In this document: positions 1 through 64,000 of the stretch, piece after piece
How positions within the stretch are numbered: position 1 is the first letter of the stretch
How the letters are laid out: the number at the start of each line of letters is the position of its first letter
Source: Acidobacteriota bacterium
GTDB lineage: Bacteria; Acidobacteriota; Terriglobia; 20CM-2-55-15
Assembly: GCA_022821145.1 (NCBI GenBank)
Contig: JAJEEE010000025.1
Location: 144,050 to 208,049, forward strand
Length of the DNA stretch: 64,000 nucleotides
Direction: 5' to 3'
Translations under genes and position numbers: made by a program
The notes under the pieces: model-generated
Database searches by the model: none
Told to the model about the DNA's origin: nothing
What the model saw: the letters and a program-made list of their open reading frames with translations, nothing else

Positions 1-2
1 GA

Positions 3-908
3 ATCGTGTTCCCGAACCCCGTCCTGCTGGCCAGCGGCACGGCAGGCTACGGCGACGAACTGGCCGGGCTGATCGACCTGCGGCGCGTGGGCGGCATCGC
101 CGTCAAGGGCACGTCCCCGGAACCCATCGAAGGCCATCCCCCGCCGCGCCTGTTCCCGACACCCTCGGGAATTTTGAATGCCATCGGCCTGCAGAACGTG
201 GGGGTGGACCGATTCATCGTCGAGAAAATGCCCTTCCTCCGGGCCGCGGGTTGCCCGGTCGTCGTGAACGTCTTCGGGTCGACGATCGAGGACTACGGGA
301 CCGTCATACGCAAGCTGAACGACTGCGACGGCATCGCCGCCTACGAACTGAACGTCTCCTGCCCGAACACGGAGGAAGGCGGCATCGCCTTCGGCTCGAG
401 CGCCGGGTCCATCCGCAACCTCGTCGGTCGGACGCGCGCCGCCTCGGCACGGCCCCTATGGGTCAAGCTTTCCCCCAACGTGACCGATATCGCCGCGATG
501 GCGCGCGCCGCCGAGGAGGCCGGCGCCGACGCGCTGACCGTCGCCAACACCTATTTGGCGATGGCGATCGATCCGGAGACTTACGAACCGCGTATCCGGA
601 ACGTCACGGCGGGGTTGTCGGGACCCGCGATTCGCCCCATCACGCTTCGGCTCGTCTACCAGTGCCGCCAGGCCGTGGGGATCCCGATCATCGGTCTGGG
701 CGGCATCGAGCGCGGCGTGGACGCCGTGGAATACCTTCTGGCAGGCGCTTCGGCGGTTCAGGTGGGAACGGCCAGTTTCAAGGATCCCCGCGCCTCGATC
801 CGCGTGATCGAGGAGCTTGCGGACTTCCTCGCCAGGAAGCGCCTGAGTTCGGTCGCGGATCTGGTCGGCCGGGTGAAGACGGCGTCGTTCGGAGCGCGTC
901 GATCATAG
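3..908 (+). CDS. pyrD: Dihydroorotate dehydrogenase, class 1B type, 5'-truncated by window edge
   Basis: Flavoprotein oxidising dihydroorotate to orotate in pyrimidine synthesis. The frame is open from base 3 and already starts at the conserved strand NPVLLASGT, so roughly 10-15 N-terminal residues lie outside the window; the GTG at 6 is probably an internal valine. NVSCPNT carries a cysteine where class 1B enzymes have their catalytic base (class 2 enzymes use serine). The glycine-rich FMN phosphate segments IIGLGGIERG and ASAVQVGTA sit near the C-terminus. Class 1B enzymes usually pair with the electron-transfer subunit PyrK, which would be expected upstream, outside the window (inference). 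The gene converges on thiE with a 60-base gap. Confidence 0.93.
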   Translation: MVFPNPVLLASGTAGYGDELAGLIDLRRVGGIAVKGTSPEPIEGHPPPRLFPTPSGILNAIGLQNVGVDRFIVEKMPFLRAAGCPVVVNVFGSTIEDYGTVIRKLNDCDGIAAYELNVSCPNTEEGGIAFGSSAGSIRNLVGRTRAASARPLWVKLSPNVTDIAAMARAAEEAGADALTVANTYLAMAIDPETYEPRIRNVTAGLSGPAIRPITLRLVYQCRQAVGIPIIGLGGIERGVDAVEYLLAGASAVQVGTASFKDPRASIRVIEELADFLARKRLSSVADLVGRVKTASFGARRS

Positions 909-968
909 CGGCGTCTCCTCCTTTCGCGGCGCGTCCGCGGCATGCCCTCGAACTCTCACGAGGCACCG

Positions 969-1505
969 TTATCCGGCGCCCTGAAACAGCCGGATTCCCG
1001 CGATGCCGGCCGCCCCGGCGTCCCGGATCCGCGCCGCGTTTTCCGTCGTGACGCCGCCGATGGCGTAGACGGGGGTCCGGACGGCGCGGACCGCCTCTCT
1101 GAGCGCGTCGACGCCCACCGCGGTCTTTCCGGGGGTATCGAACACGGGACCGAACACGATGAAGTCGGCGCCCCCGGCCGCGGCGCGCCGGACTTCATCG
1201 AGCGCATGCGTCGAAACGCCGACCCGTCCGATCCAACCGCGGACCGCCGCCGCCGGCAGGCCGTCCCCGGGCAGGTGAACACCGGCGGCGCCGGCCGCCA
1301 GAGCCACATCCAACCGGTCGTTGACGAGCACCTCGGTCGGCGAGTTCCGGGCCAGGCCCACGACATGGCGGACCAGCTCCAGGAGACGTCTGGCGTCCAG
1401 GTCCTTCTCCCGCACCTGAATCATGTCCACGCCGTCGGCCACCGCGCGGCGGGCGCACGCGATCACGTCTCCGCGAGTGCGGTCCGTGACGTAGCAGCGC
1501 CGCAA
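969..1505 (-). CDS. thiE: Thiamine-phosphate synthase family protein (ThiE/TenI-like), short
   Basis: TIM-barrel enzyme expected to join the thiazole and pyrimidine halves of thiamine. Visible family motifs are QVREKD (pyrophosphate-binding R and K), VNDRLDVA (metal-binding D), GVHLPGD, VSTHALDE, FGPVFDTPGK and IGGVT. At 178 residues it is shorter than typical ThiE (about 210); it starts directly at the first beta strand (MRRCYVTDR). A TenI-like role cannot be excluded, but the QxREK and ND residues favour synthase activity. It is the second-to-last gene of the minus-strand block, 7 bases after the small membrane protein gene. thiL, for the next step of the pathway, lies at 10743-11678. Confidence 0.82.
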   Translation of the reverse strand: MRRCYVTDRTRGDVIACARRAVADGVDMIQVREKDLDARRLLELVRHVVGLARNSPTEVLVNDRLDVALAAGAAGVHLPGDGLPAAAVRGWIGRVGVSTHALDEVRRAAAGGADFIVFGPVFDTPGKTAVGVDALREAVRAVRTPVYAIGGVTTENAARIRDAGAAGIAGIRLFQGAG

Positions 1506-1512
1506 CGCGGCC

Positions 1513-1752
1513 TCACGCGCGACGCGGCCGGAAGAAACGACGCGCCGCGGAAACGCCGATCAGGAAGTTCAGACAACCCAGGGCCGCAACGCCGCCGCGG
1601 ATGAGGGGATGCAGCATGAACGCCCGCGATTCCGGGACGTAGGCAAAGAGGAGGTTACTTTCCCAGAGTTCGGTCCAGGGAACGATGATCAGAAAGGCCG
1701 CCAACTCGAAGCAGAACAGGATGGCCACGATTTCGATGGCTCGATTCGTCAC
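1513..1752 (-). CDS. Small two-helix membrane protein, unknown function
   Basis: 79 residues. Two hydrophobic segments are visible: about residues 5-25 (IEIVAILFCFELAAFLIIVP) and about 50-68 (GGVAALGCLNFLIGVSAA), followed by a basic arginine-rich tail, so a two-pass inner-membrane protein with a cytoplasmic basic C-terminus is likely. I recognise no family. It sits between rplS (33-base gap) and thiE (7-base gap) on the same strand and probably belongs to the same transcript. Confidence 0.6.
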   Translation of the reverse strand: MTNRAIEIVAILFCFELAAFLIIVPWTELWESNLLFAYVPESRAFMLHPLIRGGVAALGCLNFLIGVSAARRFFRPRRA

Positions 1753-1785
1753 GACGGCAGAGGATCCGGCCGCGCGGTCGGACGG

Positions 1786-2130
1786 CTATCGCTTGAGTTC
1801 CTTGATCCGAGCCGCCTTCCCACGCAGCGCCCGCACGTAGTAGAGCTTTCCGCGCCGGACCCGGCCGCGCCGGACCAACTCGATACGGTCGATCACTTTC
1901 GAATGGAGAGGAAACACGCGCTCGACGCCGTGCCCGAACGAGATCTTCCGAACCGTGAACGTCTCCCGCACGCCCCCGTGCTTCCGCGCGATGCAGACGC
2001 CCTCGAAGACCTGGATGCGCTGTTTGTCGCCTTCCCGGATCTTGACGTGGACCTTGATGGTATCTCCGGGCTTGAATGCCGGATGGTCATCCCGCACCTG
2101 TTCCCGTTCGATCGTGTCGATGACGTTCAT
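1786..2130 (-). CDS. rplS: 50S ribosomal protein L19
   Basis: Large-subunit ribosomal protein of 114 residues. Start chosen at the ATG at 2130, giving [15 protein letters not shown], which matches the family N-terminus and overlaps the trmD stop by 4 bases (ATGA), so translation is coupled. Family signatures visible: [29 protein letters not shown] and [20 protein letters not shown]. The frame is open further upstream but that stretch is trmD sequence in another frame. Last gene of the rpsP-khpA-rimM-trmD-rplS operon. Confidence 0.97.
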
Positions 2131-2891
2131 GGCTTCCTCATTTCTTCGAGCATCCGAAGGTCCGCTTCCTCGAGGACATCCGGGTCGATCAGATCCGGTC
2201 GATTCCGGATCGTTTTCTTCAGCGACTCCCTGCGCCGCCATGCCTTGATGGCCGCGTGGTCGCCGGACAGCAGCACGCGCGGCACCGGGTAGCCCCGGTA
2301 TTCGGCAGGCCGCGTGTAGTGCGGATGTTCCACCCTCGGCGCCGCCTCCGCCGGGTCCGAGAACGAATCCGTCAAGACGGACTGTTCCTTGCCGACGGCC
2401 CCGGGGACATAACGCGTCACGGCGTCGACGACGACCGCGGCCGCGATCTCGCCGCCCGAAACGATGAAGTCGCCGATCGACAACTCCACGGTCGCCAGAT
2501 GATCGACCACGCGTTCGTCGATGCCTTCGTACCGTCCGCAGACCAGGATCACCTGCTCCGCCCTCGAGAGCCGCAGCGCTTCGCCCTGGTCGAAGACCCG
2601 TCCGGCGGCGCTCAGGACGACGACTTCCGAAGCCCGCGGCGTTGCTTCGCGGATCGCCTCCACGGCCTCAAACAGCGGCTCGGGCTTGAGGACCATGCCC
2701 TCGCCCCCGCCGAACGGCCGGTCGTCGACAACCCGGTGTCGGTCACGCGCGTATTCGCGCAGATCGTGGACCCGCGTCCGGATCAGGTTCCGTTGCCGGG
2801 CCTTCCAGACGATCCCGTGATCCAGCGGGCCCCGGAAGAAGTCCGGAAAGATCGTGATGACATCGAAGCCGAGCAATCGTGACCCCGGCAC
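2127..2891 (-). CDS. trmD: tRNA (guanine-37-N1)-methyltransferase
   Basis: SPOUT-class methyltransferase making m1G37 in tRNAs, which prevents +1 frameshifting. It has the typical length (254 residues) and the knotted SAM-binding segments [15 protein letters not shown] and [12 protein letters not shown], plus [11 protein letters not shown] at the N-terminus and [10 protein letters not shown]. The start used is GTG at 2891 ([16 protein letters not shown]); a few residues shorter is possible because the family usually begins just before FDVITIFP. It lies 17 bases after rimM and overlaps rplS by 4 bases. Confidence 0.97.
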
Positions 2892-2908
2892 GGCGGTGAA
2901 ACCTGCCG

Positions 2909-3436
2909 CTAGTCGTTAAGATCGATCAAACCTTCCGGAAGCTCCATGTCGATCCGCTTTCCGCGTATGTCGACGGACTTCAAGTATGCCTTCGCGAACG
3001 GGATCAGCACCTCCCTGCCGTCACGCTCGACTTCCAGTAGCGCCGAGCCTCCGTAGTCCAGGAACCGCCGAAGCGACCCCACGCTGCGCCCGTCCGAATA
3101 AACCGCGCACCCTTCCAGATCGAAGCTGAAATAGGAGCCTTCCTCCGCATCCGGAAGATCGCGCTTCGGGATCGAGACACTCGCCCCGATCCACGCCTCG
3201 GCGTCGGGTATCGACCGGAGCGACTCCAACTGCAGCACCCAACGGCCGTGTTGCCGACGGCAATTCTCGATCCGCGTCTCGGCCGTTTTTCCCCCGAGGC
3301 TCAGGATCACCCGCTGTCCGGCCGCGAACAAGCGGTCGTCGTCGAAGTCGATCCGTATACGAACCGCCCCCCAGCGCCCCTGCGTCCGAGTGATGCCGGC
3401 AATGGGAAGGAGGGGTTCCTGGACGCGCCCCGTCAC
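2909..3436 (-). CDS. rimM: Ribosome maturation factor RimM
   Basis: 16S processing factor that binds S19 and helps mature the 30S head. 175 residues in the usual two-part arrangement: N-terminal beta-barrel (IAGITRTQGRWGAVRIRIDF; the G-x-x-G-x-x-G turn is recognisable) and C-terminal PRC-barrel (EGSYFSFDLEGCAVY ... VLIPFAKAYLKSVDI). Start codon GTG at 3436 immediately abuts the khpA stop with zero spacing, so it is probably translated by coupling. Confidence 0.92.
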   Translation of the reverse strand: MTGRVQEPLLPIAGITRTQGRWGAVRIRIDFDDDRLFAAGQRVILSLGGKTAETRIENCRRQHGRWVLQLESLRSIPDAEAWIGASVSIPKRDLPDAEEGSYFSFDLEGCAVYSDGRSVGSLRRFLDYGGSALLEVERDGREVLIPFAKAYLKSVDIRGKRIDMELPEGLIDLND

Positions 3437-3667
3437 CTACTCCAGGATTTCCAGCGTGAACCGCTTCTTCAGCTTCATCCCGGCAGCACTCAGGATGGTT
3501 CTGATGGATCGCGCCGTCCGGCCCTGCTTCCCGATGACCTTGCCGAGATCGCTTTGCGCGACGCGTAGTTCCAGCACGGTGGTCTGCTCGCCTTCGATCG
3601 CTCGAACAGAGACTTCATCGGCATTGTCCACAAGCGCTTTCGCAATCTCCTCTATGAGCTCTTTCAT
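3437..3667 (-). CDS. khpA: KH-domain RNA-binding protein KhpA
   Basis: 76-residue single type-II KH domain protein with the RNA-binding loop [14 protein letters not shown] (GxxG motif). It belongs to the KhpA family, whose members bind RNA, often with KhpB/Jag, and influence cell division and elongation. Position between rpsP and rimM is the conserved location for this family and supports the call. Confidence 0.93.
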
Positions 3668-3764
3668 GCCACCCCCTGGACAACGTCAACCCACGACATG
3701 GCACAGCGGCCGAGCCCGAACAGGACATTCCGCTCCGCGGCGGCAGCCGCGAAAATCCGGAATC

Positions 3765-4004
3765 CTACACGATCGCCTTCCTGCGCAAAATGCTCCGCAC
3801 GGTCTCGGAAGGCTGTGCGCCCTTCGACAACCAGTAGCGCGCCCGATCGTCCTTCAACTCGATACGGGCCGGGTCTGCCAACGGGTCGTAGTGGCCGACG
3901 ATTTCAAGAAATCGGCCGTTCTGCGCCCTGCGCTTGTCCATGACGACGATCCGATAGAACGGGCGCTTCTTCGACCCGATCCGGGTCAGACGCATCGCTA
4001 CCAA
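3765..4004 (-). CDS. rpsP: 30S ribosomal protein S16
   Basis: Small-subunit ribosomal protein, recognised from RLTRIGSKKRPFYRIVV and the downstream GHYDPLADP, ending in RSILRRKAIV. Two starts are possible: ATG at 3995 (MRLTRIG) and TTG at 4004 (MVAMRLTRIG). I prefer TTG, because a strong GGAGGAG lies about 7 bases upstream of it but about 16 from the ATG, and because family members commonly begin MV-x-IRL. First gene of the translation operon, with promoter at 4106-4135 and a 97-base gap to khpA. Confidence 0.95.
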   Translation of the reverse strand: MVAMRLTRIGSKKRPFYRIVVMDKRRAQNGRFLEIVGHYDPLADPARIELKDDRARYWLSKGAQPSETVRSILRRKAIV

Positions 4005-4105
4005 AGTTTCTCCTCCGAAATTCGAAAGCCAAAAAAAGAAGACACCGCCGACCTGCGTATACGTCTCCCTCAACGGCCGGCAAAGCCTCCGCACTTGATC
4101 GTTCC

Positions 4106-4135
4106 AGTGTAGATTTTACTGGGAATAGCGGTCAA
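4106..4135 (-). promoter_or_regulatory. Sigma-70-type promoter of the rpsP operon
   Basis: On the minus strand TTGACC (4135-4130) is followed after 18 bases by TACACT (4111-4106). This places transcription start near 4099, about 95 bases before the rpsP start. An almost identical pair (TTGACC, 17 bases, TACACT) precedes the alpha/beta hydrolase gene at 52447. Confidence 0.7.
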
Positions 4136-4186
4136 TCCGCAATCGGCCCGGTCGTGTTCGGGCGGCCGCCGGAATCGCCGCGTTCC

Positions 4187-5155
4187 TTACCCGGTCCCTG
4201 AATTCCTTTCGGCGATGGTCCGCATCACGGCCTCGCCGTGGAATCGCCCGTTCTCGATGAATATCTCCTTGTGGCGGCGTCCGGCGACGACCGATCCGGC
4301 CAGGAACACTCCGGCAACGTTCGTCTCGAATGTGTCCGGATCGTAGGTCGGAAGCAGGATCTCGGAGTCGTATTCCACGCCGAGTTGATCGAAGAACATG
4401 ATGTCGGGGTGGTATCCGGTCAGCGCGAACACCTGTTCGGCCGGCAACTCGAAAGTCTTCGATCCCTGACGCGCCCGGACGCGCCCGGGAAGAATCTCCT
4501 CCACGACCGTGTCGAGAAACGCGCGCACCTCGTCGCGCTCGATCCGGTTTTCGATATCGGGCTTCACCCAGTATTTCAACGACTTTCCCAGCTCCGGCCG
4601 GCGGTGCACGAGCGTCACGCGGGCGCCGGCGCGGAAGAGATCCAGAGCCGCCTCGGCGGCCGAATTCTGGCCGCCGATCACCACGACGTCCCGGTCGAAG
4701 AAGCCGTGCGCCTCGGTGTAGTAGTGCGAGACGTGGGGCAGGTCCTCGCCGGGAATCCCCAACATGTTGGGATTGTCGTAATAACCCGTCGCGATCACCA
4801 CGTTCCGCGTTTCGTAGGTATCGGCGGCCGTGACGACACCGAAGCCGCCGTTGCTTGGCGCAATGCGCCGCACTTCCTCGTATTGGCGAACGTTCAGCGC
4901 GTGCGTCTGGACCGCCCGGCGGTAATACTTGAGCGCCTCGAGCCGGGTGGGTTTCTCCCCGGCGCAGACCATCGGCAGATCCCCGATTTCCAGAAGCTCC
5001 GGCGTGGTGAAGAACACCATGTGCGTCGGGAAACGGAAGATGGAATTGACCACGCACCCCCGGTCGATCACCACGCAGTCCAAACCAAGCGCGCGGGCGT
5101 GGAGCGCGCAGGCCAGCCCCGTCGGCCCGGCGCCTATGACGACGGCGTCAAGCAT
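4187..5155 (-). CDS. YpdA-type FAD/NAD(P)H-dependent reductase (putative bacillithiol disulfide reductase)
   Basis: 322-residue two-dinucleotide-binding flavoprotein. FAD motif VVIGAGPTGLACALHA at the N-terminus, NAD(P)H motif VVVIGGQNSAAEAALDL near the middle, and a second FAD segment VFLAGSVVAGRRHKEIFIEN near the C-terminus. It looks like thioredoxin reductase but has no CxxC redox pair, as in the YpdA/BdrA family, which reduces bacillithiol disulfide in Firmicutes. If that role holds here, bacillithiol biosynthesis genes should exist elsewhere in the genome (inference). The start overlaps the end of dapF by 8 bases. Confidence 0.85.
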   Translation of the reverse strand: MLDAVVIGAGPTGLACALHARALGLDCVVIDRGCVVNSIFRFPTHMVFFTTPELLEIGDLPMVCAGEKPTRLEALKYYRRAVQTHALNVRQYEEVRRIAPSNGGFGVVTAADTYETRNVVIATGYYDNPNMLGIPGEDLPHVSHYYTEAHGFFDRDVVVIGGQNSAAEAALDLFRAGARVTLVHRRPELGKSLKYWVKPDIENRIERDEVRAFLDTVVEEILPGRVRARQGSKTFELPAEQVFALTGYHPDIMFFDQLGVEYDSEILLPTYDPDTFETNVAGVFLAGSVVAGRRHKEIFIENGRFHGEAVMRTIAERNSGTG

Positions 5156-5975
5156 CGTGGAACCCGCCCTCGGCCACCACTTCGGCGGTGGCGACCAGAC
5201 GCAGCCGGCCGTCTTCGTTCCGCCACTCGACCTCCAGAACGCCGTTCTCGGTGTGCACCCTCACCTGCCGCCCGGTTCGCCCGTTCAGTACCGACGCGAC
5301 GACGGCGCCGCAGGAACCGGTTCCGGAAGCCGGCGTCGGCCCGGCGCCTCGTTCCCAGAAGGCCACGTCGATCGCGTCGCGCCCGCGCACGTGCACGAAC
5401 TCCACGTTGGTGTTGTTCGGAAACGCCGGGTGACGCTCCAACCGCGGGCCCAGAGCGCGGACCTCGTCGACGTCGATGGCGTCCACGAACAACGTGCAGT
5501 GCGGGTTGCCGGTGGCGCAGGCGGAGATCCGAACCGTCCGCCCGTCCACCTTCAACGGATAGTCGACCACCCTCTCGGTCGCGGACTCGACCCGGAACGG
5601 AATCTTCTCCGGTACGAGTTCGGGACGCCCCATGTCGGCCGCGTACCGGTCGCCCTCGCGCCGCAACGTATAGACCCCCGATGCCGTCCGAAGCCGAACC
5701 GCGTCACCCGACGCCGCGCCGTTGCCGAACAGGTAGGCCGCCAGGCACCGCAGACCGTTGCCCGAGCATTCGGCCTCGCTCCCGTCGCTGTTGATGACGC
5801 GGAGCCGGACCGCGTCCGCCCCGGCGTCCCAAACGATCAGGCCGTCGCCGCCGACACCGGACCGCCGGTCGCAGATTCTCCGACCGAGCGCGGAATAGTC
5901 GCGGCCGGCGACGCGGCTCTCCTCGACGAGAATGAAGTCGTTGCCCAAGGCCTGGGTCTTTACGAACGGCAGCAT
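5148..5975 (-). CDS. dapF: Diaminopimelate epimerase-like protein with both catalytic cysteines replaced by serine
   Basis: DapF interconverts LL- and meso-diaminopimelate for lysine and peptidoglycan. The 275-residue protein starts at ATG 5975 (MLPFVKTQALGNDF, the family N-terminus); the frame is open further upstream but that is PfkB sequence in another frame. Family landmarks: LGNDFIL, RVINSDGSEAE, ATGNPHCTLFV and NNTNVEFV. Aligned by eye with DGSEVAQCGNGARC of E. coli, the segment reads DGSEAECSGNGLRC, putting serine at the first catalytic cysteine. The second site reads ASGTGSC instead of ACGTGAC, again serine. Both were checked at codon level. It may be an epimerase variant or a different activity. 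It is coupled to the YpdA-like gene. Confidence 0.8.
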   Translation of the reverse strand: MLPFVKTQALGNDFILVEESRVAGRDYSALGRRICDRRSGVGGDGLIVWDAGADAVRLRVINSDGSEAECSGNGLRCLAAYLFGNGAASGDAVRLRTASGVYTLRREGDRYAADMGRPELVPEKIPFRVESATERVVDYPLKVDGRTVRISACATGNPHCTLFVDAIDVDEVRALGPRLERHPAFPNNTNVEFVHVRGRDAIDVAFWERGAGPTPASGTGSCGAVVASVLNGRTGRQVRVHTENGVLEVEWRNEDGRLRLVATAEVVAEGGFHDA

Positions 5976-5998
5976 CCGGATGATCCGCTTCGGAAATC

Positions 5999-6910
5999 TC
6001 AGAGCGACTCGAAGTGCGTCAGCTTCTTGAACTGGTCGAACCGTCCCTGGATATCGGTCCGGGTCAAGGCCGACAGCTTGTTCAGGCTGAATGCCTCGAC
6101 GTTGAACGAGGCCATGACCGATCCGAAGACGATCGCCTGCCGCAGCGTGGAGTCCGACATGTCTCCCGCCTGCGCCAGATGCCCCATCAGCCCTCCCGCG
6201 AACGTGTCGCCCGCGCCCGTGGGATCGAAGACCTCTTCCAGCGGATACGCCGGAGCGCCGAATATGGAGTCCTCGTTGAACATCAGGACGCCGTACTCGC
6301 CGCGCTTGACGATCAGCCGCTCCGGACCCATGGCGCGGATCTTGTTCGCCGCCTTCACCAGGTTCGCCTCGCCCGACAGCATGCGCGCCTCGCCATCGTT
6401 GATGACGAGCATGTCGATCCGCGCGAGCGTGCGCTTCAAGTCGTCGAGCTTGGAATCGATCCAGAAGTTCATGGTGTCGCAGGCGACCAGCTTCGGGCTC
6501 TTGATCTGATCGAGCACCCGAGACTGCAGGACCGGGTCGATGTTGCCGAGGAAGATGTATTCGCAGTCGGTGTAGCTCGCCGGGATTTCCGGATCGAACG
6601 TCTCCAGGACGTTGAGCCGCGTATCCAGAGTCTGCGCCTCGTTCAACTCGAACCCGTACTGCCCCTTCCATCGGAACGTTTCTCCGTCGGTCTGGACGAG
6701 GCCCGAGGTGTCGATGTTGTGCCGCTTGAAGATGCTCTTGTGCTCGTCGGTGAAGTCGCGGCCGATGACGCCGACGACGTTGACGGGCGAAAAGTAGCTC
6801 GCGGACACGGAAAAGTACGTGGCCGAGCCGCCGAGAACGTCATCGGCCTCTCCGAACGGCGTCTTCACCGAATCGAACGCGACCGAACCCACAACAAGAA
6901 TCGAACTCAT
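5999..6910 (-). CDS. PfkB-family carbohydrate kinase
   Basis: Ribokinase-fold sugar or nucleoside kinase of 303 residues; substrate unknown. Start at ATG 6910 (MSSILVVGSVAFD) with a GGGGG tract just upstream. Motifs: N-terminal GGSATYFSVSASYF (substrate-lid region) and C-terminal DPTGAGDTFAGGLMG, which holds the anion hole and the catalytic aspartate. The acidic, Phe-rich N-terminal half resembles uncharacterised PfkB proteins often annotated as sugar kinases. It follows the CPBP protease gene by 19 bases and precedes dapF by 23. Confidence 0.88.
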   Translation of the reverse strand: MSSILVVGSVAFDSVKTPFGEADDVLGGSATYFSVSASYFSPVNVVGVIGRDFTDEHKSIFKRHNIDTSGLVQTDGETFRWKGQYGFELNEAQTLDTRLNVLETFDPEIPASYTDCEYIFLGNIDPVLQSRVLDQIKSPKLVACDTMNFWIDSKLDDLKRTLARIDMLVINDGEARMLSGEANLVKAANKIRAMGPERLIVKRGEYGVLMFNEDSIFGAPAYPLEEVFDPTGAGDTFAGGLMGHLAQAGDMSDSTLRQAIVFGSVMASFNVEAFSLNKLSALTRTDIQGRFDQFKKLTHFESL

Positions 6911-6929
6911 GTTCCCCCTGACGGCGCTG

Positions 6930-7862
6930 CTACCCACCCGCCGCGGATTCGCGTCGATACACCGCGTCGGCGTGCCGCGCCAGCAGCGAATCGACCATCG
7001 GACTCACCGTCACTCGACGAGTCACCGCGACGGCGATGAGCGCCGCGCACATCACGCCCGTTACAAGAAGTCCGGCTTCGGGCCCGTACGCCCCGCCCGT
7101 CATCCAGTCCGGCCCTCCGGCCTCCGACATCCAGATCGAACTCAGTTCGAATCCCGACAACGGAAACCCGAAAACCGGACCCAGACCCAGATTCCAGCCG
7201 ATGTGGATTCCGTATGGAAACCACAGGGAACGGGTCCGGACGTAAGCCAAACACAACAGTATACCCGCCAGAAACGTGTTCGCGGTACCGAGCCAGGTGG
7301 CGTTGGGATTCGTGTAGTGCCCGAGCCCGAAGAGCGCCGACATGACGATCATGGCCGGCCAGGGACCGATTCCCTTCATCAGGACCTGCAGCGGGTATCC
7401 CCGGAAGATCAGCTCCTCGTTGGCCGCCGGCACCAGCAGCACCAGCATGACCGCGACGGCCGCCGCGGGCGGCTCGCCGGAAGCCCGAACCTCCAACTGC
7501 CCCGTCAGCGCGTGGACGCCGGCGAGCGTCCCCAGCATCAACACCGCCAACGCGACGCCCGCGCCAAGGTCGCGCGGCCACCGTTCGTGAAACCCGACGC
7601 CGAACGCCAGCACGGGAACGCGATCGACGAAGCGGACCATGAACGCCAGAGTCAGGACGGCGGGCGGCGCGAACACGGCGGCGTTCAGCCATAGCACTGT
7701 CATCCCGTCGAGCGGCGCACCTCCAACGAACATCGACAGGACGGCGCCCGTCGCGGAAACAATCACGAGGAAAACGGCCACGTAGAGGACGAAGCGCCAT
7801 CCCGACCGCAGGCCCAGCGCTTCGTTCAGGAAAACGACAGTCCAAAACCCGTCGGCATGCAT
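6930..7862 (-). CDS. CPBP-family intramembrane metalloprotease
   Basis: 310-residue polytopic membrane protein with the CPBP (Abi/CAAX protease-like) signature: NEELIFRGYP (EExxxR), GLGHYTNPN (the FxxxH position) and HIGWNLGLG (HxxxN). Seven or eight hydrophobic segments are visible. Family members include CAAX prenyl endopeptidase Rce1 and bacterial proteins involved in bacteriocin maturation or immunity; no substrate can be named here. It follows mtnP by 7 bases in the same direction. Confidence 0.88.
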   Translation of the reverse strand: MHADGFWTVVFLNEALGLRSGWRFVLYVAVFLVIVSATGAVLSMFVGGAPLDGMTVLWLNAAVFAPPAVLTLAFMVRFVDRVPVLAFGVGFHERWPRDLGAGVALAVLMLGTLAGVHALTGQLEVRASGEPPAAAVAVMLVLLVPAANEELIFRGYPLQVLMKGIGPWPAMIVMSALFGLGHYTNPNATWLGTANTFLAGILLCLAYVRTRSLWFPYGIHIGWNLGLGPVFGFPLSGFELSSIWMSEAGGPDWMTGGAYGPEAGLLVTGVMCAALIAVAVTRRVTVSPMVDSLLARHADAVYRRESAAGG

Positions 7863-7869
7863 GGCTTGT

Positions 7870-8733
7870 CTACACGTACTTCCCGATCAGCAGGCTCAGG
7901 CGCTCCCGCGTCTCGGCCGGCGCCATGGCCGGATCCGTGATCAACGCGTGCCGGAGCGCGTGTTCGCATCCGCATTCCCGGCCGTCGGGCATCCGTTCGA
8001 CCGAGGCCCGGATCAGCATCTGTGCGTTCCGGCTGTTCTTCTGAAGGTTGCTGATGATTTCGGACACGGTGACGGCGTCATGATCGGGGTGCCAGCAGTC
8101 GTAGTCGGTGACCAGGGCCAACGTCGTATAGCAGATTTCGGCTTCGCGCGCGAGCTTGGCTTCCTGCAGGCCCGTCATGCCGATCACGTCCAGCCCCCAA
8201 CTCCGATACAACTCGGACTCTGCCTTCGTGGAGAATTGCGGACCTTCCATGCAGAGGTACGCTCCACCCGTCTTGACCGGCACGCCGGCCGCCGCGGCGG
8301 CCGAGCCGACGACTCCGGCCAAGTCCGAACAGACCGGATCTCCGAAACTGATGTGCGCGACCAGCCCGTCGCCGAAGAAGGTCGACACGCGGGCCTTGGT
8401 GCGGTCGACGAACTGGTCGGGCAGGATGATATCGAGCGGATGGTGTTCTTCCTTGAGCGAGCCCACCGCGCTGGCCGAGAGGATGCGTTCGACCCCGAGT
8501 TTCTTGAACCCGTAGATGTTGGCGCGGTAGTTCAGCTCGGACGGAGAAATCGTGTGGCCCCGTCCGTGGCGGGCGAGGAAGGCCACGCGGCGCCCTTCGA
8601 GCGTACCGGTCCGGAAGCTGTCCGACGGCGCGCCGAAGGGCGTTTCCACCGTCACTTCCTCCACGTCGGCCAACCCGTCCATGTGGTACAGGCCGCTGCC
8701 CCCGACGATCCCGATTCTGATCTCACTTTCCAT
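7870..8733 (-). CDS. mtnP: S-methyl-5'-thioadenosine phosphorylase
   Basis: Purine nucleoside phosphorylase-family enzyme cleaving methylthioadenosine to adenine and methylthioribose-1-phosphate for methionine salvage. 287 residues. Motifs: [10 protein letters not shown] at the N-terminus, [19 protein letters not shown] (phosphate-binding region), [13 protein letters not shown] and [24 protein letters not shown] and the overall length match the MTAP class rather than PNP. Its start overlaps the end of mce by 11 bases. Confidence 0.93.
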
Positions 8734-9121
8734 GTTCCACCAACTCCAGCAGCACGCCGTTCATCGACGACGGGTGAATGAATGCGATGCGCGAGTTTCC
8801 GGCGCCTGGCCTCGGCCGCTCGTCGATCAGGCGCACCCCCGCCGCCTTCAGGCGGCGAAGCGTGCCTTCCAGGTCGTCCACCCGCAGAGCCACATGGTGG
8901 ATTCCAGGCCCCCGTTTCGACAGGAACCGCGCCACCGGCGAACCGGGCCCGGTGGGCTCGAGCAGTTCGATCCGGCTCTCTCCGACCGGCAACATGGCCA
9001 CCCGCACGCCCTGCTCCTCGACTTCCTCACGGCCGGACACTTCCAACCCCAGGCAATCGCGGTACCTTCCGAGGGCCTCGTCGAGCGACGCCACGGCGAT
9101 TCCGATGTGTTCGATGATCAT
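8723..9121 (-). CDS. mce: Methylmalonyl-CoA epimerase
   Basis: Vicinal-oxygen-chelate metalloenzyme interconverting (R)- and (S)-methylmalonyl-CoA. 132 residues, with [17 protein letters not shown] (metal-binding His), SRIELLEP and [11 protein letters not shown] in the expected order, ending [10 protein letters not shown]. It overlaps meaB by 4 bases (ATGA), so epimerase and mutase chaperone are coupled. Methylmalonyl-CoA mutase itself is not in the window. Confidence 0.95.
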
Positions 9122-10128
9122 TCCGGCCTCCCGAAGCGGATCCGGCCGAGAACCTCGTCCACAACTGAATAGGGATCGCGTTCCCGGCGTTCGACGGCAT
9201 CGACGGCGGCTTCGAATTCGCCGTCGGCAAGCAGGTCATCGAGCACCAGCCGCGCAAGCCGCTCCTCAAGCATGGCCGTGAGGCGGGCGCGGGCGGCTTG
9301 GCGGCGGCGGGCGCGTCCCGGCGCCGCGTCCCGCGCGGCGGCGCGCCGGTCGATGGCGTCCCGTAGCGCGTCGATTCCCCGACCGTCGGTGGCGATGGTG
9401 CGAACGATCGGGGGTTCCGGCATACGGGTCGACTCGCCGAGGGCGAACATGGCGCGGAGCGCCCGTTCCAGCGTGTCCACGCCGGGACGGTCGCACTTGT
9501 TGATGACGAAGATGTCCCCGATTTCCAGGATGCCCGCCTTCATGGCCTGGACATCGTCGCCCATACCCGGCACAAGGACCACGACCGAGGTTCCGGCCAG
9601 GCGCACGACGTCGACTTCGTCCTGTCCGACGCCGACCGTTTCCACGATCACCGGATCGCGGCCCGCCGCGTCCAGGACCGTGACGACGTCGGCCGTCGCC
9701 GCCGCCAAACCGCCCAGGCGGCCCCGCGTGGCCATGCTGCGAACGAATACCCCCGGGTTCTCCTCCAGATCCGACATCCGAATCCGGTCACCCAGGATCG
9801 CGCCTCCGCTATAGGGACTGCTCGGATCCACGGCGACGACGCCGACCCGGCGTTCCGAAGCGGCATAGGCGGCGGCCAAGCGGTGGACGATCGTGCTCTT
9901 GCCCGAACCGGGGCTGCCGGTGACGCCGACGACGGCGGCGCGTCCGCTTCTCGGATAAAGGGCTCGCAGAAGGGACTCGCACTCCGGCGCGCGATTCTCG
10001 ATCGCCGTGATGGCGCGCGACAAGGCCCGCGCGTCCCCGTCTTCGATCCGATCCAGTAACTCGATCGTTTCGGACGCCGCGTGGGGCCGGGCGTTCGGCG
10101 TCAGAGCGTGGGATCGATCATCGTCCAT
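9118..10128 (-). CDS. meaB: Methylmalonyl-CoA mutase-associated GTPase MeaB
   Basis: G3E-family GTPase that gates cobalamin loading and protects methylmalonyl-CoA mutase. 336 residues. P-loop GVTGSPGSGKSTIVHRL, switch region VAVDPSSPYSGGAILGDRIRM, ETVGVGQDEVDVV and NKCD (base specificity) are all present. Start placed at ATG 10128 (MDDDRSHALTP); the frame continues upstream through sequence coding for another gene. The first 28 bases overlap the end of the zinc-ribbon protein gene. Confidence 0.94.
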   Translation of the reverse strand: MDDDRSHALTPNARPHAASETIELLDRIEDGDARALSRAITAIENRAPECESLLRALYPRSGRAAVVGVTGSPGSGKSTIVHRLAAAYAASERRVGVVAVDPSSPYSGGAILGDRIRMSDLEENPGVFVRSMATRGRLGGLAAATADVVTVLDAAGRDPVIVETVGVGQDEVDVVRLAGTSVVVLVPGMGDDVQAMKAGILEIGDIFVINKCDRPGVDTLERALRAMFALGESTRMPEPPIVRTIATDGRGIDALRDAIDRRAAARDAAPGRARRRQAARARLTAMLEERLARLVLDDLLADGEFEAAVDAVERRERDPYSVVDEVLGRIRFGRPE

Positions 10129-10688
10129 GCGACTTCGCAGTCGCCGCACTTGTAGCGATGGCCGGAGCCCTCGAAGCTGTCCAGGCGAACGAACGACGAG
10201 GAACAGAACGGGCAATAGTTGATGGCCCCGTCGGGTTGATACTCGGCGTTCAACTGGTCGCCGAATTCTTCGACGGACGACAGGAGGGCCTCGATGATCA
10301 GGGCCTGTCCGCGGCGCCAGTCGTCCTTGACGGGCCAGAACGTTTCCATAACGATCGGGAACCAGCCATGCGGCGCTCGTGGAGGATCGTCCTGGGGCGT
10401 CTCGGCATGGCCGGCCTCGGCGGAGGCGTCGTCCTGGCCCTGGCCGTAGTTGACGAGGCAGTCGGTCCGGCACCCGGTCCCCGCCAGCTTGCCCTCCAGA
10501 ACGCGCAACCATTCCGTCAACCGATGCAACCCCGAGTTGCCCCTGACCTCGATCTCGAACCAGATGCTGTCCTCGGGCTGATGTCCGGCGCAGCACGCCG
10601 TGACGTTCAACCACCGTATTTCCGCAAGCTTGAGCAGCACCGGCCGCAGGATCTTGTCGGACTGGCTCAGAAGGTCCGGATTCGACAT
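10101..10688 (-). CDS. Hypothetical protein with C-terminal zinc ribbon
   Basis: 195 residues from ATG 10688 (MSNPDLLSQSDK); an in-frame start 18 bases upstream is also possible. I recognise no family. Visible features: a cysteine/histidine cluster WLNVTACCAGHQPED near residue 35, a central acidic low-complexity linker, and a C-terminal zinc ribbon built from CPFC and CGDC separated by about 18 residues. It lies between thiL (54-base gap) and meaB (overlapping) and is probably cotranscribed; the context does not reveal its job. Confidence 0.7.
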   Translation of the reverse strand: MSNPDLLSQSDKILRPVLLKLAEIRWLNVTACCAGHQPEDSIWFEIEVRGNSGLHRLTEWLRVLEGKLAGTGCRTDCLVNYGQGQDDASAEAGHAETPQDDPPRAPHGWFPIVMETFWPVKDDWRRGQALIIEALLSSVEEFGDQLNAEYQPDGAINYCPFCSSSFVRLDSFEGSGHRYKCGDCEVAWTMIDPTL

Positions 10689-10742
10689 GTTCAGCAAGGA
10701 TAGCACGGTCGCCCGACCGAATCGGGCCGCCCCTGAGCAAAT

Positions 10743-11678
10743 TCAAGCCGATGCGCGACGCGCGCCCGAGCGGAAATGTCGCCAACCCAGGGGCTCCAGA
10801 ATCACTTCATCGGATTCCCCGACAAGCACGATCCGATTCGAGTCGCCGGCGATGATTTCGCCGATGCGCGCGACGGAAACGCCGTCGACTTCGGACGGGA
10901 GATCGGCGGCCGTGACAAGCAACTCGTAGTCCTCCCCGCCGTGCAAGGCCATTTCGATACCGGCTCCCGGATGACAGGGTATGGATTCGCGTTCGATGCG
11001 CGCCGAGACCCCGGATTCGGTCACGATGTGCCCGAGGTCGATCGAGAGGCCGTCGCTGACGTCGATCATCGCCGTGGCCCGAGGCGCGATCCGCCGGCCC
11101 AGGCGGTGCCGCGGTTCCGGGTAGAGTTGCCGACGAATCGCGGGATCTGTCCGGGAGCCGGACTCGAGCCGCGTCAGGCCGAGCGCGGCGGCGCCGAGGC
11201 AGCCGGTGACATAGATCCCATCGCCCACGCGGGCGCCGTTCCTTCGAACGGCCCGGCCCGGCTCGACGTGCCCCATCATCGCCACGTCGACGAAGATCCG
11301 TTCCGACGACGACGAATCGCCGCCAACGACGGCGACCTCGAACACGCGGCACGCCTCCGCGGCGCCATCGAGGAAACCGTCGATCCAGCTTTCGTCGAGA
11401 TCGGCCGGAACGGCCACGGAAATGAGGCACCGGGCCGGGACCGCCCCCATGGCGCCGATGTCGCTGACGTTCGCGGCGATCGACTTGAATCCGACGGCGT
11501 CGGAAGGATGCGTGCGCCGCTCGAAGTGCGTGTTCTCGACGAGCAGGTCCGAGCACAGGACCGCCCGGAAGCCGTCGGGCGAATCGACGACCGCCGCGTC
11601 GTCGCCGATTCCGACTTCCGCGCCGGCGGCGGAGAACCGGCGGCGTATCTTCCGAACGAGCGCATCCTCGGAGTACAT
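10743..11678 (-). CDS. thiL: Thiamine-monophosphate kinase
   Basis: AIR-synthase-fold kinase phosphorylating thiamine monophosphate to thiamine diphosphate, the last step of the pathway. 311 residues from ATG 11678 (MYSEDALVRKIRRRF). Motifs: GIGDDAAVV (metal and ATP binding), SDLLVENTHF, GFKSIAANVSDIGAMGA, VGGDSSSS and IDVSDGLSIDLGHI, with ALHGGEDYELLVT near the C-terminus. It starts 4 bases after the lon stop. Pathway partner of the ThiE-like gene at 969-1505. Confidence 0.94.
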   Translation of the reverse strand: MYSEDALVRKIRRRFSAAGAEVGIGDDAAVVDSPDGFRAVLCSDLLVENTHFERRTHPSDAVGFKSIAANVSDIGAMGAVPARCLISVAVPADLDESWIDGFLDGAAEACRVFEVAVVGGDSSSSERIFVDVAMMGHVEPGRAVRRNGARVGDGIYVTGCLGAAALGLTRLESGSRTDPAIRRQLYPEPRHRLGRRIAPRATAMIDVSDGLSIDLGHIVTESGVSARIERESIPCHPGAGIEMALHGGEDYELLVTAADLPSEVDGVSVARIGEIIAGDSNRIVLVGESDEVILEPLGWRHFRSGARRASA

Positions 11679-11682
11679 GCCG

Positions 11683-14082
<2,400 letters not shown>

Positions 14083-14143
14083 GCGCTCCCCGATGCCGGC
14101 CGCGGACCGATGCGGCCGCGGCGCCCGTTGTGAAACGCCGGAT

Positions 14144-14521
14144 TCAACGTTCCTCGATGGGAATGGTGGCTTCCCGGCCTCGGCTCGCGGCCTTGGCGAG
14201 CCGCACCCTCAAAACCCCGTTGCGCAGTTCCGCCGCGGAACTCCCCAACTCGATCGGGGTCTTGATCGCGATGTCCCTCCGGAATTGGCCGTATTGGCGT
14301 TCCATGCACAGGAAACGCCCGTGTCCAGGGCGAGGGAGCTGTCGGTCCTTCGTTCCGGTGATGGTCAGAACGCCGTCGCTCCAACGAAGACGGATATCGT
14401 TCCTCCGAACGCCGGGAAGCTCGGCCCGGATGACGATTTCTCGCGCGTTCTCGTAGACGTCGATCACCGGTCCCCACGTCGACCGGAAACGTTCGTCGGG
14501 CTCGAAGCCGAAATAGGCCAT
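14144..14521 (-). CDS. Hsp20/alpha-crystallin small heat-shock protein
   Basis: 125-residue holdase chaperone. The alpha-crystallin domain covers nearly the whole protein: PVIDVYENAREIVIRAELPG, the DGVLTITG strand, ERQYGQFRRDIAI and the terminal AELRNGVLRVRLAKA motif (A-x-x-x-n-GVL). The IxI tail motif appears as ATIPIEE. The start codon shares one base with the stop of the small upstream gene (TGATG), so the two are translationally coupled; lon follows. Confidence 0.93.
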   Translation of the reverse strand: MAYFGFEPDERFRSTWGPVIDVYENAREIVIRAELPGVRRNDIRLRWSDGVLTITGTKDRQLPRPGHGRFLCMERQYGQFRRDIAIKTPIELGSSAAELRNGVLRVRLAKAASRGREATIPIEER

Positions 14522-14706
14522 CAGTCGCCGTGCTCGACAAGATACTTCGACGCGGCCATGAATTCCCGAACGTCCTTTCCGCTCTCAGCGGGTGGAACGG
14601 CGATCGCGCGGCAGGCATAACCGTCGCCGGCGGCCCGCTTACCTTCCGCGACTCTCAACGAGTCGACGACCGTGTCGCAAAGCTGGCCGCTATAGGAGCA
14701 GTTCAT
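14521..14706 (-). CDS. Small hypothetical protein coupled to hsp20
   Basis: 61 residues from ATG 14706 (MNCSYSGQLCDTVVDSLR). No recognised family. Two cysteines sit near the N-terminus and one in the middle (DGYACRAIAVPP), and the C-terminal half (GKDVREFMAASKYLVEHGD) looks helical. The TGATG overlap with the hsp20 start argues that it is translated. Not a known heat-shock partner. Confidence 0.5.
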   Translation of the reverse strand: MNCSYSGQLCDTVVDSLRVAEGKRAAGDGYACRAIAVPPAESGKDVREFMAASKYLVEHGD

Positions 14707-14769
14707 ACGGGCGCCGCGTGCGTCAGAAGTGGCCACCCGATTCAGCCGGGGACGCAAGCCTCATGGTCC

Positions 14770-15750
14770 TCAACCGGATTCGGTTCGGAATTCCCGGACC
14801 CGCGCTTTCGTTGAGAACCCCTTCCATGCCATGCAGAGGGCCGCCGCGGCGAATGTCGGGATATAGGTGATCCACCAAGCGAGCAGCGCGCCGGCCAGAG
14901 CCGTCTCGCTCGCGATGCCGCCGAACACCGTCACGCTGAAAACGAATGCGGCCTGAAACCCTCCGCCGATGCCCGGCAGTTGCGCCAGCGACCCGATCCC
15001 TGTAACGGCCAGGACCAGAATGGCGGTCGCGGGCGGTAGACCCAGGTTCAGGCCCACCAGCATGAGCCAGAATTGTAGCGCAATCGCGATCCACACCAAC
15101 AAGGAGTGGCCGGCGGTGACGGCCACGGTCCCGGCATCCGACAAGGATCCGGCCGCCACCGTAAAGGTCTCGAAGAGACGGCGGAGACGCCCGAACCGGA
15201 TACGAGCCTTGATACTGGCGGCGTTCCGATGGGACAAGAACACGATTCCCATGGCCGTCAACGAACCCAAGAGCAACCACCATGCCGCCCGCGACAACGC
15301 GGCGACGGCGTCGGCCGCGCCGGCCGGGACGCCGGCGGCGCCCAAGCCGATGGCGAGCAGCAGAACGATCATCAGGGAATCGAAGACGCGTTCGACGACA
15401 ATGGACGCGACGGCGCCTGTTACGGGGATGTCTTCCTGTCGGGCCACCCAAAGGGGGCGGACGATTTCTCCGGGTCGCCCCGCCGCGTAGATCGCGGCAA
15501 AACCCAGAATGGTGCCGGTGAACAGGAGCGACCAACGGACCGGCTTCAGGGGCGCGAGCAGCCCGCGCCACCGCACCGCGCGGATGGCGTAACTCGCAAA
15601 GGTGGCAAGGACGGAAGCGGCGATCCAGCCGGGACGCATCTGACGGAAGCTCTCCATGAAGAGCCTCCGATCGAAGTCGCGGCTGAGCAGAAGATACGAC
15701 GCGCCCAACAGAGCCGCAATACCCATTAGATACAACCACTTCCGTCGCAC
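14770..15750 (-). CDS. Flippase-like membrane protein (LPG-synthase TM domain family)
   Basis: 326-residue polytopic inner-membrane protein of the lysylphosphatidylglycerol synthase TM-region/UPF0104 family. Signature segments: YAIRAVRWRGLLAP, AAGRPGEIVRPLWVARQ, ASIVVERVFDSLMIVLLLA and LAQLPGIGGGFQAAF (the PG-x-G loop). Only the membrane part is present; there is no C-terminal aminoacyl-transfer domain, so lipid or glycolipid transport is more likely than lysyl transfer (inference). Start used is GTG at 15750. Divergent from the ECF sigma operon with an 84-base gap. Confidence 0.85.
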   Translation of the reverse strand: MRRKWLYLMGIAALLGASYLLLSRDFDRRLFMESFRQMRPGWIAASVLATFASYAIRAVRWRGLLAPLKPVRWSLLFTGTILGFAAIYAAGRPGEIVRPLWVARQEDIPVTGAVASIVVERVFDSLMIVLLLAIGLGAAGVPAGAADAVAALSRAAWWLLLGSLTAMGIVFLSHRNAASIKARIRFGRLRRLFETFTVAAGSLSDAGTVAVTAGHSLLVWIAIALQFWLMLVGLNLGLPPATAILVLAVTGIGSLAQLPGIGGGFQAAFVFSVTVFGGIASETALAGALLAWWITYIPTFAAAALCMAWKGFSTKARVREFRTESG

Positions 15751-15785
15751 GGTGTCGGATTATCCCAGAAACGCCGTCCGGCGAC

Positions 15786-15812
15786 GGAACTTTTGCCGCC
15801 GCCGATGCGTTT
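15786..15812 (+). promoter_or_regulatory. Candidate ECF-type promoter upstream of the sigma factor gene
   Basis: GGAACTT at 15786-15792 matches the -35 element typical of many ECF sigma factors, and about 16 bases later comes a CG-TTT stretch where such promoters carry the -10. The element lies about 43 bases upstream of the ECF sigma gene and would fit autoregulation. The -10 half is weak, so this is a suggestion. Confidence 0.35.
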
Positions 15813-15834
15813 GCATGGATGAGTCCGACAATAT

Positions 15835-16437
15835 GTGGGCGCCGCGGCGTGCGGGACTCTAAGATTGGAGCGACCGGATCAAGAACTCGTTGAGCGTTGC
15901 CTTCGAGGCGATCGCGGCGCTTGGGAGAGCATCGTCCACGAGCACCACCGGCGCGTCTACAACTTGGCCTACCGGTACTGCGGCCGGTTCGACGAGGCTG
16001 AAGACCTGACTCAGGAGATCTTTCTGAAGGTCTACCGGTCCATGGCCGCCTACCGGCCGGAGTCCGGGGCGTTCGTGACGTGGCTTTTGCGCGTTGGCCG
16101 GAACCAGATCATCGATCGTTACCGAAGGCTCAAGAGGGAACGGTCGATGACCGACTCGATCGATGCCGCGTTCGAGCGGATCGAAGAAAACCCGGCCCGA
16201 TACGATGACCCGGGAGAGGCGTTGCGCAAGCGGGAACTGACGGACACGGTTCACGGCGCGCTGCTGGCCATGGCCGTGGACCTGCGCGAAGCCGTCATTT
16301 TGCGGGATCTGGAGGGGTGCACTTACGAGGAGATGGCGACAATCCTGGACGTGCCGTTGGGCACGGTCAAGTCCAGGATCAATCGAGGGAGAACCGCGTT
16401 GGGGCGCCGGCTCCGAGGCTTGAAAGGCCGACTGTGA
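15835..16437 (+). CDS. ECF-family RNA polymerase sigma factor
   Basis: Sigma-70 family factor with region 2 (HRRVYNLAYRYCGRFDEAED then LTQEIFLKVYR, GAFVTWLLRVGRNQIIDRYR) and region 4 (LREAVILRDLEGCTYEEMAT, VPLGTVKSRINRGRTALGRR). About 200 residues from GTG 15835; a later start at TTG 15865 (MERPDQELVERCLRGD) matches the family N-terminus better and is equally possible. Followed after 31 bases by its probable anti-sigma gene, so it likely directs transcription of the envelope module ending in the DUF4097 protein. Confidence 0.93.
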   Translation: MGAAACGTLRLERPDQELVERCLRGDRGAWESIVHEHHRRVYNLAYRYCGRFDEAEDLTQEIFLKVYRSMAAYRPESGAFVTWLLRVGRNQIIDRYRRLKRERSMTDSIDAAFERIEENPARYDDPGEALRKRELTDTVHGALLAMAVDLREAVILRDLEGCTYEEMATILDVPLGTVKSRINRGRTALGRRLRGLKGRL

Positions 16438-16468
16438 CGCGGAACCTCGACGTCTGTCTGCACGTTGG

Positions 16469-17230
16469 ATGTTCGACTGCGAAACCATAGAGGCACGGCT
16501 GTCCGAATATCTGGACGCGCTGCTGCCGCCCGACGAACGGTCGGAGGTTCGAACGCACCTGGGGGTGTGCGGCAACTGCCGCCAGTTGCGCGACACCATG
16601 ATCGAGATTCGTCGGGCGGCCCGTACGTTTCCCTCGCACACGGCGCCTCAGCGGCTGGCATCCCGAATACTGGCGGCCACGGCCGGCGAGACGATCCTGA
16701 ACTGCCACGAGGTCCGCGAGCGCTTGTCCGAGGCGCTGAACCGGCAACCGGCCCAGGACGCCGATCGGCCCGACGGTTCGGCGCTGGACGCGCATCTCGA
16801 CGCGTGCCCGGATTGCCGCGAAGCCAGAGACAGCATGAAAACCGTCGTGGACTGGGCGCGGCGGTTTCCGAGCCACGATCCGCCTCCGTGGCTGGCGGCG
16901 CGGATCCTGGCCGATACGCCGACCGCTCACCGGAAGAAAGTCCACGGGACCGGGTTCGATGCGCTGGCCGGCGTCCGACGCTGGCTCGTCGAGCCGCGAA
17001 CGGCGATGACCGTGTTTTCGGCCATGTTGGTGCTGAGTTGGATGACCCGCGTCGCCGGCGCGCCCCTGGACCCGACGGCGCTGCGGGATCCGAGCGCGGT
17101 GTACCGCGGCGTGGAGGCCCTGGCCGGGGACGTCTACGACCGCTCCGTCCAGTTCTACTACGGTATCCCGTACGCCGCGATCGAAGCGCTTCAGCAACGC
17201 ATCGATCGGTTGACGGAGAGCGCGGGATGA
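16469..17230 (+). CDS. Membrane anti-sigma factor with two tandem zinc-binding (zf-HC2) domains
   Basis: 253 residues. Two copies of the anti-sigma zinc motif H-x3-C-x2-C are visible: HLGVCGNC near residue 31 and HLDACPDC near residue 110, each preceded by an E-x-x-x-x-LSE helix. Each copy is followed by a similar stretch (FPSHTAPQRLASRIL and FPSHDPPPWLAARIL), so the cytoplasmic part arose by internal duplication. One transmembrane helix (MTVFSAMLVLSWMTRVA) lies near residue 180, with about 60 residues beyond. Directly downstream of the ECF sigma gene and overlapping the next gene by 4 bases, it is the likely inhibitor of that sigma. Confidence 0.88.
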   Translation: MFDCETIEARLSEYLDALLPPDERSEVRTHLGVCGNCRQLRDTMIEIRRAARTFPSHTAPQRLASRILAATAGETILNCHEVRERLSEALNRQPAQDADRPDGSALDAHLDACPDCREARDSMKTVVDWARRFPSHDPPPWLAARILADTPTAHRKKVHGTGFDALAGVRRWLVEPRTAMTVFSAMLVLSWMTRVAGAPLDPTALRDPSAVYRGVEALAGDVYDRSVQFYYGIPYAAIEALQQRIDRLTESAG

Positions 17231-17988
17231 CTTGCGCGTATCACCCCTCGGTCGAGAGCGCGGCCTTCTGCGTGTCCTGCGGCAAGGCCCTGTGCGCACC
17301 CTGCCGCCGCGCGGTCGAGAATGCCGTCTATTGCGATGGCTGTCTGAGCGAGATCGTGCAGCTCGGGCTGGGACGGCAACGATCCTCGGAGGCGGAGTCC
17401 GCGGACAGGCCGTCGCAGGAGCGCGCGAGCGGCGGACCACCACCGGCAAGCGCGCCGCCGAAGAGCGAAAATCCGGGCATCGCGTTCGCGCTCGGCCTGA
17501 TTCCGGGAGTCGGGGCCGTCTACAACGGCGAATTCTTCAAGGCCGCGGCCCATATCGTCACTTTCGCCGTGCTGATCCAGTTCGCCGAAGCCGGCCCCCC
17601 AGGCAACGGCGTATTCGTGTTGCTCGCCGTAGCGTTCTACTTCTATATGCCGTTCGAAGCGTATTTCACGGCGAAGAAGAGAAGTCTACGGTCCGCCGGC
17701 ATCGACCTGGAAACGCCCATCGACCGTTTACATCAACAGTTCGACGGGATACGGAACAAGGAGCTTTGGGGCGGACTCGGGATGGTGGCCGTGGGAATCG
17801 TGTTTCTCGCCGACAGCCTGGGCATTCTCCCGTTGCGGTGGGTCGCTCCGTACTGGCCGGCGCTACTGATCATTTTCGGGGTGTGGCTGGTCGTGAAGCG
17901 ACGCCGGTCCGGGGGCGCGTCGGGCTCGGGCGCGGGCGCGTCCACTTCGGGCGACCGGGCAAACAGCGACGACTGGAGAGACGCATGA
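17227..17988 (+). CDS. B-box zinc-finger and LiaI-like transmembrane protein
   Basis: 253 residues from ATG 17227, overlapping the anti-sigma stop (ATGA). The N-terminus is a small zinc finger (CAYHPSVESAAFCVSCGKAL then CAPCRR, CDGCL) of the B-box type. A proline/serine-rich linker follows, then four or five hydrophobic segments. The last pair (LWGGLGMVAVGIVFLADSLG; WPALLIIFGVWLVVKR) resembles the LiaI/LiaF-like TM region (DUF5668) also present in the next two genes. A serine/glycine-rich tail ends the protein. Function unknown; probably a membrane component of the envelope-stress module. Confidence 0.78.
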   Translation: MTCAYHPSVESAAFCVSCGKALCAPCRRAVENAVYCDGCLSEIVQLGLGRQRSSEAESADRPSQERASGGPPPASAPPKSENPGIAFALGLIPGVGAVYNGEFFKAAAHIVTFAVLIQFAEAGPPGNGVFVLLAVAFYFYMPFEAYFTAKKRSLRSAGIDLETPIDRLHQQFDGIRNKELWGGLGMVAVGIVFLADSLGILPLRWVAPYWPALLIIFGVWLVVKRRRSGGASGSGAGASTSGDRANSDDWRDA

Positions 17989-18245
17989 TCTGGCCCCTGC
18001 TGCTGATCACGCTGGGTATCCTGTTCCTCTTGAACAACATCGCTCCGGAGCGTTTCGAGTTCGGCCGCATGTGGCCCGTTATTCTCATCGTCATCGGGCT
18101 GGTCAAGATACTGGAGTACTTCAACGGTTCCGAACGGCCTGACGTCGACGCGCCCGGTCGACGACCGCAGGGTGGCGACACTCGGGCGCAAGACGGGGCC
18201 ACCAGGACCGACGCGCCGGCCGGCGGCGAAGGGGAGGACGGGTGA
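17985..18245 (+). CDS. Small LiaI/LiaF-like membrane protein (DUF5668 type)
   Basis: 86 residues; starts at ATG 17985 overlapping the previous stop by 4 bases. Two hydrophobic helices (IWPLLLITLGILFLLNNI and MWPVILIVIGLVKILEYF) form the LiaI-LiaF-like TM repeat, then a charged glycine-rich cytoplasmic tail. Similar helix pairs occur at the C-terminus of the preceding protein and the N-terminus of the next, so three consecutive genes share this module. Confidence 0.75.
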   Translation: MIWPLLLITLGILFLLNNIAPERFEFGRMWPVILIVIGLVKILEYFNGSERPDVDAPGRRPQGGDTRAQDGATRTDAPAGGEGEDG

Positions 18246-19606
18246 TGGCCAGACGCATGAGTGTGGGACGCTTGTTCTGGGCCGTCACCCTGGTCGCGCT
18301 CGGAGGGCTGTTGCTTGCACGCAACCTGGGTTACGCCATCCCCGTATGGCGGAGCCTCGCCGTGTACTGGCCCGTGCTCATCATCGGATGGGGCCTGCTG
18401 AAGCTCGTCGACTACGTCCGGCTGAAGGACGAGAGGACGTCGCTGTTCAGCGCGGGCGAGGTCGCCGTGCTGGTCTTCGTGGTGGTCGTCGGAGCCGGGT
18501 TCACGGCCGCGGCGAACATCGATCGCGACTTCGGGTTCCTCGAAGTGATCGGCGAAGAGTTCGATCTGTTCGACATGATTGGCGAGAACCACGCGTTCGC
18601 GTCCCGAATCGAAACGGACGTCGATGCGGAACCGATCGTCGAGATCCGCAACCGCTACGGCGCGGTCGAAGTCGAGCCCGGAGACGATGGAGTGATCCAG
18701 GTCGCGATCGAAAAGCTCGTCCGGGCTACGTCCGCGGATGCTGCCGCCGCTCTGGAGCCGGAGCTGGAGTTTTCCGTCGAGACGGACGATGGACGCTACG
18801 TGGTGATGTCGAATCGCGACGGACTGAGCCAAGCCGTTCGGCGGCGATTCCGGACGAACCTCCGAGTCCGGGTGCCGGCCCGCACAACGCTCGCGATCGA
18901 CAACAGGTACGGCGCCGTGCGCGTCGACGGCCTGACGGGCGATCAGGACGTCGCGAACCGCTACGGCGGCGTCGTGTTGAACGGGATACGGGGAGGCGTT
19001 GCGGTCGAAAACCGTTACGGTCCCGTTTCGGTCGACGCGGCGTCCGGCGACGTTTCGATTTCGAACCGATACGGCCGGGTCAGCCTGACCCGGGTCGGCG
19101 GCAACGTCGCAGTCGAAAACCGTTACGCGCCCGTCCAGTTGAGCGAGGTTGCGGGCTCGGTCGCGGTCGACAACGGGTACTCGACCGTTGCGGTGAACCG
19201 AGCCGCAAGCGATGTCCGCGTCGCCGGCCGAAATACGCGCGTCGAGCTCGAGGACATCCAGGGCGCCGTGAACGTCGATACGTCCTACCGCGACGTCGAA
19301 GGCCGGGACCTGATGCAATCCATCGACGTCGCCACCCGCCACGGGGATGTCCTCTTGCGGTTCGGCTCGTCCCCGACCGCGCCGGTCACTGTGACGGGCG
19401 CGTATTCCGACGTGCGACTGGAGCTTCCCGACGACGCGGGTTTCGTCCTCGACGCACAAGTGCGGGGCGGTTCGTTCGAGTCCGAATTCGACGGTTTCGA
19501 ACGCGAATCGTCGGGCCGCGACGTGCGGGCAACGGGCCGGACCGGCGACGGCGGACCGACCGTCTCGATCCGAACCTCGCGCGGCGACGTGCGACTCGAC
19601 CGGTAG
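18245..19606 (+). CDS. Membrane-anchored DUF4097-type beta-helix protein with NRYG repeats
   Basis: 453 residues from ATG 18245 (TGATG overlap with the previous gene; a GTG three bases earlier is possible). Three N-terminal hydrophobic segments: two of the LiaI-like type (FWAVTLVALGGLLLARNLGY, YWPVLIIGWGLLKLVDYV) and one more (VAVLVFVVVVGAGFTAAANI). The rest is predicted extracytoplasmic and built of short beta-strand repeats with the core N-R-Y-G-x-V, as in DUF4097 proteins thought to form right-handed beta-helices. Last gene of the ECF sigma operon, so probably the effector end of an envelope-stress response. Ligand or surface role unknown. Confidence 0.82.
   Translation: MARRMSVGRLFWAVTLVALGGLLLARNLGYAIPVWRSLAVYWPVLIIGWGLLKLVDYVRLKDERTSLFSAGEVAVLVFVVVVGAGFTAAANIDRDFGFLEVIGEEFDLFDMIGENHAFASRIETDVDAEPIVEIRNRYGAVEVEPGDDGVIQVAIEKLVRATSADAAAALEPELEFSVETDDGRYVVMSNRDGLSQAVRRRFRTNLRVRVPARTTLAIDNRYGAVRVDGLTGDQDVANRYGGVVLNGIRGGVAVENRYGPVSVDAASGDVSISNRYGRVSLTRVGGNVAVENRYAPVQLSEVAGSVAVDNGYSTVAVNRAASDVRVAGRNTRVELEDIQGAVNVDTSYRDVEGRDLMQSIDVATRHGDVLLRFGSSPTAPVTVTGAYSDVRLELPDDAGFVLDAQVRGGSFESEFDGFERESSGRDVRATGRTGDGGPTVSIRTSRGDVRLDR
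18640..19300 (+). repeat. Coding repeat: about nine degenerate beta-strand units with N-R-Y-G-x-V core
   Basis: Within the DUF4097-type protein the units read in order IRNRYGAVEVE, IDNRYGAVRVD, VANRYGGVVLN, VENRYGPVSVD, ISNRYGRVSLT, VENRYAPVQLS, VDNGYSTVAVN, VAGRNTRVELE and VDTSYRDVEGR. A spacer separates the first two; from the second onward the spacing is about 18-20 residues. The central units are best conserved and the last three decay, the pattern expected of a stacked beta-helix with capped ends. Confidence 0.75.
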
Positions 19607-19634
19607 CGGCCGCCGGCAACGCCTCCGGTCCGTG

Positions 19635-19640
19635 TACCCT
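19635..19640 (+). promoter_or_regulatory. -10-like hexamer exactly 6 bases before the aroK start
   Basis: TACCCT ends 6 bases before the ATG at 19647, so a transcript from it would begin at the A of the start codon. No Shine-Dalgarno is visible. One of five similar cases in the window (see findings). Confidence 0.35.
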
Positions 19641-19646
19641 GTGACC

Positions 19647-20156
19647 ATGCAGCACGTGTACCTGGTCGGTTTCATGGGATCGGGCAAGTCCACGGTGGGA
19701 CGACTGGTCGCCGACCGGCTCGCTTTGGAATTCGTCGACCTCGACCACCGGATCGAACAGCACGACGGCCGCCGAATCGGCGAGATCTTCCGGGAATCGG
19801 GAGAGCCGGGCTTCCGCGACATCGAAAGCGCCGTGCTTCAACGCGTCGCGGCAGAAGCGCGGCGGGTGGTTGCACTGGGAGGTGGAACCTATTGCAGCGC
19901 GCCGAACCGCGACATCGTCGACCGCACCGGGACCGCCGTCTACCTGGAAACCGCTCTGGCCACGATACTCGACCGCGTCCGTGTCGACGTCGCGCGCCCG
20001 CTGTTCACGAGCCCGGATCAGGTTGGGAAGCTCCTGGGATCGCGTCTCCCGTCATACGAGAAAGCGCCGGTTCGCATCAGGACAGATGGCCTCGAACCCT
20101 TCCAGGTTGCAGACCTCGTCATGGGCCGCATCCGGCCCGCGGAACCGCAAGACTAG
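19647..20156 (+). CDS. aroK: Shikimate kinase
   Basis: P-loop kinase phosphorylating shikimate in the chorismate pathway. 169 residues from ATG 19647 (MQHVYLVGFMGSGKST, Walker A). Shikimate-binding segments: DLDHRIEQHDGRRIGEIF, GEPGFRDIE and ALGGGTY; the lid is RPLF. Typical length. It overlaps the convergent STAS gene by 4 bases. aroA, for the next step, lies at 22915-24219, so two adjacent pathway steps are encoded nearby but not in one operon. Confidence 0.94.
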   Translation: MQHVYLVGFMGSGKSTVGRLVADRLALEFVDLDHRIEQHDGRRIGEIFRESGEPGFRDIESAVLQRVAAEARRVVALGGGTYCSAPNRDIVDRTGTAVYLETALATILDRVRVDVARPLFTSPDQVGKLLGSRLPSYEKAPVRIRTDGLEPFQVADLVMGRIRPAEPQD

Positions 20157-20497
20157 CGGAAGCTCTTGAGCGCCCGGGCTTCGTTGTCGAACACGTCGAA
20201 CACGGTAAGGAGCTTCGTGATCTGCATCAGGTCGCGAACTCGGTGCGTCAGGCCGAGCAGCTTGAGCTGGCCCTGCTGATTCCGGACTCCCGTGTAGGAC
20301 GACACGAGCAGGCCAAGGCCCGAGCTGTCGATGTAGCTCACTTCCGAGAGGTTGAGCAGGAAGTTCCTGTCGCCGGCTTCGAGCATCTCCTGGATCCGGT
20401 CCCGAAGCACGACCGTCTCCTCGCCGATGGTGATCCGGCCGGCCAGATCCACGATCACCACGTCGTCCAGGCGGCGGAGTGTGACGGTAATGCTCAT
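20153..20497 (-). CDS. STAS-domain anti-sigma factor antagonist (SpoIIAA/RsbV-like)
   Basis: 114-residue STAS domain with the phosphorylatable serine in YIDSSGLGLLVSS and the N-terminal strand VVIVDLAGRITIG. In known systems the unphosphorylated protein binds its kinase partner and releases a sigma factor. Its partner is encoded just upstream with a 4-base overlap. No sigma-B or sigma-F type gene is adjacent, so the target is unknown. Confidence 0.92.
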   Translation of the reverse strand: MSITVTLRRLDDVVIVDLAGRITIGEETVVLRDRIQEMLEAGDRNFLLNLSEVSYIDSSGLGLLVSSYTGVRNQQGQLKLLGLTHRVRDLMQITKLLTVFDVFDNEARALKSFR

Positions 20498-20934
20498 TCC
20501 GGATGCTCCGCATCGAGTCGCTTGACCATCCGCAACCGGTTGCCGCCGTTCTCCCCGTCCGTGATCTCCACCGTGTCCATGAACGAACGGATGATCAGGA
20601 TGCCGCGTCCACCGGGCTTCAGAAGGTTCTCCGCGTTTCGAGGGTCGGGAACCTCGGTGAGTTCGAAACCCGGCCCCTGGTCCTCGACGATGATCTCGAT
20701 GGCGTGGCCGCTACCGGAAATCCTCAGGAAAACCGACTTGGACGGGTCCATGCCGTTACCGTGCTGCATGGCGTTGATGGCGCCCTCGTTGACCGACAGC
20801 TCGAGCCAGTGCGCGAGCTCCTCGTCGAGGTCGAAGGCTTCCACAGCCTTGCCGACGAAATCGTGAACCGTGGGCAGCGCCTCCATGCAACTGGAAACCG
20901 TCAGCTCGAAAGCGACAGTATTGCCTGGACCCAT
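20494..20934 (-). CDS. RsbW/SpoIIAB-like anti-sigma serine kinase
   Basis: 146-residue GHKL-type ATPase domain. N box ELSVNEGAINAMQHGN, G1 box VEDQGPGFELTE and G2 region GGRGILIIRSFMD are all recognisable. It would phosphorylate the serine of the STAS protein encoded by the next gene (ATGA overlap), forming a partner-switching pair. The promoter is not evident; the upstream gap to the ARPP-1-like stop is 51 bases. Confidence 0.92.
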   Translation of the reverse strand: MGPGNTVAFELTVSSCMEALPTVHDFVGKAVEAFDLDEELAHWLELSVNEGAINAMQHGNGMDPSKSVFLRISGSGHAIEIIVEDQGPGFELTEVPDPRNAENLLKPGGRGILIIRSFMDTVEITDGENGGNRLRMVKRLDAEHPE

Positions 20935-20985
20935 TCATCCAGCGTTACATGCCGCGATTTTCAATGTCAATACGCGCCGCGGCGC

Positions 20986-21990
20986 CTACTCGTACCGGCG
21001 GCGCAGGCTGCGGCGACGCTCGCCATGGCTCGCCGTCGGTTCCGACGCATCCGATCGCCGCCGGGAGCCGCGCGGATTCGAGAACGCGGTCAGGTGCACG
21101 ACAACATCGTCCACGACCAGCGCACCCGCCACCAGATCTTGGCTCACGACGCCGCAATCGCGCCCGAGTCCGACCCCGGGATGTTCCGCGAACGGCGCCT
21201 GGAGAATGCTCTCGACGAACGCGCGAGCCCCGGTCCGCAACTCGGACGCCGGCCGGGAACCGGGCCGTTCGATGACGTCGACGGCGTAGCTGCGGACCAG
21301 CCTGGGCAGGACGGCGGCGAACGTCTCCGGCTTGTCGAACAGGTCCAGACCGAAACGCTCGTTCCCGACGACGAAGAGGGCGCCGACCTGGCCCGGAACC
21401 GCGTCGACGCAGTGGACGTACTCGTCGAGCCGGGCGGCATGGCGCTCGAAGATCGAGCTCATGGCGCCTGTCGGCGACCCGGCGTCCATCGCGCAGGCCT
21501 TCTCGCGGATGGAGTCCCAGACTTCGCCCTGGTTGGAACGTCTGGCGCCCGTCCTGGCCAGCGACCGGCGCACGCTTGCGTGTCGCGCCGCGCGGCCGCG
21601 CGCGTACTGAACCCGGTTCGTCACGGCGAAGTCGATCGTGTCGTAATCCCAACGGCCCTGCTCGACGCAGGACACGGGAATGATCGTCTTCCGCCGCCCG
21701 GGAAGCAGCATCGTGAGATTCGCGACCCGGTTCTGCTTGGCTCCCACCAACTCTTCGCCATCGAGTATCAGAACCGGCTGTTTCGATCGATTGTCCACGG
21801 CGAGGTCGGGAACGCTGCCCTCGCCCGATACTTCCCGGACCGCGACGAGCCCCTTCCGCAGGGCGTCCGCGAGCATTCGATAGCGTACGTGGCTCCCGGC
21901 CTCCGACAACAGCGGGAACAAGGTCAGTCCGTCGCCGCCCATGGGTTGGCCGACGGTCAGTTGCGCGACGGCGTTTTTGAGTGGATGCAT
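20986..21990 (-). CDS. ARPP-1-like family protein, unknown function
   Basis: 334 residues from ATG 21990 (MHPLKNAVAQLTVGQPMG), supported by GGAG six bases upstream. The segments VLILDGEELVGAKQNRVANL and IIPVSCVEQGRWDYD are the hallmark of a widespread uncharacterised family that I recall as ARPP-1 (associated with ADP-ribosylglycohydrolase and rhodanese-phosphatase proteins). The name is from memory at moderate confidence; the biochemical role is not established. Ends in a very basic RRR/SRRRSD tail. Divergent from a MerR-like regulator with inverted sites between them. Confidence 0.7.
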   Translation of the reverse strand: MHPLKNAVAQLTVGQPMGGDGLTLFPLLSEAGSHVRYRMLADALRKGLVAVREVSGEGSVPDLAVDNRSKQPVLILDGEELVGAKQNRVANLTMLLPGRRKTIIPVSCVEQGRWDYDTIDFAVTNRVQYARGRAARHASVRRSLARTGARRSNQGEVWDSIREKACAMDAGSPTGAMSSIFERHAARLDEYVHCVDAVPGQVGALFVVGNERFGLDLFDKPETFAAVLPRLVRSYAVDVIERPGSRPASELRTGARAFVESILQAPFAEHPGVGLGRDCGVVSQDLVAGALVVDDVVVHLTAFSNPRGSRRRSDASEPTASHGERRRSLRRRYE

Positions 21991-22007
21991 GCGCGACTCC
22001 TTTGATA

Positions 22008-22083
22008 TGGTCAGTAAATAACAGTCGAGAACATTGTGAGTGCGGGCGCCCCAATAGTCAACAGGAATTATCATTACTAACCA
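22008..22083. promoter_or_regulatory. Divergent control region: widely spaced inverted repeat around the ARPP-1-like promoter
   Basis: TGGTCAGTAA at 22008-22017 is mirrored by TTACTAACCA at 22074-22083 (9 of 10 positions pair). Between them, on the minus strand, TTGACT (22061-22056) and CACAAT (22038-22033) with 17-base spacing look like the promoter of the ARPP-1-like gene. The half-sites flank this promoter and lie in the gap shared with the MerR-like gene, so they are candidate operators for that regulator. The local AT-richness contrasts with the surroundings. Confidence 0.5.
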
Positions 22084-22117
22084 GTCGTAACCACTGAAAT
22101 GAGGTGCGAATAGAACG

Positions 22118-22843
22118 ATGCAGGGCTACACGGCCGCGGAACTGGAACGCGAGACGGGATTCGACCGGAGGACCATCGCGTTCTACGTGCAGGAAGGGTT
22201 GCTGCCGAAGGTCGGGCGGCGGGGGTCGCGGAGCCGTTATCCGGACCGGGTCCGGGACCGCCTGTTGTTCATCAGACGCGTCCGGGAAGCCGAACGCGCG
22301 GGAACCGTGGAACCGGTCTCCCTCAACGACATTCGCACGGTCTTCGAGAACGCGCCGTCCGAGCTGATTTCCAGCGTCGCGGACGGGCGCGTCCCCGTAA
22401 CTCCCAAGATCGTCGCCTCCCCATCGACCGGCGCGCGGCTCCGCCGCCTCTCCAGACGCCGTGACACGCTCGCCGACCGCTGGACGGCGCCCCTGCCGGA
22501 GGCGGTTTCGGACTTCGCCGAGATGGCGGCAGCCCCTGTTGGACATCCGGACCCGCCTCTACTCGATGACGGTTACGCCGAAGCGAGCGTCGAAGGGGCC
22601 CGATCGACCGAAGAATCGGCGCTGGGCGAAACCCTGTCGGCTCTCCAGGTGAGCGCCGGCCGCGACCGAGACCCGGACCGCGCGGTCCACCGCTGGCTCG
22701 AAGTCGAAGTGTCCCCTGACATCAAGCTCTCGGTCCGCGGTGCGCCCGATGCGGCGGCGGCGCTGTTGGCGCGGGCGGGCGAGCGCCTCGGGCGCCTCAT
22801 GGACAGGCGCCCGACGACGGGGCGCCCGGAACCGGAGACCTGA
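22118..22843 (+). CDS. MerR-type transcriptional regulator
   Basis: 241 residues. The N-terminal 70 residues are a MerR winged helix: YTAAELERETGFDRRTIAFY, VQEGLLPKVGRRGSRSRYP and the wing helix FIRRVREAERAG. The rest is unlike classical metal- or drug-sensing MerR proteins: a proline/arginine-rich linker and a C-terminal domain (WLEVEVSPDIKLSVRGAPDA) of unknown ligand. Divergent from the ARPP-1-like gene, so it is the probable regulator of that gene and of itself. Confidence 0.82.
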   Translation: MQGYTAAELERETGFDRRTIAFYVQEGLLPKVGRRGSRSRYPDRVRDRLLFIRRVREAERAGTVEPVSLNDIRTVFENAPSELISSVADGRVPVTPKIVASPSTGARLRRLSRRRDTLADRWTAPLPEAVSDFAEMAAAPVGHPDPPLLDDGYAEASVEGARSTEESALGETLSALQVSAGRDRDPDRAVHRWLEVEVSPDIKLSVRGAPDAAAALLARAGERLGRLMDRRPTTGRPEPET

Positions 22844-22899
22844 AACACGGCCCTCGTGGAGACCCGCCGTCCGCGGCGCCGGCCCGGACGGGCGCGTGC

Positions 22900-22905
22900 T
22901 ATTCT
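22900..22905 (+). promoter_or_regulatory. -10-like hexamer close to the aroA start
   Basis: TATTCT ends 9 bases before ATG 22915, predicting a leader of about 3 bases; no Shine-Dalgarno is visible. Member of the near-leaderless group described in findings. Confidence 0.35.
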
Positions 22906-22914
22906 GACGTTTCC

Positions 22915-24219
22915 ATGGACACCGTCGAGACCCTGCCGGCGCGGAGGCTGCGCGGCGACATCCGCGTTCCCGGGGACAAGTCCATCGGCCATCGAACCGC
23001 GCTGATCGGCGCCATCGCCGACGGCGAAACCTCTGCGAAGCGTTTCCCCATGAGCGGGGACTGCCTCAGCACGCTCCATTGCCTGGAACGGCTCGGCGTC
23101 CGCATCGACCGGCACGACTCCGGCCGTGTTCGCGTTCATGGGCGCGGGCTCCGTGGCCTCGAGGCGCCCACGGGCGAACTGGACGCCTCGAACGCGGGCA
23201 CGCTGTTGCGCCTGTTGTCGGGCATCCTCGCCGGACATGCCTTCACGGCGACTCTCGTCGGCGACGGTTCCCTCAGCCGGCGCCCGATGCGGCGGGTCGC
23301 CGAACCGCTGGAACGATTCGGCGCGCGCGTCCGGACCACGGACGGACACCTCCCCATGACCATCACGGGCGGCCCGATCCGCGCGATCGACTACCGCGTT
23401 CCGGTGGCCAGCGCCCAGGTGAAATCGGCGGTCCTGCTGGCCGGCCTTCTCGCCGACGGGGTGACGAAGGTCCACGAACCGGTCCGCACGCGCGACCATA
23501 CCGAGATCGCGTTGGCGGCGTCGGGCGCCGCCATCCACGTCGACGACGCTTCCGACGGGGGACGCCGCGTGGAAGTCGAAGGCGGTCATACGCTTGCCGC
23601 GCGATCGTTCACGATCCCCGGTGATCCGTCCTCGGCGGCCTTCCTCATCGCAGCCGCCCTGCTGGTCCCGGACTCGCAACTCCGCCTCCGCGGCGTCGGC
23701 GTCAACCCGACGCGCACGGGCTACATTTCCCTGCTCCAACGGTCCGGCGCCGACCTCCGGATCGAGGCGCCCCGCGAAGAGGACGGGGAAGCCGTGGCCG
23801 ACATCGTTGTCCGCGCCAGCGCGTTGCAGCCGTTCGCGATCGGTGGCGCCGACACGGCGGGCCTCATCGACGAGCTGCCGATTCTGGCCGTCCTGGGCGT
23901 CGCCGGCACGGGACGCATCTCGATTCGGGGCGCCGGGGAACTGCGTCTGAAGGAAACCGATCGCATACGGGCGCTGGCCGTCAACCTGGAAGCCATCGGC
24001 GCGAGGGTGGCCGAGTCGGACGACGGTCTGGAAGCGGAATGCGATCCGCCGATCGAAGGCGGTACGGTGGCGTCGTTCGGCGACCACCGCATCGCGATGG
24101 CCTTCGCAGTGGCCGGCCTCGTCAGCCGGAAGGGCGTCCGCATCGAGGACGCCGGCTGCGCGGCGGTCTCGTTTCCGGGCTTCTTCGCGCTTCTGGAAAG
24201 CCTGGTTGAACGCTACTGA
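22915..24219 (+). CDS. aroA: 3-phosphoshikimate 1-carboxyvinyltransferase (EPSP synthase)
   Basis: Joins phosphoenolpyruvate to shikimate-3-phosphate. 434 residues. Visible motifs: RVPGDKSIGHRTALIGAIA (N-terminal lysine and serine), DASNAGTLLRLLSGILAG, PVASAQVKSAVLLAGLLA, IDELPILAVLGV (catalytic D and E), RLKETDRI and FGDHRIAMAFAV. ASAQVKSA is characteristic of class II (Bacillus-like) enzymes, so class II is more likely than class I. The 3' end overlaps the convergent CorC-type gene by 7 bases. Confidence 0.96.
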   Translation: MDTVETLPARRLRGDIRVPGDKSIGHRTALIGAIADGETSAKRFPMSGDCLSTLHCLERLGVRIDRHDSGRVRVHGRGLRGLEAPTGELDASNAGTLLRLLSGILAGHAFTATLVGDGSLSRRPMRRVAEPLERFGARVRTTDGHLPMTITGGPIRAIDYRVPVASAQVKSAVLLAGLLADGVTKVHEPVRTRDHTEIALAASGAAIHVDDASDGGRRVEVEGGHTLAARSFTIPGDPSSAAFLIAAALLVPDSQLRLRGVGVNPTRTGYISLLQRSGADLRIEAPREEDGEAVADIVVRASALQPFAIGGADTAGLIDELPILAVLGVAGTGRISIRGAGELRLKETDRIRALAVNLEAIGARVAESDDGLEAECDPPIEGGTVASFGDHRIAMAFAVAGLVSRKGVRIEDAGCAAVSFPGFFALLESLVERY

Positions 24220-25514
24220 GGCGGCGCCGGCTCGTCCGCGACGGCCGACGCCTCGGCGTCGGCGCGCATCTCGGGAACCCCGCGGGTCAGGTGGACGCGC
24301 ATGATGCGGCGGCCGACGACCTGCTCGACCTGATACCGGTCGCCGTCGAACTCGATGGTGTCGCCCTCGGCCGGCAGTCGTCCGGTCTGCATCATGACGA
24401 AACCGGCGAGGGTCACGTAGTAGCCGTTCTCCGGGACGTGCAGCCCCAGCCGTTCATTGAGCTCGCGGACGGCAATGCCGGCGTCGACGAGATAACTGCC
24501 GTTCGGCTGGGGAACGATGGCGTCCATCTCGACGTCGTGCTCGTCCTGGATCTCCCCGACTATTTGCTCGATCAGGTCTTCCAGCGTCACGATGCCCTCG
24601 ACGCTCCCGTGCTCGTCGACCACGATGCCCAGGTGTGTCTGGGCCGACTGCAACACGCGCACGGCGCTGTTCAACGGGGCCGTGTCGGGAATGAAGACGG
24701 GCTTGCGGAGGAGTTGCGACAGACGAAAGGGCTTGCCCGAACCGAGATACGGCATCAGGTCCTTGCCGTGAAGGATTCCCAGGATATTGTCCAGGCTGCC
24801 CTGATACACGGGGAAACGCGTCAAACGCGTGTTCTCGACAACCTGCAACACTTCCTCGATCGGCTTGTTGATCGCGAGCGAAACCGTCCGGATCCGCGGA
24901 ACCATCACGTCCCGGACCTGTCGGTCCGAAAAGTCGATGATCCGTTGCAGCATGTCTCGCCGATCCTGCGAATAGCTGCTGATGATCGACTTCAACTCGA
25001 CGTCGGTCAGTGTCGCCGCCAGCGAGGAACGGTCTTCGCGTACGCTTCGGAAGAAGAAGCCGGACAGGTTGATCATCAAACGGACGATCGGATATGTGAC
25101 CCTCATCCACAACTGGATCGGAACGACCAGGTTCAGGGCGATTCTCTCCGGTGACCGCGTCGCGAACGCCTTGGGCCCGAGCTCGCAGAACAGCAGGACG
25201 ATCACCGTCAGAAGAACCGTCTCGGCGGCCAGGACGAGGTCGCGCTGGGAAGCGTCGACCGCGTTGGCGACGATGGAGGCGGCCACGGTCGCGGCCCCGA
25301 TGTTCGCGAAGTTGTTGCCCAGCAGGATCGTGGCCAGAAGCTTCTGGGGCGCTTCCAGCCACTCGGCCAGTCTTCGGGCCCTGGAGTTGCCGCTGGTGGC
25401 GAGATGCCGGATGCGGTAACGGTTGCTGGAAAGGACGGCCGTTTCCGACAACGAAAACAGACCCGACAACAACAGGAACAGGGACAGGAGTATAAGGAGA
25501 AAGAAAGACGGCAT
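24213..25514 (-). CDS. CNNM/CBS/CorC-HlyC-domain membrane protein (hemolysin C family)
   Basis: 433 residues. Order: signal-like first helix, CNNM transmembrane domain to about residue 185 (SETAVLSSNRYRIRHLA, ILLGNNFANI, CELGPKAFATR), two CBS domains about 205-330 (VMVPRIRTVSLAIN; GIVVDEHGSVEGIVTLEDLIE) and a CorC_HlyC domain about 345-425. Family members are linked to Mg/Co efflux; substrate here is not shown. Downstream of carD by 20 bases, probably one transcript. Confidence 0.92.
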   Translation of the reverse strand: MPSFFLLILLSLFLLLSGLFSLSETAVLSSNRYRIRHLATSGNSRARRLAEWLEAPQKLLATILLGNNFANIGAATVAASIVANAVDASQRDLVLAAETVLLTVIVLLFCELGPKAFATRSPERIALNLVVPIQLWMRVTYPIVRLMINLSGFFFRSVREDRSSLAATLTDVELKSIISSYSQDRRDMLQRIIDFSDRQVRDVMVPRIRTVSLAINKPIEEVLQVVENTRLTRFPVYQGSLDNILGILHGKDLMPYLGSGKPFRLSQLLRKPVFIPDTAPLNSAVRVLQSAQTHLGIVVDEHGSVEGIVTLEDLIEQIVGEIQDEHDVEMDAIVPQPNGSYLVDAGIAVRELNERLGLHVPENGYYVTLAGFVMMQTGRLPAEGDTIEFDGDRYQVEQVVGRRIMRVHLTRGVPEMRADAEASAVADEPAPPQ

Positions 25515-25534
25515 CGCGGCCCGGGCGTCAGCCC

Positions 25535-26044
25535 TCAGGCAACGGGAATCTTGTCGCAGGCCTGATTGACCTGCCGGTCGACCTGGCCTTCGATTTCTTC
25601 CTCCGGCACATTCATCACCGAGGCCAACTCGGAAACAAGAAGAAAGCGTGCCCGATCCTGCATCCGTTTCTCACGGAACGACAGCGGCTTGATTCGATTC
25701 AGGTAGACGAGGTTCTTGTAGACCTCGGCGACATGAAAGATCGAGCCCGACCGCATCTTTTCGGAATTCTCCTTGAAGCGGTCTTTCCAGTCGCGCTGCG
25801 AAAAGAATTCGCCGTTCGCGAGGAAGGCGAACAGCTTGTCCACCTCCTTGCCGTCGATGGTGCGCCGCAGCCCGACGTCCTGCGCGTTGGAGGTGGGCAC
25901 CATGACCAGGATGTCGTTGGAGCAGATCCTCAGAAGGTAGAACCGCTCGAAGTGGCCCTGCACGAGGCGATCCGAGATCTTCTCGATGATGCCGACCCCG
26001 TGGTTGGGATAGACGACCTGATCGCCGATTTCAAACTCTTCCAT
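25535..26044 (-). CDS. carD: CarD-family transcriptional regulator
   Basis: 169-residue RNA-polymerase-binding regulator. The N-terminal Tudor-like RID (FEIGDQVVYPNHGVGIIEKI then ERFYLLRICSNDILVMVPTS) binds the polymerase beta subunit; the helical C-terminal domain (DWKDRFKENSEKMRSGSIFH) contacts promoter DNA. CarD stabilises open complexes at rRNA and other promoters. Preceded by a strong consensus promoter at 26073-26102. Confidence 0.95.
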   Translation of the reverse strand: MEEFEIGDQVVYPNHGVGIIEKISDRLVQGHFERFYLLRICSNDILVMVPTSNAQDVGLRRTIDGKEVDKLFAFLANGEFFSQRDWKDRFKENSEKMRSGSIFHVAEVYKNLVYLNRIKPLSFREKRMQDRARFLLVSELASVMNVPEEEIEGQVDRQVNQACDKIPVA

Positions 26045-26072
26045 TGAAACCTGCCGGCAAGCGATAACGCAA

Positions 26073-26102
26073 ATTATACGTTCGTTCGGTGGACAGCGTC
26101 AA
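26073..26102 (-). promoter_or_regulatory. Strong sigma-70-type promoter of carD
   Basis: On the minus strand TTGACG (26102-26097) and a perfect TATAAT (26078-26073) with an 18-base spacer. Start of transcription is expected near 26066, giving a leader of about 22 bases. The clearest promoter in the window. The rest of the 254-base gap to the M24 peptidase gene shows nothing recognisable apart from the -10 at 26285. Confidence 0.8.
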
Positions 26103-26284
26103 GCGGCGGAGGCCGTCAACGAATCCGCACTCAATGGCAAGTCAACAGTCAAGTTATTGAATCACAGCCACTTGCATCCATCAACCGCCGACTCTGGAGC
26201 CGCCCTGCACTGCACGGGCGTTCCGTGAAAGCGAGGCAACGCCCTCACGCCATTCCCCAGCCGCCGACGCCGCCCCGCCTCCGC

Positions 26285-26290
26285 TATAAT
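26285..26290 (+). promoter_or_regulatory. -10 hexamer close to the M24 peptidase start
   Basis: Perfect TATAAT ends 8 bases before ATG 26299, predicting a leader of at most about 2 bases. No -35 match and no Shine-Dalgarno are visible. Strongest member of the near-leaderless group. Confidence 0.45.
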
Positions 26291-26298
26291 GCCGGCCC

Positions 26299-27468
26299 AT
26301 GACGGAATACGTGCCCCGCGAGGAGCTGGAGCACCGGTGGTCGCGCTTGCGGCGCATCATGGAATGCGACGCGCTCCTCGTCCTCCAGAACGTGGACCAG
26401 TTCTACCTGACCGGGACCGTCCAGGACGGCGTGCTCTGGTTTCCGGCCGAGGGCGAACCGGTCTTCGCGGTCCGAAAGAGCCACTCCCGCGCCGTGGCCG
26501 AGTCGCCGTTGCGGCGCGTCGTCCCTTTTCGGCGCTATTCCGAGTTGCCGGGACTGATCCCGCACGCGGGTGCGTTGCTGGGACTGGAACTGGACGTGCT
26601 GCCCGTCTCGCTCTTTCGGCAGGTCGAAAAGACGTTCCCCGAATCCACGCTCGTCGACGGTTCCATGTGGATTCGCAAGGCGCGCGCGGTCAAGACGCCC
26701 TACGAACAGGAACGCATTCGCCGCGCCGCGTCGATGCTGGACGCCGCTTTCCTGGACATCCCCACCCGGCTCCGCGAAGGCATGGAAGAAGTTGAGCTCG
26801 CGGTCCGGATCGAGCAGGTCATGCGCGAGGCCGGACACCAGGGTCTGATCCGCGTGCGCCGGTTCAACATGGAGCTCTACTTCGGCGCCGTCGCGTTCGG
26901 GGACACGTCGGCCTATCCCCACAACTTCGACGGGGCGGTCGGGGTGCGCGGGCTCTATCCCGCCGTACCTCTCATGGCCAGCCGGCGGAAACTCGCCCGC
27001 GGGGAGCCGGTCATGGTCGACATCGTGGCCGGGTGCGACGGCTATCTGGCGGACGGGTCGCGGGCCTATTCGGTCGGCGCGCCTTCGGCCGCGATCCTGG
27101 AAACGCACCGGTTCATTCTGGACCTGAACGCCTGGCTGGAAGAGCAGCTCCGAGCCGGGGCCGTTCCGAGCGAAGTCTATCGCACGGCCCGGGAGCGGAT
27201 CGAGAACACGCCGTACTCGCCGCACTTCATGGGTGCGGCCGAAAACCAAGTGCGCTTCATCGCGCACGGAATCGGCCTCGAACTCGACGAAGTGCCCGTC
27301 ATCGCTCCCCGCTTCGACGAACCGTTCGAGTCCGGCACGGTCATGGCCGTGGAGCCGAAGGTGTTCTATCCGGACGTCGGCGGCGCCGGCGTCGAGAACA
27401 CGTTCATCCTGAACCACGCCGGTTGCGAGCGGCTGCTGCGCGCCCCGATGGAATGGATCAGCGTCTGA
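26299..27468 (+). CDS. M24-family metallopeptidase (Xaa-Pro aminopeptidase/prolidase-like)
   Basis: 389-residue pita-bread-fold protein. N-terminal creatinase-like domain to about residue 150, then the catalytic domain. All five metal-ligand positions appear present: aspartates in MVDIVAG and YLADGSRAYSVG, histidine in AHGIGLELDEVP, and glutamates in MAVEPKVF and GVENTF. The second aspartate context (ADGSRAYS rather than ADMTRTF) is unusual, so specificity is uncertain. The gene stands alone, converging on the Nudix gene. Confidence 0.88.
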   Translation: MTEYVPREELEHRWSRLRRIMECDALLVLQNVDQFYLTGTVQDGVLWFPAEGEPVFAVRKSHSRAVAESPLRRVVPFRRYSELPGLIPHAGALLGLELDVLPVSLFRQVEKTFPESTLVDGSMWIRKARAVKTPYEQERIRRAASMLDAAFLDIPTRLREGMEEVELAVRIEQVMREAGHQGLIRVRRFNMELYFGAVAFGDTSAYPHNFDGAVGVRGLYPAVPLMASRRKLARGEPVMVDIVAGCDGYLADGSRAYSVGAPSAAILETHRFILDLNAWLEEQLRAGAVPSEVYRTARERIENTPYSPHFMGAAENQVRFIAHGIGLELDEVPVIAPRFDEPFESGTVMAVEPKVFYPDVGGAGVENTFILNHAGCERLLRAPMEWISV

Positions 27469-27490
27469 GGACCCTGGGCCTGGGCCGCGG

Positions 27491-28015
27491 TTATCGAAAG
27501 ACCGTCAGCAGGCCCACGATCGTCTTGGCGTCCCGGATTCTGCCGTCGGCGATCATGGCCAGAGCATCGTCGCGCCGCGCTCGGATCACCTCGATGAACT
27601 CGTCGTCATCGAGCCGTTGCGCGCTGGGAACCAGGTCGGTGGCCTCGAACAGGCGCATGCACTCGTCCGAGAATCCCGGCGCGGTATAGAAGTTGGACAG
27701 TTCCCGGATCCGGGCCGCCCTGAAACCGGTTTCTTCCTCCAACTCGCGCTTCGCCGTGACGATGGGGTCTTCGCCTTCTTCCCGCGTGCCCGCGGGCAAT
27801 TCCAGCAGTTCTTCTCCGGCGGCGTGACGGTACTGGCGGACCAGAATCACCTCGTCCGGCGCCGGAAGGGCGATGACGGCAACCGCCCCCGGATGCTCCA
27901 CGATGTCGCGCGTGACCTCCCGTCCGTCCGGATTGAGCAGCCGATCCGTCCGTACGCGTATTCGCCAACCACGAAAACCCACGCTGCTCTCCAGCAGTCT
28001 CCACGTCGCCTTCAT
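27491..28015 (-). CDS. Nudix hydrolase, ADP-ribose pyrophosphatase-like
   Basis: 174 residues. A complete Nudix box G-x5-E-x7-RE-x2-EE-x-G begins at GTREEGEDP and ends ELEEETGF. VILVRQYRHAAGEELLELPAG and the downstream FYTAPGFSDE match the ADP-sugar pyrophosphatase (NudF-like) subgroup. Start overlaps the end of the aminotransferase gene by 4 bases, so they are coupled. Substrate beyond nucleoside diphosphate sugars cannot be fixed from sequence. Confidence 0.9.
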   Translation of the reverse strand: MKATWRLLESSVGFRGWRIRVRTDRLLNPDGREVTRDIVEHPGAVAVIALPAPDEVILVRQYRHAAGEELLELPAGTREEGEDPIVTAKRELEEETGFRAARIRELSNFYTAPGFSDECMRLFEATDLVPSAQRLDDDEFIEVIRARRDDALAMIADGRIRDAKTIVGLLTVFR

Positions 28016-29223
28016 TCCTTCTCCAACTCCGCGCGAAGGGCCGCGATAAACCTGTCGACCTGCTTCTTTCGAATGATCAGCGGCGGCAGGAAGCGAAGAA
28101 CCGTGTTCCGGGTCGAGTTCGCGATGAAACCCGCTGCGATCAGGCGTTCCACGACAGGCCGCGCGGCGACGCCAAGCTCGAGGGCCAGCATCAGGCCGTC
28201 GCCGCGGACTTCCGTGGCGGCGGGCAACACCAGCAGCTCCTCCAGCCGCTGTTCGAAGTACGATCCGACGTCTCGAGCGTGATCGAGGAGGCGTTCTTCC
28301 TCAACGATCTTCAGCACCTCCAGGGCGACGCGGCACGCCAGCGGGCCGCCTCCGAACGTCGTGCCGTGAATCCCGGCGCGAATCGGATCCGCCACCGCCG
28401 CTTTCAGAAGGACGGCGCCCATGGGGATGCCGCCGGCGAGCGGTTTGGCGATGGCGATCAGGTCCGGCCGGTCCGCGTACACCGAGCCCGGCGGGAGACA
28501 TCGCTCGAACCCAAACCACCGACCGGTGCGGCCCAGGCCGCACTGGATCTCGTCCGCGATCAACGCGGCGCCGGCGGCGCGGGTGAGCTCGCGTGCGCGC
28601 CGGTAGAACGCATCCGATATCGGCCGGACCCCGCCCTCGCCCTGCACGGCCTCCAGAATGACGGCCGCGACGTCGTCCGAAAACCGGCGCTCGAGGTCCT
28701 CCACGTCGTCGAAGCCGACGAAGTCGAATCCCGGGACCAGCGGTTCGAACGCGTCCCTGTACCGAACGGGATGCGTCGCCGACAACGCCCCCATCGTCCG
28801 CCCGTGAAACGACCCCTCGAGGGCGAGCACGCGGCGCTTCCGGGGCCCGCCGCGCCCGGAATTCGCGAACAGGCGCGCGAACTTGAGGGCCCCCTCGACC
28901 GACTCCGCCCCGCTGTTCGTGAAGAAGGCTTTATCGAGTCCCGAGATCGCGCACAGCCGCTGGGCCAAGCGGCCCGCGTACTCGTGGTACATCAGGTTGG
29001 AAACGTGCAACGGGCGCTTGATCTGCTTGCGCAGAAGCCGCACGATCCGGGGATGGTTATGGCCCAGGATGTTGACGCCGATCCCGGACAGGAGATCGAG
29101 GTACCGCTTGTGGCTCCTGTCGACCAGGTACGGCCCGCGGCCGCGGTCGACGAGGATGGAGTAACGGTTGTAGGTACCGAGCAGGTGCTCCTCTTCGAGC
29201 TCTTGGACGCTTTTGAGAGACAT
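28012..29223 (-). CDS. Class III PLP-dependent aminotransferase (acetylornithine aminotransferase-like)
   Basis: 403 residues. Motifs of the ArgD/omega-aminotransferase group in order: LDLLSGIGVNILGHNHP, TNSGAESVEGALKFAR, LEGSFHGRTMGALSAT, ILEAVQGEGGV, IADEIQCGLGRTGRWF, the PLP lysine in AIAKPLAGGIPMGA, and HGTTFGGGPLACRVALEVL. It could be acetylornithine, succinylornithine or LysW-linked aminotransferase; no other arginine gene is nearby. The leader region faces the selenoprotein gene with a 222-base gap. Confidence 0.87.
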   Translation of the reverse strand: MSLKSVQELEEEHLLGTYNRYSILVDRGRGPYLVDRSHKRYLDLLSGIGVNILGHNHPRIVRLLRKQIKRPLHVSNLMYHEYAGRLAQRLCAISGLDKAFFTNSGAESVEGALKFARLFANSGRGGPRKRRVLALEGSFHGRTMGALSATHPVRYRDAFEPLVPGFDFVGFDDVEDLERRFSDDVAAVILEAVQGEGGVRPISDAFYRRARELTRAAGAALIADEIQCGLGRTGRWFGFERCLPPGSVYADRPDLIAIAKPLAGGIPMGAVLLKAAVADPIRAGIHGTTFGGGPLACRVALEVLKIVEEERLLDHARDVGSYFEQRLEELLVLPAATEVRGDGLMLALELGVAARPVVERLIAAGFIANSTRNTVLRFLPPLIIRKKQVDRFIAALRAELEKE

Positions 29224-29292
29224 CGGGCCGGGGGAGACCGTCGGATCCCCGTTACTGACTGAAATCGTTGGACTTTACGCGCTTCGGATGCC

Positions 29293-29322
29293 TTGCGCGA
29301 AGTGCAAATCTTAGCATATGAT
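29293..29322 (+). promoter_or_regulatory. Candidate promoter of the peroxiredoxin gene
   Basis: TTGCGC (29293-29298) and TATGAT (29317-29322) with 18 bases between. The -10 matches five of six consensus bases; the -35 is weaker. Predicted leader about 117 bases before ATG 29446. Nothing else recognisable was seen in the gap. Confidence 0.5.
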
Positions 29323-29445
29323 TTGTGCCTCGGGTGCTTTCCCCCGAATCCGTCGGAAAGCTGCACCGACAATGTACGCAACGGTTCCCGCGCTCCGGCG
29401 CCGGAAATCGTAATGAGCAGACACATTTTCAGGAGGACCCCCTCA

Positions 29446-29988
29446 ATGAAAAAGGTCTTCTGGCTGTTGCCGGCCGTCATGGTGTTCTCGACGGCCACGG
29501 CGTTCCCTCAGTTGCAGGCGCCTGGCGCCGACAACACGCCGGCTGTCGGAGAACCGGCCCCCGACTTCGAGGGCCCTGCCGGAATGGGTCCCGCGACCTT
29601 GGGACTCAAGGACTTCGACGGCTACGTCCTGCTCGCGTTCTTCCCAGCGGCCTTCACGGGCGGTTGAACGCGCGAGTTCACCGAGTTCGGTGAAAGACAC
29701 GACGACTTCCAGGCTCTGAACATCGACATCGTGGGCATTTCTCGCGACATGGCGCCGGCGCAGAACGTGTTCAAGGAACAGGTCGGCGCGCAGAACGAGT
29801 TCATCAGCGACCCGTCGATGCGTGTGATCGACATGTACGGCGCGGGGCGGGACGGCGCCAACGCGCCCGCGCAGCGGTTCTATTTCCTGATCGATCCCGA
29901 CGGGACGCTGGTGTGGAAGAACGTGACCAACCAGCTCATCCCGGTGGAAGCCCTGCTCGATGAGTTGACCGAAGTCGTCCAAGGTTGA
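29446..29988 (+). CDS. Secreted selenocysteine-containing peroxiredoxin (AhpC/TSA family), in-frame TGA read as Sec
   Basis: Thiol-peroxidase-type protein whose catalytic position is encoded by TGA. From ATG 29446 (AGGAGG 9 bases upstream) the frame runs 73 codons to TGA at 29665-29667 and then continues in the same frame to TGA at 29986-29988. The first part ends FFPAAFTGG and the second begins TREFTEFGERHDD. Read together, the TGA falls exactly on the peroxidatic cysteine of PxxxTxxC (codon 74). Downstream family features continue: VGISRDMAPAQNVF, FISDPSMRVIDMYG and the conserved arginine in QRFYFLIDPDGTLVW. Residues 1-20 form a signal peptide (KKVFWLLPAVMVFSTATA), so it should act outside the cytoplasm. 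No cysteine occurs in the mature part, suggesting a one-selenol mechanism. A nonsense-mutated pseudogene is the alternative, but the hairpin after TGA argues against it. Confidence 0.85.
29665..29694 (+). promoter_or_regulatory. Bacterial SECIS-like hairpin directly after the Sec TGA
   Basis: Nine bases after TGA (29665-29667) begins a perfect 7-bp stem, TTCACCG (29677-29683) with CGGTGAA (29688-29694), closing a four-base loop AGTT (29684-29687). The loop starts 16 bases past TGA and has G as its second base. This agrees with the bacterial SECIS pattern as I know it: apical loop about 16-37 bases downstream with G among the first two loop bases. Such hairpins are bound by SelB. Confidence 0.75.
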
Positions 29989-29992
29989 ATGC

Positions 29993-30025
29993 GCGGGGAC
30001 GGACCGCTCGCACGTCCGTCCCCGC
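29993..30025 (+). terminator. Strong 12-bp hairpin between the peroxiredoxin and nnrD genes
   Basis: GCGGGGACGGAC (29993-30004) pairs perfectly with GTCCGTCCCCGC (30014-30025) around a 9-base loop. It starts 4 bases after the peroxiredoxin stop and ends 10 bases before the nnrD ATG. There is no T-run, so it may be an attenuating or mRNA-end-protecting stem rather than a classical terminator. Confidence 0.5.
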
Positions 30026-30035
30026 CGCTCCCTAC

Positions 30036-31613
30036 ATGAAGATCCTCACCGCGGCCGAAATCCGGCGGATCGATCGACTGTCCCATGACAAGTACGGCAT
30101 TCCGGGAACGATCCTCATGGAAAACGCCGGCATGCGCGTCGTCGAAGCCGTCGACGGGTGCGTCGACGACCTCGACGGGGCGTCGGTTCTCGTCCTCTGC
30201 GGCAAGGGCAACAACGGCGGCGACGGCTTCGTCGTCGCCCGCCAACTGATCCAGCGCGGCGCCGCGCCCCAAGTGTTCCTGTTCGCCCGGCCCGACGCCG
30301 TCTCGGGCGACGCGCGGCAGAATCTGGACATACTCACGGCTCTCGGCCACGGGCCCGTTGTCGTCGATGACCGGGCCGCCTGGGACGAGGCCGCGTCGCG
30401 GATCGGCGAGGTCGACGTTGTCGTCGACGCCTTGTTGGGAACAGGCCTCTCGAAGCCGGTCGATGGACTGCTGGCGCGGGCGATCTCCTCGATCAACGAT
30501 GTCTTCTCGAAAGCCGCCGTCGTCTCGGTCGACGTGCCGTCGGGAAGCGCCGCCGACAGCGGGGACGTTCAAGGCCCCGTCGTCGAGGCCGACGTCACGG
30601 TCACGTTCTCCGCACTCAAACACTGCCTGGTATCTCCCCCCGCGTGCCACTTTGCGGGCGAGGTCATCGTCGCCGACATCGGCAACCCGCATCCGCTGAT
30701 CGATTCGGCGAAGGACGCCGTCGAGCTGCTCGATCCGGCATCGTTTCCCGACGCCGCGTTTCCTCGGGACCTCGACACGCACAAGGGTGACTACGGGAAG
30801 GTCCTGATCGTCGGAGGGTCGCTGGGCAAGGGCGGCGCGGCGGCAATGGCCGCTCGGGCCGCGCTGCAGTCCGGAGCGGGCCTGGTCACGGCCGCCGTGC
30901 CCCGAGGCACGCTTCCGGTGGTGGCCGGGCATACGCCCGAGGTCATGACGGAGGCGTTGCCCGAGACCGCGGACGGAACTCTTTCGGCGGAAGCGTTGCG
31001 CCGCGTCGGCAGCCGGCTGGTCGACGGCAAGTCGGTCGTCGCCATCGGACCGGGAATCGGAACACATCCCGAGACCTTCGACGCCGTGCGCGAGCTGGTG
31101 AAGGCGCTGGAGTTGCCCGTCGTCCTCGATGCGGACGGAATCAACGCGTTCGCCGGTCATGCCGAGGCATTGATCCCCGACGGTTCGGGCGCCGCGCCGC
31201 GCATCCTCACGCCGCACCCCGGAGAGATGGCGAGGTTGACCGGCGCGAGTATCGCGGAGATCCACCGAGACCGGCTCACCGTCGCCCGGGAGTTCGCCTC
31301 GGCCCACGGTGTCCACATCGTCCTCAAGGGTTTTCGCACGGTCATCGCAGGTCCGGACGGATCGGCTTTCGTGAACCCGACCGGCAACGCCGGGATGGCG
31401 ACGGCCGGAAGCGGCGACGTACTGACGGGAATGATCGCCGGGGTCCTCGGACAACCCCATCTGGGCGCCTTGGCGGAACGCATCGGCCTGGCCGTGTTCC
31501 TCCACGGTCTGGCCGGCGATCGCGCCGCGAACGAGGTCGGCGAAGAATCGATGCTGGCGACCGACATCCTTCATTTTCTTCCCGAAGCCTGGTCGGAGCT
31601 TCGCGACGCCTGA
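30036..31613 (+). CDS. nnrD: Bifunctional NAD(P)H-hydrate epimerase / ADP-dependent NAD(P)H-hydrate dehydratase
   Basis: Repairs damaged NAD(P)HX. 525 residues from ATG 30036 (MKILTAAEIRRIDRLS). The epimerase (YjeF_N) domain occupies about residues 1-215: GTILMENAGMRVVE, LCGKGNNGGDGFVVAR, VDALLGTGLSKPV and VSVDVPSGS. The dehydratase (carbohydrate-kinase-like) domain follows from about 235: KGDYGKVLIVGGSLGKGGAA, LTPHPGEMARL and NPTGNAGMATAGSGDVLTGM. Both catalytic halves look intact. tsaE follows after 3 bases, a common pairing. Confidence 0.95.
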   Translation: MKILTAAEIRRIDRLSHDKYGIPGTILMENAGMRVVEAVDGCVDDLDGASVLVLCGKGNNGGDGFVVARQLIQRGAAPQVFLFARPDAVSGDARQNLDILTALGHGPVVVDDRAAWDEAASRIGEVDVVVDALLGTGLSKPVDGLLARAISSINDVFSKAAVVSVDVPSGSAADSGDVQGPVVEADVTVTFSALKHCLVSPPACHFAGEVIVADIGNPHPLIDSAKDAVELLDPASFPDAAFPRDLDTHKGDYGKVLIVGGSLGKGGAAAMAARAALQSGAGLVTAAVPRGTLPVVAGHTPEVMTEALPETADGTLSAEALRRVGSRLVDGKSVVAIGPGIGTHPETFDAVRELVKALELPVVLDADGINAFAGHAEALIPDGSGAAPRILTPHPGEMARLTGASIAEIHRDRLTVAREFASAHGVHIVLKGFRTVIAGPDGSAFVNPTGNAGMATAGSGDVLTGMIAGVLGQPHLGALAERIGLAVFLHGLAGDRAANEVGEESMLATDILHFLPEAWSELRDA

Positions 31614-31616
31614 CGC

Positions 31617-32039
31617 ATGCGGACAATGCTGTCGCGGTCCGAGGCCGAGACGTTCGAGTTCGCCCGGGCGCTCGCCGCGTCGCTGCGGCTTCCGGCCCAC
31701 GTATTGCTGTTCGGAGAGTTGGGCGCGGGCAAGACGACGTTCACGAAGGGCTTGGCGGCGGGTTTCGGCCTGCCGGACGTCGACGACGTCTCGAGCCCGA
31801 CCTTCACGCTGGTCAACCGGTATTCGGGCCGGGCGCCGATTTACCACGTGGACCTCTATCGCGTCGACTCCGGCGACTTCTGTGGATTGGACCTCGAACG
31901 AATCTTCGACGACCCGGAGAACGTCGTCGTCGTCGAATGGGCCGAACGGCTCGGGGATATGACCCCGCCGGCGCCGGTCCGCGTGAAACTCACCTACGTC
32001 GATGCGCATTCCCGTCGGATCGAGGCCGCCGCCGGATAG
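31617..32039 (+). CDS. tsaE: tRNA threonylcarbamoyladenosine biosynthesis ATPase TsaE
   Basis: 140-residue P-loop ATPase that works with TsaB and TsaD to make t6A37 in tRNA. Walker A GELGAGKTTFTKGLAAGFG, then SSPTFTLVNRY and YHVDLYR, and the Walker B-like VVVVEWAERLG. Located 3 bases after nnrD, a common conserved neighbour. Confidence 0.95.
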   Translation: MRTMLSRSEAETFEFARALAASLRLPAHVLLFGELGAGKTTFTKGLAAGFGLPDVDDVSSPTFTLVNRYSGRAPIYHVDLYRVDSGDFCGLDLERIFDDPENVVVVEWAERLGDMTPPAPVRVKLTYVDAHSRRIEAAAG

Positions 32040-32061
32040 GTCCGGGCGGACAATGACCCTG

Positions 32062-32067
32062 TAGAAT
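32062..32067 (+). promoter_or_regulatory. -10-like hexamer 6 bases before the M16-like protein start
   Basis: TAGAAT ends exactly 6 bases before the ATG at 32074, so a transcript would begin with that ATG. No -35 match. Member of the near-leaderless group. Confidence 0.4.
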
Positions 32068-32073
32068 ATGGGA

Positions 32074-34818
32074 ATGCCGTTCGTGCTCGCATTGTTGCTG
32101 CAGGTCGCCGGGCCGGTCGCGCCGGGCGCGCCCCCGGACCTGCCGTTGGGCGCCCCGAATCCGGACGCCGACGTCATCGTCGGAGGCGAGATCGACGGGC
32201 CGTTCATCTATTGGGAAGACGCGGGCCAGACCACCAAGGTGATCCTGAAGAACGGTCTCACCGTTTTGCTCCACGAAAGCAACGCCGCCGGTCTGACCAG
32301 CATCACCGGCCACGTCAGAGCCGGACACTTCGACGAGCCCGACGCGCTCGCCGGCGTTACCCGCGTGATCTCGGGACTGGTCCTCGACGGCGGCCCGGAC
32401 GGCGCGGGCGCTCGAATCCGAACGCTGGGCGGCGCCGTCAGCGCCTCCATCGGAGGCGAACACACTCTCTACCAGACCATCGTGCCGTCCGAACACGCCG
32501 TGGCTGCGTTGGAAATCCTTGCCGATGGTCTGTGGAACCGGGATCTGGAGCCGGAGCGCGCGGCATGGGAAGTCGAGGCGGCGCTTCGCGAACGAGGCGG
32601 CATGCTCGCCAACGTCGACGCCGTCGCGCGCGACGGCCTCTACCGGACCGCCTTCGTCGCGCATCGCGTGCGGCGCCCGCCGATCGGCGGCGCCGACGCC
32701 CTCCGGAGCTGGGAGCCCGATGATATCGACGGTTTCCGCAACCGGTACTATCAGCCCTCGAACGTGATTCTGACGTTGGTCGGGCGGTTCAACCGGATCG
32801 CGATGCTGGACGAGGTGTTGCGCATCCACGGCGACGTTCCCAACACGCCGGTCGACGCCGAGCCCGCCCCGAGCGAACCGCCCCAACTCGGGCTCCGTTA
32901 CGACTGGATGCGGGGCGCGGTGCGGGAACCCACCATCGCCGTCGGGTACCACGTGCCGGGCGTCGAGGCGGCCGGCCCGGACCCCTACGCCCTGGAAACG
33001 TTGTCCGCCATCCTGACCGGCGGACGCGCTTCCCGTATGAACTGGTTCCTGCGCGACGAGCAGGCGCTCATCGCCCACGCCGAGTCCTCCTACCTCGCGT
33101 TCGGCGGCATGGGGTATTTTCAGATTCTTCTGCGCGCCCCGGACCCGGACGCCGCGCTGATCGCCGTGTTCGGCGAACTCGACCGGATCCGGCGTTTCGG
33201 TGTCACCGGGGAAGACCTGGCGCGCGCCCAGGCCCGGGTTGCCCGCGACTACTATCGCCGGATCGAAACCGTCGGCGGTCTGGGCGTCGAGCTGTCCCTC
33301 GAGGAAGCGCGCGGCGACTGGAAACGGGCACGGTTTCACCTGGACGGAATCGCCGACGTCACCGCCGACGATATCGCCCGGATCGTCGAGCGCCACTTCA
33401 CCCGGGAAAACGTGTCGGTGTTCGAATACCTGCCCTCCTCGTCCACGCGCGCGCTGTCGACCGGCGAGTTCGAATCGCGCGTCCTGGATCGCGTGCCGGT
33501 CAACGTCGTCGAGCGGAGCATCGAGGCCGTGGGCGTATCCGCGGAAATCGAACGCGCCGGCGACGCGCTCGTCGTCGACGTGATCCCGACCCTTCAGCGG
33601 CGCTCCATTCTGCGCGGCCCCGACGTCTATGTCGCCGAAGATCATCGCCTTCCCCTGGTTTCGTTCGGCATCTTCTTTCCCGGCGGCCGCCTTTCCGAGT
33701 CCGCCTCGAACGCCGGCGTCACCGAGCTCATGCTGCACAGCGCGCTGCGCGGCTCACTCCGGTACAACACGGCCGACATCGCGCGGCGCATCGAGAACGC
33801 GGGCGTCGATATCGAGATCGTCAACGAACCCGACTTGTACGGCTACGTCCTCGACGGCTCCAGCTCGGGGATGGACGACGCCATCGGCATTCTGATGGAC
33901 GTCCTGCAGGCGCCCACGTTCCTCGAGCAGGACGTCGAGCGCGAGAAAGCGCTGCAGGCGGCGCGGATCCGAAGCCTGTCCGAAGACGGCGTGGGCCATT
34001 CGCTTCGGTTGTTCCTGGCCACCGTCTTCGACGACCACGCCTACGCGCGCCCAGCGGCCGGGACCGAGACGTCGATCGGGGGCCTGGACGCCGACGACGT
34101 GGTCGAATGGCAACAACAGCACCAGCGGCGCGTGATGCCGGTGATCGTGATTGCCGGCGACACGCGCGGCACCGAGTTGATCGCACCGATCGCCGAAGGA
34201 TTGACGAACGAAGACCTCGTTGCGCGCGATCTCTCGACGCTCCCTTTCCCCGGAGCGCCGCTCGACGAAGAGGAAGCGGCATTCGCAGTCGACGGTCGAC
34301 AAAGCGTGGTCGTCTACGGAACGATGGTCGCGCCGTACGCACACGAGGACCGCCTGGGACTGACCGTCGTCCGCCATGTCCTGTCCGGACGAGGCGGACG
34401 TCTGGATGCGGCGTTGCGCGACGCCGGGGTTCCGGCGCATCCGGTGGACCTCGATGCCGACTTCCACGCCCGGGCCGGCGCCTTCTACGCGTATGCGGCG
34501 TTTTCGCCGGGAGACGAGCCGGCGGTCCGCGGCGCGATCCGTGCCGAGATCGACCGTCTGATCGAGGACGGCGTCACCGTGGATGAAGTCGAGGCCGCCG
34601 TCAATCGCGCCACGCTCCGGCACCGCATGACGCAGGAGACGCGGCGAGGACGTTTGATGGCGTTGGCGCGCGCCGTCGTTGCCGGCGCGGACGTTGCCTC
34701 CGTCGAGCTCCACGGCGAGCAACTGCGTCAAGTGGACCGTGACGTTGTCCGGTTCGTGGCCGAGCGCTACCTGGCCGCGGGACAGTCCAAGACCGTGGTG
34801 GCCCGCGGAGAGCGTTAG
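32074..34818 (+). CDS. Large secreted M16-like peptidase homologue lacking HxxEH zinc motifs
   Basis: 914 residues from ATG 32074 (MPFVLALLLQVAGPVAPGAP, a signal peptide); ATG at 32068 is also in frame. Two M16 pairs in tandem: residues about 50-440 begin VILKNGLTVLLHES, and about 500-900 begin GPDVYVAEDHRLPLVSFGIF. The folds are recognisable (AGVTRVISGLVLDGG; NAGVTELMLHSALRGSLRYN; AIAHAESSYLAFGGMGYF), but where active pitrilysin-type proteases have HxxEH both halves have unrelated residues, and no HxxEH occurs anywhere. It is probably non-catalytic, perhaps a binding partner or chaperone-like periplasmic protein (inference). Confidence 0.78.
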   Translation: MPFVLALLLQVAGPVAPGAPPDLPLGAPNPDADVIVGGEIDGPFIYWEDAGQTTKVILKNGLTVLLHESNAAGLTSITGHVRAGHFDEPDALAGVTRVISGLVLDGGPDGAGARIRTLGGAVSASIGGEHTLYQTIVPSEHAVAALEILADGLWNRDLEPERAAWEVEAALRERGGMLANVDAVARDGLYRTAFVAHRVRRPPIGGADALRSWEPDDIDGFRNRYYQPSNVILTLVGRFNRIAMLDEVLRIHGDVPNTPVDAEPAPSEPPQLGLRYDWMRGAVREPTIAVGYHVPGVEAAGPDPYALETLSAILTGGRASRMNWFLRDEQALIAHAESSYLAFGGMGYFQILLRAPDPDAALIAVFGELDRIRRFGVTGEDLARAQARVARDYYRRIETVGGLGVELSLEEARGDWKRARFHLDGIADVTADDIARIVERHFTRENVSVFEYLPSSSTRALSTGEFESRVLDRVPVNVVERSIEAVGVSAEIERAGDALVVDVIPTLQRRSILRGPDVYVAEDHRLPLVSFGIFFPGGRLSESASNAGVTELMLHSALRGSLRYNTADIARRIENAGVDIEIVNEPDLYGYVLDGSSSGMDDAIGILMDVLQAPTFLEQDVEREKALQAARIRSLSEDGVGHSLRLFLATVFDDHAYARPAAGTETSIGGLDADDVVEWQQQHQRRVMPVIVIAGDTRGTELIAPIAEGLTNEDLVARDLSTLPFPGAPLDEEEAAFAVDGRQSVVVYGTMVAPYAHEDRLGLTVVRHVLSGRGGRLDAALRDAGVPAHPVDLDADFHARAGAFYAYAAFSPGDEPAVRGAIRAEIDRLIEDGVTVDEVEAAVNRATLRHRMTQETRRGRLMALARAVVAGADVASVELHGEQLRQVDRDVVRFVAERYLAAGQSKTVVARGER

Positions 34819-34837
34819 CGGACGGCGGCCCGCGTTG

Positions 34838-36022
34838 CTATCGGCGAAGACGCTGGATCCGGATCGCGCCGCGGGCGGACTCGAGCCTGACGGCGTTGCC
34901 GCCGCCATTGATCTGGCCGCGCCGGCCGACGCTGGTCCCCATCGCGAACGCGTTGCCCAAGTCGGACGGAAGATCGATGAAACCGCCCACGGTCTCCAGA
35001 GGAAACTCGGACCGGATATCGGGTTGGCGGATGACGCTGCGCGCAATCCGGGCTTCGATGTCCGCAGGCATGTCGTCGGGAATCTCGAGCCGTATGTTGC
35101 CCGAATGCGTTGTCAGGCTCACGTGCAGGTCGCCGTCGACCGATAACGGCGTCAACCGGGCTTCGATGTCGCCGGCGGCGCCCGTTGAAGCCTCGATGAA
35201 GGACTCGGCCCGCTCGATCCGTAAATCGCCAAGCTCCGTCGACCCGACGAACGGCCCCCGGACACGCCCGGCGATGATGTTGCCTCCCGCCGTCTGAACC
35301 CGGGTCAGACTCGAGACGCCGATCCGGATGTCGCCCGCCAGCGTGACCGCGTCCATGGGTCCGATGCTCTCGGCAATCCGTATGGCGCCCCCGTTCGTCT
35401 CGGCCCGCACGCGGCCCGCGACCGTTCCCGTGGTGATGGGTCCCGCCATCGTTTCCAACTCGGCGTTCCCTCCGACGTCGCCGATCTCGATCTGGCCGCC
35501 GCCCGCGCTGCGAAGCTCGGCGTGGCCGTCGATATCGCCGGCCAGGATCGAACCTCCCTGGGTCATCATCGCGGCATCGCCGCCGATGCCGCCGGCGATC
35601 ACGGAGCCGCCGGTGGTTCGGGCGGTGACGCTTCCGTCGGTCGACGCGATCCGGATCGTGCCGGCGAAGGTGACCAGGTCGAGGTCGACCGTACGGGGCA
35701 CGCGGATACGCCAATCCAGGGGCGCATAGACCCGATCCGGAACGCGGCCTTCGATCTCGACGCGATCGTCGAGACAGCGCTCCTGGATCTCGACCGGCGC
35801 GTTGGACGTCGTGGACGCTTCGACCGCGACGATGCCGGTCGCGGATGTGTCGACCAGGAGAGCGCCCGAGTCCACGCGAACGAACACCGCGCCGTCTTCC
35901 GGGACCGGACACTCGGCGAGGGCGACGGAATGGAACGCCAGCAGGGCGGGAACAACGGCCAGGATTTCGCGTTGGCGGCGCCGGCCGGTTGCGAATTTCC
36001 TCAAGCTGTCGGACGTCGTCAC
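34838..36022 (-). CDS. Secreted DUF4097-type beta-helix protein
   Basis: 394 residues. The N-terminus is basic, then a hydrophobic signal region (ILAVVPALLAFHSVALA) with likely cleavage before ECPVPEDG. The remainder is a series of short strand repeats around G-G-x-I-x-x-G-x-I-x-G (GGSVIAGGIGG, GGSILAGDIDG, GGQIEIGDVGG, GPITTGTVAG, GAIRIAESIG, GDIRIGVSS, GNIIAGRVRG), as in DUF4097 beta-helical proteins. Start overlaps the anti-sigma gene by one base. It parallels the DUF4097 protein at 18245-19606, which also ends an ECF sigma operon. Confidence 0.78.
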   Translation of the reverse strand: MTTSDSLRKFATGRRRQREILAVVPALLAFHSVALAECPVPEDGAVFVRVDSGALLVDTSATGIVAVEASTTSNAPVEIQERCLDDRVEIEGRVPDRVYAPLDWRIRVPRTVDLDLVTFAGTIRIASTDGSVTARTTGGSVIAGGIGGDAAMMTQGGSILAGDIDGHAELRSAGGGQIEIGDVGGNAELETMAGPITTGTVAGRVRAETNGGAIRIAESIGPMDAVTLAGDIRIGVSSLTRVQTAGGNIIAGRVRGPFVGSTELGDLRIERAESFIEASTGAAGDIEARLTPLSVDGDLHVSLTTHSGNIRLEIPDDMPADIEARIARSVIRQPDIRSEFPLETVGGFIDLPSDLGNAFAMGTSVGRRGQINGGGNAVRLESARGAIRIQRLRR

Positions 36023-36924
36023 TATTGCCCGCCGACGTAACTCAACTGGAGAGCCCGGATGTATGCGTTCGGATCGTCGCGGGTCACCTCGTCGACCAGT
36101 GCCGCCATGGCTTCTTCCTGGCTCATCGGAGCCATCGCCTCCTGGGCCTGGACGCGAATTCCAAGCGTGTCGTCGTTCTGCACGACGTATCTCAAGACTC
36201 CGCGAACGTCATCGTCCCGGGCGAACGGCTCCAGCGCCTGAAGCGCTCCCCAACGCACGCCCGGGTTGTCGTCGCTGAGCAGCGCGCGCATCAGCGCCTG
36301 CTTGACGCCGGGGTCCGCCGGATTCGCGGACAGCAACTCGACGACCCCAAGGCGGACGCCGGGGTTGACGGGCGACTGCAGCGCTCCGACCAGCATGTTC
36401 TGCATGGAATCGTCTTCGATGTTCCCGCGCACGCGCATCGGCTGCACCATCTCACCCGCCAACTCCACCTCGCCGGTGGCCGGATCGGACTCGATGATCC
36501 TTAAATTGGTTACGGCTGCATCCTGCGGAATCGCGGCCTGAATGGGTTCGGGAACGGGAGGGGAGAGCAGGTTGGTGACATAGACGCCGCCGGCCAAGCC
36601 GATCGAAAGCAGCGCGGCCGATTCCAGGAGCCGCATCCGCGGCCAGGCGTCCGACTCCAAGGGCCACCGCCACCAGGAGCGCCGCGGCTCGACGCGGTCC
36701 AGTCCGTCGGAGAGCCCGCGGCGGCACTCCACAAGGAGGTCGGCGGGAACCTGCCACTCGGAGAAGTCTTCGGTCAACTCCACGTGCAGCCGTTCCTCGC
36801 GTTCCAGGAACGTACGGCAGACCGCACAGTCGTCCAGATGCGCCCGAAGCTCTCGTCGGGCCTCATCGGACAACTCCTCGTAGAGGTACAAGACGATATC
36901 GTGTTGGCGTTCTCGACAATCCAT
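36022..36924 (-). CDS. Anti-sigma factor with zf-HC2 domain, TM helix and HEAT repeats
   Basis: 300 residues. N-terminal zinc anti-sigma domain (DIVLYLYEELSDEARRELRA, HLDDCAVCRTFLE: H-x3-C-x2-C). A transmembrane helix lies near residues 100-120 (ALLSIGLAGGVYVTNLL). The extracytoplasmic part is built of HEAT-like helical repeats (NPGVRLGVVELLSANPADPG, NPGVRWGALQALEPFARDDD, GIRVQAQEAMAPM). The HEAT section probably senses a partner outside the membrane (inference). Located 7 bases after the sigma gene. Confidence 0.87.
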   Translation of the reverse strand: MDCRERQHDIVLYLYEELSDEARRELRAHLDDCAVCRTFLEREERLHVELTEDFSEWQVPADLLVECRRGLSDGLDRVEPRRSWWRWPLESDAWPRMRLLESAALLSIGLAGGVYVTNLLSPPVPEPIQAAIPQDAAVTNLRIIESDPATGEVELAGEMVQPMRVRGNIEDDSMQNMLVGALQSPVNPGVRLGVVELLSANPADPGVKQALMRALLSDDNPGVRWGALQALEPFARDDDVRGVLRYVVQNDDTLGIRVQAQEAMAPMSQEEAMAALVDEVTRDDPNAYIRALQLSYVGGQ

Positions 36925-36931
36925 TGGACTT

Positions 36932-37555
36932 CTATATCTCCGCCAGTCCGGCTCGCAGCTTCCGAGTCGCCCGGAACAGGTAGTTCTTCGCCGTCTCCTC
37001 GCTACTGCCCATGATCTCGCCGATCTTGCGAAGCCTCATTCCCTGATAGTGGCGCAACTCGAAGACAAGCCTTTCCTTTTCCGACAACGTCGCCAGCACG
37101 TCCTGGATCTTTTGTCCAACTTCCCGGCCGTAGAGACGCCGTTCGGGATTGCTGAAGTAACTCTTTTCTTCGAACGTGTCCTTCAACGCCGGCCGATCGG
37201 GATGCGCTTCCGCCTCCGCATCGTAGGAGATTTCGTCCCGCAACGCCTGACGCTTCCGCAGCTTGTCCAGGGCCACGTTCGTGGCGATCCGGTAGATCCA
37301 GGTGTAGAAGCTCGATTCTGAGCGGAAACGCCCCATGGAGCGGTACGCCTTCAGAAACGTCTCCTGAAAGACGTCGCGCGCCTCCTCGCGATTGCCAAGC
37401 ATGTGAAAGGCAAGGCGCAAGATATCACGATCATGCAGGTGGACCAACTGTTCGAAGGCTTCGCGGTCGCCCTTCTTGGCCTGCTCGACCAGCCACCGTT
37501 CGTCGTTCGACGCCGCTTCTGATTTTGGGGCCCGCTGCAAGGTCGTGGCATCCAT
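36932..37555 (-). CDS. ECF-family RNA polymerase sigma factor
   Basis: 207 residues from ATG 37555 (MDATTLQRAPKSE); an upstream in-frame start 102 bases earlier is less likely. Region 2: DREAFEQLVHLHDRDILRLA, REEARDVFQETFLKAYRSMG and SFYTWIYRIATNVALDKLRK. Region 4: LSEKERLVFELRHYQGMRLR then KIGEIMGSSEETAKNYLFRA. First gene of a three-gene operon with the anti-sigma and DUF4097 genes. Confidence 0.93.
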   Translation of the reverse strand: MDATTLQRAPKSEAASNDERWLVEQAKKGDREAFEQLVHLHDRDILRLAFHMLGNREEARDVFQETFLKAYRSMGRFRSESSFYTWIYRIATNVALDKLRKRQALRDEISYDAEAEAHPDRPALKDTFEEKSYFSNPERRLYGREVGQKIQDVLATLSEKERLVFELRHYQGMRLRKIGEIMGSSEETAKNYLFRATRKLRAGLAEI

Positions 37556-37661
37556 GATCAGGGGTTTGGACGACCCCGTCACCGAAAGGTCACAAGGAAA
37601 ATGCATCGGATGGCCGACCCGCGACGCGAGCGCCGCGGAATCCGCCCTCGGCTTCACCTAA

Positions 37662-37691
37662 AGTATTGCGCATCAGCAACTTATTCCGCAA
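37662..37691 (-). promoter_or_regulatory. Candidate promoter of the second ECF sigma operon
   Basis: On the minus strand TTGCGG (37691-37686), an 18-base spacer and AATACT (37667-37662), giving a leader of about 100 bases before ATG 37555. Matches are moderate. The 180-base gap between sigma and comEC shows nothing else recognisable. Confidence 0.35.
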
Positions 37692-37735
37692 CGTCGGGAA
37701 GCGCGAACATTGGGCCCCGATCGACTTCGAACGCC

Positions 37736-40150
37736 TTACCGGACGGGCGGCGCCACGGAGGGTCCATCCGGTCGCAACTCCACCCGGATCGCGCCCAATA
37801 CGTCGGTGCGAAGAGCCGGCAACCTCGACGGATGGGGATGGCCGAACGCGTTGTTGGCGCCGACCGAAATGACCCGCAAGCGGCCCGAAGTCGACAACCG
37901 GGCATCGCCGCTTCCGTGGTGCGGAACTTTCAGGAGCGCGACGTGCCGCGGCGCCGCGGGCAGGTCCGACTCCAGATCCCCGGTCAGGAGCGCGTCGCCG
38001 TGTTCGGTGTCGAGCAACAGAACAACGGAGTCGTCGTTCGCGACCCGGGTCGACGGTGCGCTCGCGGCCGGCGGATTGAGGACACGGAACGGCCCCGCGC
38101 GCGCACCCGCGACTAGCCGACGGACCGGCACGCGGCGCCGCGATGCATGATCCAGAAGGTCGAGGTAGCGCGGCACGGCCGGATTCGACCCCACCCACAA
38201 CTCGCCCACGTCGAAGTTCTCGATCAGGTCGAACAACCCGTCCATGTGGTCGTGATGCGCGTGCGTCAAGACGACGGCGTCCAACGCGCGGATACCTTGC
38301 GAATACAGGTACGGGGTGAGCACGTCCGCCCCGATCGAGAAACCCCCTTCCCCCTGGAGCGACCGGTAGGCGCCCGTGGCGACGCCCCCGCCGTCCACCA
38401 TGAACCGATGGCCGTCGGGCAGCTCGACCAGGATCGCGTCGCCCTGACCGACGTCGACGAAGGTCAGCGCCGCGTGTTCCGGCGGCGGCGGGGAAAAGTC
38501 CGCGAACGCGGCGGCGACGACCAGAGCCGTCACGGAGACAAGACCGATTCCCAAACCCAACCCGCTTCGGCGGCGAACGGCCCACGCCACGCCCACCGTC
38601 GAAACGCCGAACGCCCACCAGAGCGCCGATGGCGGCGACGGAACCCGGAACGTCGCCCCGGGCAGCTCCAGCCCCTGCTCCACGACAACGACGAACAGGG
38701 TCAGCGCAACCTCGACGATCATCGCGAACGGCGCCGCGGCGAAATCCGGGACCAGGATCAGGACCAGGCCCAAGGGAGTCACGATCGCGGCGATGATCGC
38801 GCCGACCGTGTTCAACGGAAGGGATACGGGCGACAGCCGATGGTAGGACTCGACCGTCCATGGCAACAGGGTCAGTTGTACGGCGGCGGTCACGATAGCG
38901 ATTTCGGCCAGCACCAGGAACAACCGGCGCGGCAGGGCGCCCATCCAAAGCGGCCGGCCCGAGATCTCGGCCTGCAACCGCTTCGAGACCCGCCAGTCCA
39001 CGGCGCCCACCGGCAGGCGCGCGTCGAGCGCCGGATTGTCCAGGTGACGCACCGAGGCGATGCGATTCGCCAGTCCCCAGCGAATCGACGGAACGGCCAG
39101 GAACAGGATCGCGAGCACGGCCATGAACGTCAGTTGGAAACCGGTGTCCATCAGCGCCAGAGGATCGACCCCCAGGATCACGATCGCGGCCGCGCACAAC
39201 GCGTTCCCGATCGCGTAGCCTCGATCCAACAGCGTGCCGGCGATGAGGATGACGGCCATCGTGGTGGCCCGCGCGACCGGGGCGTCGCCTTCGACCAGAA
39301 AGGCGTAGACCAGGACGACGCCGAGCGCGAACACCAGCGCGAGGGCGCGTTGGCGCCGCCCGAAACGGATGCGCCGCCCGAGCCAGAACGCCGCCGCCGC
39401 GACGATCGCGAGATTGAACCCGGACACCACCAACAGGTGGATCAGTCCCGCGGCCTCGAATCGCCGTTCGGCCGCGTCCGGCAGGCGCCTCCGATGACCG
39501 AGCACCATGCCGAGCGCCAATGCCCGCACGGTCTCGTCTTCACCCAGCCGCCGTTCGATGCGTTCACTGGCCCACCGCCGGAGCCGGTCGCCCCCGTGCC
39601 ATCCCCGGGAGACGACGGTGATCAGCCGCGGACTGCGGATCGAGCCGGTCCAGTAGATTCCCTGCCGCTCGAGAAAGCGCCGGTAGTCGAAGCCGCCCGG
39701 GTTCCGGTAAACCGTAGGGCGGCGCAGCCGGACCAGCAACGCGATCCGGTCTCCCGACCCCAGGTCGAGGTCCTCGAAGAGCCGCGCCAGTTCCGGATCG
39801 TCCTCCGGCGGAAAGTAGACAAGCCGCGCGCCGCCTCGAAGCGGCGCGTCGTTGACGCGGACGACCTGGACCGTCAGGTAATAGCCGGGGACCCGGAATT
39901 CCGGAGCGTGGTCCAGAACCGCTTCGACGCGGACCGGCAAACCGTCGTCGACGATGTACGGCGGACGGGCGTCGTGGTGGGACCGGACGCCGACGCCCCA
40001 CAAAAACACGGGGATGACGGCGAGCCGCGGCCGGGCCACGGCGACCAGGACGGCAAGCGGACACAGCGCCCAGATCGGGGCGCCGTCGAGCCACGGCGAC
40101 GCCACGATCCCGGCGATCAGCCCCAGAAGCGGAACCAGAAGCGGCGGCAA
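37736..40150 (-). CDS. comEC: ComEC/Rec2-type DNA uptake channel protein
   Basis: 804 residues, the usual size. N-terminal DUF4131/OB-like region to about 190, then the competence membrane domain (ALALGMVLGHRRRLPDAAER, IHLLVVSGFNLAIVAAAAFW, GDAPVARATTMAVILIAG) with about ten hydrophobic helices, and a C-terminal metallo-beta-lactamase domain (LTFVDVGQGDAILVELPDGH, VLTHAHHDHMDGLFDL, VALLKVPHHGSGD). It would carry single-stranded DNA across the inner membrane in natural transformation. Start is TTG 40150 (MPPLLVPLLGL). Full-length and apparently intact. Confidence 0.93.
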   Translation of the reverse strand: MPPLLVPLLGLIAGIVASPWLDGAPIWALCPLAVLVAVARPRLAVIPVFLWGVGVRSHHDARPPYIVDDGLPVRVEAVLDHAPEFRVPGYYLTVQVVRVNDAPLRGGARLVYFPPEDDPELARLFEDLDLGSGDRIALLVRLRRPTVYRNPGGFDYRRFLERQGIYWTGSIRSPRLITVVSRGWHGGDRLRRWASERIERRLGEDETVRALALGMVLGHRRRLPDAAERRFEAAGLIHLLVVSGFNLAIVAAAAFWLGRRIRFGRRQRALALVFALGVVLVYAFLVEGDAPVARATTMAVILIAGTLLDRGYAIGNALCAAAIVILGVDPLALMDTGFQLTFMAVLAILFLAVPSIRWGLANRIASVRHLDNPALDARLPVGAVDWRVSKRLQAEISGRPLWMGALPRRLFLVLAEIAIVTAAVQLTLLPWTVESYHRLSPVSLPLNTVGAIIAAIVTPLGLVLILVPDFAAAPFAMIVEVALTLFVVVVEQGLELPGATFRVPSPPSALWWAFGVSTVGVAWAVRRRSGLGLGIGLVSVTALVVAAAFADFSPPPPEHAALTFVDVGQGDAILVELPDGHRFMVDGGGVATGAYRSLQGEGGFSIGADVLTPYLYSQGIRALDAVVLTHAHHDHMDGLFDLIENFDVGELWVGSNPAVPRYLDLLDHASRRRVPVRRLVAGARAGPFRVLNPPAASAPSTRVANDDSVVLLLDTEHGDALLTGDLESDLPAAPRHVALLKVPHHGSGDARLSTSGRLRVISVGANNAFGHPHPSRLPALRTDVLGAIRVELRPDGPSVAPPVR

Positions 40151-40260
40151 GGATGTTCGGCGTCGGGAACAGGAAAGGGCGGTTTCAGTCTACCAGACTC
40201 CGGGACCGTTCCGAACCTGCCCTTCCAAGCCCCATCCTGGAAGCCGCCGCGCGTCGCGGA

Positions 40261-40266
40261 TAGAAT
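40261..40266 (+). promoter_or_regulatory. -10-like hexamer 6 bases before the sirtuin start
   Basis: TAGAAT ends exactly 6 bases before ATG 40273, predicting transcription from the A of the start codon. No Shine-Dalgarno precedes the gene. Member of the near-leaderless group. Confidence 0.4.
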
Positions 40267-40272
40267 CCCGTC

Positions 40273-41019
40273 ATGGACGTACAGACAGCCCGCCGGCTGG
40301 TCGCCGGCGCGTCGCGCATCGTCGGCTTCACCGGCGCCGGCATTTCGACCGAGTCGGGCGTTCCCGACTTCCGGAGCCCGAACGGAGTCTGGGCGCGGAA
40401 CCGCATCGTCGACTTCCAGGAGTTCGTCTCCAGCGAGGCGGGCCGCGTCGAGTACTGGCGGCAGAAGGTCGCCGCCTGGCCCGCCATGCGTGACGCCGAG
40501 CCCAATGCCGGGCACCACGCGTTCGTCGAGCTGCACCGGCAGGGCCGTCTCTCGGCGCTCGTCACCCAGAACATCGACCGCCTGCACCAACGGTCGGGAC
40601 TGCCCGCCGAGGCGGTGCTGGAGCTGCACGGCGCCACGACCGAGGCGGTCTGCCTGTCGTGCGGCGACACGATCGAATTCGACGAGGCATGCCGGCGCGT
40701 CGAGGACGGAGAAGAGGCGCCGCGCTGTCGTCAGTGCGGCGGGTTGCTCAAGCCGGCCACGGTATCGTTCGGGCAGGCGATGCCGGCTGACGTCATGCTG
40801 CGGGCCGAAGCCGCGGCTCGAACCTGCGACCTGCTGCTTGCCGTCGGCTCCTCCCTGGTCGTGGAACCGGCCGCATCGATCCCACGGATCGCCCGGCAGG
40901 CCGGCGCCGTCCTGATCATCGTCAACCGCGACCCGACACCGCTCGACGGCATCGCCGGTGCGGCCGTGCACGGCGAGATCAGGGACGTGCTGCCGGGGCT
41001 CGTGACCCGCGGCGACTGA
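40273..41019 (+). CDS. Sirtuin NAD-dependent protein deacylase
   Basis: 248 residues. NAD-binding GFTGAGISTESGVPDFRSP, active-site TQNIDRLHQRSG and VLELHGATTEAVC (catalytic histidine), the zinc site CLSC ... CRQC (four cysteines), VSFGQAMP, and GSSLVVEPAASIP near the C-terminus. It resembles bacterial CobB-type enzymes that remove acetyl or other acyl groups from lysines. Stands alone on the plus strand. Confidence 0.95.
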   Translation: MDVQTARRLVAGASRIVGFTGAGISTESGVPDFRSPNGVWARNRIVDFQEFVSSEAGRVEYWRQKVAAWPAMRDAEPNAGHHAFVELHRQGRLSALVTQNIDRLHQRSGLPAEAVLELHGATTEAVCLSCGDTIEFDEACRRVEDGEEAPRCRQCGGLLKPATVSFGQAMPADVMLRAEAAARTCDLLLAVGSSLVVEPAASIPRIARQAGAVLIIVNRDPTPLDGIAGAAVHGEIRDVLPGLVTRGD

Positions 41020-41106
41020 GCAGCCGGCGCTCGCGGCGATAGACGATGCGGGCGCATGACGTTGACAGCGGAGGTACTCCGGTTTCACGCAACAGGGACG
41101 CGCGCC

Positions 41107-42222
41107 ATGGCGAATTGCACGTACTGTAAACGACCCGCGGGACTCCTGCGAAGCAGCCATTCCGCGTGCAAGCAAGCGCACGACGCCGGCATGCGGGCGA
41201 TCGCGAATCTGGTCGGCCGCTCCGACCTGTCTCCCGAAGAATCGGCCGAACAGATCCTCCAGACCGCCGAACAGGCTCGGATTACGGAAACTCTAAGACA
41301 GGCATTGGCCGACGGATGGGTGACCGCCGTGGAAGCCGCGCTGGCCAAGGACGGCGTCGGCGAAGCCGAAGAGACCCGCCTGGACGTTCTGCTCTCCCGA
41401 TTCGACTTCGCGCGCAAGGACGTCGACGCCGGCCACCTCTGGCGGCGGGTGGAGGCCAAGCGCGCCCAGGCGGCGGCCGATCAGGTCGAACTGCGGATAC
41501 GGGACGCCGTCGACGGCGGCGAGCACTCGGACGGCGCCATGGCCGAATTGCAGGCGAGCATCGAAGGCGCCGTTCGTTCCGCGCGGCTTGGCGAAGCCGA
41601 CGCGCGCCAAGTCGTGATCGCAGCCGTCGAAAAGGAAATCGAGCGTGTTGTCGAGAACGAATCGCTCACCGAAGCCAAGGAAACCGCCCTGTCGACAGTA
41701 TTCTCCCATTTCGATATCGGACAGGACGATCTCGACCGAAACGGCGCGTTCACTCGCCTGGTCCAGGCCTTCATCCTGCGCGACGTCAAGGAGGGTGACG
41801 TGCGTCGGCGCGTCCATTGCGACACGCCCGAACTGCCGTTCCGACTGCAGAAATCGGAAACGCTTCTGTGGGTGTTTCCGAACGTGAGCTACTACAAGGT
41901 GCGCATATCGCGGGAGTTCGACGGCAGCTTCAGCCTGTTGTCCGGCGGGTTCAAGGGGGACGTGAACGAGGACGAGGCCACGGCGTACGTCGACTCGGGC
42001 ATTCTCGGAATCACGACCCGCCACGTCTATTTCGGCGGGGGCTCCGAGCGCTTCCGCATCGGCCACGATCGCATCGTCGCCGTCGAGCCGTATTATGGCG
42101 GCGGGAACGTCGTTCACGGCGTCCACATCATGCGTGACTCGGAGGGCGCCCGGCTGGAAACGTTCGACCTCGGCGACGGCGCGTTCGCCTACGAGTTGCT
42201 GAGGACCATCGAAGCGCCGTGA
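41107..42222 (+). CDS. Hypothetical protein with N-terminal zinc finger and C-terminal PH-like domain
   Basis: 371 residues from ATG 41107 (MANCTYCKRPAGLL). No confident family. The N-terminus is a small zinc-binding segment (CTYCKRPAGLLRSSHSAC). The middle (about 50-230) is two related helical units with a recurring pattern ETRLDVLLSRFDFARKDVD and ETALSTVFSHFDIGQDDLD, an internal duplication of a TerB-like or EF-hand-like helical unit. The C-terminal part (LLWVFPNVSYYKVRISREF, GILGITTRHVYFGGGSERFR, IGHDRIVAVEPYYGG) resembles bacterial PH-like membrane or lipid-binding domains. Function unknown. Confidence 0.7.
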   Translation: MANCTYCKRPAGLLRSSHSACKQAHDAGMRAIANLVGRSDLSPEESAEQILQTAEQARITETLRQALADGWVTAVEAALAKDGVGEAEETRLDVLLSRFDFARKDVDAGHLWRRVEAKRAQAAADQVELRIRDAVDGGEHSDGAMAELQASIEGAVRSARLGEADARQVVIAAVEKEIERVVENESLTEAKETALSTVFSHFDIGQDDLDRNGAFTRLVQAFILRDVKEGDVRRRVHCDTPELPFRLQKSETLLWVFPNVSYYKVRISREFDGSFSLLSGGFKGDVNEDEATAYVDSGILGITTRHVYFGGGSERFRIGHDRIVAVEPYYGGGNVVHGVHIMRDSEGARLETFDLGDGAFAYELLRTIEAP

Positions 42223-42350
42223 CCGGCGAGCCGGAAACCTGCCGGCCGAAGAAACGCAGCCGCGAGAGCCGAGGACTCGAAGTCAAGTATCGTCGGGACG
42301 AGAGATTGACCTGGCCAGTCAGACTGGTTGCCGACCGCCCGGCACCGATA

Positions 42351-42584
42351 TCAATGCCGGTCCCAGCCGAGCCGGAGCCGGTCGAACTCGGGCAAATCCG
42401 TGCGGCCGCGCCAGATGCCGGCTGACTCTCGGAGAATCGTCTCGCGACGTCGGGGACTGTTCCTTTTGATGAAATCGTCAACAGCCTCGCGAAGGAGGTC
42501 GCTCCGTCGCCGGCCGCTTTTCTCGGCGAGGTGCGCCAACTCGGCATGCTGACTTTCCGTCAGGTAAATTCGCGTCCGTACCAC
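42351..42584 (-). CDS. Ribbon-helix-helix antitoxin-like protein (VapB type), no toxin partner
   Basis: 77 residues from GTG 42584 (MVRTRIYLTESQHAELAHLA). The RHH DNA-binding strand RTRIYLTESQ and helices ELAHLAEKSGRRRSDLLREA fit CopG/VapB. The C-terminal ESAGIWRGRTDLPEFDRLRL resembles the VapB tail that neutralises a PIN toxin. The 128 bases downstream on the same strand contain no PIN-domain gene, so this is probably an orphan or the remnant of a toxin-antitoxin pair. Confidence 0.6.
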   Translation of the reverse strand: MVRTRIYLTESQHAELAHLAEKSGRRRSDLLREAVDDFIKRNSPRRRETILRESAGIWRGRTDLPEFDRLRLGWDRH

Positions 42585-42713
42585 GAGGCTTCCACGCTGT
42601 CCCTGCCAGTATCGCAAGTTCCCACCCAGTTCAGGGGCTTCCGACTCATTCACGGCCACGACTTGACGTCTCAAGATCTTCCTGGCGGGTTCGCGCGTCC
42701 GAGACCCTCGGCC

Positions 42714-43901
42714 TCAACGCTCGAACACCGCTATCGTCTCGATGTGGGGCGTCCCCGGGAACTGGTCGACGAACCGGAGCGAGGCGAGCCGGTAGCCACT
42801 GTCGATCAGGATGCGGGCTTCGGGAGCGAACGTCGTCGGGTTGCACGAGACGTAGACCACGCGGGCCGGGGAGAGCGCCGCCACTCGACGCACGACATTC
42901 TTCCCCGCTCCGGGACGGGGCGGGTCCAGGATGACGGCGTCGGGCGCGGCGCGCGTCTTCCGCAGATAGGCCCAGGCCGGCGCCTTGACGAACTCGACGC
43001 CGCGAATCTCGTTGTGGCGGGCGTTCCAGGACGCGTTCGCCACCGACCGGCGGTCGACGCCGGTGACGTTGGCACCGGCCCGGGCCACGGGCAGCGAGAA
43101 GAACGCGCCGCCGCAGAACAGGTCCAGCACGGTCTTCGCGTCCGCGACGGCGTCCGCGACGGCGGCCATCATGGGCTCCAGGAGAAACCGGTTGGGTTGG
43201 AAGAAACCGTCGGCCCGAAGCCGGTACTCGATGCCGCGGACGCGCGTGCGCGGGTCGCGGCGGTTCCATGAGACACGCTCCCGTCCCCGGTGGAAGCTGG
43301 CGCCCACCTGGCCGGTGTCGGGCGAGGCCACGGCCCGCACTTCGTCGGCGCCCCTCAGGGGCCGTTCCGACAGCGACGCGTTCGCCTCGGCGATGAACCG
43401 GTTGAGCTCGGGCGCGAGTGCCGCGCAACCCGTGACCGGCACGACGTGGCGCGTTCCTTCCTCCAGGAAACCGAGGCGCGGCCCGGGATCCCCGTCGACG
43501 ACATGGAAACGGGCTCGGATCCTGTATTCGCGTTCGGGCCCGGTAACCGTGTCGATGGCGGCGTCCCATTCCACCTTGCCGTGGCGCCGGAGGGCTTCGC
43601 GAACGATCGATTCCTTGAGCGCGATCTGACGCGCGTAGGCGATGTGGCTCCACCCGCAGCAGCCGGCCGTCGCGAAGTTCGGGCAGAGGGGTTCCCTGCG
43701 GTCCTCGCAGGGTTCGACGACGGCCTCCAGGCGCGCTCGGGCGTAGTCCTTCTTCCGGTCGACGACCTCGACGTCGACGAGCTCGCCCGGCAACACGCGT
43801 CCGACGAAGACCACGCCCCCATCGGTCCGGGCCAGCCCCGCGCCGCCGTAGACCAGTTTTTCGATTCGAACCCGCAAGCCAATCCCGGCGGTGTTGTACA
43901 C
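42714..43901 (-). CDS. RNA m5U methyltransferase, RumA/RlmD-like with iron-sulfur cluster
   Basis: 395 residues from GTG 43901 (MYNTAGIGLRVRIEKLVYGG). Order: TRAM-like beta-barrel (VYGGAGLARTDGGVVFVGRV), cysteine cluster for a 4Fe-4S centre (CEDRREPLCPNFATAGCCGW), SAM-binding VLDLFCGGAFFSLPVARAGA, ILDPPRPGAG and the catalytic cysteine in VVYVSCNPTTFAPEA. It would methylate a uridine in 23S rRNA or tRNA; RlmD versus TrmA-like specificity cannot be settled here. Confidence 0.9.
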   Translation of the reverse strand: MYNTAGIGLRVRIEKLVYGGAGLARTDGGVVFVGRVLPGELVDVEVVDRKKDYARARLEAVVEPCEDRREPLCPNFATAGCCGWSHIAYARQIALKESIVREALRRHGKVEWDAAIDTVTGPEREYRIRARFHVVDGDPGPRLGFLEEGTRHVVPVTGCAALAPELNRFIAEANASLSERPLRGADEVRAVASPDTGQVGASFHRGRERVSWNRRDPRTRVRGIEYRLRADGFFQPNRFLLEPMMAAVADAVADAKTVLDLFCGGAFFSLPVARAGANVTGVDRRSVANASWNARHNEIRGVEFVKAPAWAYLRKTRAAPDAVILDPPRPGAGKNVVRRVAALSPARVVYVSCNPTTFAPEARILIDSGYRLASLRFVDQFPGTPHIETIAVFER

Positions 43902-43940
43902 TGATCCACGCCCTTTCCTCAAGCTCCAAGGCGCACCCAC

Positions 43941-44207
43941 ATGACACCCGAAGAGATGCAGACCACGATGGAATTCATTCTGAAGCACCAGGCCGATTCC
44001 GCAATTCGCATGCAGCAGCTCCAAGAGAACGATTGGCGTCTGCAGAAACGGCAGGATCGTCTGGACCGTCAAATGAATCACCTGGACCGGCAGATGAGGG
44101 AGTCGCGGCGCGACATCGACACGCTGGCGTCCGCCGCGCGCGATCTTCTGTCGGCGAGTCGACAGATCCTCGGCCGCGTCCAGGATCTCGAGTCGCACCA
44201 GAACTGA
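43941..44207 (+). CDS. Small coiled-coil protein
   Basis: 88 residues, almost entirely predicted alpha-helical coiled coil with a heptad-like run QKRQDRLDRQMNHLDRQMRE and many Q, R, D and E. No family recognised. Divergent from the RNA methyltransferase gene with 39 bases between; a TACACT -10-like box at 43897-43902 may drive it. It converges on the hypothetical gene 44211-44852 with a 3-base gap. Confidence 0.6.
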   Translation: MTPEEMQTTMEFILKHQADSAIRMQQLQENDWRLQKRQDRLDRQMNHLDRQMRESRRDIDTLASAARDLLSASRQILGRVQDLESHQN

Positions 44208-44210
44208 ACG

Positions 44211-44852
44211 TCACAACAAGTAGAACAGGCTCAGGCGGGGGACGCCGCAGCGTTCCATCAGCTTGCGTTTCCAGAGCTGCCGTTCCAGCATCGCAAGCTG
44301 CTCGACGGTCATCCGGGAGCGGACGGGGGCCATGCCGCGTTCCACCTCGTTCCGGACCTCGATCAGCGCGGACTCGTCGGACGCGATCTCGATGATGGAG
44401 GTCAGCTTGTCCTCGAGCGCGTTCAAGGCGTTTTCGCCGGCGCGCAGGTCCGTCGCGTCGATCGCGGCGATTCCATCGGCGATCGAGGCGAACCGCGCCG
44501 CGAACTCCGGCCACCGTTCGTGCAGCGCGCGAACCGAGGACGCCAGGCGCCCCAGGTAGTCCCGGACTTCGGCCTCGCCGAACTCCGGGGGCGCGGGCGC
44601 CTCGGTTCGCAATCCCTTCTGTTCTTCGAGGACTTCGGCGACGGCGCCGGCGCAGTAAGCGAGGGATCCGACCTTCCGCCGCGGTTTCGAGAAAGCCCGG
44701 TCCAACCCTTTCAGGACCACCTCGAGTGGAACGCCCTGGTCCTTCCAGGTTTCGATCAACACCCAATCCAGCGTCGACAGCAGCGTGAAGCTCTCCCGCT
44801 TGGACTGGAAATAACGCTCGATTTCGGTGAAGTAGTTGAAGTAGTTGTCCAC
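44211..44852 (-). CDS. Conserved-looking hypothetical helical protein coupled to mnmA
   Basis: 213 residues from GTG 44852 (MDNYFNYFTEIERYFQSKRE); the GTG shares one base with the mnmA stop (TAGTG), so translation is coupled. No family is recognised with confidence. The N-terminal segment (FTLLSTLDWVLIETWKDQGV then PLEVVLKGLDRAF) is well structured and looks like a conserved domain; the rest is mostly helical. Its position right after mnmA in the iscS-iscU-mnmA operon suggests a link to sulfur transfer or tRNA modification, but nothing in the sequence shows a catalytic site. Confidence 0.72.
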   Translation of the reverse strand: MDNYFNYFTEIERYFQSKRESFTLLSTLDWVLIETWKDQGVPLEVVLKGLDRAFSKPRRKVGSLAYCAGAVAEVLEEQKGLRTEAPAPPEFGEAEVRDYLGRLASSVRALHERWPEFAARFASIADGIAAIDATDLRAGENALNALEDKLTSIIEIASDESALIEVRNEVERGMAPVRSRMTVEQLAMLERQLWKRKLMERCGVPRLSLFYLL

Positions 44853-45949
44853 TACCGCCGGATCCAGCCGCCGCCCACCACGATATCGTCCCAATAGAAA
44901 ACCGCGGCCTGTCCCGGCGTGACCGCGCGCTGCGGCTCGTCGAAACGGACGCGGGTTTCCCCGTCCTCGACCCAGACGGCGCCCGGCCGGGGCTCGAAAC
45001 GATTGCGGATCTGGATGTCGCACCGGATCGGGTTCCCGTCCGGCTCTTCGACGGCGATCCAGTTCGCATCGCGAACGCGAAACGTCCGCCCGAGCGTGTC
45101 GGAGTCATCGCCAATGACGACGCGTCGCCGTTCCGGCTCGATGCGAACGACGTATTGCGGGCGTCCGGCCGCTCCCAATCCCTTGCGTTGTCCCACCGTA
45201 AAGCGGTGGACGCCGGAATGCGCCCCGACGACCTCGCCTTCGCGATCGACGATCTCGCCATCCCGGGGGGCGGACGCCGGCCTGTACCGTTCGACGAAAT
45301 CGGCGTAACCGCCCTCCTGGACGAAACAGATTTCCTGGGATTCGGGCTTGTCGCTGGTCGGCAGCCCGGCGCCCCGCGCGATCGCGCGGACTTTGTCCTT
45401 CGTCAACTCCCCGAGGGGGAAGACCGTCCGGGACAACTGGTCCTGAGTCAGGCCGAACAGAAAATACGACTGGTCCTTTCGCAAGTCCCGACCGCGCAGA
45501 AGGAGCCATCGGCCCCGCTCCGGGTCTCGGCGAACACGTGCGTAGTGACCCGTGGCGACGCGGTCCGCGCCCACCTGCCGGGCCCGATCGACGAGGTGAT
45601 GGAACTTGACGAAGTTGTTGCACAGGACGCAGGGGCTCGGAGTCTCTCCGCGCAGATAAGTCTCGACGAACGGCTCCACCACGGTGCGCTCGAACTCGTC
45701 TTCCAGGTTCAGGACATAGAACGGGAACCCAACGTGAGCCGCCACGCGGCGCGCGTCCCACAGATCGTCCAGCGAGCAGCATCGGCCCGACCGGCGTGCC
45801 CGGGCGTCGAAGTCGACCACCTCGCCGTCCAGAACGCGCCGCCGGTTCCAGAGCTGCATCGACAGCCCGACGATTTCCTCGCCCCGCTGCTTGAGAACCA
45901 CCGCGGCGGCCGAGGAATCCACCCCCCCGCTCATGGCGACGGCGATCAT
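44852..45949 (-). CDS. mnmA: tRNA-specific 2-thiouridylase MnmA
   Basis: Makes s2U34 in tRNAs for Lys, Glu and Gln using sulfur from IscS. 365 residues from ATG 45949 ([15 protein letters not shown]-loop ATP site). The two catalytic cysteines sit in [14 protein letters not shown] and [24 protein letters not shown] and [12 protein letters not shown] are family segments. Ten bases after iscU, so desulfurase, scaffold and acceptor are one transcript. Confidence 0.96.
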
Positions 45950-45959
45950 GCGGCGTCCC

Positions 45960-46319
45960 TCATCGGAGACCGTCCAGCGCGGACCGGATCGCATCCGAGG
46001 CCAGAACGCTGCAGTGAATCTTCGACGGCGGCAGCCCCCCCAGGGCGTCGGCGATCTGTTCGCGCGTGATCCGCCGCGCGGCGTCCAGGTCCAGTCCGAT
46101 CAACATCTCCGTCGCGAACGAGCTCGTTGCGATCGCGGCCGGACACCCCTGGGCCTTGAAGCGCGCGGCCGCGACCTTGCCGTCCGAGACGCGCACCCAG
46201 AGCTTCAGCGTATCGCCGCAAACGGGGTTGTGGACCTCGGCCGTGGCGTCGGCGTCCTCAAGCTCGCCCACGCATCGGGGATTCTCGAAATAGTCCAGGA
46301 GCTTGTCCGAGTACGGCAT
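45960..46319 (-). CDS. iscU: Iron-sulfur cluster scaffold IscU
   Basis: 119 residues from ATG 46319 ([20 protein letters not shown]). The three cluster-binding cysteines are visible: [11 protein letters not shown] (with the conserved D), [13 protein letters not shown] and [12 protein letters not shown]. Slightly short (typical about 128) because the C-terminus ends SALDGLR. Between iscS and mnmA on one strand; no hscAB, fdx or iscA is adjacent. Confidence 0.95.
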
Positions 46320-46354
46320 CCGGTTTCCCCGCGGGAAACAGGGAGCGAGACTTC

Positions 46355-47512
46355 CTATTTCCGGTAATGCGGCGACAACTGCCGCAAGCGCTCGACGATG
46401 CCCGGAAGCGTCTCGACGAGCCGGTCGACGTCGTCGTCGGTCGTCAGGACGCTCAGGCTGATCCGGAGGCTGCCGAAGCCTTCTCCGGGGGTCTTGCCGA
46501 TGGCCGTCAAGACGTGCGAGGGCTCCATCGAGCCCGACGAGCATGCCGAACCGGTCGACACGGCGATCCCCTTGAGGTCCAGCGAAATCACCATGCCCTC
46601 GCCTTCGGCGTAGTCGACCATGACGTTGGACGTATTGGGAAGCCGGGGCGCGTTGCGCGCGTTGATTCGGAGGTCGGGAATCTCGGCCTGCAACCGGGAC
46701 TCCATCCGGTCCCGCAACTCCCCCGTCCTGAGCATGGCGTCGGCCAGATCCTCCCGGGCGAGCCGGGCCGCGCAACCGAAGCCGACGATGCCGGCCACGT
46801 TCTCGGTTCCCGCCCGGCGGTTCCGTTCGTGGCCGCCGCCCCGGAGCGCTGGCGTCAACGGCGTGCCTTTCCCGACGAACAACGCGCCCACGCCCTTGGG
46901 TCCGTGAATCTTGTGCGACGACATCGAGTAGAGGTCGACGCCTAGCGCGCGGACGTCGACGGGAATCTTGCCCGCCGCCTGGACGCCGTCGGAATGGAAA
47001 TAGACGCCCGCGTCGCGCGCCACGCGGCCGATTTCGTCCACGGGCTGGATCGTTCCGATCTCGTTGTTGGCGTGCATGACCGAGATCAGGATCGTGTCGG
47101 GCCGAATCGCGCGCCGAACGGCTTCGGCCGTCAACAGTCCGTCGGCGTCGACCGGGAGGAACGTCACGTCGAAACCCTGCTTTTCCAGGTGTTTGCAGGT
47201 GTTCAATACGGCCGGGTGCTCGATCCGGGACGTGACGATGTGCCGGCCCTTCGATTTCTGTGATTCGACGATGCCCCCGATGGCAAGGTTGTCGGCCTCC
47301 GTGCCGCCGCTCAGGAAGACGATCTCGGACGGTTCCGCACCGATCAAACCCGATACTTCACGGCGGGCCTCGTCCATGGCCGCCTTGGCCTGCTGGCCGA
47401 ACCAGTGGATGGACGAGGCGTTGCCGTAGTCTTCCAGAAAGTACGGAGTTATCGCCGCGAGCACTTCCGGCCGCATGGCCGTGGTCGCGTTGTTGTCCAG
47501 GTAGACGGGCAT
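46355..47512 (-). CDS. iscS: Cysteine desulfurase (IscS/NifS)
   Basis: 385-residue PLP enzyme taking sulfur from cysteine. N-terminal MPVYLDNNATTAMRPEV, SGGTEADNLAIGG, HANNEIGTIQPV, the PLP lysine in MSSHKIHGPKGVGALF and the catalytic persulfide cysteine in STGSACSSGSMEPSHVL. It heads the iscS-iscU-mnmA transcript. TAGAAT on the minus strand at 47530-47525 may be its -10, with a leader of about 6 bases. Confidence 0.96.
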   Translation of the reverse strand: MPVYLDNNATTAMRPEVLAAITPYFLEDYGNASSIHWFGQQAKAAMDEARREVSGLIGAEPSEIVFLSGGTEADNLAIGGIVESQKSKGRHIVTSRIEHPAVLNTCKHLEKQGFDVTFLPVDADGLLTAEAVRRAIRPDTILISVMHANNEIGTIQPVDEIGRVARDAGVYFHSDGVQAAGKIPVDVRALGVDLYSMSSHKIHGPKGVGALFVGKGTPLTPALRGGGHERNRRAGTENVAGIVGFGCAARLAREDLADAMLRTGELRDRMESRLQAEIPDLRINARNAPRLPNTSNVMVDYAEGEGMVISLDLKGIAVSTGSACSSGSMEPSHVLTAIGKTPGEGFGSLRISLSVLTTDDDVDRLVETLPGIVERLRQLSPHYRK

Positions 47513-47524
47513 CGCCGTCTGTCG

Positions 47525-47530
47525 ATTCTA
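47525..47530 (-). promoter_or_regulatory. -10-like hexamer upstream of iscS
   Basis: On the minus strand TAGAAT lies 12 bases before ATG 47512, predicting a leader of only about 6 bases; no good -35 was seen. No IscR-like palindrome is evident in the 139-base gap to the citrate synthase gene. Confidence 0.35.
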
Positions 47531-47579
47531 GCATGCCGGCCGGACACCGGGCGGGCACGCGGGATCCCCGGATTTCGAG

Positions 47580-47608
47580 TAGAAAGCGAGTCTACAAAAC
47601 AATAGAAT
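47580..47608 (+). promoter_or_regulatory. Candidate promoter of the citrate synthase gene
   Basis: TAGAAA (47580-47585), 17 bases, then TAGAAT (47603-47608), in an unusually AT-rich stretch. Predicted leader about 37 bases, containing GGAGG just before ATG 47652. Confidence 0.45.
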
Positions 47609-47651
47609 CATTACTTTTGGCAGACGGCGCGAAAGACAGCGGAGGAATCGC

Positions 47652-48770
47652 ATGCAAGCTGGACTCGAGGATGTGATCGCGGGGCGCTCCGGGATCTGCT
47701 TCATCGACGGAGACAAGGGAATCCTTTCCTACCGCGGCTACGACATCCACGAGCTGGCGCCGAACTCGACGTTCGAGGAAACGGCGCACCTGCTGTGGTT
47801 CGGAACCCTGCCCGCGGCCTCCGAGCTGGACGACACGACATCGCGGTTGACCGCGTCGCGGGAGATTCCGGACGAGGTGATCGCGATGATGCGTCACTTC
47901 GCGCGGGGCGCGGCCCCCATGGAAGCCCTCAGAACCGGTGTTTCGGCCTTGTCCATGTTCGATCCCGAAGCCGATGACAACTCGCCCGCGGCGAACCTTC
48001 GGAAGGCCATTCGCCTGACGTCCCAGGCGGCCACCATCGTCGCGGCCGCCGCGCGGCTCCGGGACGGGAACCATCCCGTGGCGCCCCGCTCCGACCTGAG
48101 CCATGCCGGCAACTTTCACTACATGCTGACCGGCGAAGCGCCCGACACGGTGGTCGAACGGGCTCTCGACATCGCATTGATCCTCCATGCCGACCACGAA
48201 TGGAACGCTTCGACGTTCGCGGGACGCGTCACCGCAGCGACGCTCTCGGACATGTACTCGGCGGTGACGTCCGCCATCGGCGCCCTGAAGGGCCCGCTGC
48301 ACGGCGGGGCGAACGCGGACGTCATGAAGATGCTGCTCGAGATCGGCGACGATTCCCGGGTCGAGAACGCCATCCACGGCATGCTGGCCGACAAGAAGAA
48401 GATTCCCGGATTCGGCCACCGTGTGTACAAGACCGAGGATCCCCGCGCCACGCATCTGCGGCGAATGTCGAAAGAGTCCGGCGAGCGCGTGGGCAACACG
48501 CGGTGGTACGCGATGTCGGCGCACATCGAAAAGATCATCAACACGGAGAAGAATCTGAACGCCAACGTCGACTTCTACTCGGCCAGCACGTACTACACGA
48601 TCGGAATGCCCATCGATCTGTTCACGCCGTTCTTTGCCGTGAGCCGCATGGCCGGTTGGACGGCTCACCTGCTCGAGCAGTATGCCGACAATCGGTTGAT
48701 CCGTCCGCGCGCCGAATACACGGGGCCGGCGCCCACCCTGAAATGGGTCCCCGTCGACCAGCGAGGTTGA
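47652..48770 (+). CDS. Citrate synthase family protein (citrate or 2-methylcitrate synthase)
   Basis: Condenses acetyl-CoA or propionyl-CoA with oxaloacetate. 372 residues, the size of the short bacterial type. Motifs: SGICFIDGDKGILSYRGYDI, LILHADHEWNAST (first catalytic His region), AIGALKGPLHGGANADVMKM, the G-x-G-H-R-V-Y-K segment at GFGHRVYKTEDPRA, and ANVDFYSASTYYTIGMP with the catalytic Asp. No prpB or prpD is adjacent, so main citrate synthase is the simplest reading, but 2-methylcitrate synthase activity cannot be excluded. Confidence 0.92.
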   Translation: MQAGLEDVIAGRSGICFIDGDKGILSYRGYDIHELAPNSTFEETAHLLWFGTLPAASELDDTTSRLTASREIPDEVIAMMRHFARGAAPMEALRTGVSALSMFDPEADDNSPAANLRKAIRLTSQAATIVAAAARLRDGNHPVAPRSDLSHAGNFHYMLTGEAPDTVVERALDIALILHADHEWNASTFAGRVTAATLSDMYSAVTSAIGALKGPLHGGANADVMKMLLEIGDDSRVENAIHGMLADKKKIPGFGHRVYKTEDPRATHLRRMSKESGERVGNTRWYAMSAHIEKIINTEKNLNANVDFYSASTYYTIGMPIDLFTPFFAVSRMAGWTAHLLEQYADNRLIRPRAEYTGPAPTLKWVPVDQRG

Positions 48771-48806
48771 ACCCCGTCGTGGACACTCGCCCCACTCGAC
48801 GGAAGG

Positions 48807-50351
48807 ATGGACCGAGCGCGTAGCTCGATCCCCGGCCCCGTGGAATCCACGTCCCCCGCGAATTCCTGGATCGTCGGAATCTCCGGCCTCCGCACAGGGA
48901 CGGCCGTCAGCCTGTTCCGGGACACCGCGCTGCAGTTCGCGATCGAGGAAGAAAAACTACGGCGTTCCAAGGGCGGTGGCATCCTCGACGACAGACCGAG
49001 GCCGTCGCTGGCCGTCGACGCCGCGCTGCGGCACGCCGGAATCGACGGCGGGCGTGTCGAAGAGACCGTATACACCCCCGAAGCCGAAGCCTCGCCGGAG
49101 CGGGTTGCCGAGGACGTCGCGTTCCTGGGAACGTTCCTGGCGCGGTACCACGCGATCACGGCGCCGGTCCGGATCGTCGACCACGCACGGGCCCAGACGG
49201 CCTTGGCGGCCGCGGTCGAACCCGACGCGGACGCCGTCGTCATGGTGGGCCGCAACCGGACCGTCGTCAGCAGGCCCGGGTCCGACATCGCGCGTTCGTC
49301 GCCGTCCAGCGTGGTTCGAACGATGGAGATCTGGATCGAGTTCCTGGGATTGACGCCATCGGAGGTCCATCATCTGGAGAACATGGCGCAAGCCGGCGAG
49401 CCCCGGTTCGCCGACCGCCTCCACGGGATGGCCGACGAGGGGATCGCGAAAATCGAGGCGCTCGAGGGCGCGCTGGAATGCCCCCGGCTTCGCCGCGGCT
49501 CCCGGCCCTCGGCCGCGCACCTGGATGCGGCGGCGTCCATGCACGCCGTGCTGGTGCGTCACGTCAAGCAGACCGTGGAATCCGTCATGGCCGGCGGCGC
49601 GCACCGCCGAATCGCCCTTTGCGGCGGCGTGTTCCACAGTTGGCGCCTGAACGACGCGCTCGCGGACGCGTTCCCCGAATGTCACCTCGGCGTGTCGTTC
49701 GCGCCAGGCAACGCGGGATGCGCGATCGGCGGCCCCATGGCGGCGCATCCGGGCGCCCCCGGCGATCGCCCTGTCCCGTTTCTGGGTCCGGTCTACGGGC
49801 GCGATGAAGTCAAGGGCGTGCTGGACAACTGCAAGGCGCGTTACGCCTTTCACCAGCAGTCCGACTTGGTGAGCGAGGTCTGCGCGGCACTGGACCGGGG
49901 CCGGATGGTCGGCTGGTTCGAGGGGCGTTGCGAGTTCGGCCTGCGGGCGCTCGGGGCGCGGAGCGTGTTCGCCAACCCCGCCGACCCGTACGCGTGCGAC
50001 AACCTCAGCTCGTACCTCAAGAAGCGTCCCGCCTACATGTCCTACGCCGTCGTCATGACCGAGGACGCGGCGCCGGTGGCGTCTCCCTTCATGTCGCGGT
50101 CGACGCGGCTGCCGGCGTATTTCGGAACGAGCCCGGTTCGGATTCAGACGGTATCCAGAACGACGTCACCGTCCCTGTTTCAGTTGATCGAGCGGTTTCG
50201 CGAGTTGACCGGCGTTCCCGCGCTTCTGAACACGTCGCTCAACTACTTCGACGAACCGATCGCGTGCGCCCCGCGCGACGCGGTCAAGACCTTCTTCGCC
50301 TCCGGACTCGACATGCTTGCGATGGAGAACTTCCTCCTGAGCAAGAGTTGA
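48807..50351 (+). CDS. NodU/TobZ-family carbamoyltransferase homologue with degenerate N-terminal motifs
   Basis: 514 residues. The C-terminal carbamoyl-transfer domain is recognisable: GRMVGWFEGRCEFGLRALGA (family: GWFQGRMEFGPRALG), RSVFANPADPY, LSSYLKKRPAYMSYAVVMTE and GVPALLNTSLNYFDEPIACA. In the Kae1-like N-terminal half the frame is recognisable (WIVGISGLRTGTAVSLF, FAIEEEKLRRSKGG, CGGVFHSWRLNDALADAF) but the usual HDSS and H-x-x-H metal/ATP motifs are replaced (SGLRTGTA; VDHARAQTALAAAV; VGRNRTVVS). TobZ-type enzymes add carbamoyl groups to antibiotics; here it may modify the polyketide or have lost synthesis of the carbamoyl-adenylate. It is on the plus strand upstream of the polyketide genes. 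Confidence 0.78.
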   Translation: MDRARSSIPGPVESTSPANSWIVGISGLRTGTAVSLFRDTALQFAIEEEKLRRSKGGGILDDRPRPSLAVDAALRHAGIDGGRVEETVYTPEAEASPERVAEDVAFLGTFLARYHAITAPVRIVDHARAQTALAAAVEPDADAVVMVGRNRTVVSRPGSDIARSSPSSVVRTMEIWIEFLGLTPSEVHHLENMAQAGEPRFADRLHGMADEGIAKIEALEGALECPRLRRGSRPSAAHLDAAASMHAVLVRHVKQTVESVMAGGAHRRIALCGGVFHSWRLNDALADAFPECHLGVSFAPGNAGCAIGGPMAAHPGAPGDRPVPFLGPVYGRDEVKGVLDNCKARYAFHQQSDLVSEVCAALDRGRMVGWFEGRCEFGLRALGARSVFANPADPYACDNLSSYLKKRPAYMSYAVVMTEDAAPVASPFMSRSTRLPAYFGTSPVRIQTVSRTTSPSLFQLIERFRELTGVPALLNTSLNYFDEPIACAPRDAVKTFFASGLDMLAMENFLLSKS

Positions 50352-50537
50352 ACGCCGGCGCCGGCCGGTATCGCCCGCAAGCGTTCCGGACTCGCCGTCA
50401 ACGGAGTCCCTCGATTCGTACGCCACGGCGGCCGCGAAGCGCTCGTCGCTCAAGTCCACCAGGCGCCATCGGATTGTCGGCGCCTCCGGAAACCGGAACG
50501 GGCTCGTCTTCGCGCCCCGGCGCATGGCCAACGGAAT

Positions 50538-51110
50538 CTAGAATCGGGACATGTCGAATGCAAGTCCCTGTCCTTGCGCCTTGATCAGCGCTTCCTTCGC
50601 CGTCCAGAGCCCGAAGAACAGGTGAATCTTGCGGCGACCCTCCGCGGAGCGGACTTCCGCCTGCTCGTCCGGACCCAGTACGGCCTCGATCAGCACGTCG
50701 AGGTCGCGACGCGCCACGCGTTCCTCCACGTCCACGCCCAGACGGCCGTCCGGAGCGAACGCGATCAGGCCATGCTCGCCGCTGTGACTGACGTTGAAAC
50801 TGACGGGCGCCGGTTCCCCGCGCACCCGGGCGAAAGGCTTCCCATGACGGGAGGCGCCGAAGGTCAGATGCTCGTTACGGCAACCGAGTCGGTTGCAGAG
50901 AATGGCGCGGAGCGCCGCGCGGCACAAGGCGAATCGCCGCCGCGGACCGTCCGCCAGATAACGCCCCCAACGCTCCCGTTCCGGCTCGTCCAGCCACCCA
51001 CGGGCCTCGATCTCGCGTTCGGTGCAGGGCGTCAGATCGACATGCGCCACGGTGACGGTCCCTGTCTTCGTCAACGGCCGCCACCACGGCTCGACGATGG
51101 GAGCAGGCAT
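50538..51110 (-). pseudogene. Sfp-type 4'-phosphopantetheinyl transferase interrupted by in-frame TAG
   Basis: Would attach phosphopantetheine to the ACP domains of the neighbouring synthase. 190 residues to the stop; 220-240 is usual. Core motifs intact: FNVSHSGEHGLIAF, LGVDVEERV (G-x-D-x-E, Mg) and LWTAKEALIKAQGQGL (W-x-x-KEA-x-x-K). After AFDMSRF comes TAG at 50540-50538; in the same frame the sequence continues IPLAMRRGAKTSPFRFPEAP, TIRWRLVDLSDERFAAAVAY, which looks like the normal Sfp C-terminus (W-x-L ... aaAvA). So a nonsense mutation appears to remove the last strands. The frame stays open to about 50166, so the original stop is also not obvious. The shortened protein may still be active, TAG may be read through, or the base may be an assembly error. 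Confidence 0.65.
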
Positions 51111-51174
51111 TCGTCGCGGGGCGCTCGCCGGCGGCCCGGAAATGCGATCCGGATCGGAACCGCAGCGGATGCGG

Positions 51175-51420
51175 TCAGGCCGCGCTGGAATCGATGAACT
51201 CGACGACTTTCCGCACCGAGTCCAGTCGCACGCAGTCGTCGGGCGAAAACGTCACGTTGAACTCCTGAGACAACAGTTTCGCGAACGAGACGAGGTCCGT
51301 CGAGGACACCCCGGCTCCGGAGAGGCTGACGTTCAGATCGTCCGGAAGGTTGATCGGTTGCCCGTCCACCTCGAGGTTGTCGTTGATTAGCTGTCTGATC
51401 CGGTCTCCAGTCGATGCCAT
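51175..51420 (-). CDS. Stand-alone acyl carrier protein
   Basis: 81 residues, four-helix ACP-like pattern: DRIRQLINDNLEVDG, then LNVSLSGAGVSSTDLVSFAK, LLSQEFNVTFSPDDCVRLDS and VRKVVEFID. The phosphopantetheine serine would be in GVSSTDLV; the usual DSL is replaced by SST/VSS, as in some specialised ACPs. AGGA lies upstream of ATG 51420. It lies between the hydrolase gene and the phosphopantetheinyl transferase on one strand and may accept chains from the synthase's ACP-less second module (inference). Confidence 0.82.
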   Translation of the reverse strand: MASTGDRIRQLINDNLEVDGQPINLPDDLNVSLSGAGVSSTDLVSFAKLLSQEFNVTFSPDDCVRLDSVRKVVEFIDSSAA

Positions 51421-51541
51421 GTGCCTGATCCTTTACTTTGGTCTTGATGGCGAACAGGTCTACGATGAGTCACAGGCCGTGGACATTACTTCAATCCGCG
51501 GCCCCGGTCAACCGCCGTCTCGACTCCATCCCACTCGCGGC

Positions 51542-52447
51542 TCAGGTCGCCGCCATCGACTCGATAAACTCGCGCGTCGCCGCGGCACATTCCTCGGGTT
51601 GTTCCAGTTGCAGGAAATGCGTCGTTTCCGGCAGGAAGTCGTAGTCCACGCTCAAGACGTCGCTCAGGTCGAGCGTGGGCAGGTAGGAGTAGGGCAAGGT
51701 CGGATCGGCTCCGAGGACCTTGATCGGACAACGGAATGTCTCGAAGTCCACCAGGACAGCGAACATCCGCGCGTATTCTATGATCTGCGCTTCGTATTCC
51801 CGGGGGCAGCGCAACTCGTAACCCTGACCGGTTGCACTCTCGCGCAGCGTCGTTCTTGCCATGAGATCGAGAACTCCGGGCACGGCGCGCTGGAAGATGT
51901 GCAAGAAGCCGAAAAGTTCCACGAGCTCCTCCCGGGTCTGAAACCGGTCGGTGCGGCGCCGGGCGAAAGCCGCCGTGCGCGTAACCGCCGCCTCGAACGC
52001 CTCGTGACTGTCGCCCGGCTTGCAGAGAGGCGGATCGAACAGAACGCAGGCCGAGAACGCGCCGCCTCGGGTCGGTGACAAGAGCGTAATCAGCGCCGAG
52101 ACCGAGTGGAAGACACCGATCTTGGGTTTGTTCCCGAAATGGCTGTCGATCGCCGAGAGAATACGGTCGTGGTCCCGAACCAATGTCGGAATGTTGTGCC
52201 TGGCCAGAGCACCGACGGCATTCCAACCATGGTTTCTCATGTCGTAGACGACCAGGTCGAAGTCGGCGGCGAGCAGGGACCAGAACGGGTAGTAGAGATC
52301 GACGGCCAGACCGTTTCCGTGGCTCAGAACGAGCCGAGGGCCTTCCGGATTCCCATGGCGTCGCAGCGTGACGACGGTGTCATCGTCCACCCGAACTTCG
52401 CATACCGACAGCGGCTCGGGCAGCTTCCATGCGGTATTTGAACTCAT
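51542..52447 (-). CDS. Alpha/beta hydrolase
   Basis: 301 residues from ATG 52447 (MSSNTAWKLPEPLS). Fold landmarks: LVLSHGNGLAVDLYYPFWSL (oxyanion HGNG), DLVVYDMRNHGWNA, a nucleophile elbow at IGVFHSVSALITLL where S-x-S-A replaces the usual S-x-G-G, PIKVLGADPTLPY, and the catalytic-histidine region FLPETTHFLQLEQPEE. First gene of a minus-strand operon with the ACP and phosphopantetheinyl transferase, divergent from the synthase; a thioesterase-like or editing role is possible because the synthase has no thioesterase domain. Confidence 0.85.
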   Translation of the reverse strand: MSSNTAWKLPEPLSVCEVRVDDDTVVTLRRHGNPEGPRLVLSHGNGLAVDLYYPFWSLLAADFDLVVYDMRNHGWNAVGALARHNIPTLVRDHDRILSAIDSHFGNKPKIGVFHSVSALITLLSPTRGGAFSACVLFDPPLCKPGDSHEAFEAAVTRTAAFARRRTDRFQTREELVELFGFLHIFQRAVPGVLDLMARTTLRESATGQGYELRCPREYEAQIIEYARMFAVLVDFETFRCPIKVLGADPTLPYSYLPTLDLSDVLSVDYDFLPETTHFLQLEQPEECAAATREFIESMAAT

Positions 52448-52524
52448 GCCCAATGGAATCCGCTTCCATTTCAGGGATCTCGAATCGTGGCTTTTTCGAC
52501 GAGAGCCCGGCGTCGGTAGCCGGC

Positions 52525-52553
52525 AGTGTAGCCAGAGCGGGACACCAGGTCAA
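52525..52553 (-). promoter_or_regulatory. Sigma-70-type promoter of the hydrolase-ACP-PPTase operon
   Basis: On the minus strand TTGACC (52553-52548), 17 bases, TACACT (52530-52525), predicting start near 52518 and a leader of about 70 bases. Same boxes as the rpsP promoter. The whole gap 52448-52744 is 297 bases; on the plus strand I found no convincing promoter for the synthase, only scattered AT-rich hexamers (TATGCT at 52653; TTGAAA at 52705). Confidence 0.65.
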
Positions 52554-52744
52554 TCGGTCCAACATCGGTTGTCGTTAGCACACGAGTTGGCCGCTTTCGA
52601 TCGGAGGTGCGGAGGCATGTCTGTATCCCGCCACGGGTCGAATGTCTCCTGATATGCTTTGTTTGCGTCCAGGTGGCCGCGAAAATCCTTATCGGGTACG
52701 ACCATTGAAACCCGTGTTGTCATATCTACTCAGAGAGCATCGCG

Positions 52745-55700
52745 ATGATGGATTCAAACCGGCATGGCGGTCCCGGCCAAGAACCGCACACCCGCGCTGA
52801 AGCGCGCTCGTCGGAGTTTTCCGAGGACGATCGGCCGGTTGCGATCATCGGCATGGCCTGCCGCTTTCCCGGCGCCGACGGCCTGTCCGCCTTCTGGCGT
52901 CTGCTGGAATCCGGCGGCAACGCCGTGCAGAAGGGCCTTCCGGGGTCCGGCATCGGGCGCGTCGGCGCCATGTTTCCCGACGACACGGGACAGATCGAGG
53001 CCTGCCGGTTCGGCGCCTATCTCGACCTCGACGCCATTGACCGGTTCGACGCCGCCTTCTTCCGCATTTCGCCGGTCGAGGCGCAATTGCTGGATCCGCA
53101 GCAACGGCTGGTTCTCGAGACGAGCTGGCGAGCCTTCGAAGACGCGGGCATCGACCCCGACATGCTCAAGGACAGCCCGACCGGTGTCTATGCGGGTATC
53201 AGCAACAACGACTACCGCGGGCTGATCCTGGAGGCCAACGAAAACGCCGGTTCCGTCGAACCGGCCGCCAGTCTGTACGCGGTCACCGGCACGTCCCTGA
53301 ATACGGCGATCGGGAGGGTCGCCTTCGCTTTGGGCCTCGGGGGGCCGGCGATGGCGGTGGACACCGCCTGCTCGTCATCGCTGGTCGCGGCGCACCAGGC
53401 CGTGACGGGGCTGCAGCGGGGCGACGCGGACCTGGCGCTCGCCGGCGGCGTGAACATCATTCTCTCCGGCCGGCTTCTCGAATTTCGCGCCAACGCGGGG
53501 ATGTTGTCGCCGGACGGCCAATGCAAGACCTTCGATGCATCCGCCAACGGATACGTGAGGGGCGAGGGCTGCGGCATCCTGGTCCTGAAGCGGCTCGCCG
53601 ATGCGGAAGCTGACGGCGACCGCATCTGGGGAGTCATCCGGGGCTCGGCGCTCAACCAGGACGGCGCGAGCCCGGGTCTGACGGTTCCGAACGGGGCCGC
53701 GCAGGAACGCGTGATCCGGGCGGCGATGAAGCGGGCGGGAGTCGAGCCGTCGGACATCGACTATCTCGAGGCGCACGGCACCGGCACCGAGGTGGGCGAC
53801 CCGATCGAGATCAACGCGACGGCTGCTGTCTACGGGAACGATCGGGACCCGGACCGCCCGCTTCTGATCGGCTCGGTGAAAACGAATATCGGCCATCTGG
53901 AATCCGCTGCAGGCGTCGCGGGGCTGATCAAGACCGTGCTGGCGATGAACAAGGGCGTCATCCCGAAGCACCTCCATTTCCAGAACCCCAACCCGGAGAT
54001 GGACTGGGAACGGTTGCCGTTGCAGGTGACGTCCTCACCGACGCCATGGCCGAAAAGCGGCGACCGTCCGCCGCTGGCGGGCGTGAGCGGATTCGGATGG
54101 TCGGGAACGAACGCCCACGTCGTGCTCGAGGGATACACCTCGCCGGACGGCGCCGCGCCCCGCGTCGACGGAAGCGATTGGATCGCCGGCGCCCCGCGGC
54201 CGATCGCCGTTTCACTGCCGGCGTCCGTCGCGCCGCCGCCGTCGAAGGCCGCGCTGGCCCCCCGGGCAACGCGCCTGCTGCCGCTCTCCGGAAAGACGGA
54301 CGCGGCGCTTCGCGACGTGGCGGCGCGCTATCTCGAATGGCTCGACGGACATGAAGAGGCGCTCGTGGACGCAGGCGCGGCGACCGACCCCCTGCTGTCC
54401 GACATGGCATGGTCGGCCGGCGTCGGCCGGAGCCACTTCGGCTATCGGGCGGGTGTGGTGTTCCAGGACACCGAGTCGCTGCGTGCGGGTTTGCGGGCTG
54501 TTGCCGAAACGGACCGGAGACCGGCGCCGCGCAAGGCCGCGACCGTGGCGTTCGTCTACACCGGACAGGCCAGTCAATGGCCGGGCATGGGCGCGGCGCT
54601 GTACGAAAGCGAACCGGTGGTGCGCGCAATACTCGACCGGTGCGACCGAGTGCTCGTGGAAGAGCGGGACGCCTCGCTGCTCGACGTGATGTTCGGCCGG
54701 TCCGGCGCCGCGGGCGACCTGGATGACCCGCGGTGGAAACAGCCGGCGATCTACGCGCTCGAGTGCGCTCTCGCGGCGCTGTGGTCGAGCCTCGGCATCC
54801 GGCCCGACGTGGTGCTCGGACACAGCCTGGGAGAGATCGCGGCGGCGCATACGGCCGGCGTTTTCGGTCTGGAGGATGGCTTGCGCCTGTCGGCGCTTCG
54901 GGGAACGCTGATCGGCGCCCTGCCCGGCGAGGGGGCGATGGGGGCGGTATTCGCGCCGGCCTCGCGCGTCACCGAAGCGGTCGACGCGCACAATGCGGCA
55001 TCGCCGGGCCTGGGCCTCTCCATCGCCGCCGACAACGGGGCGCATCAGGTCATCAGCGGTCCGGCGGACGAGATCGCCGCGATCCTGGAACGTCTGGAAG
55101 CGGCCGACGTCCGGGTCGCCCGGCTGCGCAAGAGCCCCGCCTACCACAGCGCGATGATCGAGCCCGCGATGGACGATCTGGAGGCGGCGCTCTCCGAGTT
55201 TGCCTTCGCGCGGCCGTCGCTCCCTTTCGTCAGCAACCTCAGCGGCCAGACCCTCGGTTCGGGGGAAGCGCTCGATGCGGGGTACTGGCGCCGGCAGATG
55301 CGGGCTCCGGTCGCTTACCGAGCCTGCGTCGAGACGCTGGCGGGACTCGGCGTGGACGCGGTCGTCGAGATCGGTCCGCACGCCGTGCTCGGGCCGATGA
55401 CCTCGCTTGCGTGGCCGGGCGCCGGCGGGAACGCGGAGCCCGCCGTGGTGTCGAGCCTCAGCCGGCCCGCGACCGGCGAAGACCGGCCGGCGCCGGGATC
55501 CGGCGGCGGCTTCGTCGAGGCCGTCGCCGGCGTCTACGAGGCGGGATTGTCATTGCACTTCGACGGTCTCTTCGCCGGCGAGGAACGGCGCCGCATCTCT
55601 CTGCCGGGCTATCCCTTCCAGCGCGAGCGCTACTGGGTCGAGGCGCCCAGGCGGCGTCGGCGGGGAACCGGTCACCCGTTGCTGGGTGTGCGGCATGATT

Positions 55701-58700
55701 CGGCGAGCGGCGAGGTCAGTTTCGACACCGAGCTGTTCCCCTCCGACCCCGCATGGCTCGGCGACCACCGCGTGTTCGACCGGCTCGTGGCGCCCGGCGC
55801 GCTGTACGGCGCCATGGCGGCGTCGGCCTCGACCGCCGGCCACCCGGGCGCGGCCCTGGTCGAGGACTTCGAGATGCGGACCGCGCTGGTCTTTCCACAG
55901 ACGGACGGCGCCGACGGACGCGAGGAAGAGGGCTGCCGCCTGCAGGTGCTGCTCGATGACCCGGGCGACGACACGTCGCGACGTGTTCGGATCCTGAGCC
56001 GGCGTGCGAACGAAGAAGAGTGGACTCTGCACGCCGAGGGCCGGATCTCGACGAGTCCGGATTCGCCGGCAGACGGCGCGGGGATGGATCCGGCGCGAAC
56101 GAAGGCGGACATGGCGCCGGTGGACCTCACGGCCTACTACCGCGGCAAGGCCGAAGTCGGGATCGATCTCGGCCCGTCCTTCCGCACGCTCGAGGCGCTC
56201 TGGTCCCGGCCGGGCGAGGCGTTGGGCGAGATATCCCTTCCCGACTCCGTCGGCCGGAGCGGGCTGGATATCCACCCGCTCGTGCTCGACGGCTGTTTCC
56301 AGGTCATGGCTGCGGCCCGCGCACAGGACGAATCCGGCGAGCCGGTCACGTATCTGCCCTTCGGCTGGAAACGGCTCGCGTTGCCGGCGCGATTGCCGGA
56401 TCGACTGCTGTGCCATGTGCGAACGCGACCGGAACCGGATGGCGGCGACACGGTATCGCGGGAGGTGATCCACGCGGACATCGCACTCTATGACGTCGGC
56501 GGCGCCCCGATCGGCACGCTGACCGGGTACACGGTGAAGCGGGCGACGCGCAGCGCGCTGCTCGCGGCGGTCGAGGGCATCGACGAGTTGCTCTACGAAG
56601 TCGTATGGCGTGATTGCCCCCTGCCGCCGGGCATGCCGGCCGCGGACTTCCTGCCGGGTCCGTCCGAGACCGCTTCCCGCTCGAAGCTGTTCTCCAGTTA
56701 TCTGGCCGATGAGGGCGTCGCGGTCGCTGACGAGACCGACCTGCAAGGCGAATTGCAGCGCGTGTCGTGGTGCTACGCGCTCTCCGCGCTCGAGACACTG
56801 GGGTGGGAGCGCATCACGGGCGCGGTCGCGGACCCGGAAGAACTGCGCGAGCACCTGGAAGTGTTGCCTGAGCACGCGAACCTGTTGCGCCGGATGCTCG
56901 AACTCCTGGCCCGTTCAGGCGTGTTGCGGGTGGAGGACACGGGCTTCGTCGTATCGGTCGGAGCCGGCGAGCCGTTGCCCGATCGAATGCCGCGCGACTC
57001 CGAGGCTTATCTGACGGAGGTGACGGAGCGCTTTCCGTATGCCGTAAACGAGATCGGGCTTTTTCGGCGCTGCGCCGGGGCCCTGCCCGAGGTGCTTCGC
57101 GGCAATCAGGACCCGTTGTCACTGCTGTTCGGCGAGGCGAAGCCCACGGCCGGCGATCTGTATCGGCTGTCGCCGGTTTGGCGGGCAGCGAACCGGATGA
57201 TTGCCAAAGTGGTTCGGACGCTCGTGGACAACTTGCCGGACGGACGGCGGCTGCGCGTGCTGGAGGTGGGCGCCGGAATAGGCTCGGCGACCGAGACCAT
57301 CCTGCCCGAGCTTCCCGCCGGACGCTTCGACCTCATGTACACCGACATCTCCGCGGGCTTCTTCGCGGATGCGGAAGCGCGCTTCGGCGCGAGCGGCGCT
57401 TCGATCGACTACCGGGTGCTGGACATCGAGAAAGACCCGATGGACCAGGGCTTCGAGCCCCATGGCCATGACCTGATCATCGCGGCCAACGTGTTGCACG
57501 CCACGCGCAATCTGGACGAGACGCTTGCCCACTGCCGGGCGCTGCTCGCGCCGTCGGGGCTGCTCGTGGCGCTCGAGAACCAACGCGGCCGGGATTGGAT
57601 GGACCTGATCTTCGGTCAGCTCGACGGATGGTGGCGTTTCGCCGATCGCTACCGGCCAAACCATGCCCTGGCGGGGCCCGACGTGTGGAATCAGGCGCTC
57701 GCCGGCAGCGGGTTCGCCGAATCCGAGGTTCTTGGCGTGGACCGGTCGGAAGCGGCCGGCCCGCCGGATCGAGGGGTGATCGTGGCGCAGGGTCCCGCCA
57801 GGATCGACTTGCCCCGGGGCGCATGGATTCTGGTTGCGGACCCGGGCGGTACGGCCGCGGCGGTGGCGACGCAGCTCGCGGCGCGGAATCAGCGAGTGGT
57901 CCTCGCACGCGGAGCGACGGAGGGCCCGGGCGAGGCGGCCGACAACGGCGCCGGCGTCGTCGCAGCAACGGTCGAAACGGAACAGCGCGATTCCTGGCGA
58001 TCGTTGGTCGAAGACCTGCCCGGCGATGTGCCCTTTTCGGGCGTCGTGCATCTCGTCGCGCAGGATGGTCACGGCGCGGGCGCAACAACCGCGCAAATGG
58101 CGGCGGACGCGAAACGGGCGGCGGCGAGCGCGCTCGCGCTCATACAGGGCCTCGCGGATGCAGACGCCCTGCCCGAGAAGGGCGTGTGGTTCGTCAGCCG
58201 GGGCGCGCAGGTGCTGGAACGGGAGCGGACCGGGCAATTGGCCGGCGCCGCTCTCTGGGGCCTCGGCAAGGTGGTGGCGCGGGAGATGCCCCACCTGCAA
58301 CCGCGGATGCTCGACCTCGACCCCGAGGCGGAAGAACCGCAAGCCGTCCTCGCCGATGAGTTGCTGTTTCCCGATTCGGAGACCCACATCGCGCATCGCC
58401 AGGGGCGCCGCCAGGCGGCCCGGCTGGTTCGGACCGGCGCCGGCGGGGAGCGTCTCGACCTGCCTGACGAGGCGAATTGGGTTCTGGCGCCCGACGAGGG
58501 CGGGGCGATCGAGGCACTGCAGGCCCGGCCGCTGGCGGCACGCGCCTTGGAGCCGAGGGAGGTGCGCATCTCGGTCGAGGCGTGCGGGCTCAACTTCCTG
58601 GATCTGTTCCGCGCCATGGGCCTTGTCGAGGAAGGAGTGCTGGGCGAGGAAATGTGCGGCCGGATCGTCGAAATCGGCTCGGACGTCACCACCGTCTCCG

Positions 58701-61700
58701 TGGGCGATCGCGTGGTCGGCTCCGGTATCGGCACTTTCGGTCCGGAGGTGGTGACGCGAGAGGAGCTGGTGACGCTGGCGCCCCCGAACATGTCCCTGGC
58801 CGCGCTCGCCACGATCCCGTCGGTATTCGTGACATCCGTGTTGTCGTTCGAGCTTGCCGCGCTGAAAGCCGGAGACCGGGTGCTGATTCACGCCGGCGCG
58901 GGCGGCGTGGGACTTGCAGCCATCCAGCTCGCCCAAGCCGCGGGCGCCGAGGTGTTCGCCACGGCGAGCGCGCGCAAGCGAGCCTACCTCCGCTCGCTCG
59001 GCGTCGATCACGTGTTCGACAGCCGCTCAACGGCGTTCGGTCGGGACATCCTCGACGCTACGGGCGGCGCCGGCATCGACATCGTGCTCAACAGCCTCAC
59101 GGGCGAGGGCTTCATCGAGGCGAGCCTTTCCTGCCTCGCACATGGTGGGCGCTTCGTCGAATTGTCGAGACGAGACATCCTCAGCGAGGAAGAAATGGCG
59201 GCCCTGCGGCCGGATGTCGCGTACTCGATCCTGGACCTCTACACACTGAAGCAACACCGACCGGAGCGCCAGGGCGCGGCCCTGAGAGGGGTGATCGACC
59301 GGATGGCGGCCGGGGAACTGACACCGCTCATGCACACACGGTGGCCTCTTGCCGAGGCGAGCCGCGCCATGAGGTACATGCGCGCCGCCCGGCACATCGG
59401 CAAGATCGTGCTGACGCTGCCGCCGCTCCGAAACGGCCGACTGCGCCAGGACCGGACCTACCTGGTGACCGGCGGTCTGGGCGGCATCGGCCGCGCGCTG
59501 GTCGAATGGCTCGCCGAATGCGGCGCGGGCGCGATCGTGATGAACGGACGGCGCCCGCCGGACGCGGCAGCCGAAGAGGTGATCGACCGGTTGCGCGGAC
59601 GCGGGTTCAAGGTCGAGGTCGAGATCGCGGACGTGACGGACCCGGACGCGCTGGACGCCATGCTGGCGCGGATCGACCGGGAACTGCCGCCGCTCGGCGG
59701 TGTGATCCACAGCGTGGGCGTGTTGTCGGACGCCGCGCTTGGAAATCAGAGCTGGAAGAGCTTCGAGACCGTTCTTTGGCCGAAGATACTGGGGGCTTGG
59801 CACCTGCACCGCGCGACGATGGAACGCGATCTGGACATGTTCGTCCTGTTCTCGAGCGTCGCCGGCATTCTTGGAAATCCGGGCCAGTCCAACCATGCGG
59901 CGGCCAATGCCTTTCTCGATCAGCTTGCCGCCCACCGGCGCGCGCTGGGACTTCCGGGGCAGGCCATCGCCTGGGGAGCGTGGTCCGGGTTGGGCGAAGC
60001 GGAAGAGCAGCGGGAACGGATCGCCGGGCAGCGTGAGGCGGCCGGCGGCGGCTGGTTCTCACCGGAGCAGGGGTTCAAGGCATTCGAGCGCCTGCTGCGG
60101 CAGGACGCGGCCAGCGCCGTGGTGGCGGCGGTGGACTGGCCGGTGTTCGGAGACTCCGTTGGAGGCCGTCCGCGCTTTCTGGAGGAGCTGCTCACCGTGG
60201 ACATGGTGCAGGGCGACGGTTCGCACTCTTCGGAGAACGTGCTCGAACAGCTCGCCTCGACGCCGGCGGCGGGACGCGAGGACCTGCTCGTCTCGTTCCT
60301 GCAGCGGGAAGTTCAGGCGGTGCTGAGGTTGCCGGCCGCGCCGGATCCCACGGTCGGGTTCTTCGACCTGGGAATGGATTCCCTGATGGCGGTCGAGCTG
60401 CGGAACCGCCTGAACCGCGCCTTCGCCGATACCTATGCGGCGCCCAACACCCTGGTGTTCGACTACCCGACCATCGCCGATCTCGCTCGTCACCTGGTGG
60501 ACGCGCTCGGCGAGCCCGCCCCGGCGCCCGAGGCGGCGTCGGCTCCGGAACCGCAGCCGGCGGTCAGGCGCCCGGACGATGGAATCGCGATCGTCGGCAT
60601 GGCGTGCCGATTTCCGGGTGCGCCGGACATTACGGCCTTCTGGCGCCAGCTCGCCACCGGCCGCGACGCGGTGACTGACGGGCGGCAGGACGACGGGTCG
60701 TGGACGGGGGTCGCGGGCGACCCGGCAATCGAGGACGACATGTTGCGGCGTGGCGGGTTCGTCGAGGAGATCGACCGCTTCGACGCTCGCTTCTTCGGTA
60801 TGACGCCAATCGCCGCGCGTTTGACGGACCCGCAGCAACGGCTGCTTCTGGAAACGAGTTGGCGGGCGCTCGAGGACGCGGGGATCGATCCCGAGGGCCT
60901 GAGGGGCAGCCGCACCGGGGTCTATGCGGGAATCTCGACCAGCGAATACCGCGAAGTGATGATGTCGGCCGGCGGCGAGGGCCTCAACTATCTCGGCACT
61001 GCCAGCGGCATGGCGGTCGGCGGCGTCGCGTTCAGGCTGGGTCTCACCGGGCCGGCGATGCCGGTGATGCTCAACTGCGCGGCTTCGCTGGTCACGGTGC
61101 AACAGGCGGCCGCGGGCCTGCGGAAGGGGGAGGTGGACCTGGCGCTGGTCGGCGGCGTGAACGCGATCTTTTCGCCCGGACTGACCCGGGAGATGGCGGC
61201 TCTGGGAATGTTGTCGCGGCACGGACGCTGCAAGACTTTCGACGCCTCCGCCGACGGTTTCGTGCGTGGCGAGGGGTGCGGGATGGTCGTCCTCAAGCGT
61301 CTGGAGGAGGCCGAGGCCGATGGCGACCGCATCTGGGCGGTGATCCGGGGCGCGGCCGTCAACCAGAACGGGGCGACTGCGGGGCCGACCGTGCCGAACG
61401 GCCCGGCGCAGGAACGGGTGATCGAGGAGGCTCTGGAGCAGGCAGGCGTTCGGCCGTCGGAGGTGGACTACCTCGAGGCGCACGGGGCGGGATCGGAGAT
61501 GGGCGACCCGATCGAGTTACAAGCCGCGGGGGCGGTTTACGGCAGGGAGCGCGACGTCGATCGCCCGTTGTTGATCGGTTCCGTCAAGACCAATATCGGG
61601 CACCTGGAATCGGCGGCCGGGGTCGCCGCGCTGATCAAGGTTGTCCTGTCCATGCGCCATGGCCGGGTTCCGAAGCACCTGCATTTTCAGGACCCGAACC

Positions 61701-63103
61701 CGCATGTGGACTGGGACCGGCTGCCGGTGCGCGTGGTGTCGGCGGCGATGGATTGGCCGCGGAGGCCGGACGGTCCGCCGCGTGCCGGGGTCAGCGCGTT
61801 CGGTATATCCGGGACGAACGCGCATGTCGTCGTGGAGGGTTACCACGGCCCGAACGACGTCTCTCCCGGTCCCGACGGCGCCCCGCGGACGGTCGCCGTC
61901 TCGCTTCCGGATCCCTTCGCCGGGCTCGAGCACGGACAGGACGGACTCGCCGCACGCGGAACACGGCTTCTGCCGCTCTCCGCAAAGTCGGACGCATCGC
62001 TTCGGAAACTGGCGGGACGGTATCGCGCATGGCTCGATGAGCGCGAATCTGCGCTCGCCGAGGCAGGCGCGGCGTCCGATCCGATGCTCTCGGACATGGC
62101 GTGGACCGCTGGCGTGGGTCGGAGTCACTTCGTCCACCGCGCGGCCGTGGTGTTGCGGGACTGCGAGTCGCTGCGCAAGGGTCTGCAGGCCGTCGCGGAA
62201 GCAGGCGGGAGATCGCGACCCGCAACGGCGGCCAAGGTCGCATTCGTCTATCCCGGCCACGGGAACGGGTGGGCCGGGATGGGTGAGGCGCTGTATGCGA
62301 GCGAGCCGGTGGTGCGCACCGTTCTCGACCGCTGCGAAGATGTGCTGGACGAGATACGCGGCGCCTCGCTGCTGGACACGATGTTCGGGCGGCCCGGTTC
62401 TGCAGCGAACTCAGGCGATCCTCGGTGGGAGCGCCCGGCAATCTACGCGCTCGAATGCGCGCTCACGGCGCTCTGGTCCAGTGTCGGCCTTCGGCCGGGC
62501 ATGGCGCTCGGGCACGGTTCCGGCGCGCTGGCGGCGGCGCAGGCCGCGGGCGTGTTCAGCCTGGAGGACGGCTTGCGCCTGGCCGCGGCCCTGGACGATC
62601 CGGGTGCGGTACTGGAGGGCGTTCGGACGGACGTGCCGTCGCTGACGCTGGTAGACGGTGTGTCGGGCCGCGTGGTCGGACCCGATGACGTCATGGCTGC
62701 GGCGTATTGGGGCCGGCACGCGGCGGGCGAGCCGCCGGCGTTCGAGCAATGCCGCGGCGCGCTGGCCGCGCTGGCTGTCGATGTGGTCGTCGAGGTCGGC
62801 CCGGACGCGGTGCTGGCGGCAACGCTGACGGAGGCGTGGCCGGACGCGGACGGCAACGCGGCTCGGCCGGTCGTCCTGTCGAGCGTGGGGAGGTCGCCGG
62901 ATCCCGAGGCGACGTCCGAGCCGCAGTCGGGCGCCGGCTTCCTGGACGCGGTCGCCGGGGCCTACGAGGCGGGGCTCGCGTTGTCGTTCGCGGGGCTCTT
63001 CGCGGGGGAAACGCGCCGTCGGATCTCGCTGCCCGACTATCCCTTCGAACGGCGACGCCAATGGATCCAGATGCGGGAGCGACAGATCGGAACGCCGACC
63101 TGA
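52745..63103 (+). CDS. Modular type I polyketide synthase, KS-AT-DH-MT-ER-KR-ACP-KS-AT(degenerate)
   Basis: 3452 residues. Module 1: KS about 30-460 (VDTACSSSLVA, Cys209; HGTGTEVGD; KTNIGHLES), AT 600-890 (GHSLGE, Ser694; PAYHSAM, His801), DH 975-1270 (His1008 in DHRVFDRLVAPG; Asp1182 in DGCFQ), C-methyltransferase around the SAM site VGAGIG 1508-1513, structural half-domain 1670-1900, ER 1910-2230 (NADPH loop GAGGVG 2051-2056), KR 2235-2440 (GGLGGIG 2243-2249; the active-site tyrosine position is His2384 in SNHAAAN), ACP with Ser2546 (GMDSLMAVE). Module 2: KS 2612-3035 (Cys2778 in NCAASLV; HGAGSEMGD; KTNIGHLES) and an AT remnant 3165-3440 (GHGSGA, Gly3258 at the serine position; about 90 residues missing). 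The protein stops in the post-AT linker; no ACP or thioesterase. Module 1 has all domains for full reduction plus C-methylation. No clear Shine-Dalgarno precedes the ATGATG start. Confidence 0.95.
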   Translation: MMDSNRHGGPGQEPHTRAEARSSEFSEDDRPVAIIGMACRFPGADGLSAFWRLLESGGNAVQKGLPGSGIGRVGAMFPDDTGQIEACRFGAYLDLDAIDRFDAAFFRISPVEAQLLDPQQRLVLETSWRAFEDAGIDPDMLKDSPTGVYAGISNNDYRGLILEANENAGSVEPAASLYAVTGTSLNTAIGRVAFALGLGGPAMAVDTACSSSLVAAHQAVTGLQRGDADLALAGGVNIILSGRLLEFRANAGMLSPDGQCKTFDASANGYVRGEGCGILVLKRLADAEADGDRIWGVIRGSALNQDGASPGLTVPNGAAQERVIRAAMKRAGVEPSDIDYLEAHGTGTEVGDPIEINATAAVYGNDRDPDRPLLIGSVKTNIGHLESAAGVAGLIKTVLAMNKGVIPKHLHFQNPNPEMDWERLPLQVTSSPTPWPKSGDRPPLAGVSGFGWSGTNAHVVLEGYTSPDGAAPRVDGSDWIAGAPRPIAVSLPASVAPPPSKAALAPRATRLLPLSGKTDAALRDVAARYLEWLDGHEEALVDAGAATDPLLSDMAWSAGVGRSHFGYRAGVVFQDTESLRAGLRAVAETDRRPAPRKAATVAFVYTGQASQWPGMGAALYESEPVVRAILDRCDRVLVEERDASLLDVMFGRSGAAGDLDDPRWKQPAIYALECALAALWSSLGIRPDVVLGHSLGEIAAAHTAGVFGLEDGLRLSALRGTLIGALPGEGAMGAVFAPASRVTEAVDAHNAASPGLGLSIAADNGAHQVISGPADEIAAILERLEAADVRVARLRKSPAYHSAMIEPAMDDLEAALSEFAFARPSLPFVSNLSGQTLGSGEALDAGYWRRQMRAPVAYRACVETLAGLGVDAVVEIGPHAVLGPMTSLAWPGAGGNAEPAVVSSLSRPATGEDRPAPGSGGGFVEAVAGVYEAGLSLHFDGLFAGEERRRISLPGYPFQRERYWVEAPRRRRRGTGHPLLGVRHDSASGEVSFDTELFPSDPAWLGDHRVFDRLVAPGALYGAMAASASTAGHPGAALVEDFEMRTALVFPQTDGADGREEEGCRLQVLLDDPGDDTSRRVRILSRRANEEEWTLHAEGRISTSPDSPADGAGMDPARTKADMAPVDLTAYYRGKAEVGIDLGPSFRTLEALWSRPGEALGEISLPDSVGRSGLDIHPLVLDGCFQVMAAARAQDESGEPVTYLPFGWKRLALPARLPDRLLCHVRTRPEPDGGDTVSREVIHADIALYDVGGAPIGTLTGYTVKRATRSALLAAVEGIDELLYEVVWRDCPLPPGMPAADFLPGPSETASRSKLFSSYLADEGVAVADETDLQGELQRVSWCYALSALETLGWERITGAVADPEELREHLEVLPEHANLLRRMLELLARSGVLRVEDTGFVVSVGAGEPLPDRMPRDSEAYLTEVTERFPYAVNEIGLFRRCAGALPEVLRGNQDPLSLLFGEAKPTAGDLYRLSPVWRAANRMIAKVVRTLVDNLPDGRRLRVLEVGAGIGSATETILPELPAGRFDLMYTDISAGFFADAEARFGASGASIDYRVLDIEKDPMDQGFEPHGHDLIIAANVLHATRNLDETLAHCRALLAPSGLLVALENQRGRDWMDLIFGQLDGWWRFADRYRPNHALAGPDVWNQALAGSGFAESEVLGVDRSEAAGPPDRGVIVAQGPARIDLPRGAWILVADPGGTAAAVATQLAARNQRVVLARGATEGPGEAADNGAGVVAATVETEQRDSWRSLVEDLPGDVPFSGVVHLVAQDGHGAGATTAQMAADAKRAAASALALIQGLADADALPEKGVWFVSRGAQVLERERTGQLAGAALWGLGKVVAREMPHLQPRMLDLDPEAEEPQAVLADELLFPDSETHIAHRQGRRQAARLVRTGAGGERLDLPDEANWVLAPDEGGAIEALQARPLAARALEPREVRISVEACGLNFLDLFRAMGLVEEGVLGEEMCGRIVEIGSDVTTVSVGDRVVGSGIGTFGPEVVTREELVTLAPPNMSLAALATIPSVFVTSVLSFELAALKAGDRVLIHAGAGGVGLAAIQLAQAAGAEVFATASARKRAYLRSLGVDHVFDSRSTAFGRDILDATGGAGIDIVLNSLTGEGFIEASLSCLAHGGRFVELSRRDILSEEEMAALRPDVAYSILDLYTLKQHRPERQGAALRGVIDRMAAGELTPLMHTRWPLAEASRAMRYMRAARHIGKIVLTLPPLRNGRLRQDRTYLVTGGLGGIGRALVEWLAECGAGAIVMNGRRPPDAAAEEVIDRLRGRGFKVEVEIADVTDPDALDAMLARIDRELPPLGGVIHSVGVLSDAALGNQSWKSFETVLWPKILGAWHLHRATMERDLDMFVLFSSVAGILGNPGQSNHAAANAFLDQLAAHRRALGLPGQAIAWGAWSGLGEAEEQRERIAGQREAAGGGWFSPEQGFKAFERLLRQDAASAVVAAVDWPVFGDSVGGRPRFLEELLTVDMVQGDGSHSSENVLEQLASTPAAGREDLLVSFLQREVQAVLRLPAAPDPTVGFFDLGMDSLMAVELRNRLNRAFADTYAAPNTLVFDYPTIADLARHLVDALGEPAPAPEAASAPEPQPAVRRPDDGIAIVGMACRFPGAPDITAFWRQLATGRDAVTDGRQDDGSWTGVAGDPAIEDDMLRRGGFVEEIDRFDARFFGMTPIAARLTDPQQRLLLETSWRALEDAGIDPEGLRGSRTGVYAGISTSEYREVMMSAGGEGLNYLGTASGMAVGGVAFRLGLTGPAMPVMLNCAASLVTVQQAAAGLRKGEVDLALVGGVNAIFSPGLTREMAALGMLSRHGRCKTFDASADGFVRGEGCGMVVLKRLEEAEADGDRIWAVIRGAAVNQNGATAGPTVPNGPAQERVIEEALEQAGVRPSEVDYLEAHGAGSEMGDPIELQAAGAVYGRERDVDRPLLIGSVKTNIGHLESAAGVAALIKVVLSMRHGRVPKHLHFQDPNPHVDWDRLPVRVVSAAMDWPRRPDGPPRAGVSAFGISGTNAHVVVEGYHGPNDVSPGPDGAPRTVAVSLPDPFAGLEHGQDGLAARGTRLLPLSAKSDASLRKLAGRYRAWLDERESALAEAGAASDPMLSDMAWTAGVGRSHFVHRAAVVLRDCESLRKGLQAVAEAGGRSRPATAAKVAFVYPGHGNGWAGMGEALYASEPVVRTVLDRCEDVLDEIRGASLLDTMFGRPGSAANSGDPRWERPAIYALECALTALWSSVGLRPGMALGHGSGALAAAQAAGVFSLEDGLRLAAALDDPGAVLEGVRTDVPSLTLVDGVSGRVVGPDDVMAAAYWGRHAAGEPPAFEQCRGALAALAVDVVVEVGPDAVLAATLTEAWPDADGNAARPVVLSSVGRSPDPEATSEPQSGAGFLDAVAGAYEAGLALSFAGLFAGETRRRISLPDYPFERRRQWIQMRERQIGTPT

Positions 63104-63157
63104 TACCGTTCGTTGCGCTCGAAAAACTCGCGAGTCACCGAGTCCAGGGCCGGAACG

Positions 63158-64000
63158 TCACTCCGGGCTCGATGCCGCCTCCGTTTCGGCAGGCGCATCG
63201 GCTGGGACGGAAGCCGGCGCCTCGGGCTCCACCTCCGGGGCCTTCGCCGTCTTGCGAGGCGCCTTCTTCCGGACGGCCTTCTTGGTCGTCTTCTTCTTGG
63301 AGGTCTTCTTCTTCGCGAGCTTCCGGGTTGTCTTGGCCTTCCGCGGCGTCTCCGGCGCCGCTTCGGCAGGCGCGGCGCCTTCCTCCGGAGCGGGCACGGC
63401 CTCCGGCGCGGACGCCGGCTCCGTAGCCCCCTCGTCCTGGGTTGCGGTCGCCGTTTCCGGAGCGGACGCGGCCTCACGCGCGTCCGCATCCCGCGCCCGA
63501 TCACCGGCGTCGGTCTCCGGCACGGCCGTTTCCGACGTGGCGACGGCCGCAGACCCGACGATGGCGTCGCCGGGAAAGACACGCAACACGCCCTGCCGGT
63601 TTCGCTCGAGCCTGAGAACTCCGGCCTTCTGGCAATGCCGCAACGCATCCAGCAACCCACTGAACCCGTAATCGCGTTCGTCGAAATCGGGTTCGACCGA
63701 CTTGATGAACTGCTTCACCCCGCGGACGTACAGCGGCCACTTGAGCGGCTCGGAAGCCTTGTCGAAGGCGCCGCGAATCATGTTGAGCCCTTCCTCGATC
63801 CGCGCCGTCTGGTCGACATCCTCGGCAGGCGGGGACCCGTTGTCTCCGGCGTCGCCGTCGTCCTCCGAGGCGTCGTCCGCGTCATCGTCGACCAGCTCGA
63901 CGAAAAGGCTCCGATCGACCTGCTTGAGCGAAATCGCGCCCGTGCCGGCCAGCTTCTCGATGAAGGCCCGGAACGTCGTCGCGCCGTAGTCCTGTTCCGA
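63158..64000 (-). CDS. LOTUS/OST-HTH-domain protein (probable NYN-domain nuclease), 5'-truncated by window edge
   Basis: The minus-strand frame is open from base 64000 through 280 residues to the stop at 63158, so the N-terminus lies outside the window. Two winged-helix LOTUS (OST-HTH)-like units are visible: near the window edge QDYGATTFRAFIEKLAGTGA (ISLKQVDRSLFVEL), and later ERDYGFSGLLDALRHCQKAG (VLRLERNRQGVLRVFPG). Bacterial proteins of this type usually carry an N-terminal NYN ribonuclease domain; that part is not visible, so it is inference. Between them lies an acidic linker (DDDADDASEDDGDAG). The C-terminus is an Ala/Pro/Glu stretch followed by a histone-H1-like lysine tail (TTRKLAKKKTSKKKTTKKAV), suited to nucleic-acid binding. 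Confidence 0.75.
   Translation of the reverse strand, partial: SEQDYGATTFRAFIEKLAGTGAISLKQVDRSLFVELVDDDADDASEDDGDAGDNGSPPAEDVDQTARIEEGLNMIRGAFDKASEPLKWPLYVRGVKQFIKSVEPDFDERDYGFSGLLDALRHCQKAGVLRLERNRQGVLRVFPGDAIVGSAAVATSETAVPETDAGDRARDADAREAASAPETATATQDEGATEPASAPEAVPAPEEGAAPAEAAPETPRKAKTTRKLAKKKTSKKKTTKKAVRKKAPRKTAKAPEVEPEAPASVPADAPAETEAASSPE

Follow-up and report, generated by a model that had tools for sequence, protein, structure and literature searches.

A UGA-interrupted peroxiredoxin gene

Does an in-frame TGA in a peroxiredoxin-like gene of an Acidobacteriota bacterium mark a broken gene, or does it encode selenocysteine (Sec), and what kind of peroxidase would then result? We analyzed a 64-kb stretch of DNA (the window) from a draft genome of 4.18 Mb (99% complete, 89 contigs). 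The frame at 29446-29988 contains a single internal TGA, at codon 74; downstream of it, 106 sense codons lead to a terminal TGA. The interruption lies in PAAFTGG-U, confirming the original prediction that TGA breaks an otherwise intact AhpC/TSA frame at the peroxidatic position. That prediction also held that the mature protein lacks cysteine, leaving Sec as its only redox residue, and this is correct for the chain, as the frame has no Cys codon. The features of the locus, and of other candidate selenoprotein genes in the same genome (G000), are collected in Table 1.

Table 1. Features of the peroxiredoxin locus (window coordinates) and other candidate selenoprotein genes of genome G000 (contig coordinates).
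Feature	Location	Strand	Details
Class-III aminotransferase-like gene	28012..29223	-	divergent, upstream; named by sequence reading
Shine-Dalgarno-like AGGAGG	29431..29436	+	read in the sequence; 9 nt 5' of ATG
CDS, exported (predicted) Sec-peroxiredoxin	29446..29988	+	180 residues; predicted Sec at 74; TGA stop 29986-29988
Predicted signal peptide MKKVFWLLPAVMVFSTATA	29446..29502	+	cleavage likely after ATA, judging from the sequence
Active-site motif P67-A-A-F-T71-G-G-U74 (PxxxTxxU)	29644..29667	+	all 29 aligned homologues keep T71 and C/U74
Predicted Sec-encoding UGA, codon 74	29665..29667	+	TGA in 30/49 homologues, TGC/TGT in 19/49
bSECIS hairpin (candidate)	29677..29694	+	TTCACCG-AGTT-CGGTGAA; 7-bp stem; starts 9 nt after TGA; UGA-to-loop 16 nt
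Arg144 codon	29875..29877	+	invariant in the 29-homologue alignment A3
Nnr (NAD(P)H-hydrate epimerase/dehydratase-like) gene	30036..31613	+	co-oriented, downstream; ORF open from 29985; named by sequence reading
TPGUT AhpC/TSA gene (L055)	C21:29853-30233		weakly fitting hairpin
TPVUT AhpC/TSA gene (L056)	C9:62507-62887		weakly fitting hairpin
WUPNC AhpC/TSA gene (L058)	C22:8579-8968		
WUPYC AhpC/TSA gene (L059)	C70:102421-102888		hairpin fits well; looks exported
NUPFC AhpC/TSA gene (L062)	C9:33759-34121		hairpin fits well; looks exported
Sec-FdhA (formate dehydrogenase alpha-like) (L126)	C67:3745-4521		TGA in the classical motif RLUHGPTVASLAATFGRGAMTN

The GGAGG of the Shine-Dalgarno-like site is retained in a same-genus relative. 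Scans around the gene detected neither a promoter nor a terminator, and the 64-kb window contains no tRNA genes and no Rfam match. Nnr is listed purely as a genomic neighbor of the peroxiredoxin gene. A search of plasmids for relatives of the peroxiredoxin returned only weak archaeal redoxins. When the whole window was scanned for coding-like frames bridged by TGA and followed by a SECIS-like hairpin, only the site at 29665 and one at 10745 on the minus strand were recovered; the latter has a weak 5-bp hairpin and is probably an ordinary stop.

Selenocysteine machinery and conservation of the UGA codon

The genome encodes selA (545 bits; on the contig of the window, about 14 kb upstream of it), selB (380 bits) and selD (360 bits; read as the Cys form), as well as a tRNA-Sec (selC) with a UCA anticodon. 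The selB gene was above cut-off in all 20 related genomes tested. Assignment of the UGA to Sec, as originally predicted, thus agrees with the presence of all four sel genes and with the alignment of homologues, which have either Cys or Sec at codon 74.

TGA is kept in all eight syntenic orthologues of the GTDB family (L025-L031 and L076, including that of the window), whose proteins are 55-95% identical. The divergent aminotransferase gene adjoins the peroxiredoxin gene in all eight, and the co-oriented Nnr gene does so in those whose contig reaches that far. The same-genus relative encodes a protein with 95% identity and likewise has TGA at codon 74. Between these two species dN/dS is 0.019/0.40 before the TGA and 0.021/0.14 after it, and these ratios, both well below 1, indicate purifying selection across the codon; dN is about 0.02 on either side. 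The 48 nt starting at the TGA have no base differences between the two species; this invariance, with the drop in dS from 0.40 to 0.14, is as expected if the RNA is also constrained.

Three further proteins (L032-L034) have TGC at the Sec column. They are encoded at other loci and form their own clade (support 100/99), and are therefore paralogues, Cys forms of the protein. One genome (G006) carries both the Sec and the Cys form. In two others (G009 and G010; L108 and L109) the aminotransferase-Nnr junction is intact, spanning a few tens of bases with no peroxiredoxin gene. We considered replacement of Sec by Cys in place within the family and rejected it, given that the TGC members lie elsewhere, that G006 has both forms and that the junction in G009 and G010 is empty. 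Judging from gene order, the entire Sec gene appears to have disappeared from these two genomes, or never to have entered them.

The hairpin downstream of the UGA codon

The published bSECIS model specifies a loop of 3-9 nt, a stem of 4-16 bp, a G within the first two bases of the loop, a UGA-to-loop distance of 16-37 nt and an MFE of at most -7.5 kcal/mol (PMC13188914). The perfect 7-bp hairpin with an AGTT loop that had been noted 9 nt after the TGA satisfies all these constraints and, as described below, covaries. The loop G is at the second position, the energy is -9.5 kcal/mol including flanks, and the spacing is at the lower limit of the model. Across the window, a perfect, rule-fitting stem of at least 7 bp comes after 1.3% of TGA trinucleotides, and by single-sequence folding the 48-nt fold is unremarkable relative to shuffles (z -0.89). 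Taken alone, the hairpin is modest to weak evidence for Sec.

Because folding of the single sequence does not single out the hairpin, we used comparative covariation. Among nine Sec homologues from the GTDB family of the window (f1) and another family (f8), five of the seven pairs show two-sided changes and 92% of cells are paired. The covariation score was reached by none of 500 shuffles and exceeds that of all slid versions. Pairing is preserved in the stem of f8 (CTCTCTG-GGTT-CAGAGAG) despite changes at several positions; the hairpin is absent from the f1 Cys paralogues. Across the 49 homologues, a fitting stem with at least five Watson-Crick pairs follows 25 of 30 TGA codons versus 3 of 19 Cys codons (Fisher p = 4e-6, a value that overstates independence since the homologues are related). 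The hairpin region has no match in Rfam. We know of no Rfam family for bacterial SECIS elements of such type, so this null result says little. Conservation, covariation and the sel genes together raise the predicted Sec reading far above chance.

These data bear on three other readings of the codon. TGA differs from TGC and TGT by a single third base, and a mutation or base-call error of TGC could in principle have produced a pseudogene or an apparent one. We regard this as extremely unlikely and effectively refuted by the conservation of TGA in independent genomes, as the codon recurs in eight syntenic orthologues that have diverged to 55-95% protein identity, dN/dS is low on either side of it and a covarying hairpin follows. 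Bacterial Sec insertion competes with termination, and the UGA might mostly terminate translation to yield a short exported peptide of 73 residues, with read-through being a side effect or a means of regulation, for instance when selenium is scarce. This is very unlikely: purifying selection acts on the 106 codons that follow the TGA, these codons encode the invariant Arg and the remainder of the fold, and the 73-residue product would miss most of the domain. Reading of UGA as another amino acid in this organism, such as Trp, has a negligible probability, as we found no evidence in its support and rejected it on three grounds: Cys is the sole aligned alternative, including TGC in the close paralogues; tRNA-Sec(UCA) and the full sel set are present; and the gene's own stop is TGA. 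The main interpretation holds, in that 29446-29988 is predicted to be a real selenoprotein gene with Sec inserted at UGA codon 74.

Family, fold and active site

With U read as C, the product matches Pfam AhpC-TSA (PF00578; 1e-24, 87.3 bits relative to a curated cut-off of 26) and also Redoxin. Arg144 is presumably the expected peroxiredoxin active-site arginine, a role that we assign from knowledge of the family. An AlphaFold2 model built from a 29-row alignment has a mean pLDDT of 89.1 and a pTM of 0.81, with low confidence only in the leader (residues 1-30), and thus shows a confidently predicted thioredoxin-like Prx fold. The best PDB matches of the predicted fold are the Bcp/PrxQ-like peroxiredoxins 3hjp, 5enu and 5epf, and other peroxiredoxins are also among the nearest structures. 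The Bcp/PrxQ-like proteins align with TM-scores of 0.70-0.75 on query length and are also among the best sequence matches, but share only 26-29% identity and use Cys rather than Sec, and the window protein lacks a second cysteine. From its sequence, the product is most likely an AhpC/TSA peroxiredoxin with predicted peroxidase activity.

The chain lacks the resolving Cys of a 2-Cys peroxiredoxin, and no Sec orthologue of family f1 contains any cysteine. The peroxidatic chalcogen alone is present, as in the 1-Cys type (here 1-Sec). Like the 1-Cys peroxiredoxins of the Prx6 type and AhpE, the protein has one chalcogen residue and requires an external reductant; it differs from them in using Sec, in its predicted export and, as far as a sequence search shows, in subfamily.

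Sec-peroxiredoxins carrying TxxU form an established family in bacteria (PMC13188914, PMC1794560, PMC1088965), and PrxU of Eubacterium acidaminophilum is a bacterial Sec-peroxiredoxin (Soehling 2001, as cited in PMC13188914). The window protein shares with PrxU (NF040737) the AhpC/TSA fold, PxxxTxxU, a peroxidatic Sec and an in-frame UGA with a bSECIS element, but has a predicted export signal and no cysteine. All matches to NCBIfam models are sub-threshold, so these models would not call the product a selenoprotein; the PrxU equivalog scores 50.3 bits against a cut-off of 270, and we therefore do not file the product as PrxU.

Predicted export and the lack of cysteine among relatives

The leader has a positively charged start, a hydrophobic core (Kyte-Doolittle 12-residue maximum of 2.18) and A-X-A. 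It is common to the orthologues, in which A-X-A or a similar cleavage motif persists despite diverged sequences. On these features, the peroxiredoxin is most likely exported via the general secretory route and cleaved after about residue 19.

The original prediction considered an exported, cysteine-free selenoperoxiredoxin to be uncommon, and this stands only in part. Of 13 further high-scoring matches in 396 genomes of the phylum, 12 have the TGA, and a hydrophobic leader is present at the N terminus of nearly all, suggesting that exported Sec-peroxiredoxins are widespread and common in Acidobacteriota. What does remain restricted is the lack of cysteine: all Sec members of f1 and f8 are Cys-free, and here the trait is limited to these two lineages, which cluster together (support 98/87). 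Beyond f1 and f8, exported Sec relatives mostly contain a single Cys, located some 99-105 residues past the Sec. The predicted new element is thus the exported, Cys-free, 1-Sec branch, of which we found no description in the open-access literature.

The exported Sec-peroxiredoxins elsewhere in the phylum (L112, L114-L124, L038, L071 and others) share the leader and TxxU with the window protein and belong to the same wider clade, and the Cys that they carry, in contrast to it, is a possible resolving Cys. Most also have a bSECIS-like hairpin, usually located 23 nt after the UGA (for example, ATATCA-GGC-TGATAT; found at L038, L039, L046, L049, L112, L114-L119, L121 and L124), compared with 16 nt in f1 and f8. 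Within a single protein family, the SECIS-like element occupies positions 7 nt apart.

Proposed mechanism

We consider it highly probable, from sequence comparisons, that the gene encodes an AhpC/TSA selenoprotein exported by the general secretory route, with peroxidatic Sec at UGA codon 74. SerRS, SelA and SelD would make Sec-tRNA(UCA), which SelB, bound to the hairpin with its loop 16 nt downstream, would deliver to the UGA. After export and removal of the leader from the preprotein, Thr71 and Arg144 would hold the Sec selenolate, which may reduce H2O2 or organic hydroperoxides outside the cytoplasm, forming selenenic acid. As there is no cysteine in the chain, an internal Se-S bond cannot form and an external reductant or resolving partner would be needed to restore Sec in a 1-Sec cycle. 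Candidate reductants include exported proteins of the thioredoxin-like or TlpA type and UxxC selenoproteins, as well as small thiols and sulfide. The protein is most likely a 1-Sec peroxiredoxin, exported and probably reduced by an outside thiol partner.

Other arrangements deserve mention. The system could be mainly a selenium-based peroxide relay outside the cytoplasm, in which the selenenic acid is reduced by exported UxxC AhpC/TSA selenoproteins or by sulfide, with no Cys thiol in the peroxidase itself; we view this as an unlikely though plausible variant. The candidate UxxC partners (C70:102421 and C9:33759) are encoded in the same genome, and sulfide has been proposed as a reductant for Prx6-type 1-Cys enzymes (PMC12697902). 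The cleavage site is predicted from sequence, and the N-terminal segment could instead escape cleavage and anchor the protein in the membrane, or the protein could stay inside, such that no soluble enzyme would be exported. The short charged start, hydrophobic core and A-X-A-like motif conserved across diverged orthologues argue against this, and we judge it unlikely. It is rather improbable that the Sec protein is not mainly a peroxidase and serves as a selenol-based oxidoreductase or a peroxide sensor oxidizing an extracytoplasmic partner. The chain without a resolving Cys would fit such a role, and the genome encodes further AhpC/TSA selenoproteins, with UxxC, that look exported and could be the partners, but PxxxTxxU and the invariant Arg form the peroxide-binding set of true peroxiredoxins (PMC13188914).

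An exported 1-Sec peroxiredoxin of this kind would mean that a bacterial lineage exports a peroxidase relying on Sec alone, and poses a testable question, namely how an enzyme outside the cytoplasm regenerates its lone selenol. Aerobic life is considered to disfavor selenoproteins given that Sec is easily oxidized (review, PMC13188914). Genes of this class are likely split at the UGA by standard annotation and probably mis-annotated as broken.

Other candidate selenoprotein genes in the genome

Surveys list four selenoproteins for the Acidobacteriota phylum (PMC1794560), and three are given for the acidobacterium of PMC12013277. Our results suggest that the phylum holds more Sec-peroxiredoxins than these surveys list. 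Of the 16 AhpC/TSA loci in the genome studied here, 6 carry a lone TGA, always at the position of the catalytic Cys (TxxU in three, UxxC in three), and the same-genus genome likewise has six such genes. A simple scan did not find a clear SECIS in every one of the six. A second FdhA-like gene, on contig C19, has no TGA. Two AhpC/TSA genes (L070 at C21:25126 and L055 at C21:29853), one of which has an in-frame TGA, lie no more than 6 kb from the tRNA-Sec gene (C21:23952-24045).
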